64,000 nt of DNA from assembly GCA_039193195.1 (NCBI GenBank), contig JBCCWS010000002.1, positions 248,001-312,000 on the forward strand. Direction: 5' to 3'. Both the position numbers and the translations under genes were made by a program. Numbering within the stretch: position 1 is the stretch's first letter; each line of letters opens with the position of its first letter. Positions 1 through 64,000 of this stretch are shown in pieces. A model generated the notes under the pieces. The model searched no databases. It had not been told where the DNA came from and saw only the letters and a list, made by a program, of their open reading frames with translations. Origin of the DNA: Pseudomonadota bacterium. GTDB taxonomy: Bacteria; Pseudomonadota; Gammaproteobacteria; Steroidobacterales; JBCBZW01.

Positions 1-485
1 TCAGCTTCTTCAGGGCGCTCCAGCGCATTCAGCGTGGCACCAAGCGCGGACAAGGTGCGCGCATCGTTCGGGGCGAGCCGCTTGGCCTCGCCTAGAGAGG
101 TAAGTGCGCGCTCGTGCTCGCCGAGGGCACCTAAGACAATACCGAGGTTACGGTGGCCATCGAGGAAGTCCGGTTGGGCCGCGGTCGCTTTAGCGTAGGT
201 CTCAGCCGCCTCTTCGCGCTCGCCAAGATCATTCAGCACGTTAGCGAAATTATTCAGCAGCGCGGGGTGGCGCGGGAGCTTGCGCACCGCCTTGCCCAAC
301 AGCTCTCGTGCACGGGTGAGATCGCCGCTCGCCTTGTAAGCAAGGCCACGCACGTGGAGAACATTCGCATCCTCTCGAGCCCGAGGGGGAAGAGACTCCA
401 AGCCTTGCAGCGCGCGCGCCGGCTCGCCGCGCTGAATCAGTGCCAGTGCCTGGCTCAGCACCGCGTTGAGGGTCATCTTGGCCAT
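1..485 (-). CDS. TPR-repeat protein, N-terminal part (runs off the left edge)
   Basis: An open frame runs on the minus strand from an ATG at 485 (a second ATG lies at 476) to the window edge without a stop, giving about 161 residues. The protein is alanine- and leucine-rich with regularly spaced helical pairs of tetratricopeptide type, for example 'LLNNFANVLNDLGEREEAAE' and then 'GHRNLGIVLGALGEHERAL', in which the G/A and Y/L positions recur every 34 residues. TPRs are protein-interaction scaffolds. The C-terminal part, which would decide whether this is a TPR-sulfotransferase, a glycosyltransferase or a plain TPR protein, is not in the window. It is divergent from the hydroxylase gene at 543, with 57 bp between the starts, so the two probably share a control region. 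No convincing ribosome-binding site is visible. Confidence 0.72.
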   Translation of the reverse strand, partial: MAKMTLNAVLSQALALIQRGEPARALQGLESLPPRAREDANVLHVRGLAYKASGDLTRARELLGKAVRKLPRHPALLNNFANVLNDLGEREEAAETYAKATAAQPDFLDGHRNLGIVLGALGEHERALTSLGEAKRLAPNDARTLSALGATLNALERPEEA

Positions 486-542
486 GGCGGCAGCATAGCG
501 CAGCCGTTGTCCGTGCGCCGACAGCTGGCGATAATTGCTGTC

Positions 543-1655
543 ATGAACGATACAAGTACGGGACAAGCGCGGCAGAACGCGCTGTGTGGACAGGCCTTGG
601 ACGCGGAACTCGCCGGTCAGCTCGAGGGCGCCGTGGTCGACTACGTGCAAGCCGTGAAAATAGACCAGGCTAACCCCGTGCCACTGCTCTTCTTGGGCTA
701 TGCCTTGGCTGCCCAGGGACTCGAGGAGCGTGCGGCCGCCGCCTGGTCGCTCGCCGCAGACCGCGACCCCCGCGTCGTCAACGCTTGGCGCGGCCAAGTG
801 CGCGAGGACATTGCAGTTCGTTCGAAGGCCGCTCACAAAGGCGTACGTCAGTGGTTCACCCGCCTACATGAACGGGCCCTACAGGCTTTCGCGGCAGCGC
901 ATCCCGAGGCTGCAGTGGCGCGTATTGAGGAGGCGGTGTGGGTGCAGACCCACGATGGCGAAGTGAGCTTTCGCGCGCCCGCGCAAAAACCCCATGTGTT
1001 CTACGTGCCAGCACTCGCGTCAACCGCCGTCTTCAGTCGCGAACAGGCACCTTGGTTGAGCCGGCTAGAGGGTGCTTTCGACGCTATCTGCGAGGAGTAC
1101 GTCGCCGCCTGTGAGCTCGTCACCGGCCAGGTGCGCCCGTACCTGGATTGGAAGGTAGCGCGCAGCAATCCCCTCGCCCATCTCGCTCAGAGCCGGGCCT
1201 GGGCTGCCTTGCATCTGTTTAAGCAAAGCGAGCCCAACCAGCGGGTTATCGCTCACTTTCCGCGAACGCTCGCCGCCCTGCGCGAGCTGCCGCTGTTGGA
1301 AGTTGATGGGCAGCCACGGGAGGTGCTGTTCTCCGTGCTCGCTCCAGGCCAACACATCACGCCTCACTACGGGCTAGCCAATACCGATGCTACGGTGCAT
1401 CTGCCGCTCATCGTGCCCGGCGACTCAGCGCTTCGCGTAGCAGACGTCATCTACCCTTGGGAGCGCGGCAAGGCGCTGGCCTTCGATGATTCCTTCATCC
1501 ACGACAGCTGGAACAACGCGGACAGCGAGCGTGTCACGCTGCTCTTCGAGGCATGGCATCCAGATCTTACTGAGCAGGAGCAACGGGCGGTGCAGGCGTG
1601 TTTCGAGGCGCGCGCAGCCTGGAATCTACGCCGCCCCCAGCTCGCACTTTCCTAA
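543..1655 (+). CDS. TPR-linked aspartyl/asparaginyl beta-hydroxylase family protein
   Basis: This is a 370-residue protein. Residues 1-90 look like one or two TPR units ('PLLFLGYALAAQGLEERAAA'). Residues about 190-360 carry the Asp/Asn beta-hydroxylase fold of 2-oxoglutarate/Fe(II) oxygenases. The metal-binding pair is visible: His275 in 'TPHYGLANTDATVHLPL' and His320 in 'FIHDSWNNADSERVTLLFE', with the 2-oxoglutarate-binding Arg downstream. In this family two His and no carboxylate bind iron, as seen here. The family hydroxylates Asp, Asn or related side chains of proteins or peptides; the target here is unknown. I chose the ATG at 543 because it opens the TPR part and lies just after the divergent TPR gene; the frame stays open further upstream, but only as antisense to that gene. 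The stop overlaps the stop of the convergent sulfotransferase-like gene by 4 bp. Confidence 0.82.
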   Translation: MNDTSTGQARQNALCGQALDAELAGQLEGAVVDYVQAVKIDQANPVPLLFLGYALAAQGLEERAAAAWSLAADRDPRVVNAWRGQVREDIAVRSKAAHKGVRQWFTRLHERALQAFAAAHPEAAVARIEEAVWVQTHDGEVSFRAPAQKPHVFYVPALASTAVFSREQAPWLSRLEGAFDAICEEYVAACELVTGQVRPYLDWKVARSNPLAHLAQSRAWAALHLFKQSEPNQRVIAHFPRTLAALRELPLLEVDGQPREVLFSVLAPGQHITPHYGLANTDATVHLPLIVPGDSALRVADVIYPWERGKALAFDDSFIHDSWNNADSERVTLLFEAWHPDLTEQEQRAVQACFEARAAWNLRRPQLALS

Positions 1656-2713
1656 GGAAATCGCTCGTCCGCTCGCTCTGTCGCCAAGACGCTGTGTTGG
1701 CGAAGGACTAGTAGGGCATCATCTACGGCTCGCGAAGAACCGCGCAGCTTGCTCGACCACGCCAGCGTGAGGGAGATGGCATCACCGTGTTGAGCTTCGA
1801 TTTCAGCGCGCTCCTCTGCTCGCTGGGCGCTGTCGTATTCCAAATCGGCAAACTTCGAATGGCGCTGGAATGCTTGGCCTTCGGCAGCCGCGATCACCAT
1901 CTCTCGCGGCAATCGCAAACGAGCAAACTCATTGACTGCTGTCAGGGAGGCAAGTGGATTTGCGAGAAAAGCCCCCGCGCTAAGTGTGCCGACGGGCGCA
2001 GATCCCCTTGCGCTGAGCGCACTCACGTAGTTGTCGATCTGATGCCACCAAACCAGGGTAGCCACCTGTAGGTCCGTCAGCAGCATTCGCTCGCGCTCCT
2101 GCCATTGCTCCAGCGCCATCCCATCGAGGCGAAAGATGTTCAGCAGATGGCGCACGAACCAGCGGCCTGCTTCACCCTTTTTGATCACGGAGACGAGGAA
2201 CGCGCGCAGGTCAGCGTAGAGCAGCAGTAGCGGTGCCTCGAAAGTGATGAGCGTTGATAGCAGGTTGGCGCTCGCGTTGGTCGGCTTGAGGATGACCTGC
2301 TCTTGCGCGCTGAAGCGACGACCGAGCAAGCGCAGAACCAACTGGGTCAGGCGGGCGAGCGCCTGCTGATCTTCGCGGACCGCTTTGTGCACACGGGGAA
2401 GATTGGCGAGCTGCATCAACACATCGGGCTCCTTCAGAGCAAGCACCCGTCCCGGGTGATCCAGGGCGGATGCGAGCAGGGTCGAGCAGCAGAACGCAGT
2501 GTGAAAAATCATCGGGGGCTGGGAAAGGCCTGCTGCTGCAGCGCTCAGGGTTGCGATGGTCTCGCGTGAGGTGGCGGCGGAGGGTTCCGCGAAGCGCCTG
2601 TCGAGGAAAGGCGCCGAGCTCAGGGCCGTGCGCGTGGTGGGCATGAACCCGATCTCCCCGCGGGCTGGATCCAGTAACAGCGGGTACTGCTCCGCCGATG
2701 GCAAGGAACTCAC
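1652..2713 (-). CDS. Sulfotransferase-like P-loop protein
   Basis: This is a 353-residue protein with a GTG start. The segment 'PPMIFHTAFCCSTLLASAL', about residues 66-84, has the form of the 5'-phosphosulfate-binding loop of PAPS-dependent sulfotransferases. It is followed by 'ALKEPDVL', and later by 'LLLYADLRAFLVSVIKKG', which fits the second (3'-phosphate-binding) motif with Arg and Ser. The family moves sulfate from PAPS to a hydroxyl, but many bacterial members have no known substrate. It starts 30 bp after ntrC stops on the same strand and may be co-transcribed with it. It converges on the hydroxylase gene with a 4 bp stop-codon overlap. The assignment rests on motif recognition; a kinase-like P-loop protein is a less likely alternative. 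Confidence 0.6.
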   Translation of the reverse strand: MSSLPSAEQYPLLLDPARGEIGFMPTTRTALSSAPFLDRRFAEPSAATSRETIATLSAAAAGLSQPPMIFHTAFCCSTLLASALDHPGRVLALKEPDVLMQLANLPRVHKAVREDQQALARLTQLVLRLLGRRFSAQEQVILKPTNASANLLSTLITFEAPLLLLYADLRAFLVSVIKKGEAGRWFVRHLLNIFRLDGMALEQWQERERMLLTDLQVATLVWWHQIDNYVSALSARGSAPVGTLSAGAFLANPLASLTAVNEFARLRLPREMVIAAAEGQAFQRHSKFADLEYDSAQRAEERAEIEAQHGDAISLTLAWSSKLRGSSRAVDDALLVLRQHSVLATERADERFP

Positions 2714-2743
2714 AGACAGGTCTCGCAGGAGTTGGCTGGTAAG

Positions 2744-4147
2744 TTAGCCCAATCCAAGCGTTCGCATTTTTCGCGTGAGCGTGTTTCGGCCCCAGCCCAG
2801 TAGTCGGGCCGCCTGCTGTCGGTGGCCGCCGGCCCGTGCCATCGCTGCACGGATGAGAGCGCGTTCGAACTCCGGCAGCGCCTCATCGAGCAACGGCGGA
2901 GCGTCAGCCTCGGCGAGAGCGGCTTCGGCCCAACGAGCGAGAGAGACCGCCCAGCTCGCTGCTTGCTCGCCGGCGGGCGCCTTGAGACCGTCCAATTCAC
3001 TCGCAACATCCTGCGCCTCGATGCGCTCGCCTGGCGCCAGCAGCGTGAGGCGGCGACAGACGTTGACTAACTCACGTACGTTACCCGGCCAATGATAGCG
3101 CTGGAGCGCTGACTCGGCCTCGCCCGTCAGCACCTTTGGGGCGATTCCTGCCTCCGCCGCAGACTGGCGCAGATAGTGAGCGAGGAGCGCGGGAACATCC
3201 TCGCGCCGCTCGCGCAGGGGCGGGACGCGAATGCGGATGACGTTCAGACGATGGTAGAGATCCTCGCGGAAGGTACCGTCGGCGACACGAGCTTCGAGAT
3301 TTTGGTGGGTGGCGGCGATGACCCGGACGTCTGCCTGGAGGGGTGCCCGGCCGCCAACCCGGTAGAACTCACCTTCGGCCAGCACGCGCAGGAGGCGCGT
3401 TTGCAGGGGCGTCGGCATATCCCCGATCTCGTCGAGGAAAATCGTGCCACTGCGCGCTTGCTCGAAGCGGCCAGGGCGCTGGGCGTCAGCACCGGTAAAC
3501 GCACCTCGCTCGTGGCCAAATAGCTCAGATTCGAGCAGCTCTGTTGGCACGGCGGAGGTATTCAGGGCGATGAAGGGCCCGTCCCGGCGCGGACTGTGCT
3601 GATGCAGGGCGTTCGCCACCAACTCCTTTCCCGTGCCAGATTCACCGGTAATCATGGCCGTCATGTGCGATCGCGTGAGACGACCGATCGCGCGGTACAC
3701 CTCCTGCATCCCCGGAGCGCGGCCGATCAGGGTGCCAAAGCTCGCCTGCGGATTCGCCTCCGCTGGCTGCTGCTTACGGTGTAACGCAGCACGATTGACG
3801 AGGTCGACCGCCTCGTCCACGTCGAAGGGCTTCGGTAGATACTCGAAGGCGCCGCCGCCGTAGGCCAGCACCGCGCTGTCGAGATCGCTATGCGCGGTCA
3901 TCACGATGAACGGCAGGGTGGGGTAGCGATCGGCGAATTCGCGCATGAGGTCGATGCCGTCTGCATCGGGCATCACAACGTCGGTGATCACGACATCGGG
4001 CGCGACGTCGCGGGCAAACGCGTGACGAAAACCATCCGCGTCGGCAAAGGTGCGCACACTGAAATCCGCTTCGCGCAGGGCCTGTTCCAGTACCCAGCGG
4101 ATCGACTGATCGTCGTCGAGTACGTATACGGTGGTGCGATCACTCAT
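2744..4147 (-). CDS. ntrC: Nitrogen regulation response regulator NtrC (sigma-54 activator)
   Basis: This 467-residue protein has the NtrC architecture. The receiver domain (1-120) carries the phospho-acceptor Asp56 in 'DVVITDVVMP'. The AAA+ sigma-54 interaction domain (about 140-375) has a Walker A motif 'GESGTGKE' (168-175) and the sigma-54-contacting loop GAFTGA (215-220). A Fis-type helix-turn-helix closes the C-terminus ('GGHRQQAARLLGWGRNTLTRK'). Phosphorylated NtrC activates nitrogen-assimilation promoters such as glnA. The ATG at 4147 was chosen over upstream in-frame starts because it opens the receiver domain ('MSDRTTVYVLDDDQ') and overlaps the end of ntrB by 8 bp, which suggests translational coupling. 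The two genes form the ntrBC pair. Confidence 0.96.
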   Translation of the reverse strand: MSDRTTVYVLDDDQSIRWVLEQALREADFSVRTFADADGFRHAFARDVAPDVVITDVVMPDADGIDLMREFADRYPTLPFIVMTAHSDLDSAVLAYGGGAFEYLPKPFDVDEAVDLVNRAALHRKQQPAEANPQASFGTLIGRAPGMQEVYRAIGRLTRSHMTAMITGESGTGKELVANALHQHSPRRDGPFIALNTSAVPTELLESELFGHERGAFTGADAQRPGRFEQARSGTIFLDEIGDMPTPLQTRLLRVLAEGEFYRVGGRAPLQADVRVIAATHQNLEARVADGTFREDLYHRLNVIRIRVPPLRERREDVPALLAHYLRQSAAEAGIAPKVLTGEAESALQRYHWPGNVRELVNVCRRLTLLAPGERIEAQDVASELDGLKAPAGEQAASWAVSLARWAEAALAEADAPPLLDEALPEFERALIRAAMARAGGHRQQAARLLGWGRNTLTRKMRTLGLG

Positions 4148-5267
4148 GCGGGGTGGGATCCTCGGCAGGGAGCAGGACAGAGAAGACCGTCCGCCCAGGC
4201 TTGCTCTCATACTCGATCGATCCTCGTTGGCGGCTGATCAGCTCAAGCGCGGTCGGTAGCCCGATGCCGGTTCCATCGCGGCGCCCAGTCACTAGGGGAA
4301 AGAAAAGGGACTCGCGCAAACTCTCTGGTACGCCAGGACCGTCGTCTTCGATGTCGACGCGCACCATATTCGACCGGTACTCACCGTAGACCACGGCCTG
4401 CGAAACTGCGCGCGTACGCACACGGAGACGACCCGCCTCGTTCATCGCCTGGAGCGCGTTGCGTACCAGGTTATGGATCGCCTGGATCACCTCGTCGCGA
4501 TCGATCAACACATTCGGTAGGCTCGGGTCATAGTCTGTGACGATTTGCACTCTGGTGAGCTCGTCGGCCCGCACTAGGCGCACCAAATCATCGAGTGGCT
4601 CGTGCACGTTAACCCAGGCCGGACGCGATCTGCGTGGCGGCCCCAGCAGCGAGTCCACAAGCTGCGTCAGCCGATCTGCTTCCCGCATGATGATGCCCGT
4701 ATACTCGCGGCCGTCTTCGCCCAGGCGGCGCTCGAGTAGCTGGGCCGCGCCGCGAAGACCGCCTAAGGGGTTCTTTATCTCGTGGGCTAGCTGGCGCACC
4801 ATCGTGCGATTGGCGTCCAGCTGCACCAAGTTGGCCGCATCACGGTCGAATCTCAGGCGCGCCTGGGCGTCGTGGCATTCCAGAAGCACGCCGGCGAACT
4901 GGCGGTCCTCCTCGAGCGGGCTTAGCTGCACATCGATCATGCTGTCGAAGGCGCTGGAAGCGCGTGGACGCAGGGGTAGGGCGCGGCAAATGAGCGAACG
5001 GTGCGTGGCGAGTGCCTGTTGGACCAGGCGCGCAAGCGGTGCATCAGCCTGGAGGGACATGGCCACAGGGTGACCCAGGAGCTTGCTGGCGCTAAGGCCG
5101 AGGAGGGCCTCGGCGGCCGGGTTGGCGTAACGGACGGTGCCCTGCGCATCGAGGCGTAGCAGGGCGGTGCGCAAGTGGTTAAGCAGAAAGCGAAGGGGGT
5201 TCGCATCCTCCGGTGCGCACGGACTGAGCTCAACCACGGTGGGCTCCCGCGGCAACGAACGTATCAC
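4140..5267 (-). CDS. ntrB: Nitrogen regulation sensor histidine kinase NtrB
   Basis: This is a 375-residue soluble histidine kinase. An N-terminal PAS domain (about 25-135) precedes a dimerisation/phospho-acceptor helix with His162 in 'RQLAHEIKNPLGGLRGAAQL'. The C-terminal ATP-binding domain has N, G1 and G2 boxes ('NLVRNALQAM', 'DDGPGVP', 'GTGIGLPTA'). There are no membrane segments. NtrB phosphorylates NtrC under nitrogen limitation and acts as a phosphatase when bound by PII. It lies between the DUF4124 gene (9 bp upstream) and ntrC (8 bp overlap), so the three probably form one transcript. The E. coli name is glnL. Confidence 0.95.
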   Translation of the reverse strand: MIRSLPREPTVVELSPCAPEDANPLRFLLNHLRTALLRLDAQGTVRYANPAAEALLGLSASKLLGHPVAMSLQADAPLARLVQQALATHRSLICRALPLRPRASSAFDSMIDVQLSPLEEDRQFAGVLLECHDAQARLRFDRDAANLVQLDANRTMVRQLAHEIKNPLGGLRGAAQLLERRLGEDGREYTGIIMREADRLTQLVDSLLGPPRRSRPAWVNVHEPLDDLVRLVRADELTRVQIVTDYDPSLPNVLIDRDEVIQAIHNLVRNALQAMNEAGRLRVRTRAVSQAVVYGEYRSNMVRVDIEDDGPGVPESLRESLFFPLVTGRRDGTGIGLPTALELISRQRGSIEYESKPGRTVFSVLLPAEDPTPHE

Positions 5268-5276
5268 ATAGGCGCC

Positions 5277-5846
5277 CTAGGGCGCTCGCAGTTGGGACTG
5301 CTGGCGGACGTAGAAAGTCACGTTCGTGCTGCGCGAGACTTGGCTGCCAGCACCATCCACCAGGACCGCGCTCACCGAGTGAGTACCTCGGTAGACCGGC
5401 GAGAGCTGGAAGGATTGCTGCCCTGGACTTCCCGTTGCCACCACCGCACCGTCTAGGTAGATGTTGACGCGGCCCCGATCGGGCATCTGCGGCTCTACGT
5501 TCACCGCCACCTGGACGACGCCCGCCGTGTTGACGAAGGTCTCGTCGGCGGTGGGACGCACCATAGTGATCGTCGGCGTGACGGGAGCATCCTCCGCAGC
5601 ATCGTCTCCACTCGAAACACGCGCGGTCGCCGCGGCAGGCGCCGCCGGCCCCTGAGCGCCGCGTGGCAGCGGCACTTGCAAGGTTCGAACTTGGCGGGCG
5701 TCGCTCGGCGGGGGGCGATCCGAATAATGCCGCGTGCCGGCCGAATCCACCCAGGTATAGGTCTCGCGCTCCTGGGCGCCCGCGACCGCCACCGCGAGGA
5801 GGATCCCCACGGCCGCCGGCCACGAGGTGATGCGTGGGCTTTTCAT
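5277..5846 (-). CDS. Exported DUF4124-domain protein
   Basis: This is a 189-residue protein with a clear signal peptide: a basic start, then a hydrophobic core ending near 'VAVAGAQ'. The DUF4124 signature follows directly in 'TYTWVDSAGTRHYSDRPPP', about residues 29-47. A low-complexity Ala/Pro linker leads to a beta-rich C-terminal domain (about 95-185, 'VNIYLDGAVVATGSPG'). DUF4124 proteins are common in the envelope of gammaproteobacteria and their function is unknown. The gene sits between glnA (193 bp gap) and ntrB (9 bp gap). A DUF4124 gene in this place is, as far as I recall, a recurring neighbour of ntrBC, but that does not show a role in nitrogen control. Confidence 0.85.
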   Translation of the reverse strand: MKSPRITSWPAAVGILLAVAVAGAQERETYTWVDSAGTRHYSDRPPPSDARQVRTLQVPLPRGAQGPAAPAAATARVSSGDDAAEDAPVTPTITMVRPTADETFVNTAGVVQVAVNVEPQMPDRGRVNIYLDGAVVATGSPGQQSFQLSPVYRGTHSVSAVLVDGAGSQVSRSTNVTFYVRQQSQLRAP

Positions 5847-6001
5847 GATCGCAGCTTAGCGCGGGCCCCGGCCATGGAACAGAACGCAACGCACGCTCCG
5901 CACGCATTTCCGGGGCCAGGGGCGACGAACGGCCAGCAAATGGTGCCGCGTGGGAGTGGCGGACGGTTGGGAAGGAGGAGCGCACCGATACGACAACTGC
6001 C

Positions 6002-6030
6002 GGGCACGGGCAGCACGAGCCGCCCGTGCC
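6002..6030 (-). terminator. Hairpin just after glnA
   Basis: A perfect 9 bp inverted repeat, GGCACGGGC (6003-6011) and GCCCGTGCC (6022-6030), has a 10-base loop and lies 10 bp past the glnA stop in the direction of glnA transcription. Only a weak T-rich stretch follows. It could therefore be a partial terminator or an mRNA-stabilising structure that sets a lower level for the downstream DUF4124-ntrBC genes. Confidence 0.5.
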
Positions 6031-6039
6031 GCAGGCGCC

Positions 6040-7455
6040 TTAGAGACTGTAGTACATCGCGAATTCCACCGGATGCGTGGTCATGTTCAGACGTTCCACA
6101 TCCTCAGACTTGAGCCCGATGTAGGCATCGATCATGTCATCGTCGAAAACGCCCCCGGCACGTAAGAAGTCCCGATCGCTATCCAGTGCCTCCAAGGCCT
6201 GCTCCAGGGACGAGGCCACCGTGGGGATGCCCGCGGCCTCTTCCGGAGGCAGGTCGTAGAGGTCCTTATCCAGCGCATCGCCCGGGTGGATCTTGTTTTG
6301 AATGCCATCCAGACCTGCCATGACCATCGCTGAGAAGGCGAAGTAGGGGTTTGCCATGGAGTCTGGAAAGCGCACCTCGATTCGCCGCGCCTTCGGGCTG
6401 GAGACGAAGGGAATGCGGATCGATGCAGAACGGTTACGAGCCGAGTACGCTAGCATCACGGGGGCTTCAAAGCCCGGTACCAGTCGCTTGTAGCTGTTTG
6501 TCGCCGGGTTAGCGAAGGCGTTGATGGCGCGCGCGTGCTTGATCAGTCCGCCGATGTAGAAGAGTGCTGTCTCCGACAGACCACCGTAGCGATCACCAGA
6601 GAACAGGTTGTTGCCGTCCTTGGAAAGGCTCTGGTGTACGTGCATACCGTTGCCGTTGTCGCCGACCAGGGGTTTTGGCATGAAGGTCGCTGTCTTGCCG
6701 TAGACATGGGCGACGTTCATCACCGTGTACTTGAGGATCTGAACCTCGTCGGCCTTTTTGATCAGGGTGTTGAAGCGCACGCCGATCTCACACTGACCGG
6801 CCGTGGCCACCTCGTGGTGGTGAACTTCCGTGGGCAAGCCCATCTCTTCGAGGGCGCGACACATGGCCGAGCGAACGTCGTGGAGCGAGTCGACCGGCGG
6901 CACGGGAAAGTAGCCTCCCTTCACGCCGGGGCGGTGGCCTATGTTGTTGCCATCGTAGTCGTCGCCGGAGGTCCAAACGGCCTCCTGGCTGTCGATCGAG
7001 TAGCTGGCGCCGCGCATCTGCACGTCCCAGCGTGCACTGTCGAATACGAAAAATTCGTTCTCCGGGCCGAAGTAGGCGGTGTCGGCGATGCCCGTGGACT
7101 TTAGGTACTCCTCCGTTCGGCGAGCGAGCGAGCGAGGATCGCGGTTGTACCCCTGCATAGTGGAGGGCTCCCACACATCGCACGTGATGTTGACCGTGGT
7201 CTCTTCCGTGAACACGTCCACCACCGCCGTGCCCGGATCGGGCATGAGGACCATGTCGGACTCATTGATGCCCTTCCAACCGTTTATCGAGGAGCCGTCG
7301 AACATCTTGCCTTCGTCGAAGAAGTCCTCGTCGATCGTGCTCGCAGGCACCGTGACATGCTGCTCCTTACCGCGTGTGTCGGTGAAGCGCAGGTCCACAA
7401 ATGCCACTTCACGTTCCTTGATTAGTCCGAGCACCTCAGCAGGGCTTGTCATCAT
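6040..7455 (-). CDS. glnA: Glutamine synthetase type I
   Basis: This 471-residue enzyme makes glutamine from glutamate, ammonia and ATP. It shows the GSI signatures 'FDGSSINGW' (52-60), the ATP-binding '[17 protein letters not shown]' (261-277) and 'NRSASIRIP'. The adenylylation site is Tyr400 in '[11 protein letters not shown]', equivalent to the regulated Tyr of enteric GSI-beta, so activity is probably controlled by GlnE/PII. Two adjacent ATG codons (7455 and 7452) are possible; a GGAG motif stands 4 and 7 bases away, and the second is slightly better spaced. Transcription is probably driven by the sigma-54 promoter and NtrC-type sites upstream. It is the first gene of a glnA, DUF4124, ntrB, ntrC series. 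Confidence 0.98.
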
Positions 7456-7563
7456 CGCTCTCCAAGCTTGGCGTTGTTTGTTAGTTGATGAATTCGTCCG
7501 GCCTGCCTACCCAACAAAGGTCGGGCCGTTGACGGCGGTCATGTGATCCGGGTCACACGGCGC

Positions 7564-7580
7564 TGCAATGGTCATGCCAC
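7564..7580 (-). promoter_or_regulatory. Sigma-54 promoter of glnA
   Basis: Read on the minus strand, the sequence is TGGCATG-ACCA-TTGCA. This matches the sigma-54 consensus TGGCACG-N4-TTGCA with one mismatch and keeps the invariant GG and GC separated by exactly 10 bases. The predicted start of transcription is near 7553, which gives a leader of about 100 bases for glnA. Confidence 0.88.
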
Positions 7581-7651
7581 CAATAGGGAGCTCCAAAAGA
7601 GGCAAGAACGCACTTCGCCGATGCGCCCACCCCAACCGCGGGCGGCTACAA

Positions 7652-7679
7652 TGGTGCACGGCTGCTCTATATTGGTGCA
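7652..7679 (-). promoter_or_regulatory. NtrC enhancer sites upstream of glnA
   Basis: TGCTCTATATTGGTGCA (7663-7679) differs by only two bases from the second NtrC enhancer site of E. coli glnA as I recall it (AGCACTATATTGGTGCA). A second half-site TGGTGCA stands at 7652-7658. The repeated TGGTGCA half-sites are 21 bp, or two helical turns, apart. The centres lie about 97 and 118 bp upstream of the predicted start, a normal enhancer distance. The rest of the 360 bp glnA-glyQ gap contains a TATACT hexamer (7732-7737) that may serve glyQ, but no good -35 box. Confidence 0.8.
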
Positions 7680-7815
7680 GCCTCAGGATACACCGCCGAA
7701 TCGCAGGCGGCGCGAGCGCGTATAGGTCCGCTATACTGCGCGGCCAGCGAAACCTTGCCGCATGGCAGCAATGGGCGTTCCTCGGACCGCCTTTTCCACA
7801 CCTCAGACACTACCG

Positions 7816-8721
7816 ATGAGCACACCGCAGACCTTTCAGGAGCTGATCTTTGCACTGCAGGAGTACTGGGGATCCCAGGGCTGCGCAGTCCTGCAGCCCT
7901 ACGACCAGCAGATGGGCGCCGGCACGTTCCACCCAGCTACGTTCCTGCGCGCGATAGGTCCAGAGCCCTGGGCGGCAGCCTACGTGCAACCGAGCCGACG
8001 CCCTACGGATGGGCGCTACGCGGAGAATCCCTTCCGCCTCCAGCACTACTATCAGTTTCAGGTGCTCATCAAACCCTCGCCCAAGGACATCCTGGAGCGG
8101 TACCTCGGCTCCCTGCGTGCCCTCGGCCTGGACCCCTTGGTGCACGACATTCGCTTCGTCGAGGACAACTGGGAATCGCCGACCCTCGGAGCATGGGGCC
8201 TCGGTTGGGAGGTTTGGCTAAACGGTATGGAAGTCACCCAGTTCACCTACTTCCAGCAGGTAGGCGGGTTGGACTGCCGCCCCGTGTCGGCCGAGATCAC
8301 CTACGGGCTAGAGCGCATCGCCATGTACCTGCAGGGCGTCGAAGACTTGTTTGACCTGGTCTGGGTAGAGAGCCCCTCGGGGCCAATCACCTACGCCGAC
8401 GTTTACCGCCAAAGCGAACGCGAGCAGTCGGTGTTCAACTTCGAGGAGGCGGATACGGAACGCTTGTTTGCGGACTTCGATGCCTGCGAGCGGGAGTGCG
8501 AGGGGCTCATCGCTCGCGACCTCACCTATCCTGCCTACGAGCAAGTGCTGGCCGCCTCCCACAGTTTCAATCTCCTGGATGCCCGCCACGCCATTTCGGT
8601 AACCGAGCGCCAACGCTTCATCCTCCGCGTGCGCAACATGGCCAAGGCGGTGGCCGAGTGCTATTTCCGTAGTCGGGAGACGATCGGGTTTCCTATGTGT
8701 CAGCAGAGGGCTGGCCGATGA
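7816..8721 (+). CDS. glyQ: Glycyl-tRNA synthetase alpha subunit
   Basis: This 301-residue catalytic subunit of the tetrameric class II glycyl-tRNA synthetase charges tRNA-Gly. It is almost colinear with the E. coli protein through '[20 protein letters not shown]', '[20 protein letters not shown]' and the terminal '[10 protein letters not shown]'. I chose the ATG at 7816 because it gives '[18 protein letters not shown]', the expected N-terminus; the frame is open from 7762, but that extension is not family-like. No strong ribosome-binding site is seen. Its stop overlaps the glyS start in an ATGA. Confidence 0.97.
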
Positions 8722-10829
8722 GCAGCCTCCTGGTCGAGATCGGCGCCGAAGAGCTGCCGCCGGGTGCACTCGAGTCCATGGCGCAAGGTCTGCAAAGCCG
8801 CCTTGGCGAAAGCCTGCAGGAGGCGCGCCTCACCTACGAGCGTATCCAGCGCTTCGCTACTCCCAGACGGCTCGCGGTGCTCGTAGACGGCCTCGCCGAG
8901 CGTCAGCCGGATCGGGAGATCGAGAAGCGTGGACCACCGGTCAAAGTCGCCTTCGACGCGGATGGGGCGCCGAGCAAGGCCGCGATGAAGTTCGCTGGCG
9001 GCTGCGGTGTTCGCGTCGATGAGCTGCAGCGCATCGAGACACCGAAAGGCGAGTGGCTTGTCCATCGCGCCAGCGAACCGGGGCGCACCGCCGGGGAGGT
9101 CATCAGCGAAGTGTTGCCAGCCGTGGTGGATGGCATCACCGTGCCGCGACGCATGCGTTGGGGATCCACAGAGCACGCCTTCTCTCGGCCCGTGAGGTGG
9201 TTGGTGGTGATGCTCGACGATCAGGTCGTGCCGTGCGAGGTACTGGGCTGTGCAGCGGGTCGTCGCACCTGGGGTCATCGCTTCCATGGTCCTGCCGAGG
9301 GTGTTGAGCTAGCAACTGCCAACGGCTACGAGGATGCCCTCGCCGAGGCTTATGTCGTTGCAGACATCAATGAAAGACGTGAACAAATCCGTCAGGCGAT
9401 TGGGGTGACGGCGCACGAAGCAGGCGCTGAGGCCCTGGTAGATCCGGACCTCTTGGACGAGGTGACGGCGCTAGTCGAGCTGCCGGTGCCCGTCCTCGCG
9501 ACCTTCGATGAGCAGTACCTGGCACTGCCCCGTGAGGTGATCATCGCCACCTTGCAGGAGCACCAGAGGTACTTCCCACTGACTGACTCGGATGGCACCC
9601 TTCGGAGCGCCTTCATCACCATCGCCAACCTTAAGAGCAAAGCTCCTCAGGAGGTAAGGCGAGGCAACGAGCGAGTGGTGTCGCCCCGCCTCGCCGATGC
9701 CGCGTTCTTCTGGCAGGCCGATGGAGCACGCACGCTGGCGTCGCGGCGTGAGGATCTCGCCTCGGTGGTGTACCAGCGAAAGCTTGGGACGCTGGCCGAG
9801 AAGACGCAGAGAATCACCGAACTCGCCACCGCCTGTGCCGCCGCACTCGGGGAGCCCACCGACGCCGCGGAGCGCGGTGCCCAACTCGCGAAGACCGATT
9901 TGTTAACGGATATGGTCGGTGAGTTCCCGGAGCTGCAAGGCGTCATGGGCGGACACTACGCCCGGCGCGACGGGGAATCGGACGCGGTGGCCGACGCGAT
10001 TGCCCAGCAGTACTTGCCACGCTTTGCAGGCGACACGCTGCCCGCGAGTGGCGCGGGCCGGGCACTGGCGATCGCGGACCGCCTTGACACTCTCGTTGGC
10101 AGCTTTGCAATCGGAGCGCGTCCTACGGGTAATAAGGATCCCTTCGGTCTGCGCCGCGCCGCCCTCGGTGTCCTTCGCATTCTTATCGAGGGTGAGCTCA
10201 ACCTGGATCTACGCGCCTTGCTCGCGCGCGCCGCGTCATTGCAGCCCGTGCGAGGCGAGGACGGTGATGCAAAGGTAGTCACGGAAGTGGAGGACTTCCT
10301 TTACGACCGCTTACGCAGTTACTACCTGGGCGGCGATGAGCGAGGCGCAGGTGGTTCGGACACGGCCGTGGGAGCGCGCAGCGTATTCGAAGCGGTGCTC
10401 GCCGTGCGGCCGCCCCGCCCCTACGACTTCGACCGGCGGATGGCGGCAATTCAGAGCTTCGCGAAGCTGGAAGCGTCCTCTGCCCTGGCGGCGGCCAACA
10501 AGCGCATCTCAAACATCCTGCGCAAGGCTGACGCGACGATCGATGCCCCAGTAGATCCGACGCGCCTTAGCGAGCCTGCGGAACGCGCACTCCACGAGGC
10601 TCTTGTGGAGTGCCGCGACCAGGTGCAGGCCGACCTAGACAGCGCTCGCTACGCTCGAGCCATGACTCGCCTCGCGAGCCTTCGCGAACCCGTGGATGGA
10701 TTTTTCGACCAAGTGATGGTGATGTCTGAGGACGATGCGGTGCGCATGAACCGACTGGCCTTGTTGAGCGAACTGCGCGCGCTGTTCAGCCAAATCGGCG
10801 ATATCTCCTTGCTTCAATCAGCAAGCTGA
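8718..10829 (+). CDS. glyS: Glycyl-tRNA synthetase beta subunit
   Basis: This is a 703-residue protein of the usual length (about 690). The N-terminus '[18 protein letters not shown]' and 'RRLAVLV' are diagnostic, as is '[11 protein letters not shown]'-type sequence near 450 (here '[18 protein letters not shown]'). The beta subunit binds tRNA and is required for aminoacylation with GlyQ. The ATG at 8718 lies in the ATGA overlap with glyQ, so the two are translationally coupled and made in equal amounts. Confidence 0.97.
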
Positions 10830-10837
10830 GGGCCCCG

Positions 10838-11680
10838 ATGCGGGCGCAGCAGCTGAAGGCGAATCTCGGGCCCTGGCGCTATTGGTGGTACTGGCTGCGC
10901 TCGGCATGTTTTCAGTGCTCGCTGGTGGTCACCGTGCTGCTGTTCGCGCCACCGATCTTGCTAGGCGCCCTAATCCCCATGTCTAGGCAGGCACGCTGGA
11001 GATACTCCTACACCATCGCCCGCGCATGGACTCAAACCGCGCTGTTTTCCCTGCGATGGCTATGCGGCATCCAGCATGAGGTGCATGGGCGCGCCTGGTT
11101 ACCAACCTCACCGGCGGTGGTCATGACCAAGCATCAGTCAGCTTGGGAGACCCTGGCGCAGCTGAGCATCCTCCCGCCCCAGTGTTGGGTTCTCAAGCGC
11201 GAGCTCCTGGCCGTGCCTTTCTTCGGATGGGCCCTGCGCACCCTAAAGCCCATCCCCGTTGCTCGCGGCAAGGATGGAGCCGGAAGGTCTGGCCTTCACG
11301 GGGTGGTCGAAAATGGAACGACTCGCTTGCGCGAGGGCCTGTGGGTAGTAGTGTTCCCCGAGGGCACTCGGGTCAAGCCAGGAGAACCCAAGCGCTACCG
11401 CGCTGGCGGTGCGCACCTGGCGGTGAGCGCTGGCGTACCTGTGGTGCCGGTCGCGCACAACGCCGGCTCGCACTGGATGTCCGGTACGGTGCTCAAGGTA
11501 CCCGGCACCATCACCATGTCGATCGGGCCGTCGATCGACCCGCGAGGGAAGACGCCTGCAGAGGTTCTGGAGGCCGCGCGAACTTGGATAGAGCAGGAGC
11601 AAAAGCTCCTTGACCCCGTAGCCCAACAACCACAACGCGCGCGCAGCAACAAGAACGCGGACGACTCTGCCGCCGCGTAG
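10838..11680 (+). CDS. 1-acyl-glycerol-3-phosphate acyltransferase (PlsC/LptA type)
   Basis: This 280-residue membrane-associated acyltransferase has one strong hydrophobic segment (about 26-48) followed by the acyltransferase domain. Block I reads His99-Gln-Ser-Ala-Trp-Glu104 ('TKHQSAWETL'), an HX4E form instead of the usual HX4D. Block III is FPEGTR (173-178). The family adds the second acyl chain to lysophosphatidate in phospholipid synthesis. It starts 8 bp after glyS and converges on gyrB, the position of the lysophosphatidate acyltransferase gene PA0005 in Pseudomonas. The gmhB gene that lies between in Pseudomonas is missing here. Confidence 0.88.
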   Translation: MRAQQLKANLGPWRYWWYWLRSACFQCSLVVTVLLFAPPILLGALIPMSRQARWRYSYTIARAWTQTALFSLRWLCGIQHEVHGRAWLPTSPAVVMTKHQSAWETLAQLSILPPQCWVLKRELLAVPFFGWALRTLKPIPVARGKDGAGRSGLHGVVENGTTRLREGLWVVVFPEGTRVKPGEPKRYRAGGAHLAVSAGVPVVPVAHNAGSHWMSGTVLKVPGTITMSIGPSIDPRGKTPAEVLEAARTWIEQEQKLLDPVAQQPQRARSNKNADDSAAA

Positions 11681-11694
11681 AGAGACGCGGCGGC
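11669..11694. terminator. Perfect hairpin between convergent plsC-type gene and gyrB
   Basis: A perfect 10 bp stem, GCCGCCGCGT (11669-11678) and ACGCGGCGGC (11685-11694), has a 6-base loop. It overlaps the last three Ala codons of the acyltransferase and ends 11 bp before the gyrB stop. It has no T-run on either side, so it may be an mRNA 3'-end stabiliser shared by both convergent transcripts instead of a classical terminator. Confidence 0.5.
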
Positions 11695-11705
11695 GCACTG
11701 ACTGG

Positions 11706-14126
<2,421 letters not shown>

Positions 14127-15191
14127 CTATTTTACGCGTGTCACACGCCCATGTTCCACGTGAAACACCGCTTCCGCCGCGGTATCGATAACGCCCCGGG
14201 ATAATCCCGTCACAAAGCGCTGCTCGCACAACAACAGGGTCCAGTCGAGGAGACGGTTTAGTCGAGAATCAGTAACCTCGGCGCCAGGGTCATCGATTAG
14301 GAGCACTGGCGGGGAACCGAGCGTCTCCCCCACTAAACGAACTTGCCCTAGCACTAGCGCGCAGGCCACAAGCTTCTGCTGCCCCCCTGAGGCGTGGTCA
14401 CGAGCCAATTGATCGTCGACTTGGATCTCCAGATCTGCCCGATGAGGGCCCACACCCGTCATTCCCCGAGCCCGATCCCGTTCCTGCGAGCGCAGAAGGG
14501 CCTCCTCAAGGCTCATGGCACTCGACCAGCCCTGCATGTACTGCAAGTTGATCGGCAGCCCAAGCAAGTCTGCCACCACGTCGTCCAGACCTTCTGACAG
14601 TTCAGCCACGTATTGTCGGCGAGCCTCGCTCAGTAACGTACCGTGTAAGGCCATTTCGGCCTCCCATGCGGAGAGCACAGTACCCGCAACCCCTTCCTTC
14701 AGCCCTGCGTTGCGTTGACGCAGGGCCCGCTGGTAGCGGCGCCAGGCATCAAGGAACGGGTGTTTCACGTGAAACACACCCCAATCGAGGAAGCGGCGTC
14801 GCACGCCAGGTCCACCTCGAACCAGCTCCTGAACCTGTGTATCAATGATTTCTACGGGAAACAGCCGGGCCAGCTCGGTCAAACCGTCCGCATCGCGCCC
14901 ATCAACCTGGCCCAACGTGCGCCCATCCAGCCATTTCACGCCGAGCTGGCGCTGAGCTCCATCGCCAGCAATCAGCGTTCCACGCACCGCTAGCCCCGTG
15001 TGCTCTTTAGTCACCAGGTGGTTCAAGCTGGACGAACGAAAGGAACGAGCGCGACCGAGAAGGTAGATAGCCTCGAGGACGCTGGTCTTGCCAGCGCCAT
15101 TATCGCCATAGAGGACGTTGGTGCCCGGAGAGAAGTCGAGCTTGAGGTCGCGCAGGCAGCGGAAATGCACGCCGCCCAGGCGTTCGAGCAT
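14127..15191 (-). CDS. recF: DNA replication and repair protein RecF
   Basis: This is a 354-residue SMC-like ABC ATPase that helps load RecA at single-strand gaps. Walker A is 'YGDNGAGKTSVLEAIYLLGR' (about 33-52), the signature motif is 'ASGGQQKLVACALVLGQ', and Walker B is 'VLLIDDP'. Two parS sites lie inside the coding sequence and leave a visible mark on the protein, as 'FHVKH' and 'FHVEH' peptides at the points where the palindromes are translated. It starts 22 bp after dnaN. Confidence 0.97.
   Translation of the reverse strand: MLERLGGVHFRCLRDLKLDFSPGTNVLYGDNGAGKTSVLEAIYLLGRARSFRSSSLNHLVTKEHTGLAVRGTLIAGDGAQRQLGVKWLDGRTLGQVDGRDADGLTELARLFPVEIIDTQVQELVRGGPGVRRRFLDWGVFHVKHPFLDAWRRYQRALRQRNAGLKEGVAGTVLSAWEAEMALHGTLLSEARRQYVAELSEGLDDVVADLLGLPINLQYMQGWSSAMSLEEALLRSQERDRARGMTGVGPHRADLEIQVDDQLARDHASGGQQKLVACALVLGQVRLVGETLGSPPVLLIDDPGAEVTDSRLNRLLDWTLLLCEQRFVTGLSRGVIDTAAEAVFHVEHGRVTRVK
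14152..14167. promoter_or_regulatory. parS: parS centromere site 1
   Basis: TGTTCCACGTGAAACA differs from the universal ParB-binding palindrome TGTTTCACGTGAAACA at one base. It lies inside the 3' end of recF, about 28 kb from the parAB genes, as expected for origin-proximal parS sites. Confidence 0.88.
14761..14776. promoter_or_regulatory. parS: parS centromere site 2 (perfect)
   Basis: TGTTTCACGTGAAACA is a perfect 16 bp parS palindrome, in fact flanked to 18 bp by G and C. It lies in the middle of recF, 609 bp from site 1. ParB encoded at 42493 should nucleate here and spread over the origin region. Confidence 0.95.
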
Positions 15192-15213
15192 AGTGGGAGA
15201 CCGGTGGTGCGGC

Positions 15214-16314
15214 CTACAGCCGCATGGGCATCACAACGTACTTGCTCTGATCGGCGTCGCTACCAGTGACCAGGCAGCTGGAACTTGGATCATTGAGACG
15301 CAGGGTTACGGTTTCGCCGTCCACAGCCCCCAAGGCGTCAATCAGATAGGTCACGTTGAAGCCGATCGCCATGCCTGCACCGCCGTACTCGACCTCCATC
15401 TCTTCCTCAGCCTCTTCCTGTTCGGGGTTATGGGCTTGGATAATCAGGCGATTCTCGGCGAGTTCTAGGCGAATTCCCCGGTACTTTTCATTCGAGAGGA
15501 TCGATGCCCGGCGCAAGGCCTGCATGAGTTCCGCCTTGTCCGTGTCGAGCTGGTTGCTCACAGTGGCGGGCACTACTTTCTCGTAGTCCGGGAAGCGACC
15601 GTCGATCAGCTTCGATGTAAATCGCGTGCCGCCGTCGAGTGACACCATGATGTGATTGGCCCCTACGGTCACCCGTGCTTCTCCTTCGCTTGGGAGCAGT
15701 CGCTGAAGTTCAAGTACACCCTTGCGTGGCACGATGACCTGCACGGAAGCATCAGCCGCCTCTGGCAATGGCATTTGGGACATAGACAAGCGGTGGCCGT
15801 CCGTAGCCACGGCACGCATGGTGCCCTCCTTCATCTCTAGCAGGAGGCCGTTCAGGAAGTAGCGCACATCTTGTTGAGCCATGGAGAACTGCGTCTTCTC
15901 GATAAGGCGAGACAGTTCCGCGCATGACAGGGCGAGACTCAGCTGTCCGTCCACTTCGTCGACCACTGGAAACTCCGAGGCCTCCAGGCATGACAGCGTG
16001 AATCGGGAGCGTCCGGATTTCACGGTGACCTTATCGCCAGATCTGGACAGGGTAACTTTCGCCCCATCGGGAAGTGCCTTGCAGATATCCAGAAACTTGC
16101 GGCCCGGTACGGTGACCTCCCCTGTCTCGTCCGCCGCGACCTCGACGCTCGCCGACAACTCCACCTCGAGATCAGTGGCGGTCACCGACAAACGATCTGA
16201 CTCCACGACCAGCAGTACGTTGGCCAGGATCGGCATGGTCTGACGTCGCTCGACTGCTCCGATCACCTTCTGAAGCGGAGCGAGCAGTACCTCGCGTTCT
16301 GTCGTCAGTTTCAT
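15214..16314 (-). CDS. dnaN: DNA polymerase III beta sliding clamp
   Basis: This is a 366-residue protein of exactly the usual clamp length, with the three-fold clamp repeats: 'KVIGAVERRQTMPILANVLL' at the N-terminus, 'DVRYFLNGLLLEM' in the middle and 'YVVMPMRL' at the C-terminus. It forms the ring that tethers DNA polymerase to DNA. It lies between the probable oriC and recF. The ATG at 16314 is the canonical start ('MKLTTEREVLLAPLQ'). Confidence 0.98.
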   Translation of the reverse strand: MKLTTEREVLLAPLQKVIGAVERRQTMPILANVLLVVESDRLSVTATDLEVELSASVEVAADETGEVTVPGRKFLDICKALPDGAKVTLSRSGDKVTVKSGRSRFTLSCLEASEFPVVDEVDGQLSLALSCAELSRLIEKTQFSMAQQDVRYFLNGLLLEMKEGTMRAVATDGHRLSMSQMPLPEAADASVQVIVPRKGVLELQRLLPSEGEARVTVGANHIMVSLDGGTRFTSKLIDGRFPDYEKVVPATVSNQLDTDKAELMQALRRASILSNEKYRGIRLELAENRLIIQAHNPEQEEAEEEMEVEYGGAGMAIGFNVTYLIDALGAVDGETVTLRLNDPSSSCLVTGSDADQSKYVVMPMRL

Positions 16315-16531
16315 GCGCTGGTTCGTCCTTCCACCGGTGTAATAGAAATAAGAGATCTATATATAGATTACTGTGTTGATTATTAAGCGGGAACCAACTC
16401 GTGGATAAGTGATATTTCTCTATTATTTTCAGCCACTTACTGTTCCACTCGGTGCGTTGAGAAGCAGCTGATGGGCTGTGGGTTCTCTGTGGAGGTGTGG
16501 GGATGAAAATCCCCCTCCTGACTTATCCACA
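16315..16531. other. oriC: Probable chromosome replication origin (oriC) between dnaN and dnaA
   Basis: This 217 bp gap is far richer in A/T than its surroundings, above all at 16340-16384, which contains the alternating run TCTATATATAGATTA. It carries a perfect DnaA box TTATCCACA (16523-16531) directly next to the dnaA stop and a second 8/9 box on the opposite strand (TTATCCACG, 16400-16408). Several weaker boxes occur. The 190 bp on the other side of dnaA, facing rpmH, is GC-rich and has no DnaA box. Two parS sites lie 1.5-2.2 kb away. The region must also hold the dnaN promoter if dnaN is not read through from dnaA. Confidence 0.72.
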
Positions 16532-17899
16532 TCATCGCGTTAGGGTTCTACACAGCTTGTCAAAGTCCTGCTGGATCCGCTGATCCGAGCGGCGTAGCTC
16601 GTCCACCTTCCGTACCGCGTGAATCACCGTGGTGTGGTCGCGGCCGCCGAAAGCGTCGCCTATCTCCGGCAGGCTGTGCCCGGTAAGCTCCTTGGTGAGG
16701 GCCATCGCGATCTGACGTGGGCGAGTGACGGAACGCGAGCGGCTCTTCGATAGCAGGTCGGCGACGCGAACGGAGTAGTAGTCCGCCACGGTCTTCTGGA
16801 TCTGCTCGATCGTCACGTTGCGATCGTGGTGGCGGATGATGTCCTTTAGCGAGTGCTCAGCGAACTCCAGGGTGATCGGCTGGCCGGTGAGCTGAGCGGT
16901 GGCGAGCAGCCGTCGAAGCGCACCTTCGAGCTCGCGCACGTTCGAGCGCATGGCCTGGGCGATCATGAAAGCCACGTCTTGGGGCAGCTGCACGCCCGCC
17001 GACACGGCCTTGGATTTGAGGATGGCCACGCTGGTCTCCAGTTCCGGTGGTTCGATCGCTACCGTAAGTCCGGAACCGAAGCGAGACGATAGGCGCTCTT
17101 CTAGACCATCGACGTCCTTCGGGTAGCGGTCGCTGGTCAGGATCACCTGTCGTTGGCCCTCGAGCAGGGCGTTGAAGGTGTGGAAGAACTCCTCCTGAGA
17201 GCGCTCCTTGCCTGCGAAAAACTGGATATCGTCAATCAACAAGGCGTCAAGCGACCGATAGGCCTGCTTAAACTCATTGATGCGGTTGTGCTGAAGGGCA
17301 TGCACCATGTCCGACACGAAGTCTGCCGAGTGAACGTATGCCACGCGCGCGCCCGAACGAGCCGCCATGGCGTTGCCCACGCTGTGCATCAGGTGCGTCT
17401 TGCCGAGGCCGACGCCGCCGTAGATGAAAAGAGGATTGTAGGCGCGCCCAGGGTTCTGCGAGATTTGCATGGCGGCGGCGCGCGCGAGCTGGTTGCTCTT
17501 GCCCTCGACGAATTTGTCGAAGGTGTAGTCTGGATTGAGGCGGCTGCCCGCGATCTGCACCCCGCCCGCCCCATTGATGTCTTTGGGCGGTTCGATAGGA
17601 GCGAGTCTGCGCCGACTCTCGGTGTCTTCTGCCGCAGACGCCTGGTCCGGACGCTCTACACTGCCCACTTGTAGGCGCACCTGCGACACGCCGCCTTCGG
17701 ACACCTTGCCCACGACTCGCTCTATCTCGCTCATTAACGAGGAGTCGCGGATCTCCTGCATGACGTAACTGTTGGGCGCGAGTAGGAGCAGCAGGCCGTC
17801 GGCTGCCTCGCGCGCATGGAGGGGGCGGATCAGGTTCAGATCCTGCTGAGAGACCAAGCCTTCCAACGCCTCGACGGCGCGATCCCAGATGTGGGCCAC
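16532..17899 (-). CDS. dnaA: Chromosomal replication initiator DnaA
   Basis: This is a 455-residue initiator. Domain I (1-75, 'IWDRAVEALEGLVSQQDLNL') is followed by a short linker. The AAA+ domain has Walker A 'GGVGLGKT' (161-168) and 'DDIQFFAGKERSQEEFFH' as Walker B and flanking region. Domain IV has the DnaA-box-binding 'GGRDHTTVIHAVRKV'. The start is GTG at 17899, preceded by a GAGG motif 5 bases away. It is divergent from rpmH and is the first gene of the replication series. Confidence 0.98.
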   Translation of the reverse strand: MAHIWDRAVEALEGLVSQQDLNLIRPLHAREAADGLLLLLAPNSYVMQEIRDSSLMSEIERVVGKVSEGGVSQVRLQVGSVERPDQASAAEDTESRRRLAPIEPPKDINGAGGVQIAGSRLNPDYTFDKFVEGKSNQLARAAAMQISQNPGRAYNPLFIYGGVGLGKTHLMHSVGNAMAARSGARVAYVHSADFVSDMVHALQHNRINEFKQAYRSLDALLIDDIQFFAGKERSQEEFFHTFNALLEGQRQVILTSDRYPKDVDGLEERLSSRFGSGLTVAIEPPELETSVAILKSKAVSAGVQLPQDVAFMIAQAMRSNVRELEGALRRLLATAQLTGQPITLEFAEHSLKDIIRHHDRNVTIEQIQKTVADYYSVRVADLLSKSRSRSVTRPRQIAMALTKELTGHSLPEIGDAFGGRDHTTVIHAVRKVDELRRSDQRIQQDFDKLCRTLTR

Positions 17900-18006
17900 G
17901 TGTTCCTCGACTCCGTGCGTGAACGTCTGCCGTCCCGGGCGGGGGGACCGACGATACTAACCGGAGTGACGGAGGTGCCGCCAGCACTTCCCCCCGGTGC
18001 GATCGC

Positions 18007-18035
18007 TTGACACGCCGCAGCGCGCTCATTACGAT
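18007..18035 (+). promoter_or_regulatory. Sigma-70 promoter of rpmH-rnpA
   Basis: A perfect -35 TTGACA (18007-18012) is followed after exactly 17 bp by TACGAT (18030-18035), which matches the -10 consensus at four of six positions. The predicted transcript starts about 47 bases before the rpmH start codon. Confidence 0.75.
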
Positions 18036-18089
18036 TCGCGGCTCTCTGCGGCTCGGTCCGGGCCTGCGCGTCGACGACGGAAAAACCTC

Positions 18090-18224
18090 ATGAAACGCAC
18101 TTACCAGCCGAGCAATCTGCGTCGGGCTCGTACCCACGGTTTCCGCGCCAGGATGGCCACGAAGTCCGGTCGGGACGTGCTGAAGCGCCGTCGCGCCAAG
18201 GGCCGCAAACGGCTCTGCCCCTAA
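18090..18224 (+). CDS. rpmH: Large ribosomal subunit protein bL34
   Basis: This is a 44-residue, strongly basic protein that is colinear with bL34: '[20 protein letters not shown]' at the start and '[10 protein letters not shown]' at the end. It is part of the 50S subunit. It is the first gene of rpmH-rnpA-yidD-yidC and ends 4 bp before the rnpA start. The open frame extends further upstream, but the ATG at 18090 gives the exact family length. Confidence 0.98.
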
Positions 18225-18228
18225 GTAA

Positions 18229-18588
18229 GTGGCCGCCGCCTACGCGTTTCCGCGTGAGCACCGGCTCACCGCCAAGCGAGCCTTCGATAGAGTCTTCAAG
18301 CAAGGTGTGCGCTCCCGCGACGCCCACTTCACCGTGCTCGCGTGCCCAAACGACGCACCCGGAGCCCGCCTCGGGCTGGCCGTATCTCGCAAGACGGCTC
18401 GCCGAGCCACGGTGCGCAACCGCATTAAGCGCCAGGTGCGGGAGTCCTTTCGACAGGTGTATCGGAATCTGCCGCCCGCCGACTTCGTAGTCATCGCTAA
18501 GGGCCCCAGTGCCAACCTCGAAGGGACGGCGATGCGCGAGAGCCTCTCACGGCATTGGCGTCGCCTAGTGCGAAAATGCGAAGCCTGA
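18229..18588 (+). CDS. rnpA: Ribonuclease P protein component
   Basis: This is a 119-residue basic protein that works with the M1 RNA to mature tRNA 5' ends. It contains 'FPREHRLTAKRAFDRVFKQG' and the RNR motif region 'RRATVRNRIKRQVRESFR'. It uses a GTG start only 4 bp after the rpmH stop, which points to translational coupling. Its end overlaps yidD by 13 bp. Confidence 0.96.
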   Translation: MAAAYAFPREHRLTAKRAFDRVFKQGVRSRDAHFTVLACPNDAPGARLGLAVSRKTARRATVRNRIKRQVRESFRQVYRNLPPADFVVIAKGPSANLEGTAMRESLSRHWRRLVRKCEA

Positions 18589-18863
18589 TTCGCTTTTTCA
18601 TCCGTTGCTACCAGCTGCTGATCAGCCCCTTTCTGCCTCGCAGCTGCCGCTTCTACCCAACCTGCTCCGCCTACGCATTGGAAGCCCTCGAGCGCTACCC
18701 TCTGGCAAAGGCCGGGGAACTCACCGTCAAACGGCTGGCAAAGTGCCACCCCTGGCACGCGGGCGGGTATGATCCGCTCCCGGAAGCCCAACCTACTGAC
18801 AATGATGTGGCTCGCTGCGGTGATTCCTGCGCATGCCACGAGCCCCCCGCGACCCGACTCTAA
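18576..18863 (+). CDS. yidD: Membrane protein insertion efficiency factor YidD
   Basis: This is a 95-residue protein with the YidD signature: 'LIRFFIRCYQLLISPFLPRS' followed by 'CRFYPTCSAYALEALERY' and 'KCHPWHAGGYDPLP'. It is a peripheral inner-membrane helper of YidC/Sec insertion. The ATG at 18576 lies inside the rnpA 3' end (13 bp overlap), as is usual for this operon. yidC follows after 46 bp. Confidence 0.95.
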   Translation: MRSLIRFFIRCYQLLISPFLPRSCRFYPTCSAYALEALERYPLAKAGELTVKRLAKCHPWHAGGYDPLPEAQPTDNDVARCGDSCACHEPPATRL

Positions 18864-18909
18864 TCCGTTAGCGTCGGCCCGTCGCAACCCATATTTGTAA
18901 GCGAGATTC

Positions 18910-20592
18910 ATGGAGCAACAACGTCTATTCCTGTGGCTGGCCCTGGCCTTCGTCATGATGCTGATCTGGCAAGCCTGGATGCAGGATTACGCGCCCCGTC
19001 CGGCCCCGAGTGCCGCCCAACCCTCGGTAGTGCAGGGGCCTAGCGAGAGCAGCGGTGAGCTACCGCCCGCCGTTGTCCTCGACCACGATGGCGACCTGCC
19101 AACCGCACCGGACAGCGGCACAAGCATGGTGCCGACGGTGTCCCCGGCCGCCGACACGGGCGCCCGCGTTCGCGTAGAGACCGACGTCTTCGAAATAGAC
19201 CTGGGCTCCCTCGGCGCTAGCCTGCGCCGGGCGGTCCTGTCCGCTTACCGCGTCAGTGCCAATAACCCAGCGCCGGTTACCCTCCTAGACGATGCCACCG
19301 CCTCGCAGCTTTATGTGATCAACTCTGGCGTTCGCGGTGTGGGCGACGAAGCGCAGCCCACCCATCGCGAGCCCTTTGCAAGCACGGCAGAGACCTTCGT
19401 ACTTGCTGACGACCAGGACGAGCTGCGCGTGCCCTTCACCTGGAGCGCAGGTGATCTGCGTTCCACCAAGACCTACGTCTTCCGCCGCGGCAGCTATGAG
19501 ATCGACATCGAGCAGACGGTCACCAACGAAGGCAGCGAGGCCTGGCGCGGTTCGCCCTACCTGCAGATACGCCGCCGCCAGCCGCCCAATAAGCGGTCGA
19601 TGACCGATGTGGAGTCCTTTTCCTACCGCGGCGCTGTGGTCTACGACGGCGGGAAGTACGAGAAGCTCAAGCCAAAGGCGTTACGCAAGGAGAGCTTGGA
19701 CACTACCGCGTCGGACGGATGGTTCGCCTCGATTCAGCACCACTTTATTGGCGCGGTGGTGCCGCCAGCGCAGACGCCGACTCGTTTCGTTGCGAACATC
19801 AACGATGCCGGCATCGTGACGCAAAATGCTATCGCGGCCCAGCTCTACGATGTGGCACCCGGCGAAACGGTCACTTTCAAGCAACGACTCTACGTGGGTC
19901 CGAAGCTGCAAGAGCAACTGCGCGATGTGTCCCCTCGCCTGCCCCTGGCAGTCGACTACGGCTTCTTCAAGATCTTCGCCCAGCCCCTCTACTGGGTGCT
20001 GGATAAGATCCACAGCCTGATCGGCAACTGGGGCTGGTCGATCATCTTCCTCACCATCTTGATAAAAGCGCTCTTCTATAAGCTGTCTGAGCAGGCCGGT
20101 TTCTCCATGGCCAAAATGCGCAAGGTTGCACCGCGCATGAAGCAGCTACAGGAGCGCTACAAGGACGACCGAATGCAGCTGAATCAGAAGATGATGGAGC
20201 TGTACAAGAAAGAGAAGGTAAATCCGGCGGCTGGGTGCTTGCCCCTGCTCGTGCAGATGCCCGTATTCATCGCCCTGTACTGGGTATTGCTGGAGAGTGT
20301 GGAGCTGCGTCAGGCCCCGTTCATGCTGTGGCTGCAGGACCTTTCGGCGCGAGATCCGTTCTTCGTGCTACCGGTGCTGATGGGTATTAGCATGTTCGTG
20401 CAGCAGAAGATGAACCCGCCGCCGACCGATCCGGTGCAGGCCCGCATCTTCCAGCTCCTGCCCATCGTGTTTACGTTTTTCTTCGCCTTCTTCCCTTCCG
20501 GTCTCGTCCTGTATTGGTTGGTGAACAACGTACTTACCGCGGCTCAGCAGTGGCGAATCAACAAGGTGGTGGAGGGTGCCAGCAGCGGCTAA
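18910..20592 (+). CDS. yidC: Membrane protein insertase YidC
   Basis: This 560-residue inner-membrane insertase starts with 'MEQQRLFLWLALAFVMMLIW', the first membrane segment. A large periplasmic beta domain of gammaproteobacterial type spans about 55-350. The conserved insertase core follows, with membrane segments near 370-395 ('GWSIIFLTILIKALFYKL'), 435-455, 480-500 and 510-530. 'NPAAGCLPLLVQMPVFIALY' is the core signature. It inserts proteins including Fo subunit c, alone or with Sec. Confidence 0.97.
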   Translation: MEQQRLFLWLALAFVMMLIWQAWMQDYAPRPAPSAAQPSVVQGPSESSGELPPAVVLDHDGDLPTAPDSGTSMVPTVSPAADTGARVRVETDVFEIDLGSLGASLRRAVLSAYRVSANNPAPVTLLDDATASQLYVINSGVRGVGDEAQPTHREPFASTAETFVLADDQDELRVPFTWSAGDLRSTKTYVFRRGSYEIDIEQTVTNEGSEAWRGSPYLQIRRRQPPNKRSMTDVESFSYRGAVVYDGGKYEKLKPKALRKESLDTTASDGWFASIQHHFIGAVVPPAQTPTRFVANINDAGIVTQNAIAAQLYDVAPGETVTFKQRLYVGPKLQEQLRDVSPRLPLAVDYGFFKIFAQPLYWVLDKIHSLIGNWGWSIIFLTILIKALFYKLSEQAGFSMAKMRKVAPRMKQLQERYKDDRMQLNQKMMELYKKEKVNPAAGCLPLLVQMPVFIALYWVLLESVELRQAPFMLWLQDLSARDPFFVLPVLMGISMFVQQKMNPPPTDPVQARIFQLLPIVFTFFFAFFPSGLVLYWLVNNVLTAAQQWRINKVVEGASSG

Positions 20593-20607
20593 CTACCGTC
20601 TCAGTCC

Positions 20608-22014
20608 GTGAGCAGGGACGCGCTGATATCGGGCGATACGATCGTTGCGTTGGCCACACCGCCAGGACGTGGCGGCGTCGGCGTCCTGCGTTTGTCTGGT
20701 CCGCAGGCGCGGGTGATTGCTAGTCGAGTCTCGCGCCAGCGTGGAGGTGCTCCCTCCTTTCCCCCGCGTGAAATGCAGTGGGTTACCTTCGTCGATGCGG
20801 CTGGTCATCCCCTAGACTCGGGGCTCGTCGTGTACTTCCAGGCGCCGGCGTCATTCACGGGGGAGGATGTGGTTGAGTGTCATGGGCACGGATCTCCCCG
20901 CGCGCTCGACCAGCTGTTGCGTGCCCTGCTTGCCGCTGGCGCCCGCCACGCCCGTGCCGGCGAGTTCAGCCAGCGTGCCTTCCTCAACAGCAAACTCGAC
21001 CTATCCCAGGCTGAAGCGGTAGCGGACCTGATCGCCGCTAGCACGGTGGGTGCTGCCCGCGCGGCGACCCGATCCCTGCAAGGACAGCTCTCACGCGACG
21101 TTACCGCCCTTGGCGAGGAGCTCCTGCGCTTGCGCGCGTGGTGCGAGGCGACCATCGACTTCGACGACGAAGATGATGTCTCCCGCGACAACCAAGCACC
21201 CCTCGCCGAAGGCCTGGTCCGCCTTCACGATGGCCTGCGCGCGCTGCGTGCGCGCTGCGTGGCAGGACGCGCCCTTCGGGAGGGCCTGACCGTGGTGCTG
21301 GCCGGGCCGCCCAATGCGGGCAAGTCTAGCCTCATGAATGCGCTCGCAGACGATGAGGTAGCGATCGTGACCGACACGCCCGGAACCACCCGCGACCTCC
21401 TACGCGAGACTCTCGACCTCGATGGTCTGCCGGTACACGTGATGGACACGGCGGGATTGCGCGAGACGGATGAGGCCGTAGAGAAGGTCGGCATCGCACG
21501 GGCGCACGCCGCCATGGCTAGGGCCGATCGCGTACTTTACATCGTGGACATCTCACAGCTCTCCGCGGCGGCCCCTACCGCCCCGCTTCCCACGCCTCCG
21601 CCTTGGCCGACGAATCTTCCCGTCGCGATCGTGCACAACAAAATCGACTTGACCGGCGCGCCGCCCCGCTTGGAGCGCTTCGAAGGCGGTCCTATCGAGG
21701 CCACCTTGCAGCTTTCTGCGCAGACTGGCGAAGGTCTCGATCACCTCCGCGCCTATTTGCGTGCAGTGGCGGGTGCGGATCTCGATGCGACAACCGCAGG
21801 TGATGCCTTGTCCGCCCGTACGCGCCATGTCGAGGCGCTCGATCGTACCGCTGAAGCCTTGGCGCGCATCGAGGGTCAGTGGCGGGCGGGCGATGCCGAG
21901 CTCGTGGCGGAGGAGCTGCGTGTCGCCCACGGGGCGCTGATGGAGATCACTGGTGAGATCACGCGAGAAGACCTCCTCGGGGAGATCTTCTCGCGCTTTT
22001 GCATCGGCAAGTAG
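20608..22014 (+). CDS. mnmE: tRNA modification GTPase MnmE
   Basis: This is a 468-residue protein with a GTG start at 20608, 15 bp after yidC. The N-terminal tetrahydrofolate-binding domain begins 'DTIVALATPPGRGGVGVLRL'. The G domain has P-loop 'GPPNAGKS' (233-240), 'DTPGTTRD', 'DTAG' and 'NKID'. The C-terminus is the invariant 'FCIGK'. With MnmG it makes the cmnm5 group at wobble U34 of several tRNAs. A strong hairpin is encoded within its last codons (see 21962). Confidence 0.97.
   Translation: MSRDALISGDTIVALATPPGRGGVGVLRLSGPQARVIASRVSRQRGGAPSFPPREMQWVTFVDAAGHPLDSGLVVYFQAPASFTGEDVVECHGHGSPRALDQLLRALLAAGARHARAGEFSQRAFLNSKLDLSQAEAVADLIAASTVGAARAATRSLQGQLSRDVTALGEELLRLRAWCEATIDFDDEDDVSRDNQAPLAEGLVRLHDGLRALRARCVAGRALREGLTVVLAGPPNAGKSSLMNALADDEVAIVTDTPGTTRDLLRETLDLDGLPVHVMDTAGLRETDEAVEKVGIARAHAAMARADRVLYIVDISQLSAAAPTAPLPTPPPWPTNLPVAIVHNKIDLTGAPPRLERFEGGPIEATLQLSAQTGEGLDHLRAYLRAVAGADLDATTAGDALSARTRHVEALDRTAEALARIEGQWRAGDAELVAEELRVAHGALMEITGEITREDLLGEIFSRFCIGK
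21962..21995. terminator. Strong hairpin with T-run inside the mnmE 3' end
   Basis: A 10 bp perfect outer stem, CGCGAGAAGA (21962-21971) and TCTTCTCGCG (21986-21995), encloses a further 4 bp stem CTCC/GGAG with loop TCGG after a single mismatch. CTTTT follows on the plus strand. By structure it is a rho-independent terminator, yet it ends 19 bases before the mnmE stop codon. It may act on the convergent ABC operon transcript, where it lies past the stop, or be partly tolerated in mnmE. Confidence 0.45.
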
Positions 22015-22018
22015 TGCC

Positions 22019-23194
22019 CTAGCCGACGATACTCTCACGTTGATAGAAGCGATAGGCGACCCAGGCGAGCACGCCCGCCAGAGCGAGCGTCGATGCCCAT
22101 GAGATGCCCAAGAGCGCGAAGTTCAGCGCCTCGCCCTTGATCAGCTCCGTCATCAGCAGGTGTTGCCCGAGACTTGGCACTGCCGTCAGCAGGGCGGTGG
22201 GTCGTACCCCGTAGATAAAGGCGAAGACGATCGGGAAAGTGGGCACCAGCATCATCAAGGATACGTAGGTCTGCGCCTCGCGGTAGGTACGGGTGAAGCT
22301 CGCCACCAGCGTGAGCAAGCTGGCGCCGAACAGAGCAAAGGGCAACATGACCAGCAGCAGCCCCGCCACCACCCGGGGCCCGAAGTCGGCCACCATGCCG
22401 ACCTGATCGAGGGGAATGAGGGGCACCGCGAGGGAAAAGGCGATCAACGAGACGGTGAGCGACACCACGGCGAAGACAGACGTGGCGGCCAACTTCCCGA
22501 TCACCAGCCCGCTGCGCGGCACAGGCAAGCTCAGCAGCGGTTCGAGGGACTTACGCTCTCGCTCGCCCGCGGTGGTGTCGATCGCCAGGTACATGCCGCC
22601 GAACAGGGTAGCAAAGATAAGGAAGTAGGTGACCATCCCGAGCATGGCGACAGATCGACCGGTTGGCGTAGCGACATCATCGCTCTGTAAGTTCACCGGC
22701 ACCAGCACCAGGGGACTAACGCCGCGCACCATCAGTCGCCGCTGCACCAAACTTTTTCGATAGGTGCCCACCGCTGACTGAACCCGTGCGACGTGGCGTG
22801 AGGCCGCGGAGTCCGCCGAGTCGGCAACTAAGGTCAGGGTGGCGGGCATCCCCTCGCGCAGGCGCCGGGCGTAGTCTTCACTGACCACCAACACCAGTTC
22901 TCTCTCGCCAGACCGTACAAGCTCTCGTGGATCTCCCTCTACAGGAACAGTGGTGATGTTGTGCTGGGCCAACCAAGCGACGAGGTTGGGCGCCTGGTGG
23001 CCACCCTGGGTAGCGATCTCTAGCGTGCTCTGCGTTTGTTCGACGGCCCGATCGAGGGAAATGCTGATCATGCCCCCGAACATGAGCGGACCGAGCAGCG
23101 GCCCCATGAGAAGCGCGGAGGCGAGCGTGCGACGGTCCCTAAGGTTGTCCAGGCACTCTTTGAGAAAGACGATCCAAGCGGTACGCATCAACAT
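22019..23194 (-). CDS. ABC-2 type transporter permease (NatB-like)
   Basis: This is a 391-residue membrane protein. One segment near 25-45 is followed by a large extracytoplasmic domain (about 50-190), and then five or so membrane segments from 'MLGMVTYFLIFATLFGGMYL' (about 204) to 'ISWASTLALAGVLAWVAYRF'. The motif 'DTTAGERERKSLEPLLSLPV' is typical of ABC-2 permeases of the NatB type (sodium or drug exporters). The start codon shares one base with the stop of the ATPase gene (TAATG), so both are translated together. The substrate cannot be read from the sequence. It converges on mnmE with 4 bp between the stops. Confidence 0.88.
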   Translation of the reverse strand: MLMRTAWIVFLKECLDNLRDRRTLASALLMGPLLGPLMFGGMISISLDRAVEQTQSTLEIATQGGHQAPNLVAWLAQHNITTVPVEGDPRELVRSGERELVLVVSEDYARRLREGMPATLTLVADSADSAASRHVARVQSAVGTYRKSLVQRRLMVRGVSPLVLVPVNLQSDDVATPTGRSVAMLGMVTYFLIFATLFGGMYLAIDTTAGERERKSLEPLLSLPVPRSGLVIGKLAATSVFAVVSLTVSLIAFSLAVPLIPLDQVGMVADFGPRVVAGLLLVMLPFALFGASLLTLVASFTRTYREAQTYVSLMMLVPTFPIVFAFIYGVRPTALLTAVPSLGQHLLMTELIKGEALNFALLGISWASTLALAGVLAWVAYRFYQRESIVG

Positions 23195-23925
23195 TACATC
23201 AGCCCCTCGCCGCTGCCGAGGGCGTTCACGAACGCTTCCTCGAAGGTGTTGCCCCCCAAGGTCTCCAGAAGCGCGCCTGGCGTACCCGATGCCGCCACCT
23301 TACCGCCGCTGACGATGACCACCTCATCACACAGGGCACTGACTTCCTGCATGATGTGGCTGGAGAACACGACGCAGCGGCCTTCGTCGCGAAACCGGCG
23401 GATTAGCTCACGCATGGCACGCGTGGCCATCACGTCGAGGCCATTGGTAGGTTCATCCAGGAGCAAGTTGGCGGGGTTGTGCACCATGGCACGGGCGAGC
23501 CCCACCTTAGTCCTTTCACCCTGGCTAAAGCCGTCCGTGCGACGGTCGGCGACTTGCCCCAAGTCGAGCATCTCGATCAGCTCATCGACCCGATGCGCAA
23601 GGCCCTTGCCGTTCATGCCGTGAAGCTGGCCGAAGTATCGAATGTTCTCGCGTGCCGTAAGCTGCTTGTACAGGCCGGACTGGTGTGGAAGCACCCCTAA
23701 CCGTGCGCGGGCGCGCAGGGGTTCACGGTGCACGTCGATTTGGTCCACTAGCGCTTGGCCGCGATCGGGATTGAGCTGAGCGTAGAGCATCCGCAGGGTA
23801 GTCGATTTGCCCGCGCCGTTAGGGCCCAAGAGGCCCGTGACGGCGCCGTCGCGTGCGGTGAAACTGACGTCATCCACGGCCACGACTCCGGGGAAGGTCT
23901 TGTGCAGCTGGGTAGCCTCTAACAT
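23194..23925 (-). CDS. ABC transporter ATP-binding protein (NatA-like)
   Basis: This is a 243-residue ATPase with Walker A 'GLLGPNGAGKSTTLRMLY', Q-loop 'VLPHQSGLY', signature 'FSQGERTKVGLARAM', Walker B 'NLLLDEPTNGLDV' and switch His in 'VVFSSHIMQEV'. It pairs with the permease at 22019. The S33 hydrolase gene lies 8 bp upstream, so the three minus-strand genes may form one operon. Confidence 0.93.
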   Translation of the reverse strand: MLEATQLHKTFPGVVAVDDVSFTARDGAVTGLLGPNGAGKSTTLRMLYAQLNPDRGQALVDQIDVHREPLRARARLGVLPHQSGLYKQLTARENIRYFGQLHGMNGKGLAHRVDELIEMLDLGQVADRRTDGFSQGERTKVGLARAMVHNPANLLLDEPTNGLDVMATRAMRELIRRFRDEGRCVVFSSHIMQEVSALCDEVVIVSGGKVAASGTPGALLETLGGNTFEEAFVNALGSGEGLM

Positions 23926-23933
23926 GGGAACCT

Positions 23934-25469
23934 CTAGGGAGCCGTGGCGGAGAAGTCGAGGAAAAACGCGGTCGGCGCCAGGCGCTCGACGCAGCTCGTG
24001 TCCAATTCCTCGTGGCTCTGGTCCGTGACGAACCGACCGATCAAGCGCGGTAGGCAGCCACTGGCGGCGATGCCGTGACCCTGACCTTTGGCAACGATAT
24101 GCAGGGCGTTCGATAGGAAGGCCCCGTCCGGTCCAATCGTTCGCTCTGCGTTGCGTGGCGGCGTGATCGGATCTGCTTCACCGGATAGGATGAGGACGGG
24201 GTGATCGCTCATCACCGCCTCTTTGAACCCATCGTCGATAACCCCGCGAGGCCACACGCTGCACATCGTGGCGAGGCCCTCGTGCTGGTCACTGCCGAGG
24301 TAGGTCCCTTCGATCTGCTCCAGGGATAGCTCGCGGGCGATGAACTCGTCGAAGTAGGGCGCGTCTTCCGTGCAGGCCACCGCGTTGTGCATGCCGTAGC
24401 TCAGCGACTCATCGAGGGAGGACATCACCATCTGCGCCTGTGCCGCGAGAGGCTGGTAGTTGCCTTCAGCGGCCTGTTCGATGATCAGTGGAATCAGCGA
24501 TGTGCCGGTAGGTGAGTAGCTCAGGAGGCGAATGGCAGCGCGTAGGTGCGCAACCCCTATGTCGATCGTGATCGGCTCACCGGTGAATGGATCATCTAGG
24601 TCCACCGCGATCGACTGCAGCGCCAGCTTGGCCTGAACCTGGGTGAACTTCTCTTGCAGGTTGGTGAAGCGCTCGGCGCAGGACGGCTCGTCTTCGCACC
24701 GACTGATGAGCCGGTTCAACGCCGTTTGGGCGTCGAGGGCGATCTCCGGCGCGATAGGAATCTGCATCGGCACCACGCCATCGAGGATCACGGTCCGCGT
24801 GTGCTGCGGGTATTGGCGCAGGTAGTGCAGCGCCACGCGGGTGCCGTAGGAGGCGCCGTAGACGTTGAGGGCCGTGTAGCCAAGGGCATCTCGCACCGCA
24901 TCGAGATCGTCGACGGCGATACTGGTGGTGTAGAAGCGCGGGTCGTGGGGCAGTGTCCTTAAGCACTCGCGGGTGAGCACGAGCATCTGTTCGTCGTCCA
25001 CATCGGTCTCATCGATCTCACTGAAGTCGCAATCGAGGCGGTTCGAATCTCCCGTGCCGCGTTGGTCGACGAGGACGATGTCGCGGCGTCGGCGGACTTG
25101 CTCGAAGGCACTGGCGAAGCTGACGTAGAACTCGGTGGAGGCGGCTCCAGGCCCGCCGGCGATGACCGTCAAAGCATCATCGGCAGGGGTTGGCGTTAGG
25201 GCCGGAATAACGGCTACTTTTAGACTGACCTGCTTGCCTCCGGGCAGTTGCGGATCTTCCGGCTGCTCAATGCGTGTGCAGCGAGCGGCCTGTCGGCGCA
25301 GCTTGGCCGTGTCGCTGATGAGGCAATCCTCAAAGGCGACATCGGTGGCGGAGGTCGACGCGGTGTCCTCGGCCGATGCCACGCTGGCGACGGTGGCCAG
25401 TAGCAGAGCAGCGAGGGAACGACGCTCGATACGAACTCGACGTCGCCCGTGGATTGCACGAGGTCTCAT
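23934..25469 (-). CDS. Secreted alpha/beta hydrolase, S33 tripeptidyl-aminopeptidase type
   Basis: This is a 511-residue protein with an N-terminal basic stretch and signal peptide (about 17-33, 'SLAALLLATVASVASA'). The alpha/beta hydrolase fold has the oxyanion region 'IAGGPGAAS' and the nucleophile Ser207 in 'VYGASYGTR'. The C-terminal TAP-like domain carries the acid Asp433 in 'LSGEADPITPP' and His465 in 'GQGHGIAAS'. Two Cys pairs fit a periplasmic or extracellular location. Members remove peptides from the N-terminus of substrates or act as prolyl aminopeptidases or esterases. It lies upstream of the ABC genes by 8 bp. Confidence 0.86.
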   Translation of the reverse strand: MRPRAIHGRRRVRIERRSLAALLLATVASVASAEDTASTSATDVAFEDCLISDTAKLRRQAARCTRIEQPEDPQLPGGKQVSLKVAVIPALTPTPADDALTVIAGGPGAASTEFYVSFASAFEQVRRRRDIVLVDQRGTGDSNRLDCDFSEIDETDVDDEQMLVLTRECLRTLPHDPRFYTTSIAVDDLDAVRDALGYTALNVYGASYGTRVALHYLRQYPQHTRTVILDGVVPMQIPIAPEIALDAQTALNRLISRCEDEPSCAERFTNLQEKFTQVQAKLALQSIAVDLDDPFTGEPITIDIGVAHLRAAIRLLSYSPTGTSLIPLIIEQAAEGNYQPLAAQAQMVMSSLDESLSYGMHNAVACTEDAPYFDEFIARELSLEQIEGTYLGSDQHEGLATMCSVWPRGVIDDGFKEAVMSDHPVLILSGEADPITPPRNAERTIGPDGAFLSNALHIVAKGQGHGIAASGCLPRLIGRFVTDQSHEELDTSCVERLAPTAFFLDFSATAP

Positions 25470-25633
25470 GGCACTCCCATTCGAGATAGCGGTAGCGGAG
25501 TAGGCGGCCGTTTGGGTCGATAGTCAAAGGTTGCGGCGAAACCTTACACGGGGCGAGCGGTGGTGACCGCTACCTGGGTCGTGAGGGCGCTAGGTGGTCA
25601 AAAAAACGCCTGCGAACCGCTACACTGCGCGCC

Positions 25634-27508
25634 ATGCGATACCCAACTGAATACGGCGTTTTAGTGATCGGCGGTGGGCACGCGGGTACGGAGGCGGCCC
25701 TTGCGGCCGCCCGAAGTGGTGCGTCAACACTTCTGGTGACCCACAACGTTGACACCTTGGGTCAGATGAGCTGCAACCCGTCCATCGGCGGGATCGGCAA
25801 GGGGCACCTGGCGCGCGAGGTCGATGCCCTCGGGGGGGCAATGGCGCAGGCGGCCGATCGGGCGGGAATTCACTTCCGCACGCTAAATGCGCGCAAGGGC
25901 CCTGCAGTGCGGGCGACTCGCGCCCAGGCGGATCGCGTGCTGTATCGGGAGGCGATACGCCAAGCTCTGCAGGCTCAGGCCGACCTGTCGATCCTCCAGC
26001 AGGGCGTCGACGACGTGCTGATGGAAGGCGAGCGTGTGGTCGGTGTGGTAACAGCGCTCGGCATCCGGATCCGAGCTCGCTGCGTCGTCCTGACCGCAGG
26101 CACCTTTCTCGCAGGCAAAATCCACGTTGGCGAGGCCCAACAGGGCGGCGGTCGGGCGGGGGATGCGCCGGCCAACCGCCTTGCCGCGCGCCTGCGCGAG
26201 CTGGCGTTTCGCACCGGCCGCCTCAAGACCGGCACGCCGCCGCGTCTGGACGGCGACACGATCGACTACGGCCAGCTTACGCCCCAGCCCGGTGACGAGC
26301 CGCGCCCCGTGTTCTCTTACCTTGGTAGCCGCGCCGATCACCCCACGCAAGTTGCCTGTCACATCACACGCACGACGGAGCACACTCACGACATCATCCG
26401 CGGCGCCCTTGATCGCTCCCCTATCTTCAGCGGAGCCATCGATGGGGTCGGCCCGCGCTATTGCCCCTCGGTCGAAGACAAAGTGGTGCGTTTCGCTGAT
26501 CGGGACTCGCATCAGATCTTCGTCGAGCCCGAGGGTCTGACCACCAGCGAGGTCTACCCGAACGGGATCTCCACGTCCTTGCCCTTCGATGTACAGCTAG
26601 CGCTAGTGCAGTCCATCCCTGGCTTTAGAAATGCCCACATCACGCGCCCGGGCTACGCGATTGAGTACGACTACTTCGATCCACGAGACCTGGCGCCCTC
26701 GCTCGCCACACAAGCTGTTTCAGGTCTGTACTTCGCCGGTCAGATCAATGGCACGACAGGCTACGAAGAGGCTGCCGCCCAGGGTCTGGTGGCCGGCCTT
26801 AACGCAGCGCGCGAGGCCCGCGGCGAAGCCTCCTGGTTCCCGCGGCGCGACCAAGGCTATATTGGCGTGCTCATCGATGACCTAACCACCCGCGGTACGA
26901 GCGAACCGTACCGTATGTTCACCAGCCGCGCAGAGCACCGCTTGCTCCTGCGCGAGGACAATGCTGATCTTCGCTTGACACCGATCGGGCGTGAGCTCGG
27001 TGTTGTGAACGACGAGCGGTGGGCGCACTTTGAAAGCCGGCGTGAGCGGATTGAGCTCGAGGGACGACGTCTCGAGGGATTGCTCATTCGCCCGGATGCG
27101 CAGGACCCGACTACGCTAGCAGATGTGTTTGGTGACGTGCCATCTCGAGAGTTGCACGCCATGGAAGCGCTCAAGCGTCCTGGCGTGACCTACGCCGGCT
27201 TGATGCGTTTGGCCGAAGTGGGCCCGGGTGTGGATGAGGAAGACGTCGCCTTCGCGCTCGAAGTGAACGCGCGCTACGAGGGCTACATCGCTCGTCAACA
27301 GCTTGATATCGAGCGCCAGCGTGCTGCCGAGAATACGACCCTACCCGTTACCCTGGACTACTCAGCTGTGCGCGGCCTAAGCGTTGAGGTGTGCCAGAAG
27401 CTCACCCAAGCTCGACCCCACACGGTCGGCCAAGCCGCGCGCCTGGCGGGGGTCACGCCCGCGGCAATTTCCCTATTGCTGGTGCACCTCAAGCGTCACG
27501 CAAGCTAA
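25634..27508 (+). CDS. mnmG: tRNA uridine 5-carboxymethylaminomethyl modification enzyme MnmG (GidA)
   Basis: This is a 624-residue FAD enzyme, the partner of MnmE in wobble-uridine modification. The dinucleotide-binding motif is '[20 protein letters not shown]' at the start. '[20 protein letters not shown]' and '[16 protein letters not shown]' are family signatures, and '[15 protein letters not shown]' is the C-terminal FAD contact. In most gammaproteobacteria rsmG follows directly; here 13.4 kb of other genes separate them. Confidence 0.98.
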
Positions 27509-27528
27509 CTCGAGGACTAGGAGCTTCC

Positions 27529-28008
27529 ATGCGTTTTCACGATTTCGAGATCTCAGCCCTGGATGGCAGTATGAATCTGCTCGCCAAGGCCGAGGGCAAG
27601 GTAGTGCTGGCCGTCAATGTGGCCAGCCAGTGCGGCTTCACCTCTCAGTACGATGGCTTGCAAGCATTGTTCGAGGAGCTCAACGATCAGGAGTTTCTGA
27701 TCATCGGTTTCCCCTGCAATCAGTTCGGGGCTCAGGAGCCTGGCTCGCCGGAGGAGATCGCAGACTTCTGTCGGGTCAACTACAACGTCACCTTTCCATT
27801 GAGCGAGAAGATCGAGGTCAATGGCACCGATCGCCACCCGCTCTACGCCTGGCTCACGGACGACGCCCAGGGCCAAACGGGTGATATCCGCTGGAACTTT
27901 GAGAAGTTCCTGATTGGCCGCGACGGCCAGGTCATCTCGCGCTACGGCTCGAGGGTAGCGCCAGAAGACGCCACCCTTCTGCAGGAGTTGGCAGACGCGC
28001 TCGAGTGA
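27529..28008 (+). CDS. Glutathione peroxidase family protein
   Basis: This is a 159-residue thiol peroxidase. The peroxidatic Cys35 is in 'NVASQCGFTSQY'. The active-site Gln and Trp/Asn are in 'GFPCNQFGAQEPG' (Gln65) and 'RWNFEKFL' (Trp122, Asn123). Bacterial members usually use thioredoxin or glutathione to reduce peroxides. No signal peptide is seen, so it is cytoplasmic. An AGGAG motif 6 bases before the ATG at 27529 fixes the start. It follows mnmG by 20 bp. Confidence 0.92.
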   Translation: MRFHDFEISALDGSMNLLAKAEGKVVLAVNVASQCGFTSQYDGLQALFEELNDQEFLIIGFPCNQFGAQEPGSPEEIADFCRVNYNVTFPLSEKIEVNGTDRHPLYAWLTDDAQGQTGDIRWNFEKFLIGRDGQVISRYGSRVAPEDATLLQELADALE

Positions 28009-28027
28009 CCCTACGCGGCAAGGCTTC

Positions 28028-28804
28028 CTATTCGGTGATCAGATCGAAGGTGGCGCGCACGCGCACGTCAATGCTGATCTGGCCCGGCTCATAGGTCTCC
28101 TCACCGGAGCTCGGCCCTGCCGCCGCAGCGAGGCGCGAGCGGGAGTAGCGTTCGACCGGGGGCCGCACGGCGGCATCGTCGGTCGCGATGTCGCGCACCG
28201 CCCCTAACTTGGCATCGAGGGTGCTCGCCAGTACCTCGGCACGGGCGCGCGCATCCAACGCAGCAAGCTTCAACGCCTCGCGCTGAAAACGAGCCTCGTC
28301 GGTGACGGCGAAGCGCGGCGGCGACGCCTGGTTGGCGCCTAAGGCGATGCTGCGCTCGATCAGTGGCCCGAGCTGCTCCAAGTCGCGTAGGACTACCACC
28401 AGTTCCCGCGAGACGCGGTACCCGACAATCCGTGGCCCTTCGTCAGAGGCCCCGCGGGTTTGTCGCGCGTACTCTGGGTAGATGCGCACGCCAGTTGTGG
28501 AGACATCCTGAGCCTCTACGCCTAAGCCCCGACACAGCTCTCGAAACGCGCCAACTACTTTAGCTACCGCGTCGCGCGCCTGCTCGGCACTCGGGCGCGA
28601 CTCGGCCACGCCGAGGCGGACTAGAGCGTGATCCGGATCGGCCTCCAGCGTGGCGCTGCCGGTCACAGATACCTGTCGTTGGACCATGGGCGTGCCCTCC
28701 ATACGGTCGTGCTGGGCGGCCGATACAAGGGGCGCTAGGAGGGCCCCGATCAGCGTCGCGATGAGTGCCGGCAAGGCTCGCCGACGGTGAGGTGGTTGTC
28801 GCAT
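28028..28804 (-). CDS. Exported SIMPL (DUF541) domain protein
   Basis: This is a 258-residue protein. The ATG at 28804 has an AGGAG 8 bases upstream and opens a good signal peptide ('RRRALPALIATLIGALLAPL', then 'VSAAQ'), so I prefer it to the in-frame ATG at 28861. The SIMPL domain follows: 'QVSVTGSATLEADPDHALVR', and later 'ALDARARAEVLASTLDAKLG' and 'ISIDVRVRATFDL'. Bacterial members are periplasmic and have been linked to oxidative stress protection and heat-stable assemblies; a specific role is not known. It converges on the glutathione peroxidase gene. Confidence 0.85.
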   Translation of the reverse strand: MRQPPHRRRALPALIATLIGALLAPLVSAAQHDRMEGTPMVQRQVSVTGSATLEADPDHALVRLGVAESRPSAEQARDAVAKVVGAFRELCRGLGVEAQDVSTTGVRIYPEYARQTRGASDEGPRIVGYRVSRELVVVLRDLEQLGPLIERSIALGANQASPPRFAVTDEARFQREALKLAALDARARAEVLASTLDAKLGAVRDIATDDAAVRPPVERYSRSRLAAAAGPSSGEETYEPGQISIDVRVRATFDLITE

Positions 28805-28992
28805 CGATCGGCTCCTGGAGGCGGTACCAGTCGGCGTTTCGGCTAGCCGCATGGACGCCAAATTTTGGGATGATATACCATACGTCTCGTTAGACGCCGC
28901 AGGGACGCCGAGTGCACCGCTGGCTTCAATCTAGATGCCACGCAAAGCGGCTAATCGATTAGATTTCTGAGACTTTTTATGCGGGAGGATCC

Positions 28993-29589
28993 ATGCTGGC
29001 AGTGATGAGGCCGGTCGCTTTGGCGACCGCGGCTGCGCTATCTATGGGGGTGTTTCAAGGCGCGGCTGCTGATTCGTCCAAAGGCGAGCTGCTGTTTGAG
29101 ACTTGCCTGGGTTGCCACGGCATCCCGGGGTACAAGAATAACTACCCCACCTACAAGGTGCCGATGCTCGGGGGCCAGAGCGAGCAGTACATCGTCGACG
29201 CCCTGACGGCGTACAAGAACGGCGCGCGCAAGCACGAGACCATGCACGCCCAGGCCTCGTCGCTCTCCACAGACGACATGCGTGCCATCGCCAGCTACCT
29301 GAGCACCACCACTGAAGTGAGTAGCGAGGCGAAGGGCGAGGCCCCGGCTGCCGCTGCCGCTTGCTCCGCGTGCCACGGCCCGAACGGCAAGGCGATCGCG
29401 CCGAACTTCCCCTCCCTGGCTGGGCAGCATGCGGACTACCTCGAGTTTTCCCTCAAGCGCTATCGCTCCGGGGAGCGCAGCAACGCCATCATGGCGGGGT
29501 TCGCGGGGAACCTGGACGACGACACGATCAAAGCGCTGGCGGCATACTTCTCGAAGCAGCAAGACGGACTGGCGACCGTCAAGCGCTGA
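28993..29589 (+). CDS. Dihaem cytochrome c4-type protein
   Basis: This is a 198-residue periplasmic electron carrier. After a signal peptide (cleavage near 'QGAAADS') come two cytochrome c domains, each with a CXXCH haem site: Cys38-Cys41-His42 and Cys124-Cys127-His128. Met58 and Met167 are possible sixth ligands. The two-domain layout with an Ala-rich linker fits cytochrome c4, which donates electrons to oxidases. A GGAGG sequence stands 4 bases before the ATG; the next ATG (29005) is also possible. The MBL-fold gene follows after 9 bp. Confidence 0.92.
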   Translation: MLAVMRPVALATAAALSMGVFQGAAADSSKGELLFETCLGCHGIPGYKNNYPTYKVPMLGGQSEQYIVDALTAYKNGARKHETMHAQASSLSTDDMRAIASYLSTTTEVSSEAKGEAPAAAAACSACHGPNGKAIAPNFPSLAGQHADYLEFSLKRYRSGERSNAIMAGFAGNLDDDTIKALAAYFSKQQDGLATVKR

Positions 29590-29598
29590 GCTAGGGCC

Positions 29599-30543
29599 AT
29601 GGCCTCGCTTACGCGCTACGCGCACGGCATCACCGCAGTCGACTCCGCCCTGATCAGGGTGGGCTTCGACGCGGTGCACGTGGTCGCCGACGGTGAGCGC
29701 GCGGCGATCGTGGATACGGGGACCGGCCACTCGGTGGCTCATATCCTGGAGGCGCTCAGCGAGCTCGCGATAGATCCCGACAAGGTCGAGTACGTGTTCG
29801 TCACCCACGTTCACCTCGATCATGCGGGCGGAGCGGGCGCCCTGTTGCCGTCCCTGCCAAACGCCAAGGTAGTGCTGCATCCGCGTGGCGCCCGCCACCT
29901 GATCGACCCGGTGAAGCTCATCGCGGGAAGTGTCGCCGTCTACGGCGAGGAGCCTTTCCGACGGATGTACGGCGACATCGCACCGATCCCCGAGGCTCGC
30001 GTGCACGTCGCGGGCGATGGGGAGCGATTCCGTCTTGGCCAGCGAGATCTGGAAGCCATCCACACGGAAGGTCACGCCCGCCACCACTACTGTCTCGTGG
30101 ACCATGCAGCGCAGGCTATCTTCACGGGTGACACCTTCGGCGTGTCTTATCGAGAACTGGATACGACGAACGGGCCTTTCATCTTCCCCACCACCACACC
30201 CGTCCACTTCGACCCCCCGGCGGCGCACGCGTCGATCGATCGACTGCTCGCCTACCGCCCCCACGCCATGTTCCTCACGCACTACTCGCGCGTGGCGGAG
30301 GTCGAGCGCCTGGCGCGGGATCTGCACGTTTGCCTCGATGGCTTCGTCGCCCTCGCCAAGGCTCACGCCGACGCCACCGATCGCACCAGGCGTCTGCAAG
30401 GCGAGATGACGGCCTACCTTTACCGTCGTCTCGACGAACACGGCGTCGACAGCGATAGCGATCGTCGTCGCGAGCTGCTTGGGCCGGACATCGGCCTCAA
30501 CGTGCAGGGTCTGGAGGTCTGGTTGGAGCGCTGCGCACAATAG
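29599..30543 (+). CDS. MBL-fold metallohydrolase
   Basis: This is a 314-residue protein with the metallo-beta-lactamase fold. The zinc ligands are in 'FVTHVHLDHAGGAGALL', His in 'TEGHARHHY', Asp in 'IFTGDTFG' and His in 'FLTHYSRV'. There is no signal peptide. The C-terminal 80 residues are helical. Glyoxalase II, lactonase and flavin-less phosphodiesterase relatives share this pattern, so the substrate cannot be assigned. It is 9 bp downstream of the cytochrome gene and probably co-transcribed. Confidence 0.85.
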   Translation: MASLTRYAHGITAVDSALIRVGFDAVHVVADGERAAIVDTGTGHSVAHILEALSELAIDPDKVEYVFVTHVHLDHAGGAGALLPSLPNAKVVLHPRGARHLIDPVKLIAGSVAVYGEEPFRRMYGDIAPIPEARVHVAGDGERFRLGQRDLEAIHTEGHARHHYCLVDHAAQAIFTGDTFGVSYRELDTTNGPFIFPTTTPVHFDPPAAHASIDRLLAYRPHAMFLTHYSRVAEVERLARDLHVCLDGFVALAKAHADATDRTRRLQGEMTAYLYRRLDEHGVDSDSDRRRELLGPDIGLNVQGLEVWLERCAQ

Positions 30544-30607
30544 CGCCTTTGGAGACTAGTCCTTAGCGCGGCCGCCACACACCACCATCGATACAGGAGT
30601 CCAGCCC

Positions 30608-31609
30608 ATGGGGGATCACGCCAAGACCGGTCGCTGCCGCGCCTTTCGCATCGCTGCGCGCGGTGATGCCGACTTCGTGGAGCTGCCGATCACCGACCTT
30701 ACGCCTGGCGACGTGCTCATCCGCGTCGAGTACTCAAGCATCAACTACAAGGATGCCCTGGCGGCGACGGGTGCCTCGCCCATCTTGCGGACCTATCCGC
30801 TAAACGGCGGTATCGACGCTGCCGGCGAGGTGCTGAGCAGTGCCGACGAGCGCTACGCTCCCGGACAAAAGGTGGTGGTTACCGGAAGCGGCCTTGGTGA
30901 GACGCGGGACGGTGGCTACGCCACGCACCTGCGCATCGATGGCGACGAGGTCATTCCGCTGCCCGACGGCGTCACATCGTTCGAGGCCATGCAACTTGGT
31001 ACGGCAGGATTTACCGCGGGCCTCGCGGTGCATCGCCTCGAGTTGGTCGGCCAAATACCTGCGTTAGGGCCCGTTGCGGTGTCTGGCGCCTCTGGGGGCG
31101 TGGGATCGCTCGCCGTGGATATGTTGTCCGGCGCCGGCTACGAGGTTCTCGCGTTGTCGTCCAAGACGGATGCAGTCGCTTGGTTGACTGAGCTCGGCGC
31201 GCAGCAGGTGTTGTCGCCTGCAGGCCTAGAGCTGCCCGGCAAGCCACTGCGGGCCGCGCGCCTTGGCGGGGGCATCGACAGTGTGGGCGGTGATCTGTTG
31301 GCCTGGATGATTGCGGGCACGGCGTACGGCGGAAGCATCGCCAGCATCGGACTCGCGGCGAGCCATGAGCTGAACACCACGGTCATGCCCTTCATTCTGC
31401 GTGGGGTCTCCCTGCTCGGAGTGAATTCCGTGGAAACACCGCGCGAGCTGCGACTGGCCGTGTGGTCCAGGCTCTTCGGGGATCTTCGTGCGCGCCACCT
31501 CAACAAAATCGCCGAGCGCACCGTGGCGTTCGATGAGCTACCTAGTGCTTTTGGTGCCTACATGGAAGGCAGGGTCACGGGACGCACAGTAGTCGCCATA
31601 GGTGAATAG
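30608..31609 (+). CDS. MDR-family oxidoreductase of the YhdH/AcuI (acrylyl-CoA reductase) group
   Basis: This is a 333-residue zinc-free medium-chain dehydrogenase/reductase. It has 'SSINYKDALAATG' in the catalytic domain and the NADPH-binding 'VSGASGGVGSLAVDML' motif. 'LGTAGFTAGLAV' and 'LLGVNSVETP' are typical of the YhdH/AcuI subgroup, whose best-known reaction is NADPH-dependent reduction of acrylyl-CoA to propionyl-CoA. AGGAG lies 8 bases before the ATG. Its stop codon abuts the stop of the convergent alpha-E gene with no spacer. Confidence 0.87.
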   Translation: MGDHAKTGRCRAFRIAARGDADFVELPITDLTPGDVLIRVEYSSINYKDALAATGASPILRTYPLNGGIDAAGEVLSSADERYAPGQKVVVTGSGLGETRDGGYATHLRIDGDEVIPLPDGVTSFEAMQLGTAGFTAGLAVHRLELVGQIPALGPVAVSGASGGVGSLAVDMLSGAGYEVLALSSKTDAVAWLTELGAQQVLSPAGLELPGKPLRAARLGGGIDSVGGDLLAWMIAGTAYGGSIASIGLAASHELNTTVMPFILRGVSLLGVNSVETPRELRLAVWSRLFGDLRARHLNKIAERTVAFDELPSAFGAYMEGRVTGRTVVAIGE

Positions 31610-32539
31610 CTAAAGCTGCAGATAGGTCGATTCGATACGCGCGTGAAGATCGGCCATTTCGATCTGACGCTGATCGAGGAAGCTGTGCAGGTCTTCCGGC
31701 GCCATCCGCGCCAGATCGGCCTGCTCGACGCGTTCGAGAATCTCGTTACAAATGCGCACCAACGCGCGGCTGCGTGGCAAGCGTTGCAGCGCAGAGCGCA
31801 TCACGCTCGCACAGTAGGCGAAGGAGCGCGGAAAGGCGTCATCCTTCACCACGAACTGCAGGACGGCGGTCTGGGTCAGCCGCCGCTGCTTCCTTCTCCT
31901 AATGCCCGTGCTAGCTGAAAGTGCTGCCAGCACGGAGCGCCACTGGGCTTGTTCCATCAGAAACTTATCGTCCGAGTCGAGCATCATCAGGTTGACCGAG
32001 CGCACATCGATCAAGCGCGTGGTCATGTCGGCTCGCTCGAGATTGCGCCCGATGCGAAGGAATTCGTACGCCTCATCGTGAAGCATCGTGTTGGATAGGG
32101 CGCCCGCGAAGGTGCCGGCGCGTTCGATGACACCGCGCAGGCGCTCCGCCTGACGCGTGCGCGAGAGGTTACCGGCGAGTCCGTTCGAGGCGTAGAGGCA
32201 CAGCTCGTTCAAACACTCCCAGGCCTGGCGCGGCAGGATGTCTCGCAAGGTGCGGGCATTCTCGCGCGCGGCGTTCAGGCTGCTGCGAATCGAGCCGGGG
32301 TTTTGACGGTCGCTGATCAGAAAGCGGCTTACCGTGCGCTCCTCCGCCTGCGCGTATTGCTCACCGTACAGGGCGTTGCTGCCGGTGATCACCACCAGCG
32401 TGCGCCAGCTGTCCTGATGGCGCATGGGCAGATCGAGCATCATGCGGGTGTTGGCCTGGATCAGGCGGGCAGTGTTCTCGGCGCGCTCCACGTAGCGCGC
32501 CATCCAGTACACCCGCTCGGCAACCTTCGACAAGAGCAT
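31610..32539 (-). CDS. Alpha-E domain protein, copy 1
   Basis: This is a 309-residue all-helical protein of the alpha-E (DUF403) family, with the N-terminal signature 'LLSKVAERVYWMARYVERAE' and 'LRIGRNLERADMTTRLIDVR' in the middle. The family is rich in conserved Glu and has no known biochemical activity. It almost always sits beside circularly permuted ATP-grasp and transglutaminase genes. The ATG at 32539 lies 2 bases after the stop of the ATP-grasp gene, so the two are surely co-transcribed. The upstream in-frame extension lies inside that gene. Confidence 0.9.
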   Translation of the reverse strand: MLLSKVAERVYWMARYVERAENTARLIQANTRMMLDLPMRHQDSWRTLVVITGSNALYGEQYAQAEERTVSRFLISDRQNPGSIRSSLNAARENARTLRDILPRQAWECLNELCLYASNGLAGNLSRTRQAERLRGVIERAGTFAGALSNTMLHDEAYEFLRIGRNLERADMTTRLIDVRSVNLMMLDSDDKFLMEQAQWRSVLAALSASTGIRRRKQRRLTQTAVLQFVVKDDAFPRSFAYCASVMRSALQRLPRSRALVRICNEILERVEQADLARMAPEDLHSFLDQRQIEMADLHARIESTYLQL

Positions 32540-32541
32540 CG

Positions 32542-33990
32542 TCAGGCGTCGTCCACGATCCAGGTGTCCTTGCTGCCGCCACCTTGTGAGGAGTTCACCA
32601 CCGTCGATCCCTCCACGAGCGCTACGCGCGTGAGGCCGCCGGCGGTGACCCACTGCTCGGCGCCACTTAGGATGAAGGGGCGCAGGTCGAGGTGTCTCGG
32701 GGCCGCGTTGAGGTCGATTACGGTAGGTGCCGTGGACAGCTTGAGCATCGGCTGGGCGACGAAGTTGCGCGGGTTGCTGCGAATCTTGCGCGCGAACTGC
32801 TCGCGCTCGGCCTTGGTCGACTGGGGGCCGATCAGCATGCCGTAGCCGCCCGACTCGCTCACGGGTTTCACCACCAACGCGTCCAGGTGCTCCAGCACGT
32901 GATCGCGCTCTGTCTTCAGGTGGCAGCGAAAGGTGGGCACGACGGGCAGGATCGGGTCCTGCTCGAGGTAGTAGCGGATGATGGCATCGCTGTAGGTGTA
33001 GACCAGCTTGTCGTCGGCGACGCCGCAGCCGGGGGCGTTGGCGATGGCCACCTTGCCAGCACGCCAGGCGCGCATCAGGCCCGTGGCACCGAGCGCCGAG
33101 TCCTCGCGAAAGACCTCCGGGTCCATGAAGAGATCGTCGATACGGCGGTAGACTACGTGCACGCGGTCGAGGCCGCCGATCGTGCGCACGTACACCTCGT
33201 CGTTGTCGTCGACTAACAGGTCCTTCCCCTCCACCAGGTAGGCGCCCATCTCCTGGGCCAGGAACGAATGCTCGAAGTAGGCGGAGTTGTAGATGCCGGG
33301 TGTGAGCACGGCGACGGTGGGGTCTTCCACGTCCGGCACAAGGGAGGCCAGGGTGTCGAACAGGCGCGTGGGGTAGTCGTCCACGGGCCGGATGATGTAG
33401 TCCTCGAAGAGCTCCGGGAAGATGCGCTTCATGATCTCGCGGTTCTCGATCATGTAGGCCACGCCGGAGGGCACGCGCAGGTTGTCTTCGAGCACGTAGA
33501 GCTTGCCGTCATCATGGCGCACGAGGTCTGTGCCGCACACGTGGGCCCACACGCCCTCGGGCGGGCGCATCCCCATGCATTGCTCACGGAAGTCCTTGGA
33601 GTTGGCGATGACTTCGCGGTCGACGGTGCCGTCGTTGAGGATGTGCTGGTCGTTGTAGAGATCATTGATGAAGTGGTTGAGCGCCTCGACCCGCTGCTTG
33701 AGGCCGGTCTCCACCCGCTCCCACTCACTCTTGTTGATCGTGCGCGGGATGATGTCGAAGGGCCATTCGCGATCGATGCCGCCCGGGCTCTCCGCCGAGT
33801 ACACGGTGAAGGTGATGCCCATGTTGCGGATGGCCACCATGGCCGCGTCCTTGCGGGCTTGCAGTTCGTCGTCGTCTAGGGCGCCGAGCATGCGGCACAG
33901 GGGGCCGGCGACGCGCCGCGGTCCACCGCGGGGGCCGACTAGCTCGTCAAAGAAGCCGTCGGCTTGGTACTGCTTCCAGTCGATCGCCAA
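32542..33990 (-). CDS. Circularly permuted ATP-grasp ligase, copy 1
   Basis: This is a 482-residue protein of the DUF404/DUF407 circularly permuted ATP-grasp family. Seen features are 'VLEDNLRVPSGVAYMIENRE' (167-186), 'LTPGIYNSAYFEHSFLAQEM' (229-248), 'NAPGCGVADDKLVYTY' (318-333) and the nucleotide-binding Lys375 with Gly-rich loop 'ESGGYG' (379-384). ATP-grasp enzymes join a carboxylate to an amine through an acyl phosphate; the substrate here is unknown. It uses a TTG start with a strong AAGGAG 5 bases before it. It lies in the series transglutaminase-DUF2126, ATP-grasp, alpha-E. Confidence 0.92.
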   Translation of the reverse strand: MAIDWKQYQADGFFDELVGPRGGPRRVAGPLCRMLGALDDDELQARKDAAMVAIRNMGITFTVYSAESPGGIDREWPFDIIPRTINKSEWERVETGLKQRVEALNHFINDLYNDQHILNDGTVDREVIANSKDFREQCMGMRPPEGVWAHVCGTDLVRHDDGKLYVLEDNLRVPSGVAYMIENREIMKRIFPELFEDYIIRPVDDYPTRLFDTLASLVPDVEDPTVAVLTPGIYNSAYFEHSFLAQEMGAYLVEGKDLLVDDNDEVYVRTIGGLDRVHVVYRRIDDLFMDPEVFREDSALGATGLMRAWRAGKVAIANAPGCGVADDKLVYTYSDAIIRYYLEQDPILPVVPTFRCHLKTERDHVLEHLDALVVKPVSESGGYGMLIGPQSTKAEREQFARKIRSNPRNFVAQPMLKLSTAPTVIDLNAAPRHLDLRPFILSGAEQWVTAGGLTRVALVEGSTVVNSSQGGGSKDTWIVDDA

Positions 33991-34066
33991 GAGAACTCCT
34001 TACGCCGGGCGATGCGCGTATCGAGCGCTATGGTTGCATAGGGTCAGCGCCGCGGACCAGCACTCC

Positions 34067-37000
34067 CTAGGACTGCAAGCGCAGGTCTAGGGTGGAAGGG
34101 AACTCATCGGCTCGTTTGGGTTCGCGCACCTGCACGGTGGCGGGCGCATGGCCGAAGGGCTCGAAGCGAGCTAGGCGTCGTCCTTCGGCTTCGCGTGCGT
34201 TCACGGGCTGCGAGTCGTAGTTGCGACCACCGGGATGGCTCGCGTGATAGGTGCAGCCGCCGATCGATCGACCCTCGGCCAAGTCCACCACGTCGAACAC
34301 GAGTGGCGCATGCGGTGGGACGTGGGGATGTAGGCAGGTAGCGGGCCACCAGGCGCGGAAGCGCACTCCCGCGATCGACTCGTGAGGCGCGTCCGTGGGG
34401 GTGAGCGGCAGACGATAGCCATTACAGGTCACGGCTAGGCGATCGTCCGTTGCCCCGAGCACTCTGACCTGCAGGCGTTCCACGGAGCTGTCGACGAAGC
34501 GCGTCGTGCCGCCGGGCACGCCCTCTTCTCCGAGCACGTGCCAGGGCTCCAAGGCTGCGCGCAGCTCGAGGGTGATCCCGCCGTAGCTGGCGCTCCCAAA
34601 GCAGGGGAAGCGCGACTCGAGCAGGGCAGCGAACCAGTCGCGCTCCAGGGGCAGCTGCAGGCGATGGTTGACAAAGTCGATCACCTCGCCCAGGTCTTGC
34701 CAGAGGTAATACGGCAGCAGGTAGCGGTCGTGCAGCTCCGTCCCGAAGCGCTTCAGAGGCTCGCGGAACGGCGATCGCCAAAGGGCAGCGATCACGGACC
34801 GCACGAGCAGCTGTTGCGCGAGGGCCAGGCGCGGGTGGGGCGCCATCTCGAAGGCGCGCAGCTCCAGCAGCCCGAGGCGGCCGGTGGGGCCGTCCGGGGA
34901 GAACAGCTTGTCGATGCAGATCTCGGCCCGGTGCGTATTGCCTGTCACGTCCGTCAGGAGGTTGCGGAACAGGCGATCGACGCGCCAGGGCGGACAATCC
35001 TGACCGGATGCCAGGTGCGGTTCGGGCACGGCGTCGAGGGCTAGCTCAAGTTCGTAGAGGCTGTCCTGACCTGCCTCGTCCACCCGCGGCGCCTGACTCG
35101 AGGGTCCCACGAACAGGCCGGTGAAGAAGTACGCGAGGCTCGGGTGGTGCTGGAAGAAGCGCACCATGGAGGCGAGCAGGTCTGGGCGGCGCAGGAAGGG
35201 GCTGTCCGCGGGAGTTGCCGCGCCCATCACTAGGTGCGCGCCGCCACCTGAGCCGATGGCCCGGCCGTCGAGGCTGTAGCGCACGGGGTCGAGGCCACAC
35301 TCGCGTGCGCAGGCGTAGGCGTTCTCGGTCACCTCGCAAAGGGCCGGCCAGGACGCTGCGGGCTGCACGTTGAGCTCCACCACCCCGGGATCCGGCGTCA
35401 CCTTCAGCACCTGCAGGCGCGGGTCGGGTGGCGGGGGATAGCCTTCGAGGCGCACGGGCAGCTCCAACTCGGCGGCGATATCTTCGACCGCGGCGATCAA
35501 GTCGACATAGGCGTCGGCGCTACTGACCGGTGGCAGGAAGACGTGCAATACGCCGTCGCGAGGCTCGACCGTTAGCGCTGTGCGCACAGCTGCCCCAGGC
35601 GTGTCGGGAACGAAGGCTCCCCCACCCTGCGCATTGACGTTCGCGAAGGTGGCCTCCTGTTCGTCCGGCCTCGTTGCTGCGGCCGGCCGGCGCTGGAAGC
35701 GCGGCGGTGGCAACGCGCCTCGCGGCGCGAAGGGATCGAGGGGATGAACGTGCGGGTACTGATCCTCGGCGATCCAGGACAGCGAACGCAGGGGCAGGCG
35801 GAAGCCCGCCCGGCTGTCGCCCGGCAGCAGAAACAAGTGTCCTCGTCGCGTTTGCCACCGTTCGCTGCGCCAGCGCTGGCTCGATCGGCGCCGGCGTCGA
35901 TCGCGCGGGGCGGCCTGGGCCTGGGCTTCCTGCAGCGGCAGGACGAAACCCGCGGGCTGGCCCAGGCCCCGCTCGAACACGCGCGCCAGGCGGGCGCGCT
36001 CCATGGGGTCTTCGAGGCGGTTGTTCTCCGGCGCCACGTTCTCAGGCAAGCGCTGCTCTGCCAGCAAGAACTCGCCGGGATCCTCGTAGATCGGCTGGCC
36101 GCAGTCAGCATCGACGTCCAGTGCTTCGCAAAGGGAGCGTATGAAGCTACCGGCGTCCGCGGGGCCCGCTTGGCCCTGCTCGCCCGCGATCAGCTCTGGC
36201 GTGGTCCACAGGGGTTCGCCGTCCGTGCGCCAGTAGAGCGCGTAACCCCAGCGCGGCAGGGGTTCGCCGGGGTACCACTTGCCCTGGCCGTGCTGCAGCA
36301 GCCCGTCGGGCGCGAAGCGCTTGCCCAGCCTGCGGATCAGCGCGTCCGCGTACTGTCGTTTGGTAGGGCCCACGGCCGCCGTGTTCCATTCATCCGCTTC
36401 GCGATCGCTATCGGCGACGAAAGTGGGCTCGCCGCCCATGGTCAGCCGCACGTCGTCCCGGCGCAGGATGTCGTCCACCCGTAGGCCGACATCGTTCAGT
36501 CGGGCCCACGCGCGGTCGTCGATCGGTGCGGTGACGCGCGGTCGCTCGGCGAGGCGGGTGATCGTCATCTCGACCTCGAAGTCGACCTCGCAGGGCTCAA
36601 GGTTGCCGGCGATCGGTGCCGCGGACTGGGGCGTCGGCGTCGCTGCGAGGGGAATATGCCCTTCGCCGGCGGCGAGGCCGGAGGTCGGATCGAGGCCCAC
36701 CCAGCCAGCGCCGGGCACGTAGCACTCAGCCCAGGCGTGGAGGTCCGTGAAGTCCTCGGCCGGTCCGGGCGCACCGTCGAGGTCTGGCTCGTCCCAGGTG
36801 AGCTGGATTAGATAGCCGGACACGAAGCGCGCAGCGAGGCCGAGCTCGCGCAGCAGTGCGACCAGCAGCCAGCCCGAGTCCCGGCAGGAGCCCGTGGCGA
36901 GTGAGAGGGTCTGCTCCGGCCTCTGCACGCCCGGTTCTTCACGGATCGTGTAGGCGATGCGCTCGCGCAGCTCGCGGTTGAGGTCGACGAGGAAATCCAC

Positions 37001-37459
37001 GGTGCTGCGTCGATCCTCTTGCACCCCGCCCCGCGAGGCCTCGTAGGCAGCCCGCGCGTCTTGCACCAGGGCAGCGAACCGTTTGCCAGGCTCCTTCACG
37101 CGTTCCAGGTAGGGCGCGAGCTCCTTACTGAGGGCTGGCGGGTAATCGAAGGGGACATGGTAGGCGTACTTCTCGACGAAGAAGTCGAAGGGGTTGAGCG
37201 CCTGCAGGTCGGCGATCACCTCGACCGCCACCTCTAGGTGGTCCACTGGCTCGGGAAAGACCAGACGGGCGAGGTAGTTGCCGAAGGGGTCTTGCTGCCA
37301 GTTTAGGAAGTGATCCCCCGGCGAGACCTTCATCGAGTAGCTCTGGATGGTGGTGCGTGCATGGGGCGCCGGCCGCAGGCGCACCACCTGGGGATGCACT
37401 GTGATGCGGCGGTCGTAGTGATAACGAGTGCGATGGCTGAGGGCGACGCGGATGGTCAT
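34067..37459 (-). CDS. Transglutaminase-like protease fused to DUF2126 (glutamine synthetase-like ligase)
   Basis: This is a 1130-residue two-part protein. The N-terminal part (1-265) is a bacterial transglutaminase-like domain with catalytic Cys192 ('ATGSCRDSGWLLVALLRELG'), His241 ('DLHAWAECYVPGAGWVGLDP') and Asp257. From about 290 to the end runs DUF2126, with 'LTMGGEPTFV' (339-348), 'HGQGKWYPGE' (390-399) and 'FFTGLFVGPSSQAPRVDEAG'. DUF2126 has been interpreted as a circularly permuted glutamine synthetase-like amidoligase. So one chain holds a likely peptidase or acyl-transferase and a likely ligase. An Arg-rich stretch near 520-545 precedes 'LLPGDSRAGFRLPLRSL'. It is the first gene of the minus-strand set; the divergent ATP-grasp copy 2 starts 130 bp away. 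Confidence 0.9.
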   Translation of the reverse strand: MTIRVALSHRTRYHYDRRITVHPQVVRLRPAPHARTTIQSYSMKVSPGDHFLNWQQDPFGNYLARLVFPEPVDHLEVAVEVIADLQALNPFDFFVEKYAYHVPFDYPPALSKELAPYLERVKEPGKRFAALVQDARAAYEASRGGVQEDRRSTVDFLVDLNRELRERIAYTIREEPGVQRPEQTLSLATGSCRDSGWLLVALLRELGLAARFVSGYLIQLTWDEPDLDGAPGPAEDFTDLHAWAECYVPGAGWVGLDPTSGLAAGEGHIPLAATPTPQSAAPIAGNLEPCEVDFEVEMTITRLAERPRVTAPIDDRAWARLNDVGLRVDDILRRDDVRLTMGGEPTFVADSDREADEWNTAAVGPTKRQYADALIRRLGKRFAPDGLLQHGQGKWYPGEPLPRWGYALYWRTDGEPLWTTPELIAGEQGQAGPADAGSFIRSLCEALDVDADCGQPIYEDPGEFLLAEQRLPENVAPENNRLEDPMERARLARVFERGLGQPAGFVLPLQEAQAQAAPRDRRRRRSSQRWRSERWQTRRGHLFLLPGDSRAGFRLPLRSLSWIAEDQYPHVHPLDPFAPRGALPPPRFQRRPAAATRPDEQEATFANVNAQGGGAFVPDTPGAAVRTALTVEPRDGVLHVFLPPVSSADAYVDLIAAVEDIAAELELPVRLEGYPPPPDPRLQVLKVTPDPGVVELNVQPAASWPALCEVTENAYACARECGLDPVRYSLDGRAIGSGGGAHLVMGAATPADSPFLRRPDLLASMVRFFQHHPSLAYFFTGLFVGPSSQAPRVDEAGQDSLYELELALDAVPEPHLASGQDCPPWRVDRLFRNLLTDVTGNTHRAEICIDKLFSPDGPTGRLGLLELRAFEMAPHPRLALAQQLLVRSVIAALWRSPFREPLKRFGTELHDRYLLPYYLWQDLGEVIDFVNHRLQLPLERDWFAALLESRFPCFGSASYGGITLELRAALEPWHVLGEEGVPGGTTRFVDSSVERLQVRVLGATDDRLAVTCNGYRLPLTPTDAPHESIAGVRFRAWWPATCLHPHVPPHAPLVFDVVDLAEGRSIGGCTYHASHPGGRNYDSQPVNAREAEGRRLARFEPFGHAPATVQVREPKRADEFPSTLDLRLQS

Positions 37460-37589
37460 GGGAGTCTCGTGTACGATGAAAGCGCGCCAACGATGCGATC
37501 TTGGGCGGCGAGAGAATTGCGCTTAAAGTGCCGCGTTTATCGCGCCCCGTCGACCCTGCGCGGCAGGCTTTGCCCTGTGCACTAGGCGG

Positions 37590-39122
37590 GTGCGCCGCCC
37601 TTCCCGAGTACCGAGTGAGATTCCCGCCGTGTTCGACGAGATGTTCAACCAAGCGCCCGATCACGTGCGGCCGCCCTACGCAGCTGTGAAGCGTTGGTTG
37701 GATGCGGTGGACGGCGCCGCTCTTTGCGCCCGTCAGCGCGAGGCGGAATCTGTTTTCCGTCGCCTTGGAATAAGCTTCGCGGTGCACGGTCCCGGGGCGG
37801 CGGAAGATCACGAGCAGCCGGTACCCTTCGATGTGTTGCCACGCGTGTTCTCCGCACAGGAATGGCGGCCGCTTGAAGACGGCCTGAAGCAACGTGCCAG
37901 GGCGATCAATGCGTTTCTCGCCGACGCCTACGGCGAACAGGAGATTGTGGCCGCGGGTGTGCTCCCTAGCGAGGTGATCACCGGCTGTCGGGCGTGGCGC
38001 CCGCAGCTGCGCGGGGTGTGGGCGCCAGGCGGCGCTCACGCCCACGTGGTAGCGATCGATGTCGCTCGCCTGGATGAATCACGCTTCGTCGTGGTGGAGG
38101 ACAACTGCCGAATTCCCTCCGGTGTGTCGTACATGCTCGAAGACCGTGAGACGATGACTCAGCTGTTCCCTGATCTGATCCATCGCTCCGGGGCACGTCG
38201 GATCGACGACTATCCCCGACGCCTACATGATCTCCTAGCTGACTGTCGACCGGCGCACGCGTCGGATCGCGAGTCCGTTACCGTTGTGCTCACCCCAGGC
38301 GCTGGCAATAGTGCTTACTACGAGCATTTTTACCTGGCCGACCAGATGGGTGTGGAACTCGTGGAAGGGGCGGACCTGCACGTCGAAGGCGGGCAGGTGT
38401 GGGTTCGCACGACGGCAGGCCCGCAAGCGGTTGACGTCATCTATCGCCGTATCGGCGACGACTACTTGGATCCGCTCGCAGGGAAACGCGATTCCCTGAT
38501 TGGCGTACCCGGTCTGATGCAGGCCTACCGCGAGGGGCGGGTGAGCATCGTCAACGCGCCAGGCTGTGGCCTGGCGGACGACAAGTCCGTCTTTCCCTTT
38601 GTCCCCGAGATGATTCGCTTTTACCTGGGAGAAGAGCCGCTGCTGGAGAGCGCCGCGACCTGGCGGTGCTCTGAGCCGGACGCGCTCGCCTACGTGCTTG
38701 ACCACCTCGCCGAGCTTGTGATCAAACCGGTCGACGGTGCCGGTGCCGAAGGAGTGGTGGTAGGGCCCCAGGCCGACGAGCTGCTGCTCGACACCGTCGG
38801 GTCGCGCCTGCGCGCGGCGCCAGCGGCGTACATTGCACAAGAGACCTTGCCCCTATCGCGTTGCCCGCGACTGCTGGCACCGGTGCGCAATGAGGCGCAC
38901 GAGACAGACGCGGATATCGCCTTGCCCCTGGGCGGCAAGCCCGATGAGCAACCTCAGTTCGAGTCACGTCACGTAGACTTCCGCGGCTATGTCCTGTGTT
39001 CGTCCAGCACCATCGACGTGTTGCCCGGCGGCCTCACCCGCGTCGCCCAGGACGATAGATCGTTGATCGTGAATACCCGCACGGGAGGCGGCGTGAAGGA
39101 TACGTGGGTGCTGCGAGAATGA
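37590..39122 (+). CDS. Circularly permuted ATP-grasp ligase, copy 2
   Basis: This is a protein of up to 510 residues, from the same family as copy 1 but clearly diverged. It keeps 'VVEDNCRIPSGVSYMLEDRE', 'LTPGAGNSAYYEHFYLADQM', 'NAPGCGLADDKSVFPFVPEM' and the nucleotide-binding segment 'LVIKPVDGAGAEGVVVGPQA'. In that last segment the ESGGYG loop of copy 1 is replaced by GAGAEG. An extra stretch near 425-450 ('ALPLGGKPDEQPQF') is absent from copy 1. The start is uncertain: GTG at 37590, GTG at 37629 and ATG at 37641 are all possible, and the family N-terminus fits 37629 best. It heads the plus-strand set. Confidence 0.9.
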   Translation: MRRPSRVPSEIPAVFDEMFNQAPDHVRPPYAAVKRWLDAVDGAALCARQREAESVFRRLGISFAVHGPGAAEDHEQPVPFDVLPRVFSAQEWRPLEDGLKQRARAINAFLADAYGEQEIVAAGVLPSEVITGCRAWRPQLRGVWAPGGAHAHVVAIDVARLDESRFVVVEDNCRIPSGVSYMLEDRETMTQLFPDLIHRSGARRIDDYPRRLHDLLADCRPAHASDRESVTVVLTPGAGNSAYYEHFYLADQMGVELVEGADLHVEGGQVWVRTTAGPQAVDVIYRRIGDDYLDPLAGKRDSLIGVPGLMQAYREGRVSIVNAPGCGLADDKSVFPFVPEMIRFYLGEEPLLESAATWRCSEPDALAYVLDHLAELVIKPVDGAGAEGVVVGPQADELLLDTVGSRLRAAPAAYIAQETLPLSRCPRLLAPVRNEAHETDADIALPLGGKPDEQPQFESRHVDFRGYVLCSSSTIDVLPGGLTRVAQDDRSLIVNTRTGGGVKDTWVLRE

Positions 39123-39147
39123 GCGGATTCTCCATAGCTAATAAGAA

Positions 39148-40134
39148 ATGTTAGGTAGAGCGGCCGATGCCTTGTACTGGATGGGTCGCTACGTGGAGCG
39201 AGCCGACAATCTCGCGCGCCTGATCGACGTCGGGCGTCGCACGGCGGTGGCACCAAGCCCGCAAGCGAGCGACTGGGAAGACATCATTCGTTCCTCTGGC
39301 TGCGCCGAGCCCTTCTTCGCGCGCTACGACCAGGCAAACCGCGATACGGTCGTCCAGTTTCTGCTCTATGCCGATGACAGCGACTGCAGTATCCGAAGCT
39401 GCCTGAGCCTGGCGCGCAACAACGCGCGCGTCGTGCGCACCTCGCTCACGGCCGAGATGTGGGAAGTGATCGATGGTGCCTGGCGCACGGTGCAACGCTG
39501 GGATCACCAGCGCCGCCGCAGCGAAGAGCTGCGCGCAACCTTAAGTTGGATCAAGCGCCGCTGTGCGCTGTTTCGCGGGGTTACCGAGTCTACGGTGCTG
39601 CGCCACGAGGGCTACGACTTTCTCAACCTCGGCACCTACCTGGAACGGGCCGACTGCACGGCGCGCATCCTCGACGTACGGCACACAGCCTTGGACAGTA
39701 GTCTGGGGGCTGACGGCGACTCGCTGCGCACGGTGGAGGCAGGCGCTCGCCACCATTGGATCGCCATCCTGCGCGCCTCAAGTTCCGTGCGCGCCTATCA
39801 CTGGGCCTACCGCAGCGACTACCGCCCTGACCATATCGTGGATCTCCTGGTGCTTAACGCCTACTGCTCCCGCTCGCTGGGTCACTGCCTAGAAGCGGCC
39901 AGCGAGCGCCTGGAGCGCCTAGCACGCATCTACGCGCGCCGCCTCGAGTGCCACACCTTGAGTCGCGGCCTACTGGACGAGCTCCGCGGCGACGGCCTGG
40001 CCGGCGAGCTCACCGACAACCTCCACGGCTTCCTCTCGGACTTCATCGCGCGCAACAACGCCCTGTCCAATCAGATCGCCCTCGACTACCATTTCTCGCC
40101 CCCGCTGAGGCGGGCCGCCACGGCAGCGGGCTAG
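39148..40134 (+). CDS. Alpha-E domain protein, copy 2
   Basis: This is a 328-residue helical protein. The family signature is at the N-terminus, 'LGRAADALYWMGRYVERADN', with 'YDFLNLGTYLERADCTARIL' in the middle. It is slightly longer than copy 1, and low similarity outside the signatures suggests an old duplication or separate acquisition. It is 25 bp after ATP-grasp copy 2 and 47 bp before the Anbu gene, so the three form an operon. Confidence 0.9.
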   Translation: MLGRAADALYWMGRYVERADNLARLIDVGRRTAVAPSPQASDWEDIIRSSGCAEPFFARYDQANRDTVVQFLLYADDSDCSIRSCLSLARNNARVVRTSLTAEMWEVIDGAWRTVQRWDHQRRRSEELRATLSWIKRRCALFRGVTESTVLRHEGYDFLNLGTYLERADCTARILDVRHTALDSSLGADGDSLRTVEAGARHHWIAILRASSSVRAYHWAYRSDYRPDHIVDLLVLNAYCSRSLGHCLEAASERLERLARIYARRLECHTLSRGLLDELRGDGLAGELTDNLHGFLSDFIARNNALSNQIALDYHFSPPLRRAATAAG

Positions 40135-40181
40135 ACTGTCCGCGTCGACCTGGAACCGACGCCAGCGAGGACCCTGGGACC

Positions 40182-40910
40182 ATGACGTATTGCGTAGCGC
40201 TGCGCCTGAACGCCGGCCTGGTAATGCTATCCGACACGCGCACCAACGCCGGCGTGGATGACATCGCCAAGTTCCGCAAGATGTTCGCCTGGAACGTGCC
40301 GGGCGAGCGCGCCTTCGTCTTAATGACGGCGGGCAACCTGGCGATCACCCAGTCGGTGATCTCCCTGCTGCAGGAGCGTATCGACAACGACGACGGCAAC
40401 GGCCATCTCTACAGTGCTCGCAGTGTGTATCGCATGGCAGAGCTGATCGGCGATGCTATGCGCGAGGTGCAGGAACGGTTTGGACCGGGCTTGCGAGCGA
40501 TGAACGAGTCGACGCTCGCCTCCATCGTCCTCGCAGGGCAAATCGAGGGCGGGGAGCCACGCCTGTTCATGATCTACGCCGCGGGGAACTTCATCGAGGC
40601 GACCGAGGACACGCCGTTCTTCCAGATCGGATCGCACAGGTATGGCAAGCCCATTCTAGACCGGGTGATCGAGCCGGAAACCACCTTGAATGACGGCATT
40701 ACGGCGGCGCTCTTGAGCATGGACTCCACCTTGCGTTCGGACTTGACCGTCGGGATGCCTCTGGACCTCGCCGTATTACCTAACGGAGCCTTTGAGTTTT
40801 CCATCCATCGCCGCATCGAGAGCGACGACCCGAGCTTCCGCGCCCTGAGCGACGCGTGGTCCATGGCGATCCGCGACGCTTTCGTGAAGATGCGCGAGAT
40901 CCCCAAGTAG
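40182..40910 (+). CDS. Anbu-type proteasome-like peptidase
   Basis: This is a 242-residue Ntn-hydrolase of the Anbu (ancestral beta-subunit, bacterial proteasome homologue) family. The N-terminus is 'MTYCVALRLNAGLVMLSDTR'. Removal of Met exposes the nucleophile Thr; Asp18 in 'LSDTRTNAG' and Lys33 in 'FRKMF' complete the active site as in HslV and proteasome beta subunits. Known Anbu proteins assemble into open rings, and their natural substrates are unknown. The ATG at 40182 is chosen because it places Thr at position 2; the frame is open from 39948, but that part is out-of-frame alpha-E coding sequence. It ends the plus-strand set of ATP-grasp, alpha-E, Anbu. Confidence 0.93.
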   Translation: MTYCVALRLNAGLVMLSDTRTNAGVDDIAKFRKMFAWNVPGERAFVLMTAGNLAITQSVISLLQERIDNDDGNGHLYSARSVYRMAELIGDAMREVQERFGPGLRAMNESTLASIVLAGQIEGGEPRLFMIYAAGNFIEATEDTPFFQIGSHRYGKPILDRVIEPETTLNDGITAALLSMDSTLRSDLTVGMPLDLAVLPNGAFEFSIHRRIESDDPSFRALSDAWSMAIRDAFVKMREIPK

Positions 40911-40914
40911 CGCT

Positions 40915-41604
40915 GTGAATGAGGCAGCCGGGATGCAGAAGATCGGTGATGTCGACCGCTGTGAGATAAGAGATTCATTGAGTGAAGGGATTGCCGCGCT
41001 CGGCCTCACCGCGATCAAGCCAGCGACGGATGCGCTGATCGACTACCTGGCGCTACTGCATCGCTGGAATCGCGCTTACAACCTCACTGGCGTGCGCGGC
41101 CCCCGGGAGATGGTCAGTCGCCACCTGCTGGACAGCCTGGCGATCCAGCCGCACCTTACCGGCGAGCGCATCTTGGACGTCGGCACGGGGGCGGGCATGC
41201 CGGGCATGATCCTGGCCTTGGCGTTCCCCGACTCGCTGCACGCGACCCTGCTGGATCCCGCCGCTAAGCGCATCCGCTTCCTGCACGAGGTGCAGCTTCG
41301 CCTCAAACCGCTTAACGTGGCGCTGGTCCGCGCGCGGGTCGAGGAGGCTGAGCTGGCGCCCGGCACCTTCGGTACGGTCACCTGCCGCGCGTTTAGCAGC
41401 CTCGCCCAGTTCGTCACGTCCAGTGCGCATCTGGTGGCGAGCGACGGGTGCCTGCTGGCGATGAAGGGTGAGCGCGCCGCTGAGGAAATCGCTGCGTTGT
41501 CCCCGCCTTGGCGCGAGCGAGCCGAGGTGATCGCGCTCGATGTGCCCGGGCTGGCGGCCCAGCGCTACCTGGTGCGCTTGGCGATGCCAGCCTCGGTGAC
41601 CTGA
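40915..41604 (+). CDS. rsmG: 16S rRNA (guanine-527-N7)-methyltransferase RsmG (GidB)
   Basis: This is a 229-residue SAM-dependent methyltransferase. The SAM motif is 'ILDVGTGAGMPGMILALAFP', preceded by 'YNLTGVRGPREMVSRHLLDS' and followed by 'DPAAKRIRFLHEV'. It methylates G527 of 16S rRNA. The start is either GTG at 40915, only 4 bp after the Anbu stop, or ATG at 40933. Its usual upstream neighbour mnmG is 13.4 kb away. parA follows after 49 bp. Confidence 0.95.
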   Translation: MNEAAGMQKIGDVDRCEIRDSLSEGIAALGLTAIKPATDALIDYLALLHRWNRAYNLTGVRGPREMVSRHLLDSLAIQPHLTGERILDVGTGAGMPGMILALAFPDSLHATLLDPAAKRIRFLHEVQLRLKPLNVALVRARVEEAELAPGTFGTVTCRAFSSLAQFVTSSAHLVASDGCLLAMKGERAAEEIAALSPPWRERAEVIALDVPGLAAQRYLVRLAMPASVT

Positions 41605-41653
41605 TGCGGTGACGGGCGCCACGGCACGGCGAAGCATGCGACACTGATGCGCT

Positions 41654-42496
41654 ATGAGCAGAATCGTCGCCATCGCCAACCAGAAGGGCGGGGTCGGGAA
41701 AACCACCACCTCGGTCAACCTCGCCGCGAGCCTGGCGGACGTGGGCGCACGCGTGCTGTTGATCGACCTGGACGCCCAGGGCAACGCTACCATGGGCTGC
41801 GGCATCGACAAGCACGACCTCGACCATTCAGTGACCGACGTGCTGACCCGCGAGGCCGCGGCAGCACAAGCGATCCAGCGCGTAGAAGAGTTCGGCTTCG
41901 ACGTCATGCCGTCCAACGACGATCTCACCCTCGCCGATGTCTCGCTCCTGCGCGAGGGTGGGGGCGAGGACACCCTGGCCAAGGCCCTGGCCGAGGTCAG
42001 CGAGCGCTATGACTTCATGCTGATCGACTGCCCGCCGGCCCTGAGCATGCTCACGGTGAACGCCCTCTCGGCGGCCACCGGCGTGATCATCCCGATGCAG
42101 TGCGAGTACTATGCGCTCGAAGGGCTCACGGCCCTGATCAATTCCATCGAGCGGATCCGCCAGGCGGTGAATCCGCAGCTGCGGATCCAGGGCATTCTTC
42201 GCACCATGTTCGACCCACGTAACAACCTGGCCAACGACGTTTCCGGGCAGCTGGCCCTGCATTTCGGCGATCGCCTCTACAGCACCGCGATCCCGCGCAA
42301 CGTGCGCCTGGCCGAGGCGCCAAGTTTTGGCCGTCCGGTGCTCTTCTACGATCCCCAGTCCCGCGGCGCCCTAGCCTACCGCGCCCTGGCTGACGAGGTG
42401 TTGCAGCAGGCTGGCTTGCAAGCGATGCCGACGGCGGCCGCGGCGAGCCCTGAGCCGACGCCGGCCGACGTTCAATCCGGGGGGAGCCAGCCATGA
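41654..42496 (+). CDS. parA: Chromosome partitioning ATPase ParA
   Basis: This is a 280-residue Walker-type ATPase with the deviant Walker A 'IANQKGGVGKTTTSVNLAA' near residue 8 and 'LLIDLDAQGNATMGCGI'. It has 'LIDCPPALSMLTVNALSAA'. There is no N-terminal HTH, so it is a chromosomal (Soj-type) ParA. It moves ParB-parS complexes and so the origin. It overlaps parB by 4 bp (ATGA). The partner parS sites are at 14152 and 14761. Confidence 0.96.
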   Translation: MSRIVAIANQKGGVGKTTTSVNLAASLADVGARVLLIDLDAQGNATMGCGIDKHDLDHSVTDVLTREAAAAQAIQRVEEFGFDVMPSNDDLTLADVSLLREGGGEDTLAKALAEVSERYDFMLIDCPPALSMLTVNALSAATGVIIPMQCEYYALEGLTALINSIERIRQAVNPQLRIQGILRTMFDPRNNLANDVSGQLALHFGDRLYSTAIPRNVRLAEAPSFGRPVLFYDPQSRGALAYRALADEVLQQAGLQAMPTAAAASPEPTPADVQSGGSQP

Positions 42497-43431
42497 GTGC
42501 CAAGCGACGAGGTCTCGGCCGCGGCTTGGACGCCCTGCTCGGCGATTCCGCCACGCGCAAGGCGCCACCCGTGAGCGACGCCGGTGACGCGCCGGCGCCC
42601 GCGCCTGCAGCGACACAGTCCGATCAGGGCGAGCGTGTCGAGCAGCTCGGCGTAGAGCGTTTGCAGCGCGGCGAGTACCAGCCTCGCTCGGATATGCGCA
42701 AGGAGTCCCTGGAGGAGCTGGCTGCCTCGATCGCCAAGCAGGGCATCATGCAGCCGATCGTCGCGCGCCCGATCAGCGGCAAGGGCGCGAACGCGCGCTA
42801 CGAGATCATCGCTGGCGAGCGCCGCTGGCGCGCCGCCCAGCTCGCCGGTTTGTCCAAGGTGCCTGTGATCATCCGCCAGGTGCCGGACGAAACGGCCCTC
42901 GCGATGGCACTGATCGAGAACATCCAGCGCGAGAACCTCAATCCGCTCGAAGAAGCACGCGCGCTTATCCGCTTAGTGGATGAGTTTGGTCTCACCCACG
43001 CGGAAGCTGCCGAGGCCGTTAGCCGCTCTCGCGCCGCCGTCTCCAATCTCTTGCGCCTGTTAGATTTAGACGACGCGGTGAAGGAGCGCTTGGAACGGCG
43101 CGAGCTCGAGATGGGCCACGCCCGCGCCCTACTGCCCCTGTCGGGGCGCGAGCAGGCGCGGGTGGCGGCGCAGGTGGTGGAAGGCCGTCTCTCCGTGCGG
43201 CAAGCGGAGCAGTTGGTGCGCCAGGTGCAGAAGGCGGCAGCCGCCGCCGAGGCGGGCGCCAAGGCGAACGAGCACGAGGGCGATCGTGACATCGCCCGCC
43301 TAGAGGAAGAGTTGAGCGAGCAGCTTGGCGCCGCCGTCAAGATTCGTCACTCGGCAAAGGGCCGAGGCTCACTCAGCATCGCCTACAACAGCCTCGACGA
43401 GCTCGAAGGCATCCTCGACCACATCAAGTAG
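42493..43431 (+). CDS. parB: Chromosome partitioning protein ParB
   Basis: This is a 312-residue parS-binding CTPase clamp. After the typical start '[16 protein letters not shown]' comes an Ala/Pro-rich linker (about 18-45), the ParB/Srx domain with '[13 protein letters not shown]' and '[20 protein letters not shown]', and the helix-turn-helix region '[20 protein letters not shown]'. The C-terminal dimer domain ends '[12 protein letters not shown]'. It is coupled to parA by an ATGA overlap and converges on the S46 peptidase. Confidence 0.96.
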
Positions 43432-43443
43432 ACCGCCCCACGC

Positions 43444-45507
43444 CTAAGGGACGACCGTGAGCTCCTTCAGTAGGTGCTCGGCGCCGTACACTTTCTCCAA
43501 GGCCTCGAGCATGATTGCCGTGTCCACGCCCACGGTGCGGTTGGTCGTCTCATCGAACCAGAAATCGCCCGCGATGGAGTGGATGTTGCCGTCGAAGGCG
43601 AGGCCCACTAGGCGGCCGTCGGCCGCGATGATCGGACTGCCCGAGTTGCCCCCGGTGATGTCGGTGGTTGCCACGAAGTTAAAGCGCGTGTCGTCGGCTA
43701 ATCGCTCGCGGGCACCCTCCCAGGAGGCGGGTAGTAGGAAGGGCCGCTCCCCCGTGGCGCGCTCGAAGAGCCGTGCCGTGCGAGTGAAAGGGCCGATCGT
43801 CTCGCCGCGTTCCTCCCAGCTCTGCACCGCGCCGTACGTCGCGCGCAGGGTGAAGGTTGCGTCAGGGTAGGTGTCCGTGCCGTATGCGGCGAAGCGCGCG
43901 TCGGCCAGCATCTCCGTACCGCGTACCTGGGGCGCCTCTACGTCGGTCTCGTAGCGCTCGCGCAGGGCGCGTGCCTTGGGTTCGATGCGCCGCGCCAGCG
44001 CGATCATCGGATCGTCGCTCGCGTCGATGGCCTCTCGACCGTCCACCCACAGTGCCTTTCGCACCTCGGGATCACCGAGCTTGGAACCGTCGACGAGGGA
44101 CTGCGCTAAGGACTCGGGCGAGGCGCTCCCCAGAATGAGCTTCACGTACTCGCTGTCGGGGCCAAGACTCTCCCGTAGCTTAGCTAGGGAAAATCGTAGG
44201 CGGAGCTTCTCGTAGTCGGTATTGATTGGCCGCGCCGCCAGCAGGCGTTGCTCCCTTTGAGGCAGGGCGGCCTCGGTGAATTCGCGATAGCGTTCGGTGT
44301 TGGGTTTCTCCCGTTCGATGGAGGCGCGGACCAGCGTGCGGGCATAGCCGTACAAATCACCCTGCAGGCCTGCCGCATATTCGATGTACAGATGCTCATC
44401 ATGAATGTTGCGGTACGCGGTAATCGCCTCCTCGATGAGCGTCCAGGCCTCACCGTAGGCTTCGCGCAGTTTGGGGTCGTCGTCGACGGCCTTGCGCAGA
44501 GCGTTTTCGGCATCGACCTTGCGCGCCATGTTCTCGCTGTCGAGAAGGGCGCGCAGAGCGTTGCGACGCACCTTCAAGCCGTTTTCGATGCCGAGGATGC
44601 GCTGCTGCACCGTGCGGGCGGCCTCATCGCTCGTCAGAGCCCACTCCAGCATGCGCCCGCGCAGCTCCGAATAGCGCTCGATAAATGCGGGGTATTCCAC
44701 CTCGCGCAGCATCGCGAGCTCCGCGACGGTGAGGGACCTGGAGGTGCTGCCCGGGTGGCCGGTGATGATCACCGGGTCACCGCCTTCGGGACCGGTCGCA
44801 CGCCAAGCGAGATAATTAGGTGTTTTGGCTGGGTTGCCGTCGGCGTCGTAGACCCGTAGGAAGGACATGTCCAGGCACCAGCGGGGGAAGTTGAAGTTGT
44901 CCGGGTCGCCTCCGAAGGCACCGATGTCGAGTTCCGGCGCGAAGGCCAAGCGCACATCGTCATAGCGCTGGTAGCTGTAGATGAAGTACTGGCCGCCGTT
45001 GTAGAGGGTCACGGCCTCGCAGCGAAGGTTGCTGGCATCGTCACTGCATGCGCTCTCCAGCGCCGTTAGCTTGGCCTTTCGTGCGTCGTTCGCCTGAGCG
45101 TCCGGAAGGTCGGCGGCGGCCGCGCGGATCTGCTCGGTGACGTTCTCGTAGTTCACCAGAACGGACACCTGCTGGCCTGGGCAGCGCAGCTCCTCCTCGC
45201 GGCTGGCGGCGAGAAAGCCCTCGTCGGAGAGATTCCGCTCTGCGCTGGAGAGATTGCGCACACAGCCCCACACGCAGTGGTTATTGGTCAGCACCAGACC
45301 GTCGCCGGAGGCGAAGGAGCCGGTGCAGCCGTTCTCGAGGCGCGCGGTGGCCAGGCGCGCATCGCGCAGCCAGGCATCGTCGATCTGCACCCCGTAGCGC
45401 TCGGCTACGGCCTGACTCGGGAAGTTGTCCAAGGTCCACATGCCTTCGTCGGCGAGGCTCAGGGCGGGCAGCGTGAGGACGACAAGGGCAGCGCGTGACG
45501 CGTACAT
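43444..45507 (-). CDS. S46 family dipeptidyl-peptidase (DPP7/DPP11 type), secreted
   Basis: This is a 687-residue serine exopeptidase. The ATG at 45507 has a GGAG 6 bases upstream and opens a signal peptide ('ASRAALVVLTLPALSLA'); the open frame further upstream is not family-like. S46 signatures are 'EGMWTLDNFP' at the mature start, catalytic His77 in 'LVLTNNHCVWGCV', 'IGAFGGDPDNFNFPRWCLDM' (acid region) and the nucleophile Ser in 'TGGNSGSPIIAADGRL'. These enzymes cut dipeptides from peptide N-termini in the periplasm or outside. Whether it prefers hydrophobic (DPP7) or acidic (DPP11) residues cannot be decided here. It is divergent from the atp operon. Confidence 0.92.
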   Translation of the reverse strand: MYASRAALVVLTLPALSLADEGMWTLDNFPSQAVAERYGVQIDDAWLRDARLATARLENGCTGSFASGDGLVLTNNHCVWGCVRNLSSAERNLSDEGFLAASREEELRCPGQQVSVLVNYENVTEQIRAAAADLPDAQANDARKAKLTALESACSDDASNLRCEAVTLYNGGQYFIYSYQRYDDVRLAFAPELDIGAFGGDPDNFNFPRWCLDMSFLRVYDADGNPAKTPNYLAWRATGPEGGDPVIITGHPGSTSRSLTVAELAMLREVEYPAFIERYSELRGRMLEWALTSDEAARTVQQRILGIENGLKVRRNALRALLDSENMARKVDAENALRKAVDDDPKLREAYGEAWTLIEEAITAYRNIHDEHLYIEYAAGLQGDLYGYARTLVRASIEREKPNTERYREFTEAALPQREQRLLAARPINTDYEKLRLRFSLAKLRESLGPDSEYVKLILGSASPESLAQSLVDGSKLGDPEVRKALWVDGREAIDASDDPMIALARRIEPKARALRERYETDVEAPQVRGTEMLADARFAAYGTDTYPDATFTLRATYGAVQSWEERGETIGPFTRTARLFERATGERPFLLPASWEGARERLADDTRFNFVATTDITGGNSGSPIIAADGRLVGLAFDGNIHSIAGDFWFDETTNRTVGVDTAIMLEALEKVYGAEHLLKELTVVP

Positions 45508-46154
45508 GCGAGGCTCCAGGGAGAATTGGGAGCGGCAAGGATAGTGGCTCGTCGGGAGTGGCACACCCCTATCTCCGCGCTGATCTCCGTGTCGCGATAG
45601 CTGGCGGCGGGGTTTACGGCCGGTCTGCGGCTCGCAGCAGGCTGCGCCGGGCGAGTTGCGTTGCGTGCAGACCGTTGTTGCGCACAACACTGCTGCCGCC
45701 GGTCCGGGAACCCGGTCTTTGCGCATGCGATGTGTCTGCCCCAGCGCGGTGTGGGCCGGGCCATGCGGGCGAGTTCTGTCACCCGCCGAGCGCGTTCGAC
45801 CTTCGTAAGACCCTGGAAATCTGAGGGACACCGGGTGACGGCCATGAGCGAGCTCTAGCGCTCATTCCGGCGCCGCTGAGCGGCTTGCGGCAAACACCTA
45901 CAGCGCGGTGACGCACCGCGACGAATTGCTGTTGTGGGAGTCCAGACCGCTCTCTATAATGCCGTCGCCCCGGTAGGGGTCTGGAGCCATTTCGCTCCGC
46001 CTACGTACCGGAACGGCTGCGATGATGCGATAAAAATGACGCTTCCTGCGGCAGACGAGCCCATTTCGGTTTCGCGCGATGCGTCCCGAACGGCTTGCCG
46101 TCGGTTCCCGCGCCAGGGAGGCGCCTCGCAGCCAACAGTTCTCAGCAGCACGCC
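45508..46154. other. Intergenic region between the S46 peptidase and the atp operon
   Basis: This 647 bp stretch separates two divergent units. I find no convincing gene; the open frames in it have no family features. It holds a promoter at 45932 and, 11 bp before it, a perfect 7 bp palindrome CGCGGTG-ACG-CACCGCG (45904-45920) that could be an operator. There is also a small GCCGC-TGA-GCGGC hairpin (45872-45884). The peptidase promoter must lie in the left part but is not evident. Confidence 0.6.
45932..45960 (+). promoter_or_regulatory. Sigma-70 promoter of the atp operon
   Basis: TTGTGG (45932-45937) and a perfect TATAAT (45955-45960) are separated by exactly 17 bp. Transcription would start near 45967, leaving a leader of about 190 bases before atpI. 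Confidence 0.75.
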
Positions 46155-47380
<1,226 letters not shown>

Positions 47381-47440
47381 CTTCATTTCCCGCGATCCTC
47401 GGCGAAACGAGGCTCGCATCGACCGTATAACTTGATCTGA

Positions 47441-47716
<276 letters not shown>

Positions 47717-47885
47717 GCCCGCGGCACTTTTGGCCGGGGCGAGCGCGCTTGAGGGCTGCAGGATCCGAGAGGGCCTGCGCCTGACCCGGGAGGGTCGAGG
47801 GCATCGCTCCGGAGGGAGCCGCGACTGAGGTCCTAGCGATCTCGCCGTCGCGTCCTTCGGGTCATTGCGCAGTGGAGAACACAAC

Positions 47886-48356
47886 GTGGATTTCAACAGC
47901 ACCCTAATCGGTCAGACCATCGCGATGATCATCTTCGTGTGGTTCTGCACGAAGTACATCTGGCCACCGCTCATCGATGCCATCGAGGCCCGTCGCAAGA
48001 CGATCGCCGACGGTCTGGCAGCGGCCGAACAGGGGCAGAAGGATTTGGAAGCCGCCAGCGCTACCGCCGGCAGCGTCGAGCGTGACGCGCGCGACAAGGC
48101 CTCCAAGATCATCTCCGAGGCCGAATCTCGCTACAACGAGATCATGGAGCAGGCACGTACGGATGCCCGCGGCGAACGCGAGCGTCAGCTGGCGGCCGCG
48201 CAGGACGAGATCCTGCAGGAGCGCAACCGTGCCCGCGACGAGCTGCGTGCCGAAGTGGCTGGCCTGGCCCTGACCAGCGCCGAGCAGATCGTGCGCCGCG
48301 AGATCGACGCGGCAGCACACAAGGACCTGCTCGACGAGCTGGTCGCGAAGATCTAA
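47886..48356 (+). CDS. atpF: F1Fo ATP synthase subunit b
   Basis: This is a 156-residue peripheral stalk protein: one N-terminal membrane helix ('LIGQTIAMIIFVWFCTKYIW') and a long charged coiled coil. I chose the GTG at 47886 because a GGAG stands 8 bases upstream and it gives exactly the E. coli length; a TTG at 47865 is also in frame. atpH starts 3 bp after the stop. Confidence 0.96.
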   Translation: MDFNSTLIGQTIAMIIFVWFCTKYIWPPLIDAIEARRKTIADGLAAAEQGQKDLEAASATAGSVERDARDKASKIISEAESRYNEIMEQARTDARGERERQLAAAQDEILQERNRARDELRAEVAGLALTSAEQIVRREIDAAAHKDLLDELVAKI

Positions 48357-48359
48357 GCC

Positions 48360-48896
48360 ATGGCAGATCACGCCACCATCGCTCGCCCCTACGCCCGCGC
48401 TGCCTTCGATGTGGCCAACGGTGCCGGTCAACTCGGCGTCTGGGCCGATGTGCTGAACATCGCCGCCGCCGCGGTCGCCGATCCTACCGTGCAGGCGCTG
48501 CTCGATGATCCGTCGCGCGACCCTGCGGCCCAGGCCGAGTTGCTGCTCGGCCTGTTTCCCGAGGCGCCCGGCTCCGAGGCCGGCAACTTCCTGCGCCTGC
48601 TGGCGGACAACGAGCGCCTTGAGGCGCTGCCGGACGTCGCCACGCAGTTCGCCGAGATGAAGGCCGCTGCCGAGCACACGCTCGAGGTGGAGGTCGTCTC
48701 CGTCGAGCCGATCGACGAGCAGGCCCGCACCGCCCTGGCCAACGCCCTGCGCGCCCGCCTGGGTCGCGAGGTGCAGCTCAACAACACGCTGGATCCCGAG
48801 ATCATCGGCGGCGTGGTGGTGAAGGCCGGTGACCTGGTGATCGATGGCTCCGCGCGCGCGCGCCTGGACCGCCTGGCCAGCACGCTGCGCGCATAG
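48360..48896 (+). CDS. atpH: F1Fo ATP synthase subunit delta
   Basis: This is a 178-residue stator subunit that joins the b-dimer to the alpha3beta3 head. It starts 'TIARPYARAAFDVANGAGQL', has the helical N-domain ('NFLRLLADNERLEALPDV'), and ends with the conserved 'DPEIIGGVVVKAGDLVIDGS'. Length is usual (177 in E. coli). It lies between atpF (3 bp) and atpA (40 bp). Confidence 0.96.
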   Translation: MADHATIARPYARAAFDVANGAGQLGVWADVLNIAAAAVADPTVQALLDDPSRDPAAQAELLLGLFPEAPGSEAGNFLRLLADNERLEALPDVATQFAEMKAAAEHTLEVEVVSVEPIDEQARTALANALRARLGREVQLNNTLDPEIIGGVVVKAGDLVIDGSARARLDRLASTLRA

Positions 48897-48936
48897 CACC
48901 GAATACACGAAGGGAATTTGAAAGGAGGTCTGGACC

Positions 48937-50478
<1,542 letters not shown>

Positions 50479-50519
50479 GGCTCTCAGGCGAAGCGTACCG
50501 CTCGTAACGAGGTTGATCG

Positions 50520-51383
50520 ATGCCAGCAGCTAAGGAAATCCGGACCAAGATCAAGAGTGTGAAGAACACTCAGAAGATCACCAAGGCCATGGAAATGGTG
50601 GCCGCCAGCAAGATGCGTAAGGCTCAGCAGCGCATGCAGGCGTCCGTGCCTTACGCCGAGAAGATCCGCACGGTGATCGGTCACGTGGCCGAGGCCAACC
50701 CGGATCCGCGCCATCCGTTCCTGGTCGGCCACCCCGAGATCAAGAAGGTCGGCTACATCATCGTGTCCACCGACCGTGGTCTTTGCGGTGCCCTGAACGT
50801 CAACTCCTTCCGTACCGCGATGGAGGCGATCGAAAAGGACCGCGAGGCCGGGCGCGAGGTGTCCGTCTGCCTCATCGGCACCAAGGGCATCACCTTCTTC
50901 CGCCGCCTCGGCATGGACATCATGTCGAGCACCTCGCAGCTGGGTGACGCGCCGAAGCTGAGCGACCTGATCGGCACCGTGAAGGTGATGCTGGACGCCT
51001 ACGCGGAAGGCAAGCTCGATCAGCTGAAGCTGGTGCACGCCGAGTTCGTGAACACCATGAGCCAGAAGCCCATGGTGAAGCAGTTGCTGCCGATCGAAGC
51101 GGAAGACTCCGAAGACCTTCAGGACAACTGGGACTACATCTTCGAGCCCTCCGCCGAAGCCCTCCTCGACGGCCTGGTCATGCGCTACATCGAAGCGCAG
51201 GTGTACCGCGGGGCGGTGGAGAACGTGGCTTGCGAGATGGCCGCACGAATGGTCGCCATGAAGAGCGCATCGGAGAACGCGGGAACGCTGATCAACGATC
51301 TGCAGCTCATCTACAACAAGGCGCGCCAGGCGGCGATCACCCAGGAGATCTCGGAGATCGTGAGCGGCGCCGAGGCCGTCTAA
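50520..51383 (+). CDS. atpG: F1Fo ATP synthase subunit gamma
   Basis: This is a 287-residue central shaft. The N-terminal helix '[20 protein letters not shown]' and the C-terminal helix '[20 protein letters not shown]' form the coiled-coil rotor. '[13 protein letters not shown]' is the family signature. It lies between atpA and atpD. Confidence 0.98.
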
Positions 51384-51420
51384 GGCTGCGGGCGACGCAA
51401 CGAACTATCGAATTCATTAA

Positions 51421-52854
<1,434 letters not shown>

Positions 52855-52892
52855 GCCTCGCGGCTTAGTTCTTCTACGAAGGAGCCTCAAGC

Positions 52893-53312
52893 ATGAGCAC
52901 GATTCAGGTCGACATCGTCAGCGCCGAGGGAGAGATCTTCTCAGGTCTGGCGGCCATGGTGTTCGCGTCCGCCCGTGAGGGCGATGTGGGCATCGCGCCC
53001 CGCCACGCCCCGCTACTCACAGACCTGCGCCCGGGCGATGTCCGCGTGCAGCTGCCCGAGGGCGGTGAGGAGCTGCACTTTTACGTCTCCGGCGGATCTC
53101 TGGAGATCCAGCCGCACTTGATAACAGTGCTGGCGGATACGGTAGTGCGCGCGGCGGATCTGGACGAAGCGGAGGCCGAGGAGGCTATGCGCCGCGCTCA
53201 GGACGCCTTGAACGACCAGGCCGCCACCATCGATTGGGCGCGCGCCCAGGCCGAACTGGCCGAAGCGGCTGCCCGTCTGCGCGCGATCCGACGCCTGCGC
53301 AAGCAAGGCTGA
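52893..53312 (+). CDS. atpC: F1Fo ATP synthase subunit epsilon
   Basis: This is a 139-residue rotor subunit: the N-terminal beta-sandwich ('[20 protein letters not shown]', '[19 protein letters not shown]') and two C-terminal helices, rich in Ala and Glu, that can inhibit ATP hydrolysis. AAGGAG stands before the ATG. It is the last gene of the atp operon. The 103 bp after it contain an imperfect GC-rich inverted repeat but no clear terminator. Confidence 0.96.
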
Positions 53313-53415
53313 TACCGCTGGAGGCTGCGGCATCACGCCGCGGCCCGTTGTCGCTGGAAGCGGATGCCATGCTCCTCGACGCTAAAGCACCCGAACGGGG
53401 GAGCGCACCACCACC

Positions 53416-53916
53416 ATGAGCGATCGACCCCGCAAGTCCCTCACCATGACAGTGCTCATGACCCCGGACACGGCCAACTTCTCTGGCAATGTTCACGGGG
53501 GCTCCCTGCTCAAGCTCCTCGATCAGGTGGCGTACGCGTGCGCGGCTCAGTATTGCAAGTCCTACGTCGTGACTGCCTCCCTCGATCACTTAGCCTTCAA
53601 GGCGCCGATCAAGGTGGGCGAACTGGTCACGTTTTTGGCGCATGTGAACTTCACAGGGAAGACCTCCATGGAGGTCGGCGTGAAGATCATGACCCAGGAT
53701 CTGCACACTGACGAGCAGCGCCACGCCTGTAGCTGCTACTTCACCATGGTGGCCAAGGATGACCAGGGCAACTCTCGCGAGGTGCCCCAGCTCGAACCAC
53801 AGACGGATGTTGAGAAGGCCCTGTTCGAGGCCGGTCGCATGCGCCGTGAGATGCGAAAGGAGATGTTGGAGCGGAATCGAGCCCTTCACGTGGTGGTAGA
53901 CCAGCCTCTTGACTGA
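53416..53916 (+). CDS. Acyl-CoA thioesterase, hotdog fold (YciA-like)
   Basis: This is a 166-residue protein with the hotdog pattern of acyl-CoA hydrolases: 'MTPDTANFSGNVHGGSLLKL' with the catalytic Asn/His-Gly-Gly region, 'VTASLDHLAFKAPIKVGELV' and 'TDEQRHACSCYFTMVAKDD'. It splits acyl-CoA to free acid and CoA; the chain length preference is not readable. A basic C-terminal helix ('RREMRKEMLERNRAL') ends the protein. It follows the atp operon on the same strand. Confidence 0.88.
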   Translation: MSDRPRKSLTMTVLMTPDTANFSGNVHGGSLLKLLDQVAYACAAQYCKSYVVTASLDHLAFKAPIKVGELVTFLAHVNFTGKTSMEVGVKIMTQDLHTDEQRHACSCYFTMVAKDDQGNSREVPQLEPQTDVEKALFEAGRMRREMRKEMLERNRALHVVVDQPLD

Positions 53917-54389
53917 CGCTCCGATGCCTCGGCACACCTTGTTAGCTCCTTGATAAACAGCGTGCTTAAGCTGAACTGTTAAGAGAACTAATGTTCTAGA
54001 AATTCCTTTTCCTTATCTTGGGTGGACGCAGGCAAGGAGGTGGTTCCCCCTATCAGGTCCACGATGCGATGGGATGGCGGCCCGCGCGCAACCTGGCCTC
54101 AGGATAAAAAAGTATTTAGTTTCTAGAACGGCATTACTAGCAAGTTTCGCGCTTCCCTAACACTCGATGCGCCGATCGCGTCGGCGTACGCAATGAGAGA
54201 AGCTGCCGCCTGCGTACGCTCCCCTAACGCCAAATAGTGGAGAATTACTAGAATTTTCACACGGCTATTTGATGCTGTTTTCAGATGTTTTTGGTCGGAA
54301 TGTAGTGCCTTGAGCACCAGTCACTGGACCGAGGGAAAAGAACTGGTCAGGCTCGCCCAAACCCGTGGGCGTATCGCCAAGGAGTTCAC
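53917..54389. other. AT-richer intergenic region before glmU
   Basis: This 473 bp gap is richer in A/T than its flanks. It contains two TTCTAGAA palindromes (about 53994-54001 and 54120-54127) about 125 bp apart and a small AGAAC-TAAT-GTTCT inverted repeat next to the first. An open frame of 64 codons on the minus strand (54317 to 54123, GTG start) is not an antisense shadow of a gene. It could encode a short helical protein, but it lacks a ribosome-binding site and I do not recognise it. The glmU promoter should lie in the right part. Confidence 0.5.
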
Positions 54390-55829
54390 GTGAAACTCGA
54401 CATTGTGATCCTCGCCGCCGGCAAGGGCAGACGAATGAACTCCGATCTGCCGAAGGTGCTGCAGCCACTTGCTGGCCGCCCACTGCTCGCCCACGTCATC
54501 GCCACGTGCAACCAGCTGCCGGAAGCGAGGGTTCACGTGGTCTATGGCCACGGAGGCGATGCCGTTCGCGCTGCATTCAGCGATGAGAAGAGCCTCCACT
54601 GGCACCTCCAGGCGGAGCAATTGGGCACGGGTCACGCGGTGGGTTGCGCCATGAGCACGCTCACCGATAACAATTCGTTGGTCCTGGTTCTCTACGGTGA
54701 CGTCCCCCTGGTCACAGGGCCGACGCTGGAGCGACTGATCGAGCAAACCGAGCCCCGAGTCGCTGGCCATGCCTCTCCGGACGATCACGATTCCGCCGCC
54801 TCGGAGTTTCCCGTACTCACGGACGCTGTTGCTCTGCTCACGCTTCATGCAGCGGATCCGACGGGCTATGGTCGAATCGTTCGCGACCGGGGCGACCGCG
54901 TGCAGCGAATCGTCGAAGAAAAGGATGCGGATGATAGCCAACGACGCCTGCAAGAGGTCAACACGGGCGTCCTGGCCTGTCGCACCGGACTGCTCAGGCG
55001 CTGGCTGGGCCACCTGGACAACGCCAACGCCCAGGGCGAGTACTACCTGACGGACGTCATCGAGATGGCGGTGGCCGACGGCATCCCGGTCAACGCGCAG
55101 ATGGTGCACGACGAAGATGAAGTGCTGGGCATCAACGACCGGATCCAACTGGCTGCCGCCGAAACCGCCCTTCGCCGCCGTACCGCCCACACCCTGATGC
55201 GAGACGGCGTGACGCTGGCGGATCCCGCCCGCCTGGACGTCCGCGGCAGCCTGCGTTGCGGACGAGACGTTCAAATTGATGTGAATTGCGTCTTCGAAGG
55301 TGAGGTCACCCTCGGCGATCGGGTAAAGGTGGGCCCAGGCGCTGTGATCAAGGACTGCACGATCGCCGCAGACAGCGTGATCGCCGCCAACAGCGTACTC
55401 GAGGGCGCGGAGGTTGCAGGTGAGTGCACCGTGGGCCCGATGGCGCGTTTACGTCCAGGCGCAGTGCTTTCGCACGGTGCCAGGGTAGGCAACTTTGTGG
55501 AAGTGAAAAAATCACTGATTGGCGCCGGCTCGAAGGTGAATCACCTGACCTACATCGGCGACGCGCGGATCGGCGCTGGCGTAAACGTGGGCTGCGGCAC
55601 GGTGACCTGTAACTACGATGGTCGTGCCAAGCATAAGACGGTGATCGAGGACGGCGCCTTCGTCGGCTCGGGCACCATGCTCGTCGCCCCTGTGAAGGTG
55701 GGCGCCAAAAGCTATATCGGCTCCGGCTCCACCATTACCCGCGACACCGTGCCGGGCACGCTCACCGTCGGCCGAGCTCGCCAAACGACTGTAGAACACT
55801 GGACGCCCCCGGGCTCAACAGAGGATTAG
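54390..55829 (+). CDS. glmU: Bifunctional GlmU: glucosamine-1-P acetyltransferase and UDP-GlcNAc pyrophosphorylase
   Basis: This is a 479-residue enzyme that makes UDP-GlcNAc for peptidoglycan and LPS. The N-terminal pyrophosphorylase domain starts '[20 protein letters not shown]' and has 'YGDVPLV'. The C-terminal left-handed beta-helix of hexapeptide repeats (about 265-450) carries '[20 protein letters not shown]' and '[11 protein letters not shown]' of the acetyltransferase site. GTG start with GGAG 5 bases upstream. glmS follows after 8 bp. Confidence 0.97.
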
Positions 55830-55837
55830 GGCACCGT

Positions 55838-57676
55838 ATGTGTGGAATCGTAGGAGCGGTTGCGGAGCGCAACGTCATCCCCGTCCTGGTCGAGGGCCTG
55901 CGCCGCCTCGAGTATCGTGGCTATGACTCGGCGGGCCTCGCTGTGCTCGATGAACACAGTGCGATCGCTCGTCATCGCACGGTAGGGAAGGTGCAGGCGC
56001 TGCAGGATGCGATCGACCGCGACCCGATCACGGGGACGCGCGGAATCGCCCACACACGGTGGGCGACACATGGTGCTCCCAGTGAGCCGAACGCACACCC
56101 TCACCTCTCTCGCCAGGCGGTGGCAATCGTTCACAACGGGATCATCGAGAATCATGAGGCCTTGCGTGAAGAGCTGCGTACGCTAGGTTATGAATTTAGT
56201 TCGGAAACGGATACGGAAGTGGTCGCGCACTGCGTCAACCACCAGATGTCCCAGGAACAGGATCTCTTCGCCGCTGTGCGCGCTACCGTCAGCCGCCTTG
56301 AGGGAGCTTACGCTCTCGCTGTGATGTGTCCCGAAGATCCTGACTGCCTGATCGTGGCACGCTCGGGCTGCCCTGTGGTGATCGGCGTAGGGATCGGCGA
56401 GAACTTCGTTGCTTCCGACGTGGCGGCCTTGCTCCCCGTGACCCGCCAGTTTGTGTTCCTGGAGGAGGGCGATGTCGCGCGGATTACGCAGACTGAGATT
56501 CAGGTTACCGATGCGCGCGGTGAGGCGGCCGAGCGCGCCTCCCACGAGAGCGCCCTAAGCGCTGATGCGGCGGAGAAGGGTGAGTACCGCCACTACATGC
56601 TCAAAGAGATTTATGAGCAGCCGTTGGCGATTGCGAACACCCTCGATGGTCGCATCCACGACGACCGCGTGCTCGACGGCATCTTCGGTCCGAACGCCGA
56701 GGAGGTACTTTCGCGCGTGCGCCAGGTGCACATCGTTGCGTGCGGCACCAGTTACCACGCAGGGCTTATCGCTCGCTACAATCTGGAGAAAATTGCCGGG
56801 CTACCCTGCGTTGTAGAGATCGCCAGTGAGTACCGCTACCGCGGGCCGGTCGTCAGCCCCGGGACCCTGTTCGTCAGCATCTCCCAGTCTGGTGAGACGG
56901 CGGACACGCTAGCCGCCCTACGCATGAGCAAAGAGCTTGGCTACGTGGGCTCGGTCGCCATCTGCAACTCGCCGGAGAGCGCTCTCGTGCGTGAGTCAGA
57001 CCTGTCCCTGATGACCCGCGCAGGTCCAGAGATCGGTGTGGCCTCCACCAAGGCCTTCACTACTCAGCTAGCCGCCCTACACATGCTCTCTCTGGTCCTC
57101 GCTCGCCGTACCGGCAACATAGGCGAGGAAGACGAGCGTCGCTTGACCCATCTCTTGCAGCACGTCCCGCGGCAAATCGAGAACACCCTCGCCCTCGACG
57201 ACCGCATCCGACTGCTGGCGGAAGAATTCGCTGAAAAGCACCATGCGCTTTTCCTAGGTCGCGGCACCCAGTTCCCGGTCGCCATGGAGGGTGCGCTCAA
57301 ACTCAAGGAGATCTCCTACATCCACGCGGAGGCCTACGCAGCGGGTGAACTCAAGCACGGCCCTCTCGCGCTGGTGGACGCAGATATGCCGGTCATCGCC
57401 GTGGCTCCGGACAACGCGCTATTGGAAAAGGTGAAGTCGAATCTGATGGAAGTTCGTGCGCGGGGCGGTCGCCTCTACGTGTTCGCCGATCCCACCTCGG
57501 GTCTGGAAGACGATGAGCAAACGACGGTCATCACTCTGCCTGAAGGGGTAACGAACTCGCAGGCGCCGATGGTGTACACGATTCCTTTGCAGCTGCTCGC
57601 CTACCACGTGGCTGTGCTCAAGGGCACCGATGTGGACCAGCCTCGTAACCTTGCGAAGTCGGTCACCGTGGAATAG
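55838..57676 (+). CDS. glmS: Glutamine-fructose-6-phosphate aminotransferase
   Basis: This is a 612-residue enzyme that makes glucosamine-6-phosphate from glutamine and fructose-6-phosphate. The Ntn-type glutaminase begins with the nucleophile Cys after Met ('[20 protein letters not shown]'). Two SIS sugar-binding domains follow ('[20 protein letters not shown]'). The C-terminus '[16 protein letters not shown]' is the classical glmS end and the recognition region of Tn7-type elements. A diverged copy of this end lies 1.3 kb downstream (see 58987). Confidence 0.98.
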
Positions 57677-57778
57677 CGGTAGCGTCTCCCTTTCCTGAGG
57701 CGATCGGTTGAACGGTATAAGCGGGCAGTTCCCGAAGACTGTCAGGCTATTGTCCAAGGCCTCAGGCGGCACGATCCG

Positions 57779-57810
57779 CTGTTGGAAATCGACTGAGCCT
57801 TCTCCAACAG
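57779..57810. repeat. Inverted repeat about 100 bp after glmS
   Basis: CTGTTGGA (57779-57786) and TCCAACAG (57803-57810) form a perfect 8 bp stem with a 16-base loop, without a T-run. It lies between the ends of glmS and the convergent oxygenase gene. It may be a weak bidirectional terminator or belong to the boundary of the inserted segment. Confidence 0.4.
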
Positions 57811-57814
57811 GCTG

Positions 57815-58795
57815 CTAGTGCTCGCGATCACCAATGTTCGGATCTTTGGGGATAAGCGGCTTAATGAGCTTTTTAGCAATCCCCTTCACTGATCTAAGTG
57901 GCTCACTAAGCGGGTTTCTGCTTGTCGGCGGGGCGGAGAAGTCCCTAGCTCTTAATTCTTCCCACGTCGGTGCAAATGACGTGTTGTCGCTCTTGTACCA
58001 GAGATTTCCGTACAGCTGAGTTCTCTGAGTGACTAGGTGATTGTAGTTTGCTTTCACTCCGTGCATCGTGTCGTCCGCAGGGGAGAACAGAACGATGGAG
58101 TTGTTTTTGGTCTGCAGAAACTCGGTCGTGCACCACTCCCAGGGCACCCACTGCCTTTCCGCTTTCGGGGTTGATTCCCAAAACTCTCTAACGTACTGGT
58201 AATCCGAATTCAACTTCAGATAGTGGGTGTGGTGATCATGCTTCTCACTGTCTTGGTGCGGATTGATGTTCACCATGAAGGTGGCCGCCTTGCGGCGAAT
58301 ATCGGGGTGCGGTGAGATCTCATATCCGTCTAAGTACTTCTGGATACCGCCATCGACATTGCAGGACGCGTACTCGATGCCAAATTTCTCAGCGATTGCC
58401 TCATTGAATGAATCCGACGCTAGAAACCTGTCCAGAGCAACGAGCATTTCGTCCTTTGGACTCAATCGCAGCGCTATTCCCGAGCTTTCACATGCAGTGT
58501 GCGAAGTAAGCGGCTCACCGTGGGAGTGCTTGCGGATGTACTCCTTGTAATCGGTTGTGCACCCAGGAAAAGAGATGACCTTGTAGTCGTTCTCGAACAA
58601 CCGCGCAAACAGGTCTTCGTCGGTTTTGCACTCCCCCAATGAGATCTCTGGGGCACCCGTGATGGACTTGAAGTCTGAGTGCTCGAAGAAATTCTCGATG
58701 TAGATGTGCTTAAAGGGGTGCTCTTCGAATTCCGCATCTTTGATCTTGTCTATCAAATAAGTGAATTCCATGACCTTATCTTTGATCTCCCACAT
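57815..58795 (-). CDS. 2-oxoglutarate/Fe(II) oxygenase-like protein on a low-GC island
   Basis: This is a 326-residue soluble protein. The metal and co-substrate pattern of 2OG-Fe(II) oxygenases is present: His163 and Asp165 in 'YEISPHPDIRRKAATFMVNI', His245 in 'DDTMHGVKANY' and Arg258 in 'VTQRTQLYGNLWY', with spacing normal for an HxD...H...R site. Substrate unknown; relatives often lie in surface-polysaccharide or tailoring clusters. AAGGGG 5 bases before the ATG fixes the start. Base composition is about half G+C, well below its neighbours, and it uses many A/T-ending codons, so it was probably acquired by transfer. It sits alone between glmS and a glmS relic. Confidence 0.78.
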   Translation of the reverse strand: MWEIKDKVMEFTYLIDKIKDAEFEEHPFKHIYIENFFEHSDFKSITGAPEISLGECKTDEDLFARLFENDYKVISFPGCTTDYKEYIRKHSHGEPLTSHTACESSGIALRLSPKDEMLVALDRFLASDSFNEAIAEKFGIEYASCNVDGGIQKYLDGYEISPHPDIRRKAATFMVNINPHQDSEKHDHHTHYLKLNSDYQYVREFWESTPKAERQWVPWEWCTTEFLQTKNNSIVLFSPADDTMHGVKANYNHLVTQRTQLYGNLWYKSDNTSFAPTWEELRARDFSAPPTSRNPLSEPLRSVKGIAKKLIKPLIPKDPNIGDREH

Positions 58796-58986
58796 GAAGA
58801 CCCCTTAGCATACTCTAACTGTCAAATTCGGACCTAGTATTCTGCTCCTTTTTTCAGAAGCTTGGTCCCGGTTCCCGCAGCACTGCGGATTCACCTCGTG
58901 CACAGACTTCAACCCATTCCCGCCCTTTGGTCGCGGGGCAGCCGGAGGGGGCTAGGAGCTCGTCGACGATGAGTCCACGCGTTGAC

Positions 58987-59052
58987 GTGGCGCTGCTGTC
59001 CGATACAGATGTTGATCAACCGTATGACCTAGCGAAATCGATCACTGTGAAT
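58987..59052 (+). pseudogene. Relic of a glmS 3' end
   Basis: Translated in frame from 58987, the sequence reads 'VALLSDTDVDQPYDLAKSITVN'-like, which aligns with the last 22 residues of GlmS at 57676 (TDVDQPxxLAKSxTVE). At DNA level about two thirds of the bases agree, so it is not a recent copy of the local gene but looks like the end of a different glmS. The frame runs on without the stop to 59100. Upstream of 58984 there is no glmS similarity. It is probably carried in or left by an element that inserted at the glmS end. Confidence 0.75.
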
Positions 59053-59540
59053 TTGCTCGAACGTACCGACCGGCCGCGTCGGTCCGTTTGCCACAGTTGA
59101 CGATTTGCGCGATCACTGGGGCCTGCATTGGTGCGAGTCCGAGCGCGAATGGCGCTGGATGGCACGTACTCCTTGCTTTGCTCGCCTACTTCAGCCTAGG
59201 CATCGCGAAATGCATACCTATGAGGAAACCAGCGGCTTCCTAGCGAAGGCGCACAACTCCAGCTTACCCGTTCAATGCCTGGAGACTTGCGGAATGCTGC
59301 TGACGCTTCCGCGCGCTACCCGTGTCAAGAACGTAACGTGACCCGCCTACGCACCTAGAGCCGACTTGCGGAGATCTCATCGATTAGCTAATTCAAGGTA
59401 TTCATAACGGTGCCCCTGTGTTCCTTCTACAGCATCCGACAATCGATGGTCACCGAGTTACCGGCGCTAGTAACCCGGTTGAAGCTGGTCGACGGGCAGC
59501 AACGCTTGCCATGCAGGGAGCGCAGTGTATTGGAGTTGGG
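59053..59540. other. Intergenic remainder after the glmS relic
   Basis: These 488 bp hold no gene I can support. An open frame of 78 codons (59105-59341, plus strand) has no recognisable family, no ribosome-binding site and a Trp/Arg/His-rich composition. I see no transposase remnant and no tRNA. The P1 peptidase gene converges into the region from the right. Confidence 0.5.
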
Positions 59541-60776
59541 TTACTTGACCCTGCCATATCTGGTAAGCACCCGAACAAGTTCGTCATGGGGCAAACGCGG
59601 AACGCGATACCGATCGGCCCCGGTCATCGTTTCCGCAGCCACCAGCGCGTTGACGACAGCCTCTTCAGTGGCTTCGACGGTGGCCACAAACACCGCAGTC
59701 AAGTGTGGGTTGGCGAGGGTCCGGACGGTCGCTGGCTGCTCATCGAACGCGACCTTGTTCGCTGTGGAGAAGGCGATGAAGATGTCGCCGGACGAGTCGC
59801 TCGCGCTGCTGCCCAGTCGTCCCAGCCCAAGTGTGACTCGCTTAGCAACTCGCTCGAGTTGGTGCGGCAGCAACGGAGCATCTGTGGCAACGACCACAAT
59901 AATCGACCCGAGCTCGGGGCGGCTTGAGGCGGGCTCCTCTGATTCGCAAGGCGGCTCGACCCGTCCTTGGGGCGCATCACCCTCGTAGCAGATATCGGCG
60001 CCTCGGATCTCGCGGCCGACCGGGATGCCGGCTACTCGCAGCCAGTCGCGACGCCCGTAATTGCACTGGACGAGTACCCCGAGCGTGTAACGCCCAGCAC
60101 CAACGAGGAATTGGCGCGACGCGGTCCCGATTCCTCCCTTGAACTCGTTGCAGATCATGCCCGTGCCGCCGCCGACGTTGCCTTCTGCTACCGGTCCGCC
60201 TGTGGCGGCCTCTAGCGCTGCGAAAGCGTGCTCCTTGGTCAAGTGAAATCCATTGATGTCATTCAAGCCCCCGTAGGGAGGCCAAGGGCCGTCCCACGTT
60301 TCGGCGACTACCGGCAGCGACCATGCCAACTGTCCCCCGGTCTTCTCGAGCGACCACTCGGTGACTGCATCGCGCACGACGCCGACACTGTGCGTGTTGG
60401 TGATCATGATCGGCCCAGAGAGCGTGCCGCTCTCCTCGATCCAGATCGTGCCGGTCATCTCACCGTTCCCATTCAATGCGTGATACGCAGCGTAAGCGAC
60501 TGCCGCTGGGTCTTCTCCGAACGGGAGGATCGCCGTTACGCCTGTCCGCACAGGGCCCGTGCCCGCTATCAGGGCGCCTTCACCGTCGACGATGGTCCGA
60601 TGGCCGACGCGCACCCCAGCGACGTCAGTAATGGCATTAAACGGGCCGGGCTGTCCGTCGAAGGGGATGCCGAGATCGCGCGCTCTCGGTTTGTCCCGTG
60701 CGTCCTGCTCGTTGCACACGCCATTCGCGGCATAACTGCCGATACCTACCAGTAGAATCAGAAGAGCGTCTCTCAC
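59541..60776 (-). CDS. P1 family (DmpA/BapA) peptidase
   Basis: This 411-residue protein belongs to the self-processing aminopeptidase family P1. The N-terminus has a hydrophobic stretch ('ALLILLVGIGSYAANGV') that may be a signal peptide. Family marks are 'PFNAITDVAGVRVGHRTI', 'RTGVTAILPF' and 'GGGTGMICNEFKGGIGTASR'. The autoproteolytic site is Gly290-Ser291 in 'PELGSIIVVVATDAPLLP', so Ser291 becomes the N-terminal nucleophile of the small subunit. Members release N-terminal D- or L-Ala or beta-amino acids from peptides. It uses a GTG start. It lies next to an oligopeptide-type importer, 205 bp downstream of the permease on the same strand. Confidence 0.93.
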   Translation of the reverse strand: MRDALLILLVGIGSYAANGVCNEQDARDKPRARDLGIPFDGQPGPFNAITDVAGVRVGHRTIVDGEGALIAGTGPVRTGVTAILPFGEDPAAVAYAAYHALNGNGEMTGTIWIEESGTLSGPIMITNTHSVGVVRDAVTEWSLEKTGGQLAWSLPVVAETWDGPWPPYGGLNDINGFHLTKEHAFAALEAATGGPVAEGNVGGGTGMICNEFKGGIGTASRQFLVGAGRYTLGVLVQCNYGRRDWLRVAGIPVGREIRGADICYEGDAPQGRVEPPCESEEPASSRPELGSIIVVVATDAPLLPHQLERVAKRVTLGLGRLGSSASDSSGDIFIAFSTANKVAFDEQPATVRTLANPHLTAVFVATVEATEEAVVNALVAAETMTGADRYRVPRLPHDELVRVLTRYGRVK

Positions 60777-60981
60777 TGCGGTCTCGCTTAGAAGCGTCTT
60801 TCGGGATTGACGCTAGCAGCTGCCAATTTGTGGCTCAAGATACCTAGGCGGCGCGAGATACCAGGCGAACCTAGGTAGCGGACTACTTGCCCCCATTTGC
60901 AACGCAATTCAACACGGTTACCCCAGAACGAGCAAAGTTGTAAGGTCGCGGGGTGTGAGATCCGTCGCCTAGCCACAGTAA

Positions 60982-61854
60982 TCACTGGCCGCCCTGCGCC
61001 CGACGCGGATCTAACGCGTCCTGCAACGCATCAGCGAGCAGGCTCACGGCCAGCACCAGCCCGAACATTAGCAGGGAGGCAGTGAGCAGGTTACCGTAGT
61101 GGCCGCGGCCGACCTCGCTGGCTGCTTCACCGAGCATCAAGCCCCAGCTCATGCCGTCGCGCACGCCAAGCCCCAGGAAGCTGAGGATCACCTCGGATTT
61201 GATGGCGGCGACGAACACCAGCGTCGCCTGCACTAAGATCAGGTGAACGGTGTTCGGCAGAATGTGGCGAAGCACGAGTCGTGTCGTGCCGGCACCCAGG
61301 GCGCGCGCTGCGCTCACGTACTCGAGTTCGCGCAGCCTGAGCGCCTCTGCGCGAACATAGCGAGCGCCGGTGGTCCAGAAGGTGCTGATCATGGCCACGT
61401 GCATCGCGTAGGTGAAGTCATCGGGCAAGGCCCAGGCCACGGCGACCACCAGCAGATAGAAGGGTACGGAGTCGATTACGCCCTTCAGCCACAGGACGCT
61501 CTCGTCGATCCAGCTGCCCGCCGCAAAGCCGGCGATTCCCCCCAAAAGGGCGCCAAGTGTCATCGTTGCGGCGGTCACCACTAGACCTATTTCGAACGCC
61601 GTGCGTGTCGCGTAGAGACCTCGGGCGAAGATATCGAAGCCATTTCGATTCGTGCCTGCTGGATGCGCGGCGCTCGGACCTTCAAAGGGCGATCCCGTGA
61701 TCAGGGCCCAACTCTCGCCCAACGCGCCGAGGCCCACGAGCAAGGCCACCACGGCGTACGCCACCACCACCGAGAGGCTGCCCATTGCCAGCGGGTCCCG
61801 CCGAAGTGTCGTCCACGGGGAGGTGCTACCTGCGATGGCCTGGGCGTCGCTCAC
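60982..61854 (-). CDS. Peptide-type ABC transporter permease (OppC/DppC-like)
   Basis: This is a 290-residue inner-membrane permease with about six membrane segments. 'HPAGTNRNGFDIFARGLYAT' is the N-terminal signature of the OppC side ('GTDxxGRD' in relatives), and 'EYVSAARALGAGTTRLVLRH' is the cytoplasmic EAA loop that contacts the ATPase. It overlaps the OppB-like gene by 4 bp. No ATPase gene is visible in the window; it may lie elsewhere. Confidence 0.93.
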   Translation of the reverse strand: MSDAQAIAGSTSPWTTLRRDPLAMGSLSVVVAYAVVALLVGLGALGESWALITGSPFEGPSAAHPAGTNRNGFDIFARGLYATRTAFEIGLVVTAATMTLGALLGGIAGFAAGSWIDESVLWLKGVIDSVPFYLLVVAVAWALPDDFTYAMHVAMISTFWTTGARYVRAEALRLRELEYVSAARALGAGTTRLVLRHILPNTVHLILVQATLVFVAAIKSEVILSFLGLGVRDGMSWGLMLGEAASEVGRGHYGNLLTASLLMFGLVLAVSLLADALQDALDPRRAQGGQ

Positions 61855-62801
61855 CGAAGGGTCACGCGTGGGTCGAAGGTGGCGTAGGCCGCGTCGGCTA
61901 GCGTCTGCACCAACACGAAGGCAACGGCGGTCAGCGCGACCACCGCATTGAGCACGGGCTGATCGCCGCTATGGATCGCGTCGTGGGTGGCCTCGCCGAT
62001 CCCGGGTATGCCGAAGTACTGCTCCAGCACGAGACTGCCGCTGATCACTACCAGCGGGATCGAGAACACGACGCGGGTGACGATCGGGATAGCGCAGTTG
62101 CGCAGGGCGTCGGCGGTGAGCACGCGGCTGGGGCTGGCGCCGTAGGCCCGGGCCGTACGCACGTAGTCTCGAGAGAGCTCCTCCACCAACACGGCTCGAT
62201 AGAATCGCGCGTTGTAACCCACAGTGACGAACACGAGTGCTAGCGTGGGGACAGTGACGTAATACAAATAGTCGCCAATGCTATCCACGATCCACCCTTG
62301 GACGGGGAACAGGTTAAGACCTTGCCGAGAGGAGAAGACCAGCTGAGCGAAGATCACTACGATCAGAAAGCTCACGCTCATGGCGCCGACCGCAGCCCCC
62401 ATGAGTGCACGATCGGGCCACCGACCGCGATATCGCGCTGCGACTAACGCTACACCTAGGCCTAGCAGATTGCCCACAAGAAACCCCGGCAGTACCAGCT
62501 CGACCGACACGGGCACCGTGCGCCTGAGAATGGCAGCTACCGGCTCGCCGTGAATCGAGGTACCGAGATCTAGGCGCACCAGATCCCCAAGGTAGCTGGC
62601 ATAGCGGGTGAATAGAGGCCGGTCGTAGCCGAGCGAGTGGCGCAGCGCCTCAATTTCCTCAACCGTAGGGTTCTTTCCCGCTAGCACGAGCGACATGTCG
62701 GGTCCAAAGAACACCATGAGGAGGAAGCTCAGGAACGTCACCCCCACCAACAGGGGAACGCTCGCAATCAGCCGACGCAGGAGAAAGACTCCTAGCCTCA
62801 C
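61851..62801 (-). CDS. Peptide-type ABC transporter permease (OppB/DppB-like)
   Basis: This is a 316-residue permease, N-terminus 'LLRRLIASVPLLVGVTFLSF', with six predicted membrane segments and EAA loop 'DYVRTARAYGASPSRVLTAD'. The periplasmic segment 'LRHSLGYDRPLFTRYASYLG' is typical of OppB/DppB. It follows the binding-protein gene after 4 bp and overlaps the OppC-like gene, so the three are one operon. Confidence 0.94.
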   Translation of the reverse strand: MRLGVFLLRRLIASVPLLVGVTFLSFLLMVFFGPDMSLVLAGKNPTVEEIEALRHSLGYDRPLFTRYASYLGDLVRLDLGTSIHGEPVAAILRRTVPVSVELVLPGFLVGNLLGLGVALVAARYRGRWPDRALMGAAVGAMSVSFLIVVIFAQLVFSSRQGLNLFPVQGWIVDSIGDYLYYVTVPTLALVFVTVGYNARFYRAVLVEELSRDYVRTARAYGASPSRVLTADALRNCAIPIVTRVVFSIPLVVISGSLVLEQYFGIPGIGEATHDAIHSGDQPVLNAVVALTAVAFVLVQTLADAAYATFDPRVTLR

Positions 62802-62805
62802 GTAC

Positions 62806-64000
62806 TCATTCGCCGAGTGCAGCGCGCGGGCGCGGGGTACCGAGGCTCACATACTTGAGGGAGAAGCCGCCAACGATGTTGCGGTCAGGAAAGTAGATCA
62901 CCTCGTCATGCCACATGAGTAGTTGCGTGCGTGCAACGCCGGCGATGACAGCGCAGTCGTCCATCAGCATCTGATTCATCTCGCGAAAGATGGCAGTGCG
63001 TTGAGGCCCAGCTTCCATCGTGGAGGCAAGTTCGTAGAGTGCGTCGTAGTGATCGTTAGCGTAGTTCGCGTCGTTGGAGCCTGGCGCCCGGTTCGGGCCG
63101 TAGTAGGCTTGCAGCATGTTCTCAGCGTCCGGGTAGTCCAGGGACCAGGACTTGAAGGACATCATTAGCTCGCCGCTGCGAATGGCATTCGCAAAGTCCG
63201 CGAAGCTCCCGAATCTCTTAGGTAATACCTTGCTTAGCGGGAAGCCGATCTCGGCCACCCAAGCACGAAACTGCTCGAAGTATTGCTGCTGTGTGCTGGT
63301 GCCGTTGAAGCCGTAGACGATCTCTGGGAGATTGTCCTCGTGCCAATCACCTTGGCGAAGATACTCGCCGGCGCGTTCCGAGTCTCGCGTCGCGTAGGCG
63401 AGGCTCGCAGTCGGGTCGAACTCTGGAACAGTGGGTGGCAACACGCCCGAGAAAATCTCCGCCGTGCCATCGAAGTACGCTTCATTGCGCGCTTGCCAAT
63501 CGTACGCATTCACTAACGCACAGCGAAGTAGGCGGTTGCGTGCCTCACGTGCAGGATCCGCGTGATAGCCGATCTCGTCAAAATCGAAGTTGAAGGTGTG
63601 GTAAATGACCTCCGGTGCTGGCGTATTTAGCGCCCGGTACTCCAGCAGGCGGCCGTCGATGATCTCGCCGTCGCGATAAGCCTCTTCGATAGCGTCACGC
63701 GACGCGCGCGCGTAGTGCACCTCGTTGCCCTTTCGGAATGAGTTCCAGCGGGCCTGGTCTTCGGCGATGAACCAGATCTCTAGTCGGTCGATGAACGGTG
63801 GCGCCAGCCCCTCGATCGCCTCTAACCCGTACGCGCTGTGCAGCGTCTCGTCATACCCCTCGGTGTCCAGATGGACGGGTTCTTCACGGTAGGTAGGGTT
63901 GGCGAGGAGTACGGCTCGCTGAGCGTCGATGGATTCCAGTGTGAAGGGCCCGGAACCCACAGGGTGCACGCCGATTTGCTCGCCGTAGTAGTTCACGGCC
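62806..64000 (-). CDS. Peptide-type ABC transporter substrate-binding protein, C-terminal part (cut by the right edge)
   Basis: About 398 residues of a family 5 solute-binding protein are present; the gene enters from beyond the right edge, since the frame is open and the N-terminus with its signal peptide is missing. The segment 'GVHPVGSGPFTLESIDAQRA' is the conserved inner motif of this family, and 'MMSFKSWSLDYPDAENMLQA' lies in the C-terminal lobe. These proteins catch peptides (or other solutes such as opines and nickel complexes) in the periplasm. Its partners are the two permeases directly downstream. Confidence 0.92.
   Translation of the reverse strand, partial: AVNYYGEQIGVHPVGSGPFTLESIDAQRAVLLANPTYREEPVHLDTEGYDETLHSAYGLEAIEGLAPPFIDRLEIWFIAEDQARWNSFRKGNEVHYARASRDAIEEAYRDGEIIDGRLLEYRALNTPAPEVIYHTFNFDFDEIGYHADPAREARNRLLRCALVNAYDWQARNEAYFDGTAEIFSGVLPPTVPEFDPTASLAYATRDSERAGEYLRQGDWHEDNLPEIVYGFNGTSTQQQYFEQFRAWVAEIGFPLSKVLPKRFGSFADFANAIRSGELMMSFKSWSLDYPDAENMLQAYYGPNRAPGSNDANYANDHYDALYELASTMEAGPQRTAIFREMNQMLMDDCAVIAGVARTQLLMWHDEVIYFPDRNIVGGFSLKYVSLGTPRPRAALGE

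Follow-up and report, generated by a model that had tools for sequence, protein, structure and literature searches.

The window, that is the whole 64,000-nucleotide stretch of DNA analysed here, carries an intact glmS gene followed by a short segment in which the genome under study (G000) differs from its sister species (G001). The features of this locus are the following:

55838-57676, plus strand: intact glmS, 612 aa, with Pfam GATase and SIS domains; left edge of the variable region.
57677-60992, no strand: variable segment, delimited by the synteny break points between G000 and G001; 3.3 kb here, as against 2.0 kb of dppF-dppD in G001.
57815-58795, minus strand: gene of low GC content encoding 326 aa, a distant member of the 2OG-Fe(II) oxygenases (PF13640, sub-threshold at E=0.0064; HxD...H...R-like pattern).
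58987-59052, plus strand: relic of a glmS 3' end, VALLSDTDVDQPYDLAKSITVN, with a secure core TDVDQP..LAKS.TV at 59005-59049.
59053-59540, no strand: non-coding or decayed DNA of no recognisable family; the open frames tested gave no Pfam match.
59541-60776, minus strand: S58-family peptidase, 411 aa (PF03576, E=9e-111), between the relic and dppC.
60982-61854, minus strand: dppC-like permease, which bounds the variable region on the right.

The comparison with the sister species rests on a single genome, as G001 is the only other one of the genus. Its GlmS is 94% identical to that of the window at the amino acid level, and the two chromosomes are collinear through the glmS stop codon and again from position 60993 for 18 kb, the alignment breaking at the stop codon itself and just inside the end of dppC. 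Between glmS and dppC, G001 carries dppF and dppD, convergent on glmS, at exactly the place where the window holds the oxygenase, the relic and the S58 peptidase. The initial annotation had proposed to look in relatives for empty sites or different cargo, and different gene content at the same place, as expected of a variable region downstream of glmS, is what was found. Since G001 has dppF-dppD between the same collinear edges, the segment of the window is variable and looks foreign and horizontally acquired. The usual gene order is dppABCDF, and the arrangement in the window is therefore probably the derived one; a search for remnants of dppD and dppF inside the variable segment yielded matches at chance level only. 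The dppD-dppF homologues of G000 stand alone on contig C19 (L088, 8508-10173), apart from dppABC, and are 73-74% identical to those of G001, while DppA, DppB and DppC reach 84-88%.

The gene that directly follows glmS lies in a region of about 51-52% GC, whereas the surroundings are at about 62%. As stated in the initial annotation, it is a low-GC gene immediately after an intact glmS, and likewise no transposition genes were seen in 57.7-60.9 kb. The only relative of the oxygenase found in GTDB genomes is a protein from a SAR86 MAG, at 49% identity, whose neighbours are glycosyltransferase and nitroreductase-like genes and which is not located at glmS. Neither the 146 other genomes searched in the order nor 368 others of the class sample contain the gene, and no relatives were found in phage records or viral contigs. 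This distribution, with the sole relative in a SAR86 MAG, fits a horizontally acquired gene. Its best match by sequence to a solved structure is a weak one to 9blq (E 0.022), and a structure prediction from the two sequences had a mean pLDDT of 32.8. The S58 peptidase has no copy at glmS in G001, where the best match, at 55%, is on another contig. An origin as integron cassettes was considered and set aside after a simple scan of the window for attC-like core pairs gave none; the integron-integrase homologue of G000 is on contig C9, not beside the segment.

The relic lies 1.31 kb beyond the glmS stop codon in the orientation of glmS itself, and its codon pattern is TDVDQPYDLAKSITVN. The match of 22 codons to the GlmS C-terminus, described at the outset as about two thirds identical in DNA, held up on closer measurement: over 21 codons, 43/63 nucleotides (68%) agree with the own glmS end, and the BLOSUM62 score of 73 compares with 30 at the best other place in the window and 33 in the best of ten shuffled windows. 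A degenerate pattern of the GlmS end matched twice in G000, at the relic and at glmS; of the 296 genomes of the order that were scanned, 223 had a match, and most of these had a single one. The reversed control pattern gave zero matches. G001 has no relic. The relic has no stop codon, its reading frame continuing to LLERTDRPRRSVCHS*, and at otherwise invariant residues it carries the substitutions K->S, G->D, R->Y, N->D and E->N; these changes, together with the loss of the stop, mark decay. The DNA to the right of the relic shows no significant similarity to the sequence downstream of glmS in G001, so that two readings stand for G000, in which the relic is either a displaced native end or an end carried by the incoming DNA.

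The relic is at most 70% identical to every glmS end compared, and it is more diverged from the own glmS than the glmS of the sister species is. Where relic and own glmS encode the same residue, the codons are identical in 5/15 cases, as compared with 58% for glmS of G000 and G001 overall and 39-52% when glmS of five further genomes of the order is used. The differences are distributed over codon positions 1, 2 and 3 as 5:3:12, an excess at the third position with a one-sided binomial p of about 0.013 by our own calculation, which would not be expected from purely neutral decay. Given this excess and the few identical codons for shared residues, the sequence seems to have diverged mostly while it was still part of a working gene. 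An old tandem duplicate of the lineage's own glmS end, decayed in place, would account for the common orientation and the short distance, although the synonymous divergence exceeds that of the sister species' glmS, third-position changes are in excess and G001 has no relic; we consider such an origin very unlikely. The donor, which the nearest glmS match was expected to name, cannot be given, because none of the glmS sequences compared is clearly closest to the relic and all are at about equal distance; the relic motif was also absent from viral contigs. A replacement of the end of the own glmS was considered as well: in the last comparison window G001 falls from nearest to ninth among 29 glmS genes, but the synonymous identity to G001 there, 10/22, is inside the range of the other comparison windows.

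The 3' end of glmS is attTn7, the textbook landing site of Tn7, and a classical Tn7-like element (TnsABC+D) that inserted there and subsequently decayed has to be weighed as the source of the segment. The sequence read by Tn7 is the final 36 bp of glmS, the insertion point is some 20-25 bp past the gene, with a 5-bp duplication, and a canonical insertion leaves no second glmS end (PMC2918618), in contrast to what is seen in the window. For the variable segment, whose own ends are not definable, collinearity with G001 breaks at the glmS stop codon itself. The island contains neither a tns gene nor end repeats of the Tn7 type, and TnsD (PF15978) was over the cut-off in none of 296 genomes, G000 included, in a search whose sensitivity is unproven, the control genomes having given none either. 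A TniQ protein over the cut-off is present in 10/246 genomes, and the one in G000 is part of a Tn7-like gene set found on contig C68 (L204, 100-6182), which consists of TniQ (758 aa, 100-2376), a TniB-type ATPase (2378-3406), a DDE transposase (3409-5406) and a gene at the position of TnsA (5394-6182) without Pfam match. Repeats of the type TAACGRCTTATGGGGWCA lie beyond the TnsA-like gene. The presence of such a set in the own genome counts in favour of a Tn7-like agent; it is located away from glmS, however, and has no recognisable end or repeat in common with the island. As no second end is expected from Tn7, TnsD was not detected and the C68 element resides elsewhere without common ends, Tn7 is unlikely to have been the agent, and the involvement of a Tn7-like element, raised in the initial annotation, did not find support; we give it only a slim chance.

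A related idea is that selection maintains the relic, which would then serve as a short peptide or a binding site, for example as a decoy of attTn7. Its codon positions 1 and 2 are mostly kept, and these are also the ones that TnsD reads (PMC2918618). On the other hand, the last 36 bp differ at 5/24 non-wobble bases, the relic has neither start nor stop, TnsD was not detected and no relative shares the relic, all of which makes selective maintenance exceedingly improbable.

Across the order, the upstream neighbours of glmS cluster in 27/27 loci, whereas among 26 loci no two downstream neighbours are related. In 11/11 within-genus pairs the upstream flank, always glmU, is common to both genomes, and in the same pairs the downstream flank is unshared except for one 58-bp match. 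When longer downstream stretches were used for 126 within-genus pairs, 21 had DNA in common in the first 1 kb after the glmS stop, 39 only beyond 1 kb, and the rest none. The DNA directly 3' of glmS is thus probably an insertion or recombination hot spot in this order, although part of the contrast between the two sides, drawn in a comparison with no matched control at an unrelated operon end, may be ordinary loss of synteny. Integron integrases also seem to recur beside glmS in this order: in four genomes from two families (G107:C100, L118 450-1469; G230:C4; G280:C6; G294:C325) such a gene adjoins the glmS end directly and is convergent with it. Two further genomes have three different glmS ends, each on a separate contig (G164 on C36, C98 and C147; G292 on C80, C323 and C419), and represent either mixed assemblies or several glmS copies.

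Solo relics are rare, as the pattern in 296 genomes and the sliding score in 85 downstream regions identified only G000 and G020. The latter, a member of another family, has an intact glmS, an 8 kb insert and then a second glmS end with its stop codon (L067, 2042-10130, reverse strand), the cargo comprising an ABC transporter, a TonB receptor and a DUF3500 protein. The two glmS ends of G020 differ by 12%, those of G000 by a third. The displaced end and about 43 bp past its stop match the region of G033 that spans its glmS end, in a genome without the insert, while the flank after the intact glmS of G020 is different. Because the far end and its flank match G033, the comparison shows that the native glmS end of G020 was displaced by 8 kb, the insert having supplied the replacement end now found on glmS. 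Recognised mobility genes were found neither in this insert nor in the segment of the window. The DNA of G020 beyond the displaced end is 96% identical to G033, as against about 86-87% for glmS and the upstream region, and on the basis of this difference the DNA beyond the end was probably exchanged recently. A different situation is seen in G145 (L068, 2667-18317), where a second, frame-broken glmS is located about 16 kb past the intact one, with six tyrosine recombinase-like genes in two sets of three between the copies. These resemble the recombinase-in-trio elements, and a gene with a TIR domain is also present.

Integrase-type islands insert in the 3' ends of genes and rebuild them, as known for those at tRNA genes, guaA and mnmE. 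The segment resembles them in that the host gene is whole and its 3' end is found once more at the distal side, most clearly in G020, and differs in having neither an integrase nor an exact direct repeat. A tyrosine-recombinase element with the glmS 3' end as its attachment site, the new end being attL and the old one attR, might have integrated here and later have lost its integrase and most of its cargo. The geometry of G020, a replacement end together with a displaced native end and native flank, is the classic signature of such an event, and the relics begin at comparable positions, some 19-22 codons ahead of the end of glmS. In the window, a distal copy of the target 3' end is present (58987-59052), but no integrase gene adjoins the target anywhere in 57677-60992, and the native flank after the displaced end that G020 shows against G033 is missing in G000 against G001. 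Neither does the insert of G020 contain an integrase; with the queries used, recombinases were detected among the 85 downstream regions only in G145 and, as the integron integrase, in G107, and nowhere did we find an intact element bounded by the two att ends. An integrase-borne island is therefore a possible explanation on the unlikely side. It is doubtful that an undescribed, Tn7-independent element of this order is at work, one that would recombine site-specifically some 60 bp upstream of the glmS stop, bring its own replacement end and leave the displaced end on its far side, with G000 and G020 as decayed examples.

The explanation that we prefer, with a probability of roughly 0.6, invokes integration or recombination by way of the final ~60 bp of glmS, with later decay, leaving an accessory segment at a variable spot. 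Foreign DNA would have joined the chromosome at the glmS 3' end such that glmS stayed whole while another glmS end came to lie 1.3 kb downstream; in that end, the stop codon and several invariant residues would later have been lost. Between glmS and dppC, the segment occupies the place that is held by dppF-dppD in the sister species. Homologous or homology-assisted recombination, or else an integrase that has since been lost, may have made the join in the final ~60 bp of glmS, and by analogy we infer that G000 arose by the route of G020. The unmatched DNA to the right of the relic and the rarity of solo relics count against this explanation. Of the original proposal, an element carrying its own glmS end or recombination through glmS, the core is retained in view of the variability, the foreign-looking cargo, the diverged relic and the case of G020, while the parts concerning Tn7 and a nameable donor are not.

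Variable foreign DNA after an intact glmS that is absent in a close relative is known from BCEGI-1 of Bacillus cereus ATCC 10987 (PMC2359905) and from the Tn7-family islands at attTn7; in contrast to the attTn7 islands, the segment described here has no tns genes or Tn7 ends and does have a second glmS end. In the Methylophilaceae tycheposon, which extends from a tRNA gene to glmS, the latter is likewise a conserved edge of a flexible island (PMC10872708); there, however, glmS is merely the first conserved gene after a tRNA-borne element, and the accessible part of that account describes no copy of a glmS end. We found no glmS-end duplication bounding an island in the literature. The segment in the window is a genomic scar of a known kind rather than a new system. 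Its meaning lies in the observation that the landing site of Tn7 is strongly variable in an order in which TnsD was not detected, with two genomes keeping a second glmS end, and the question of value is whether a Tn7-independent element makes use of glmS in this order. If a dedicated element were found, glmS would be a landing site for unrelated machinery as well; if there is none, recombination through a conserved gene end would be a way to bring in accessory genes without mobility genes.
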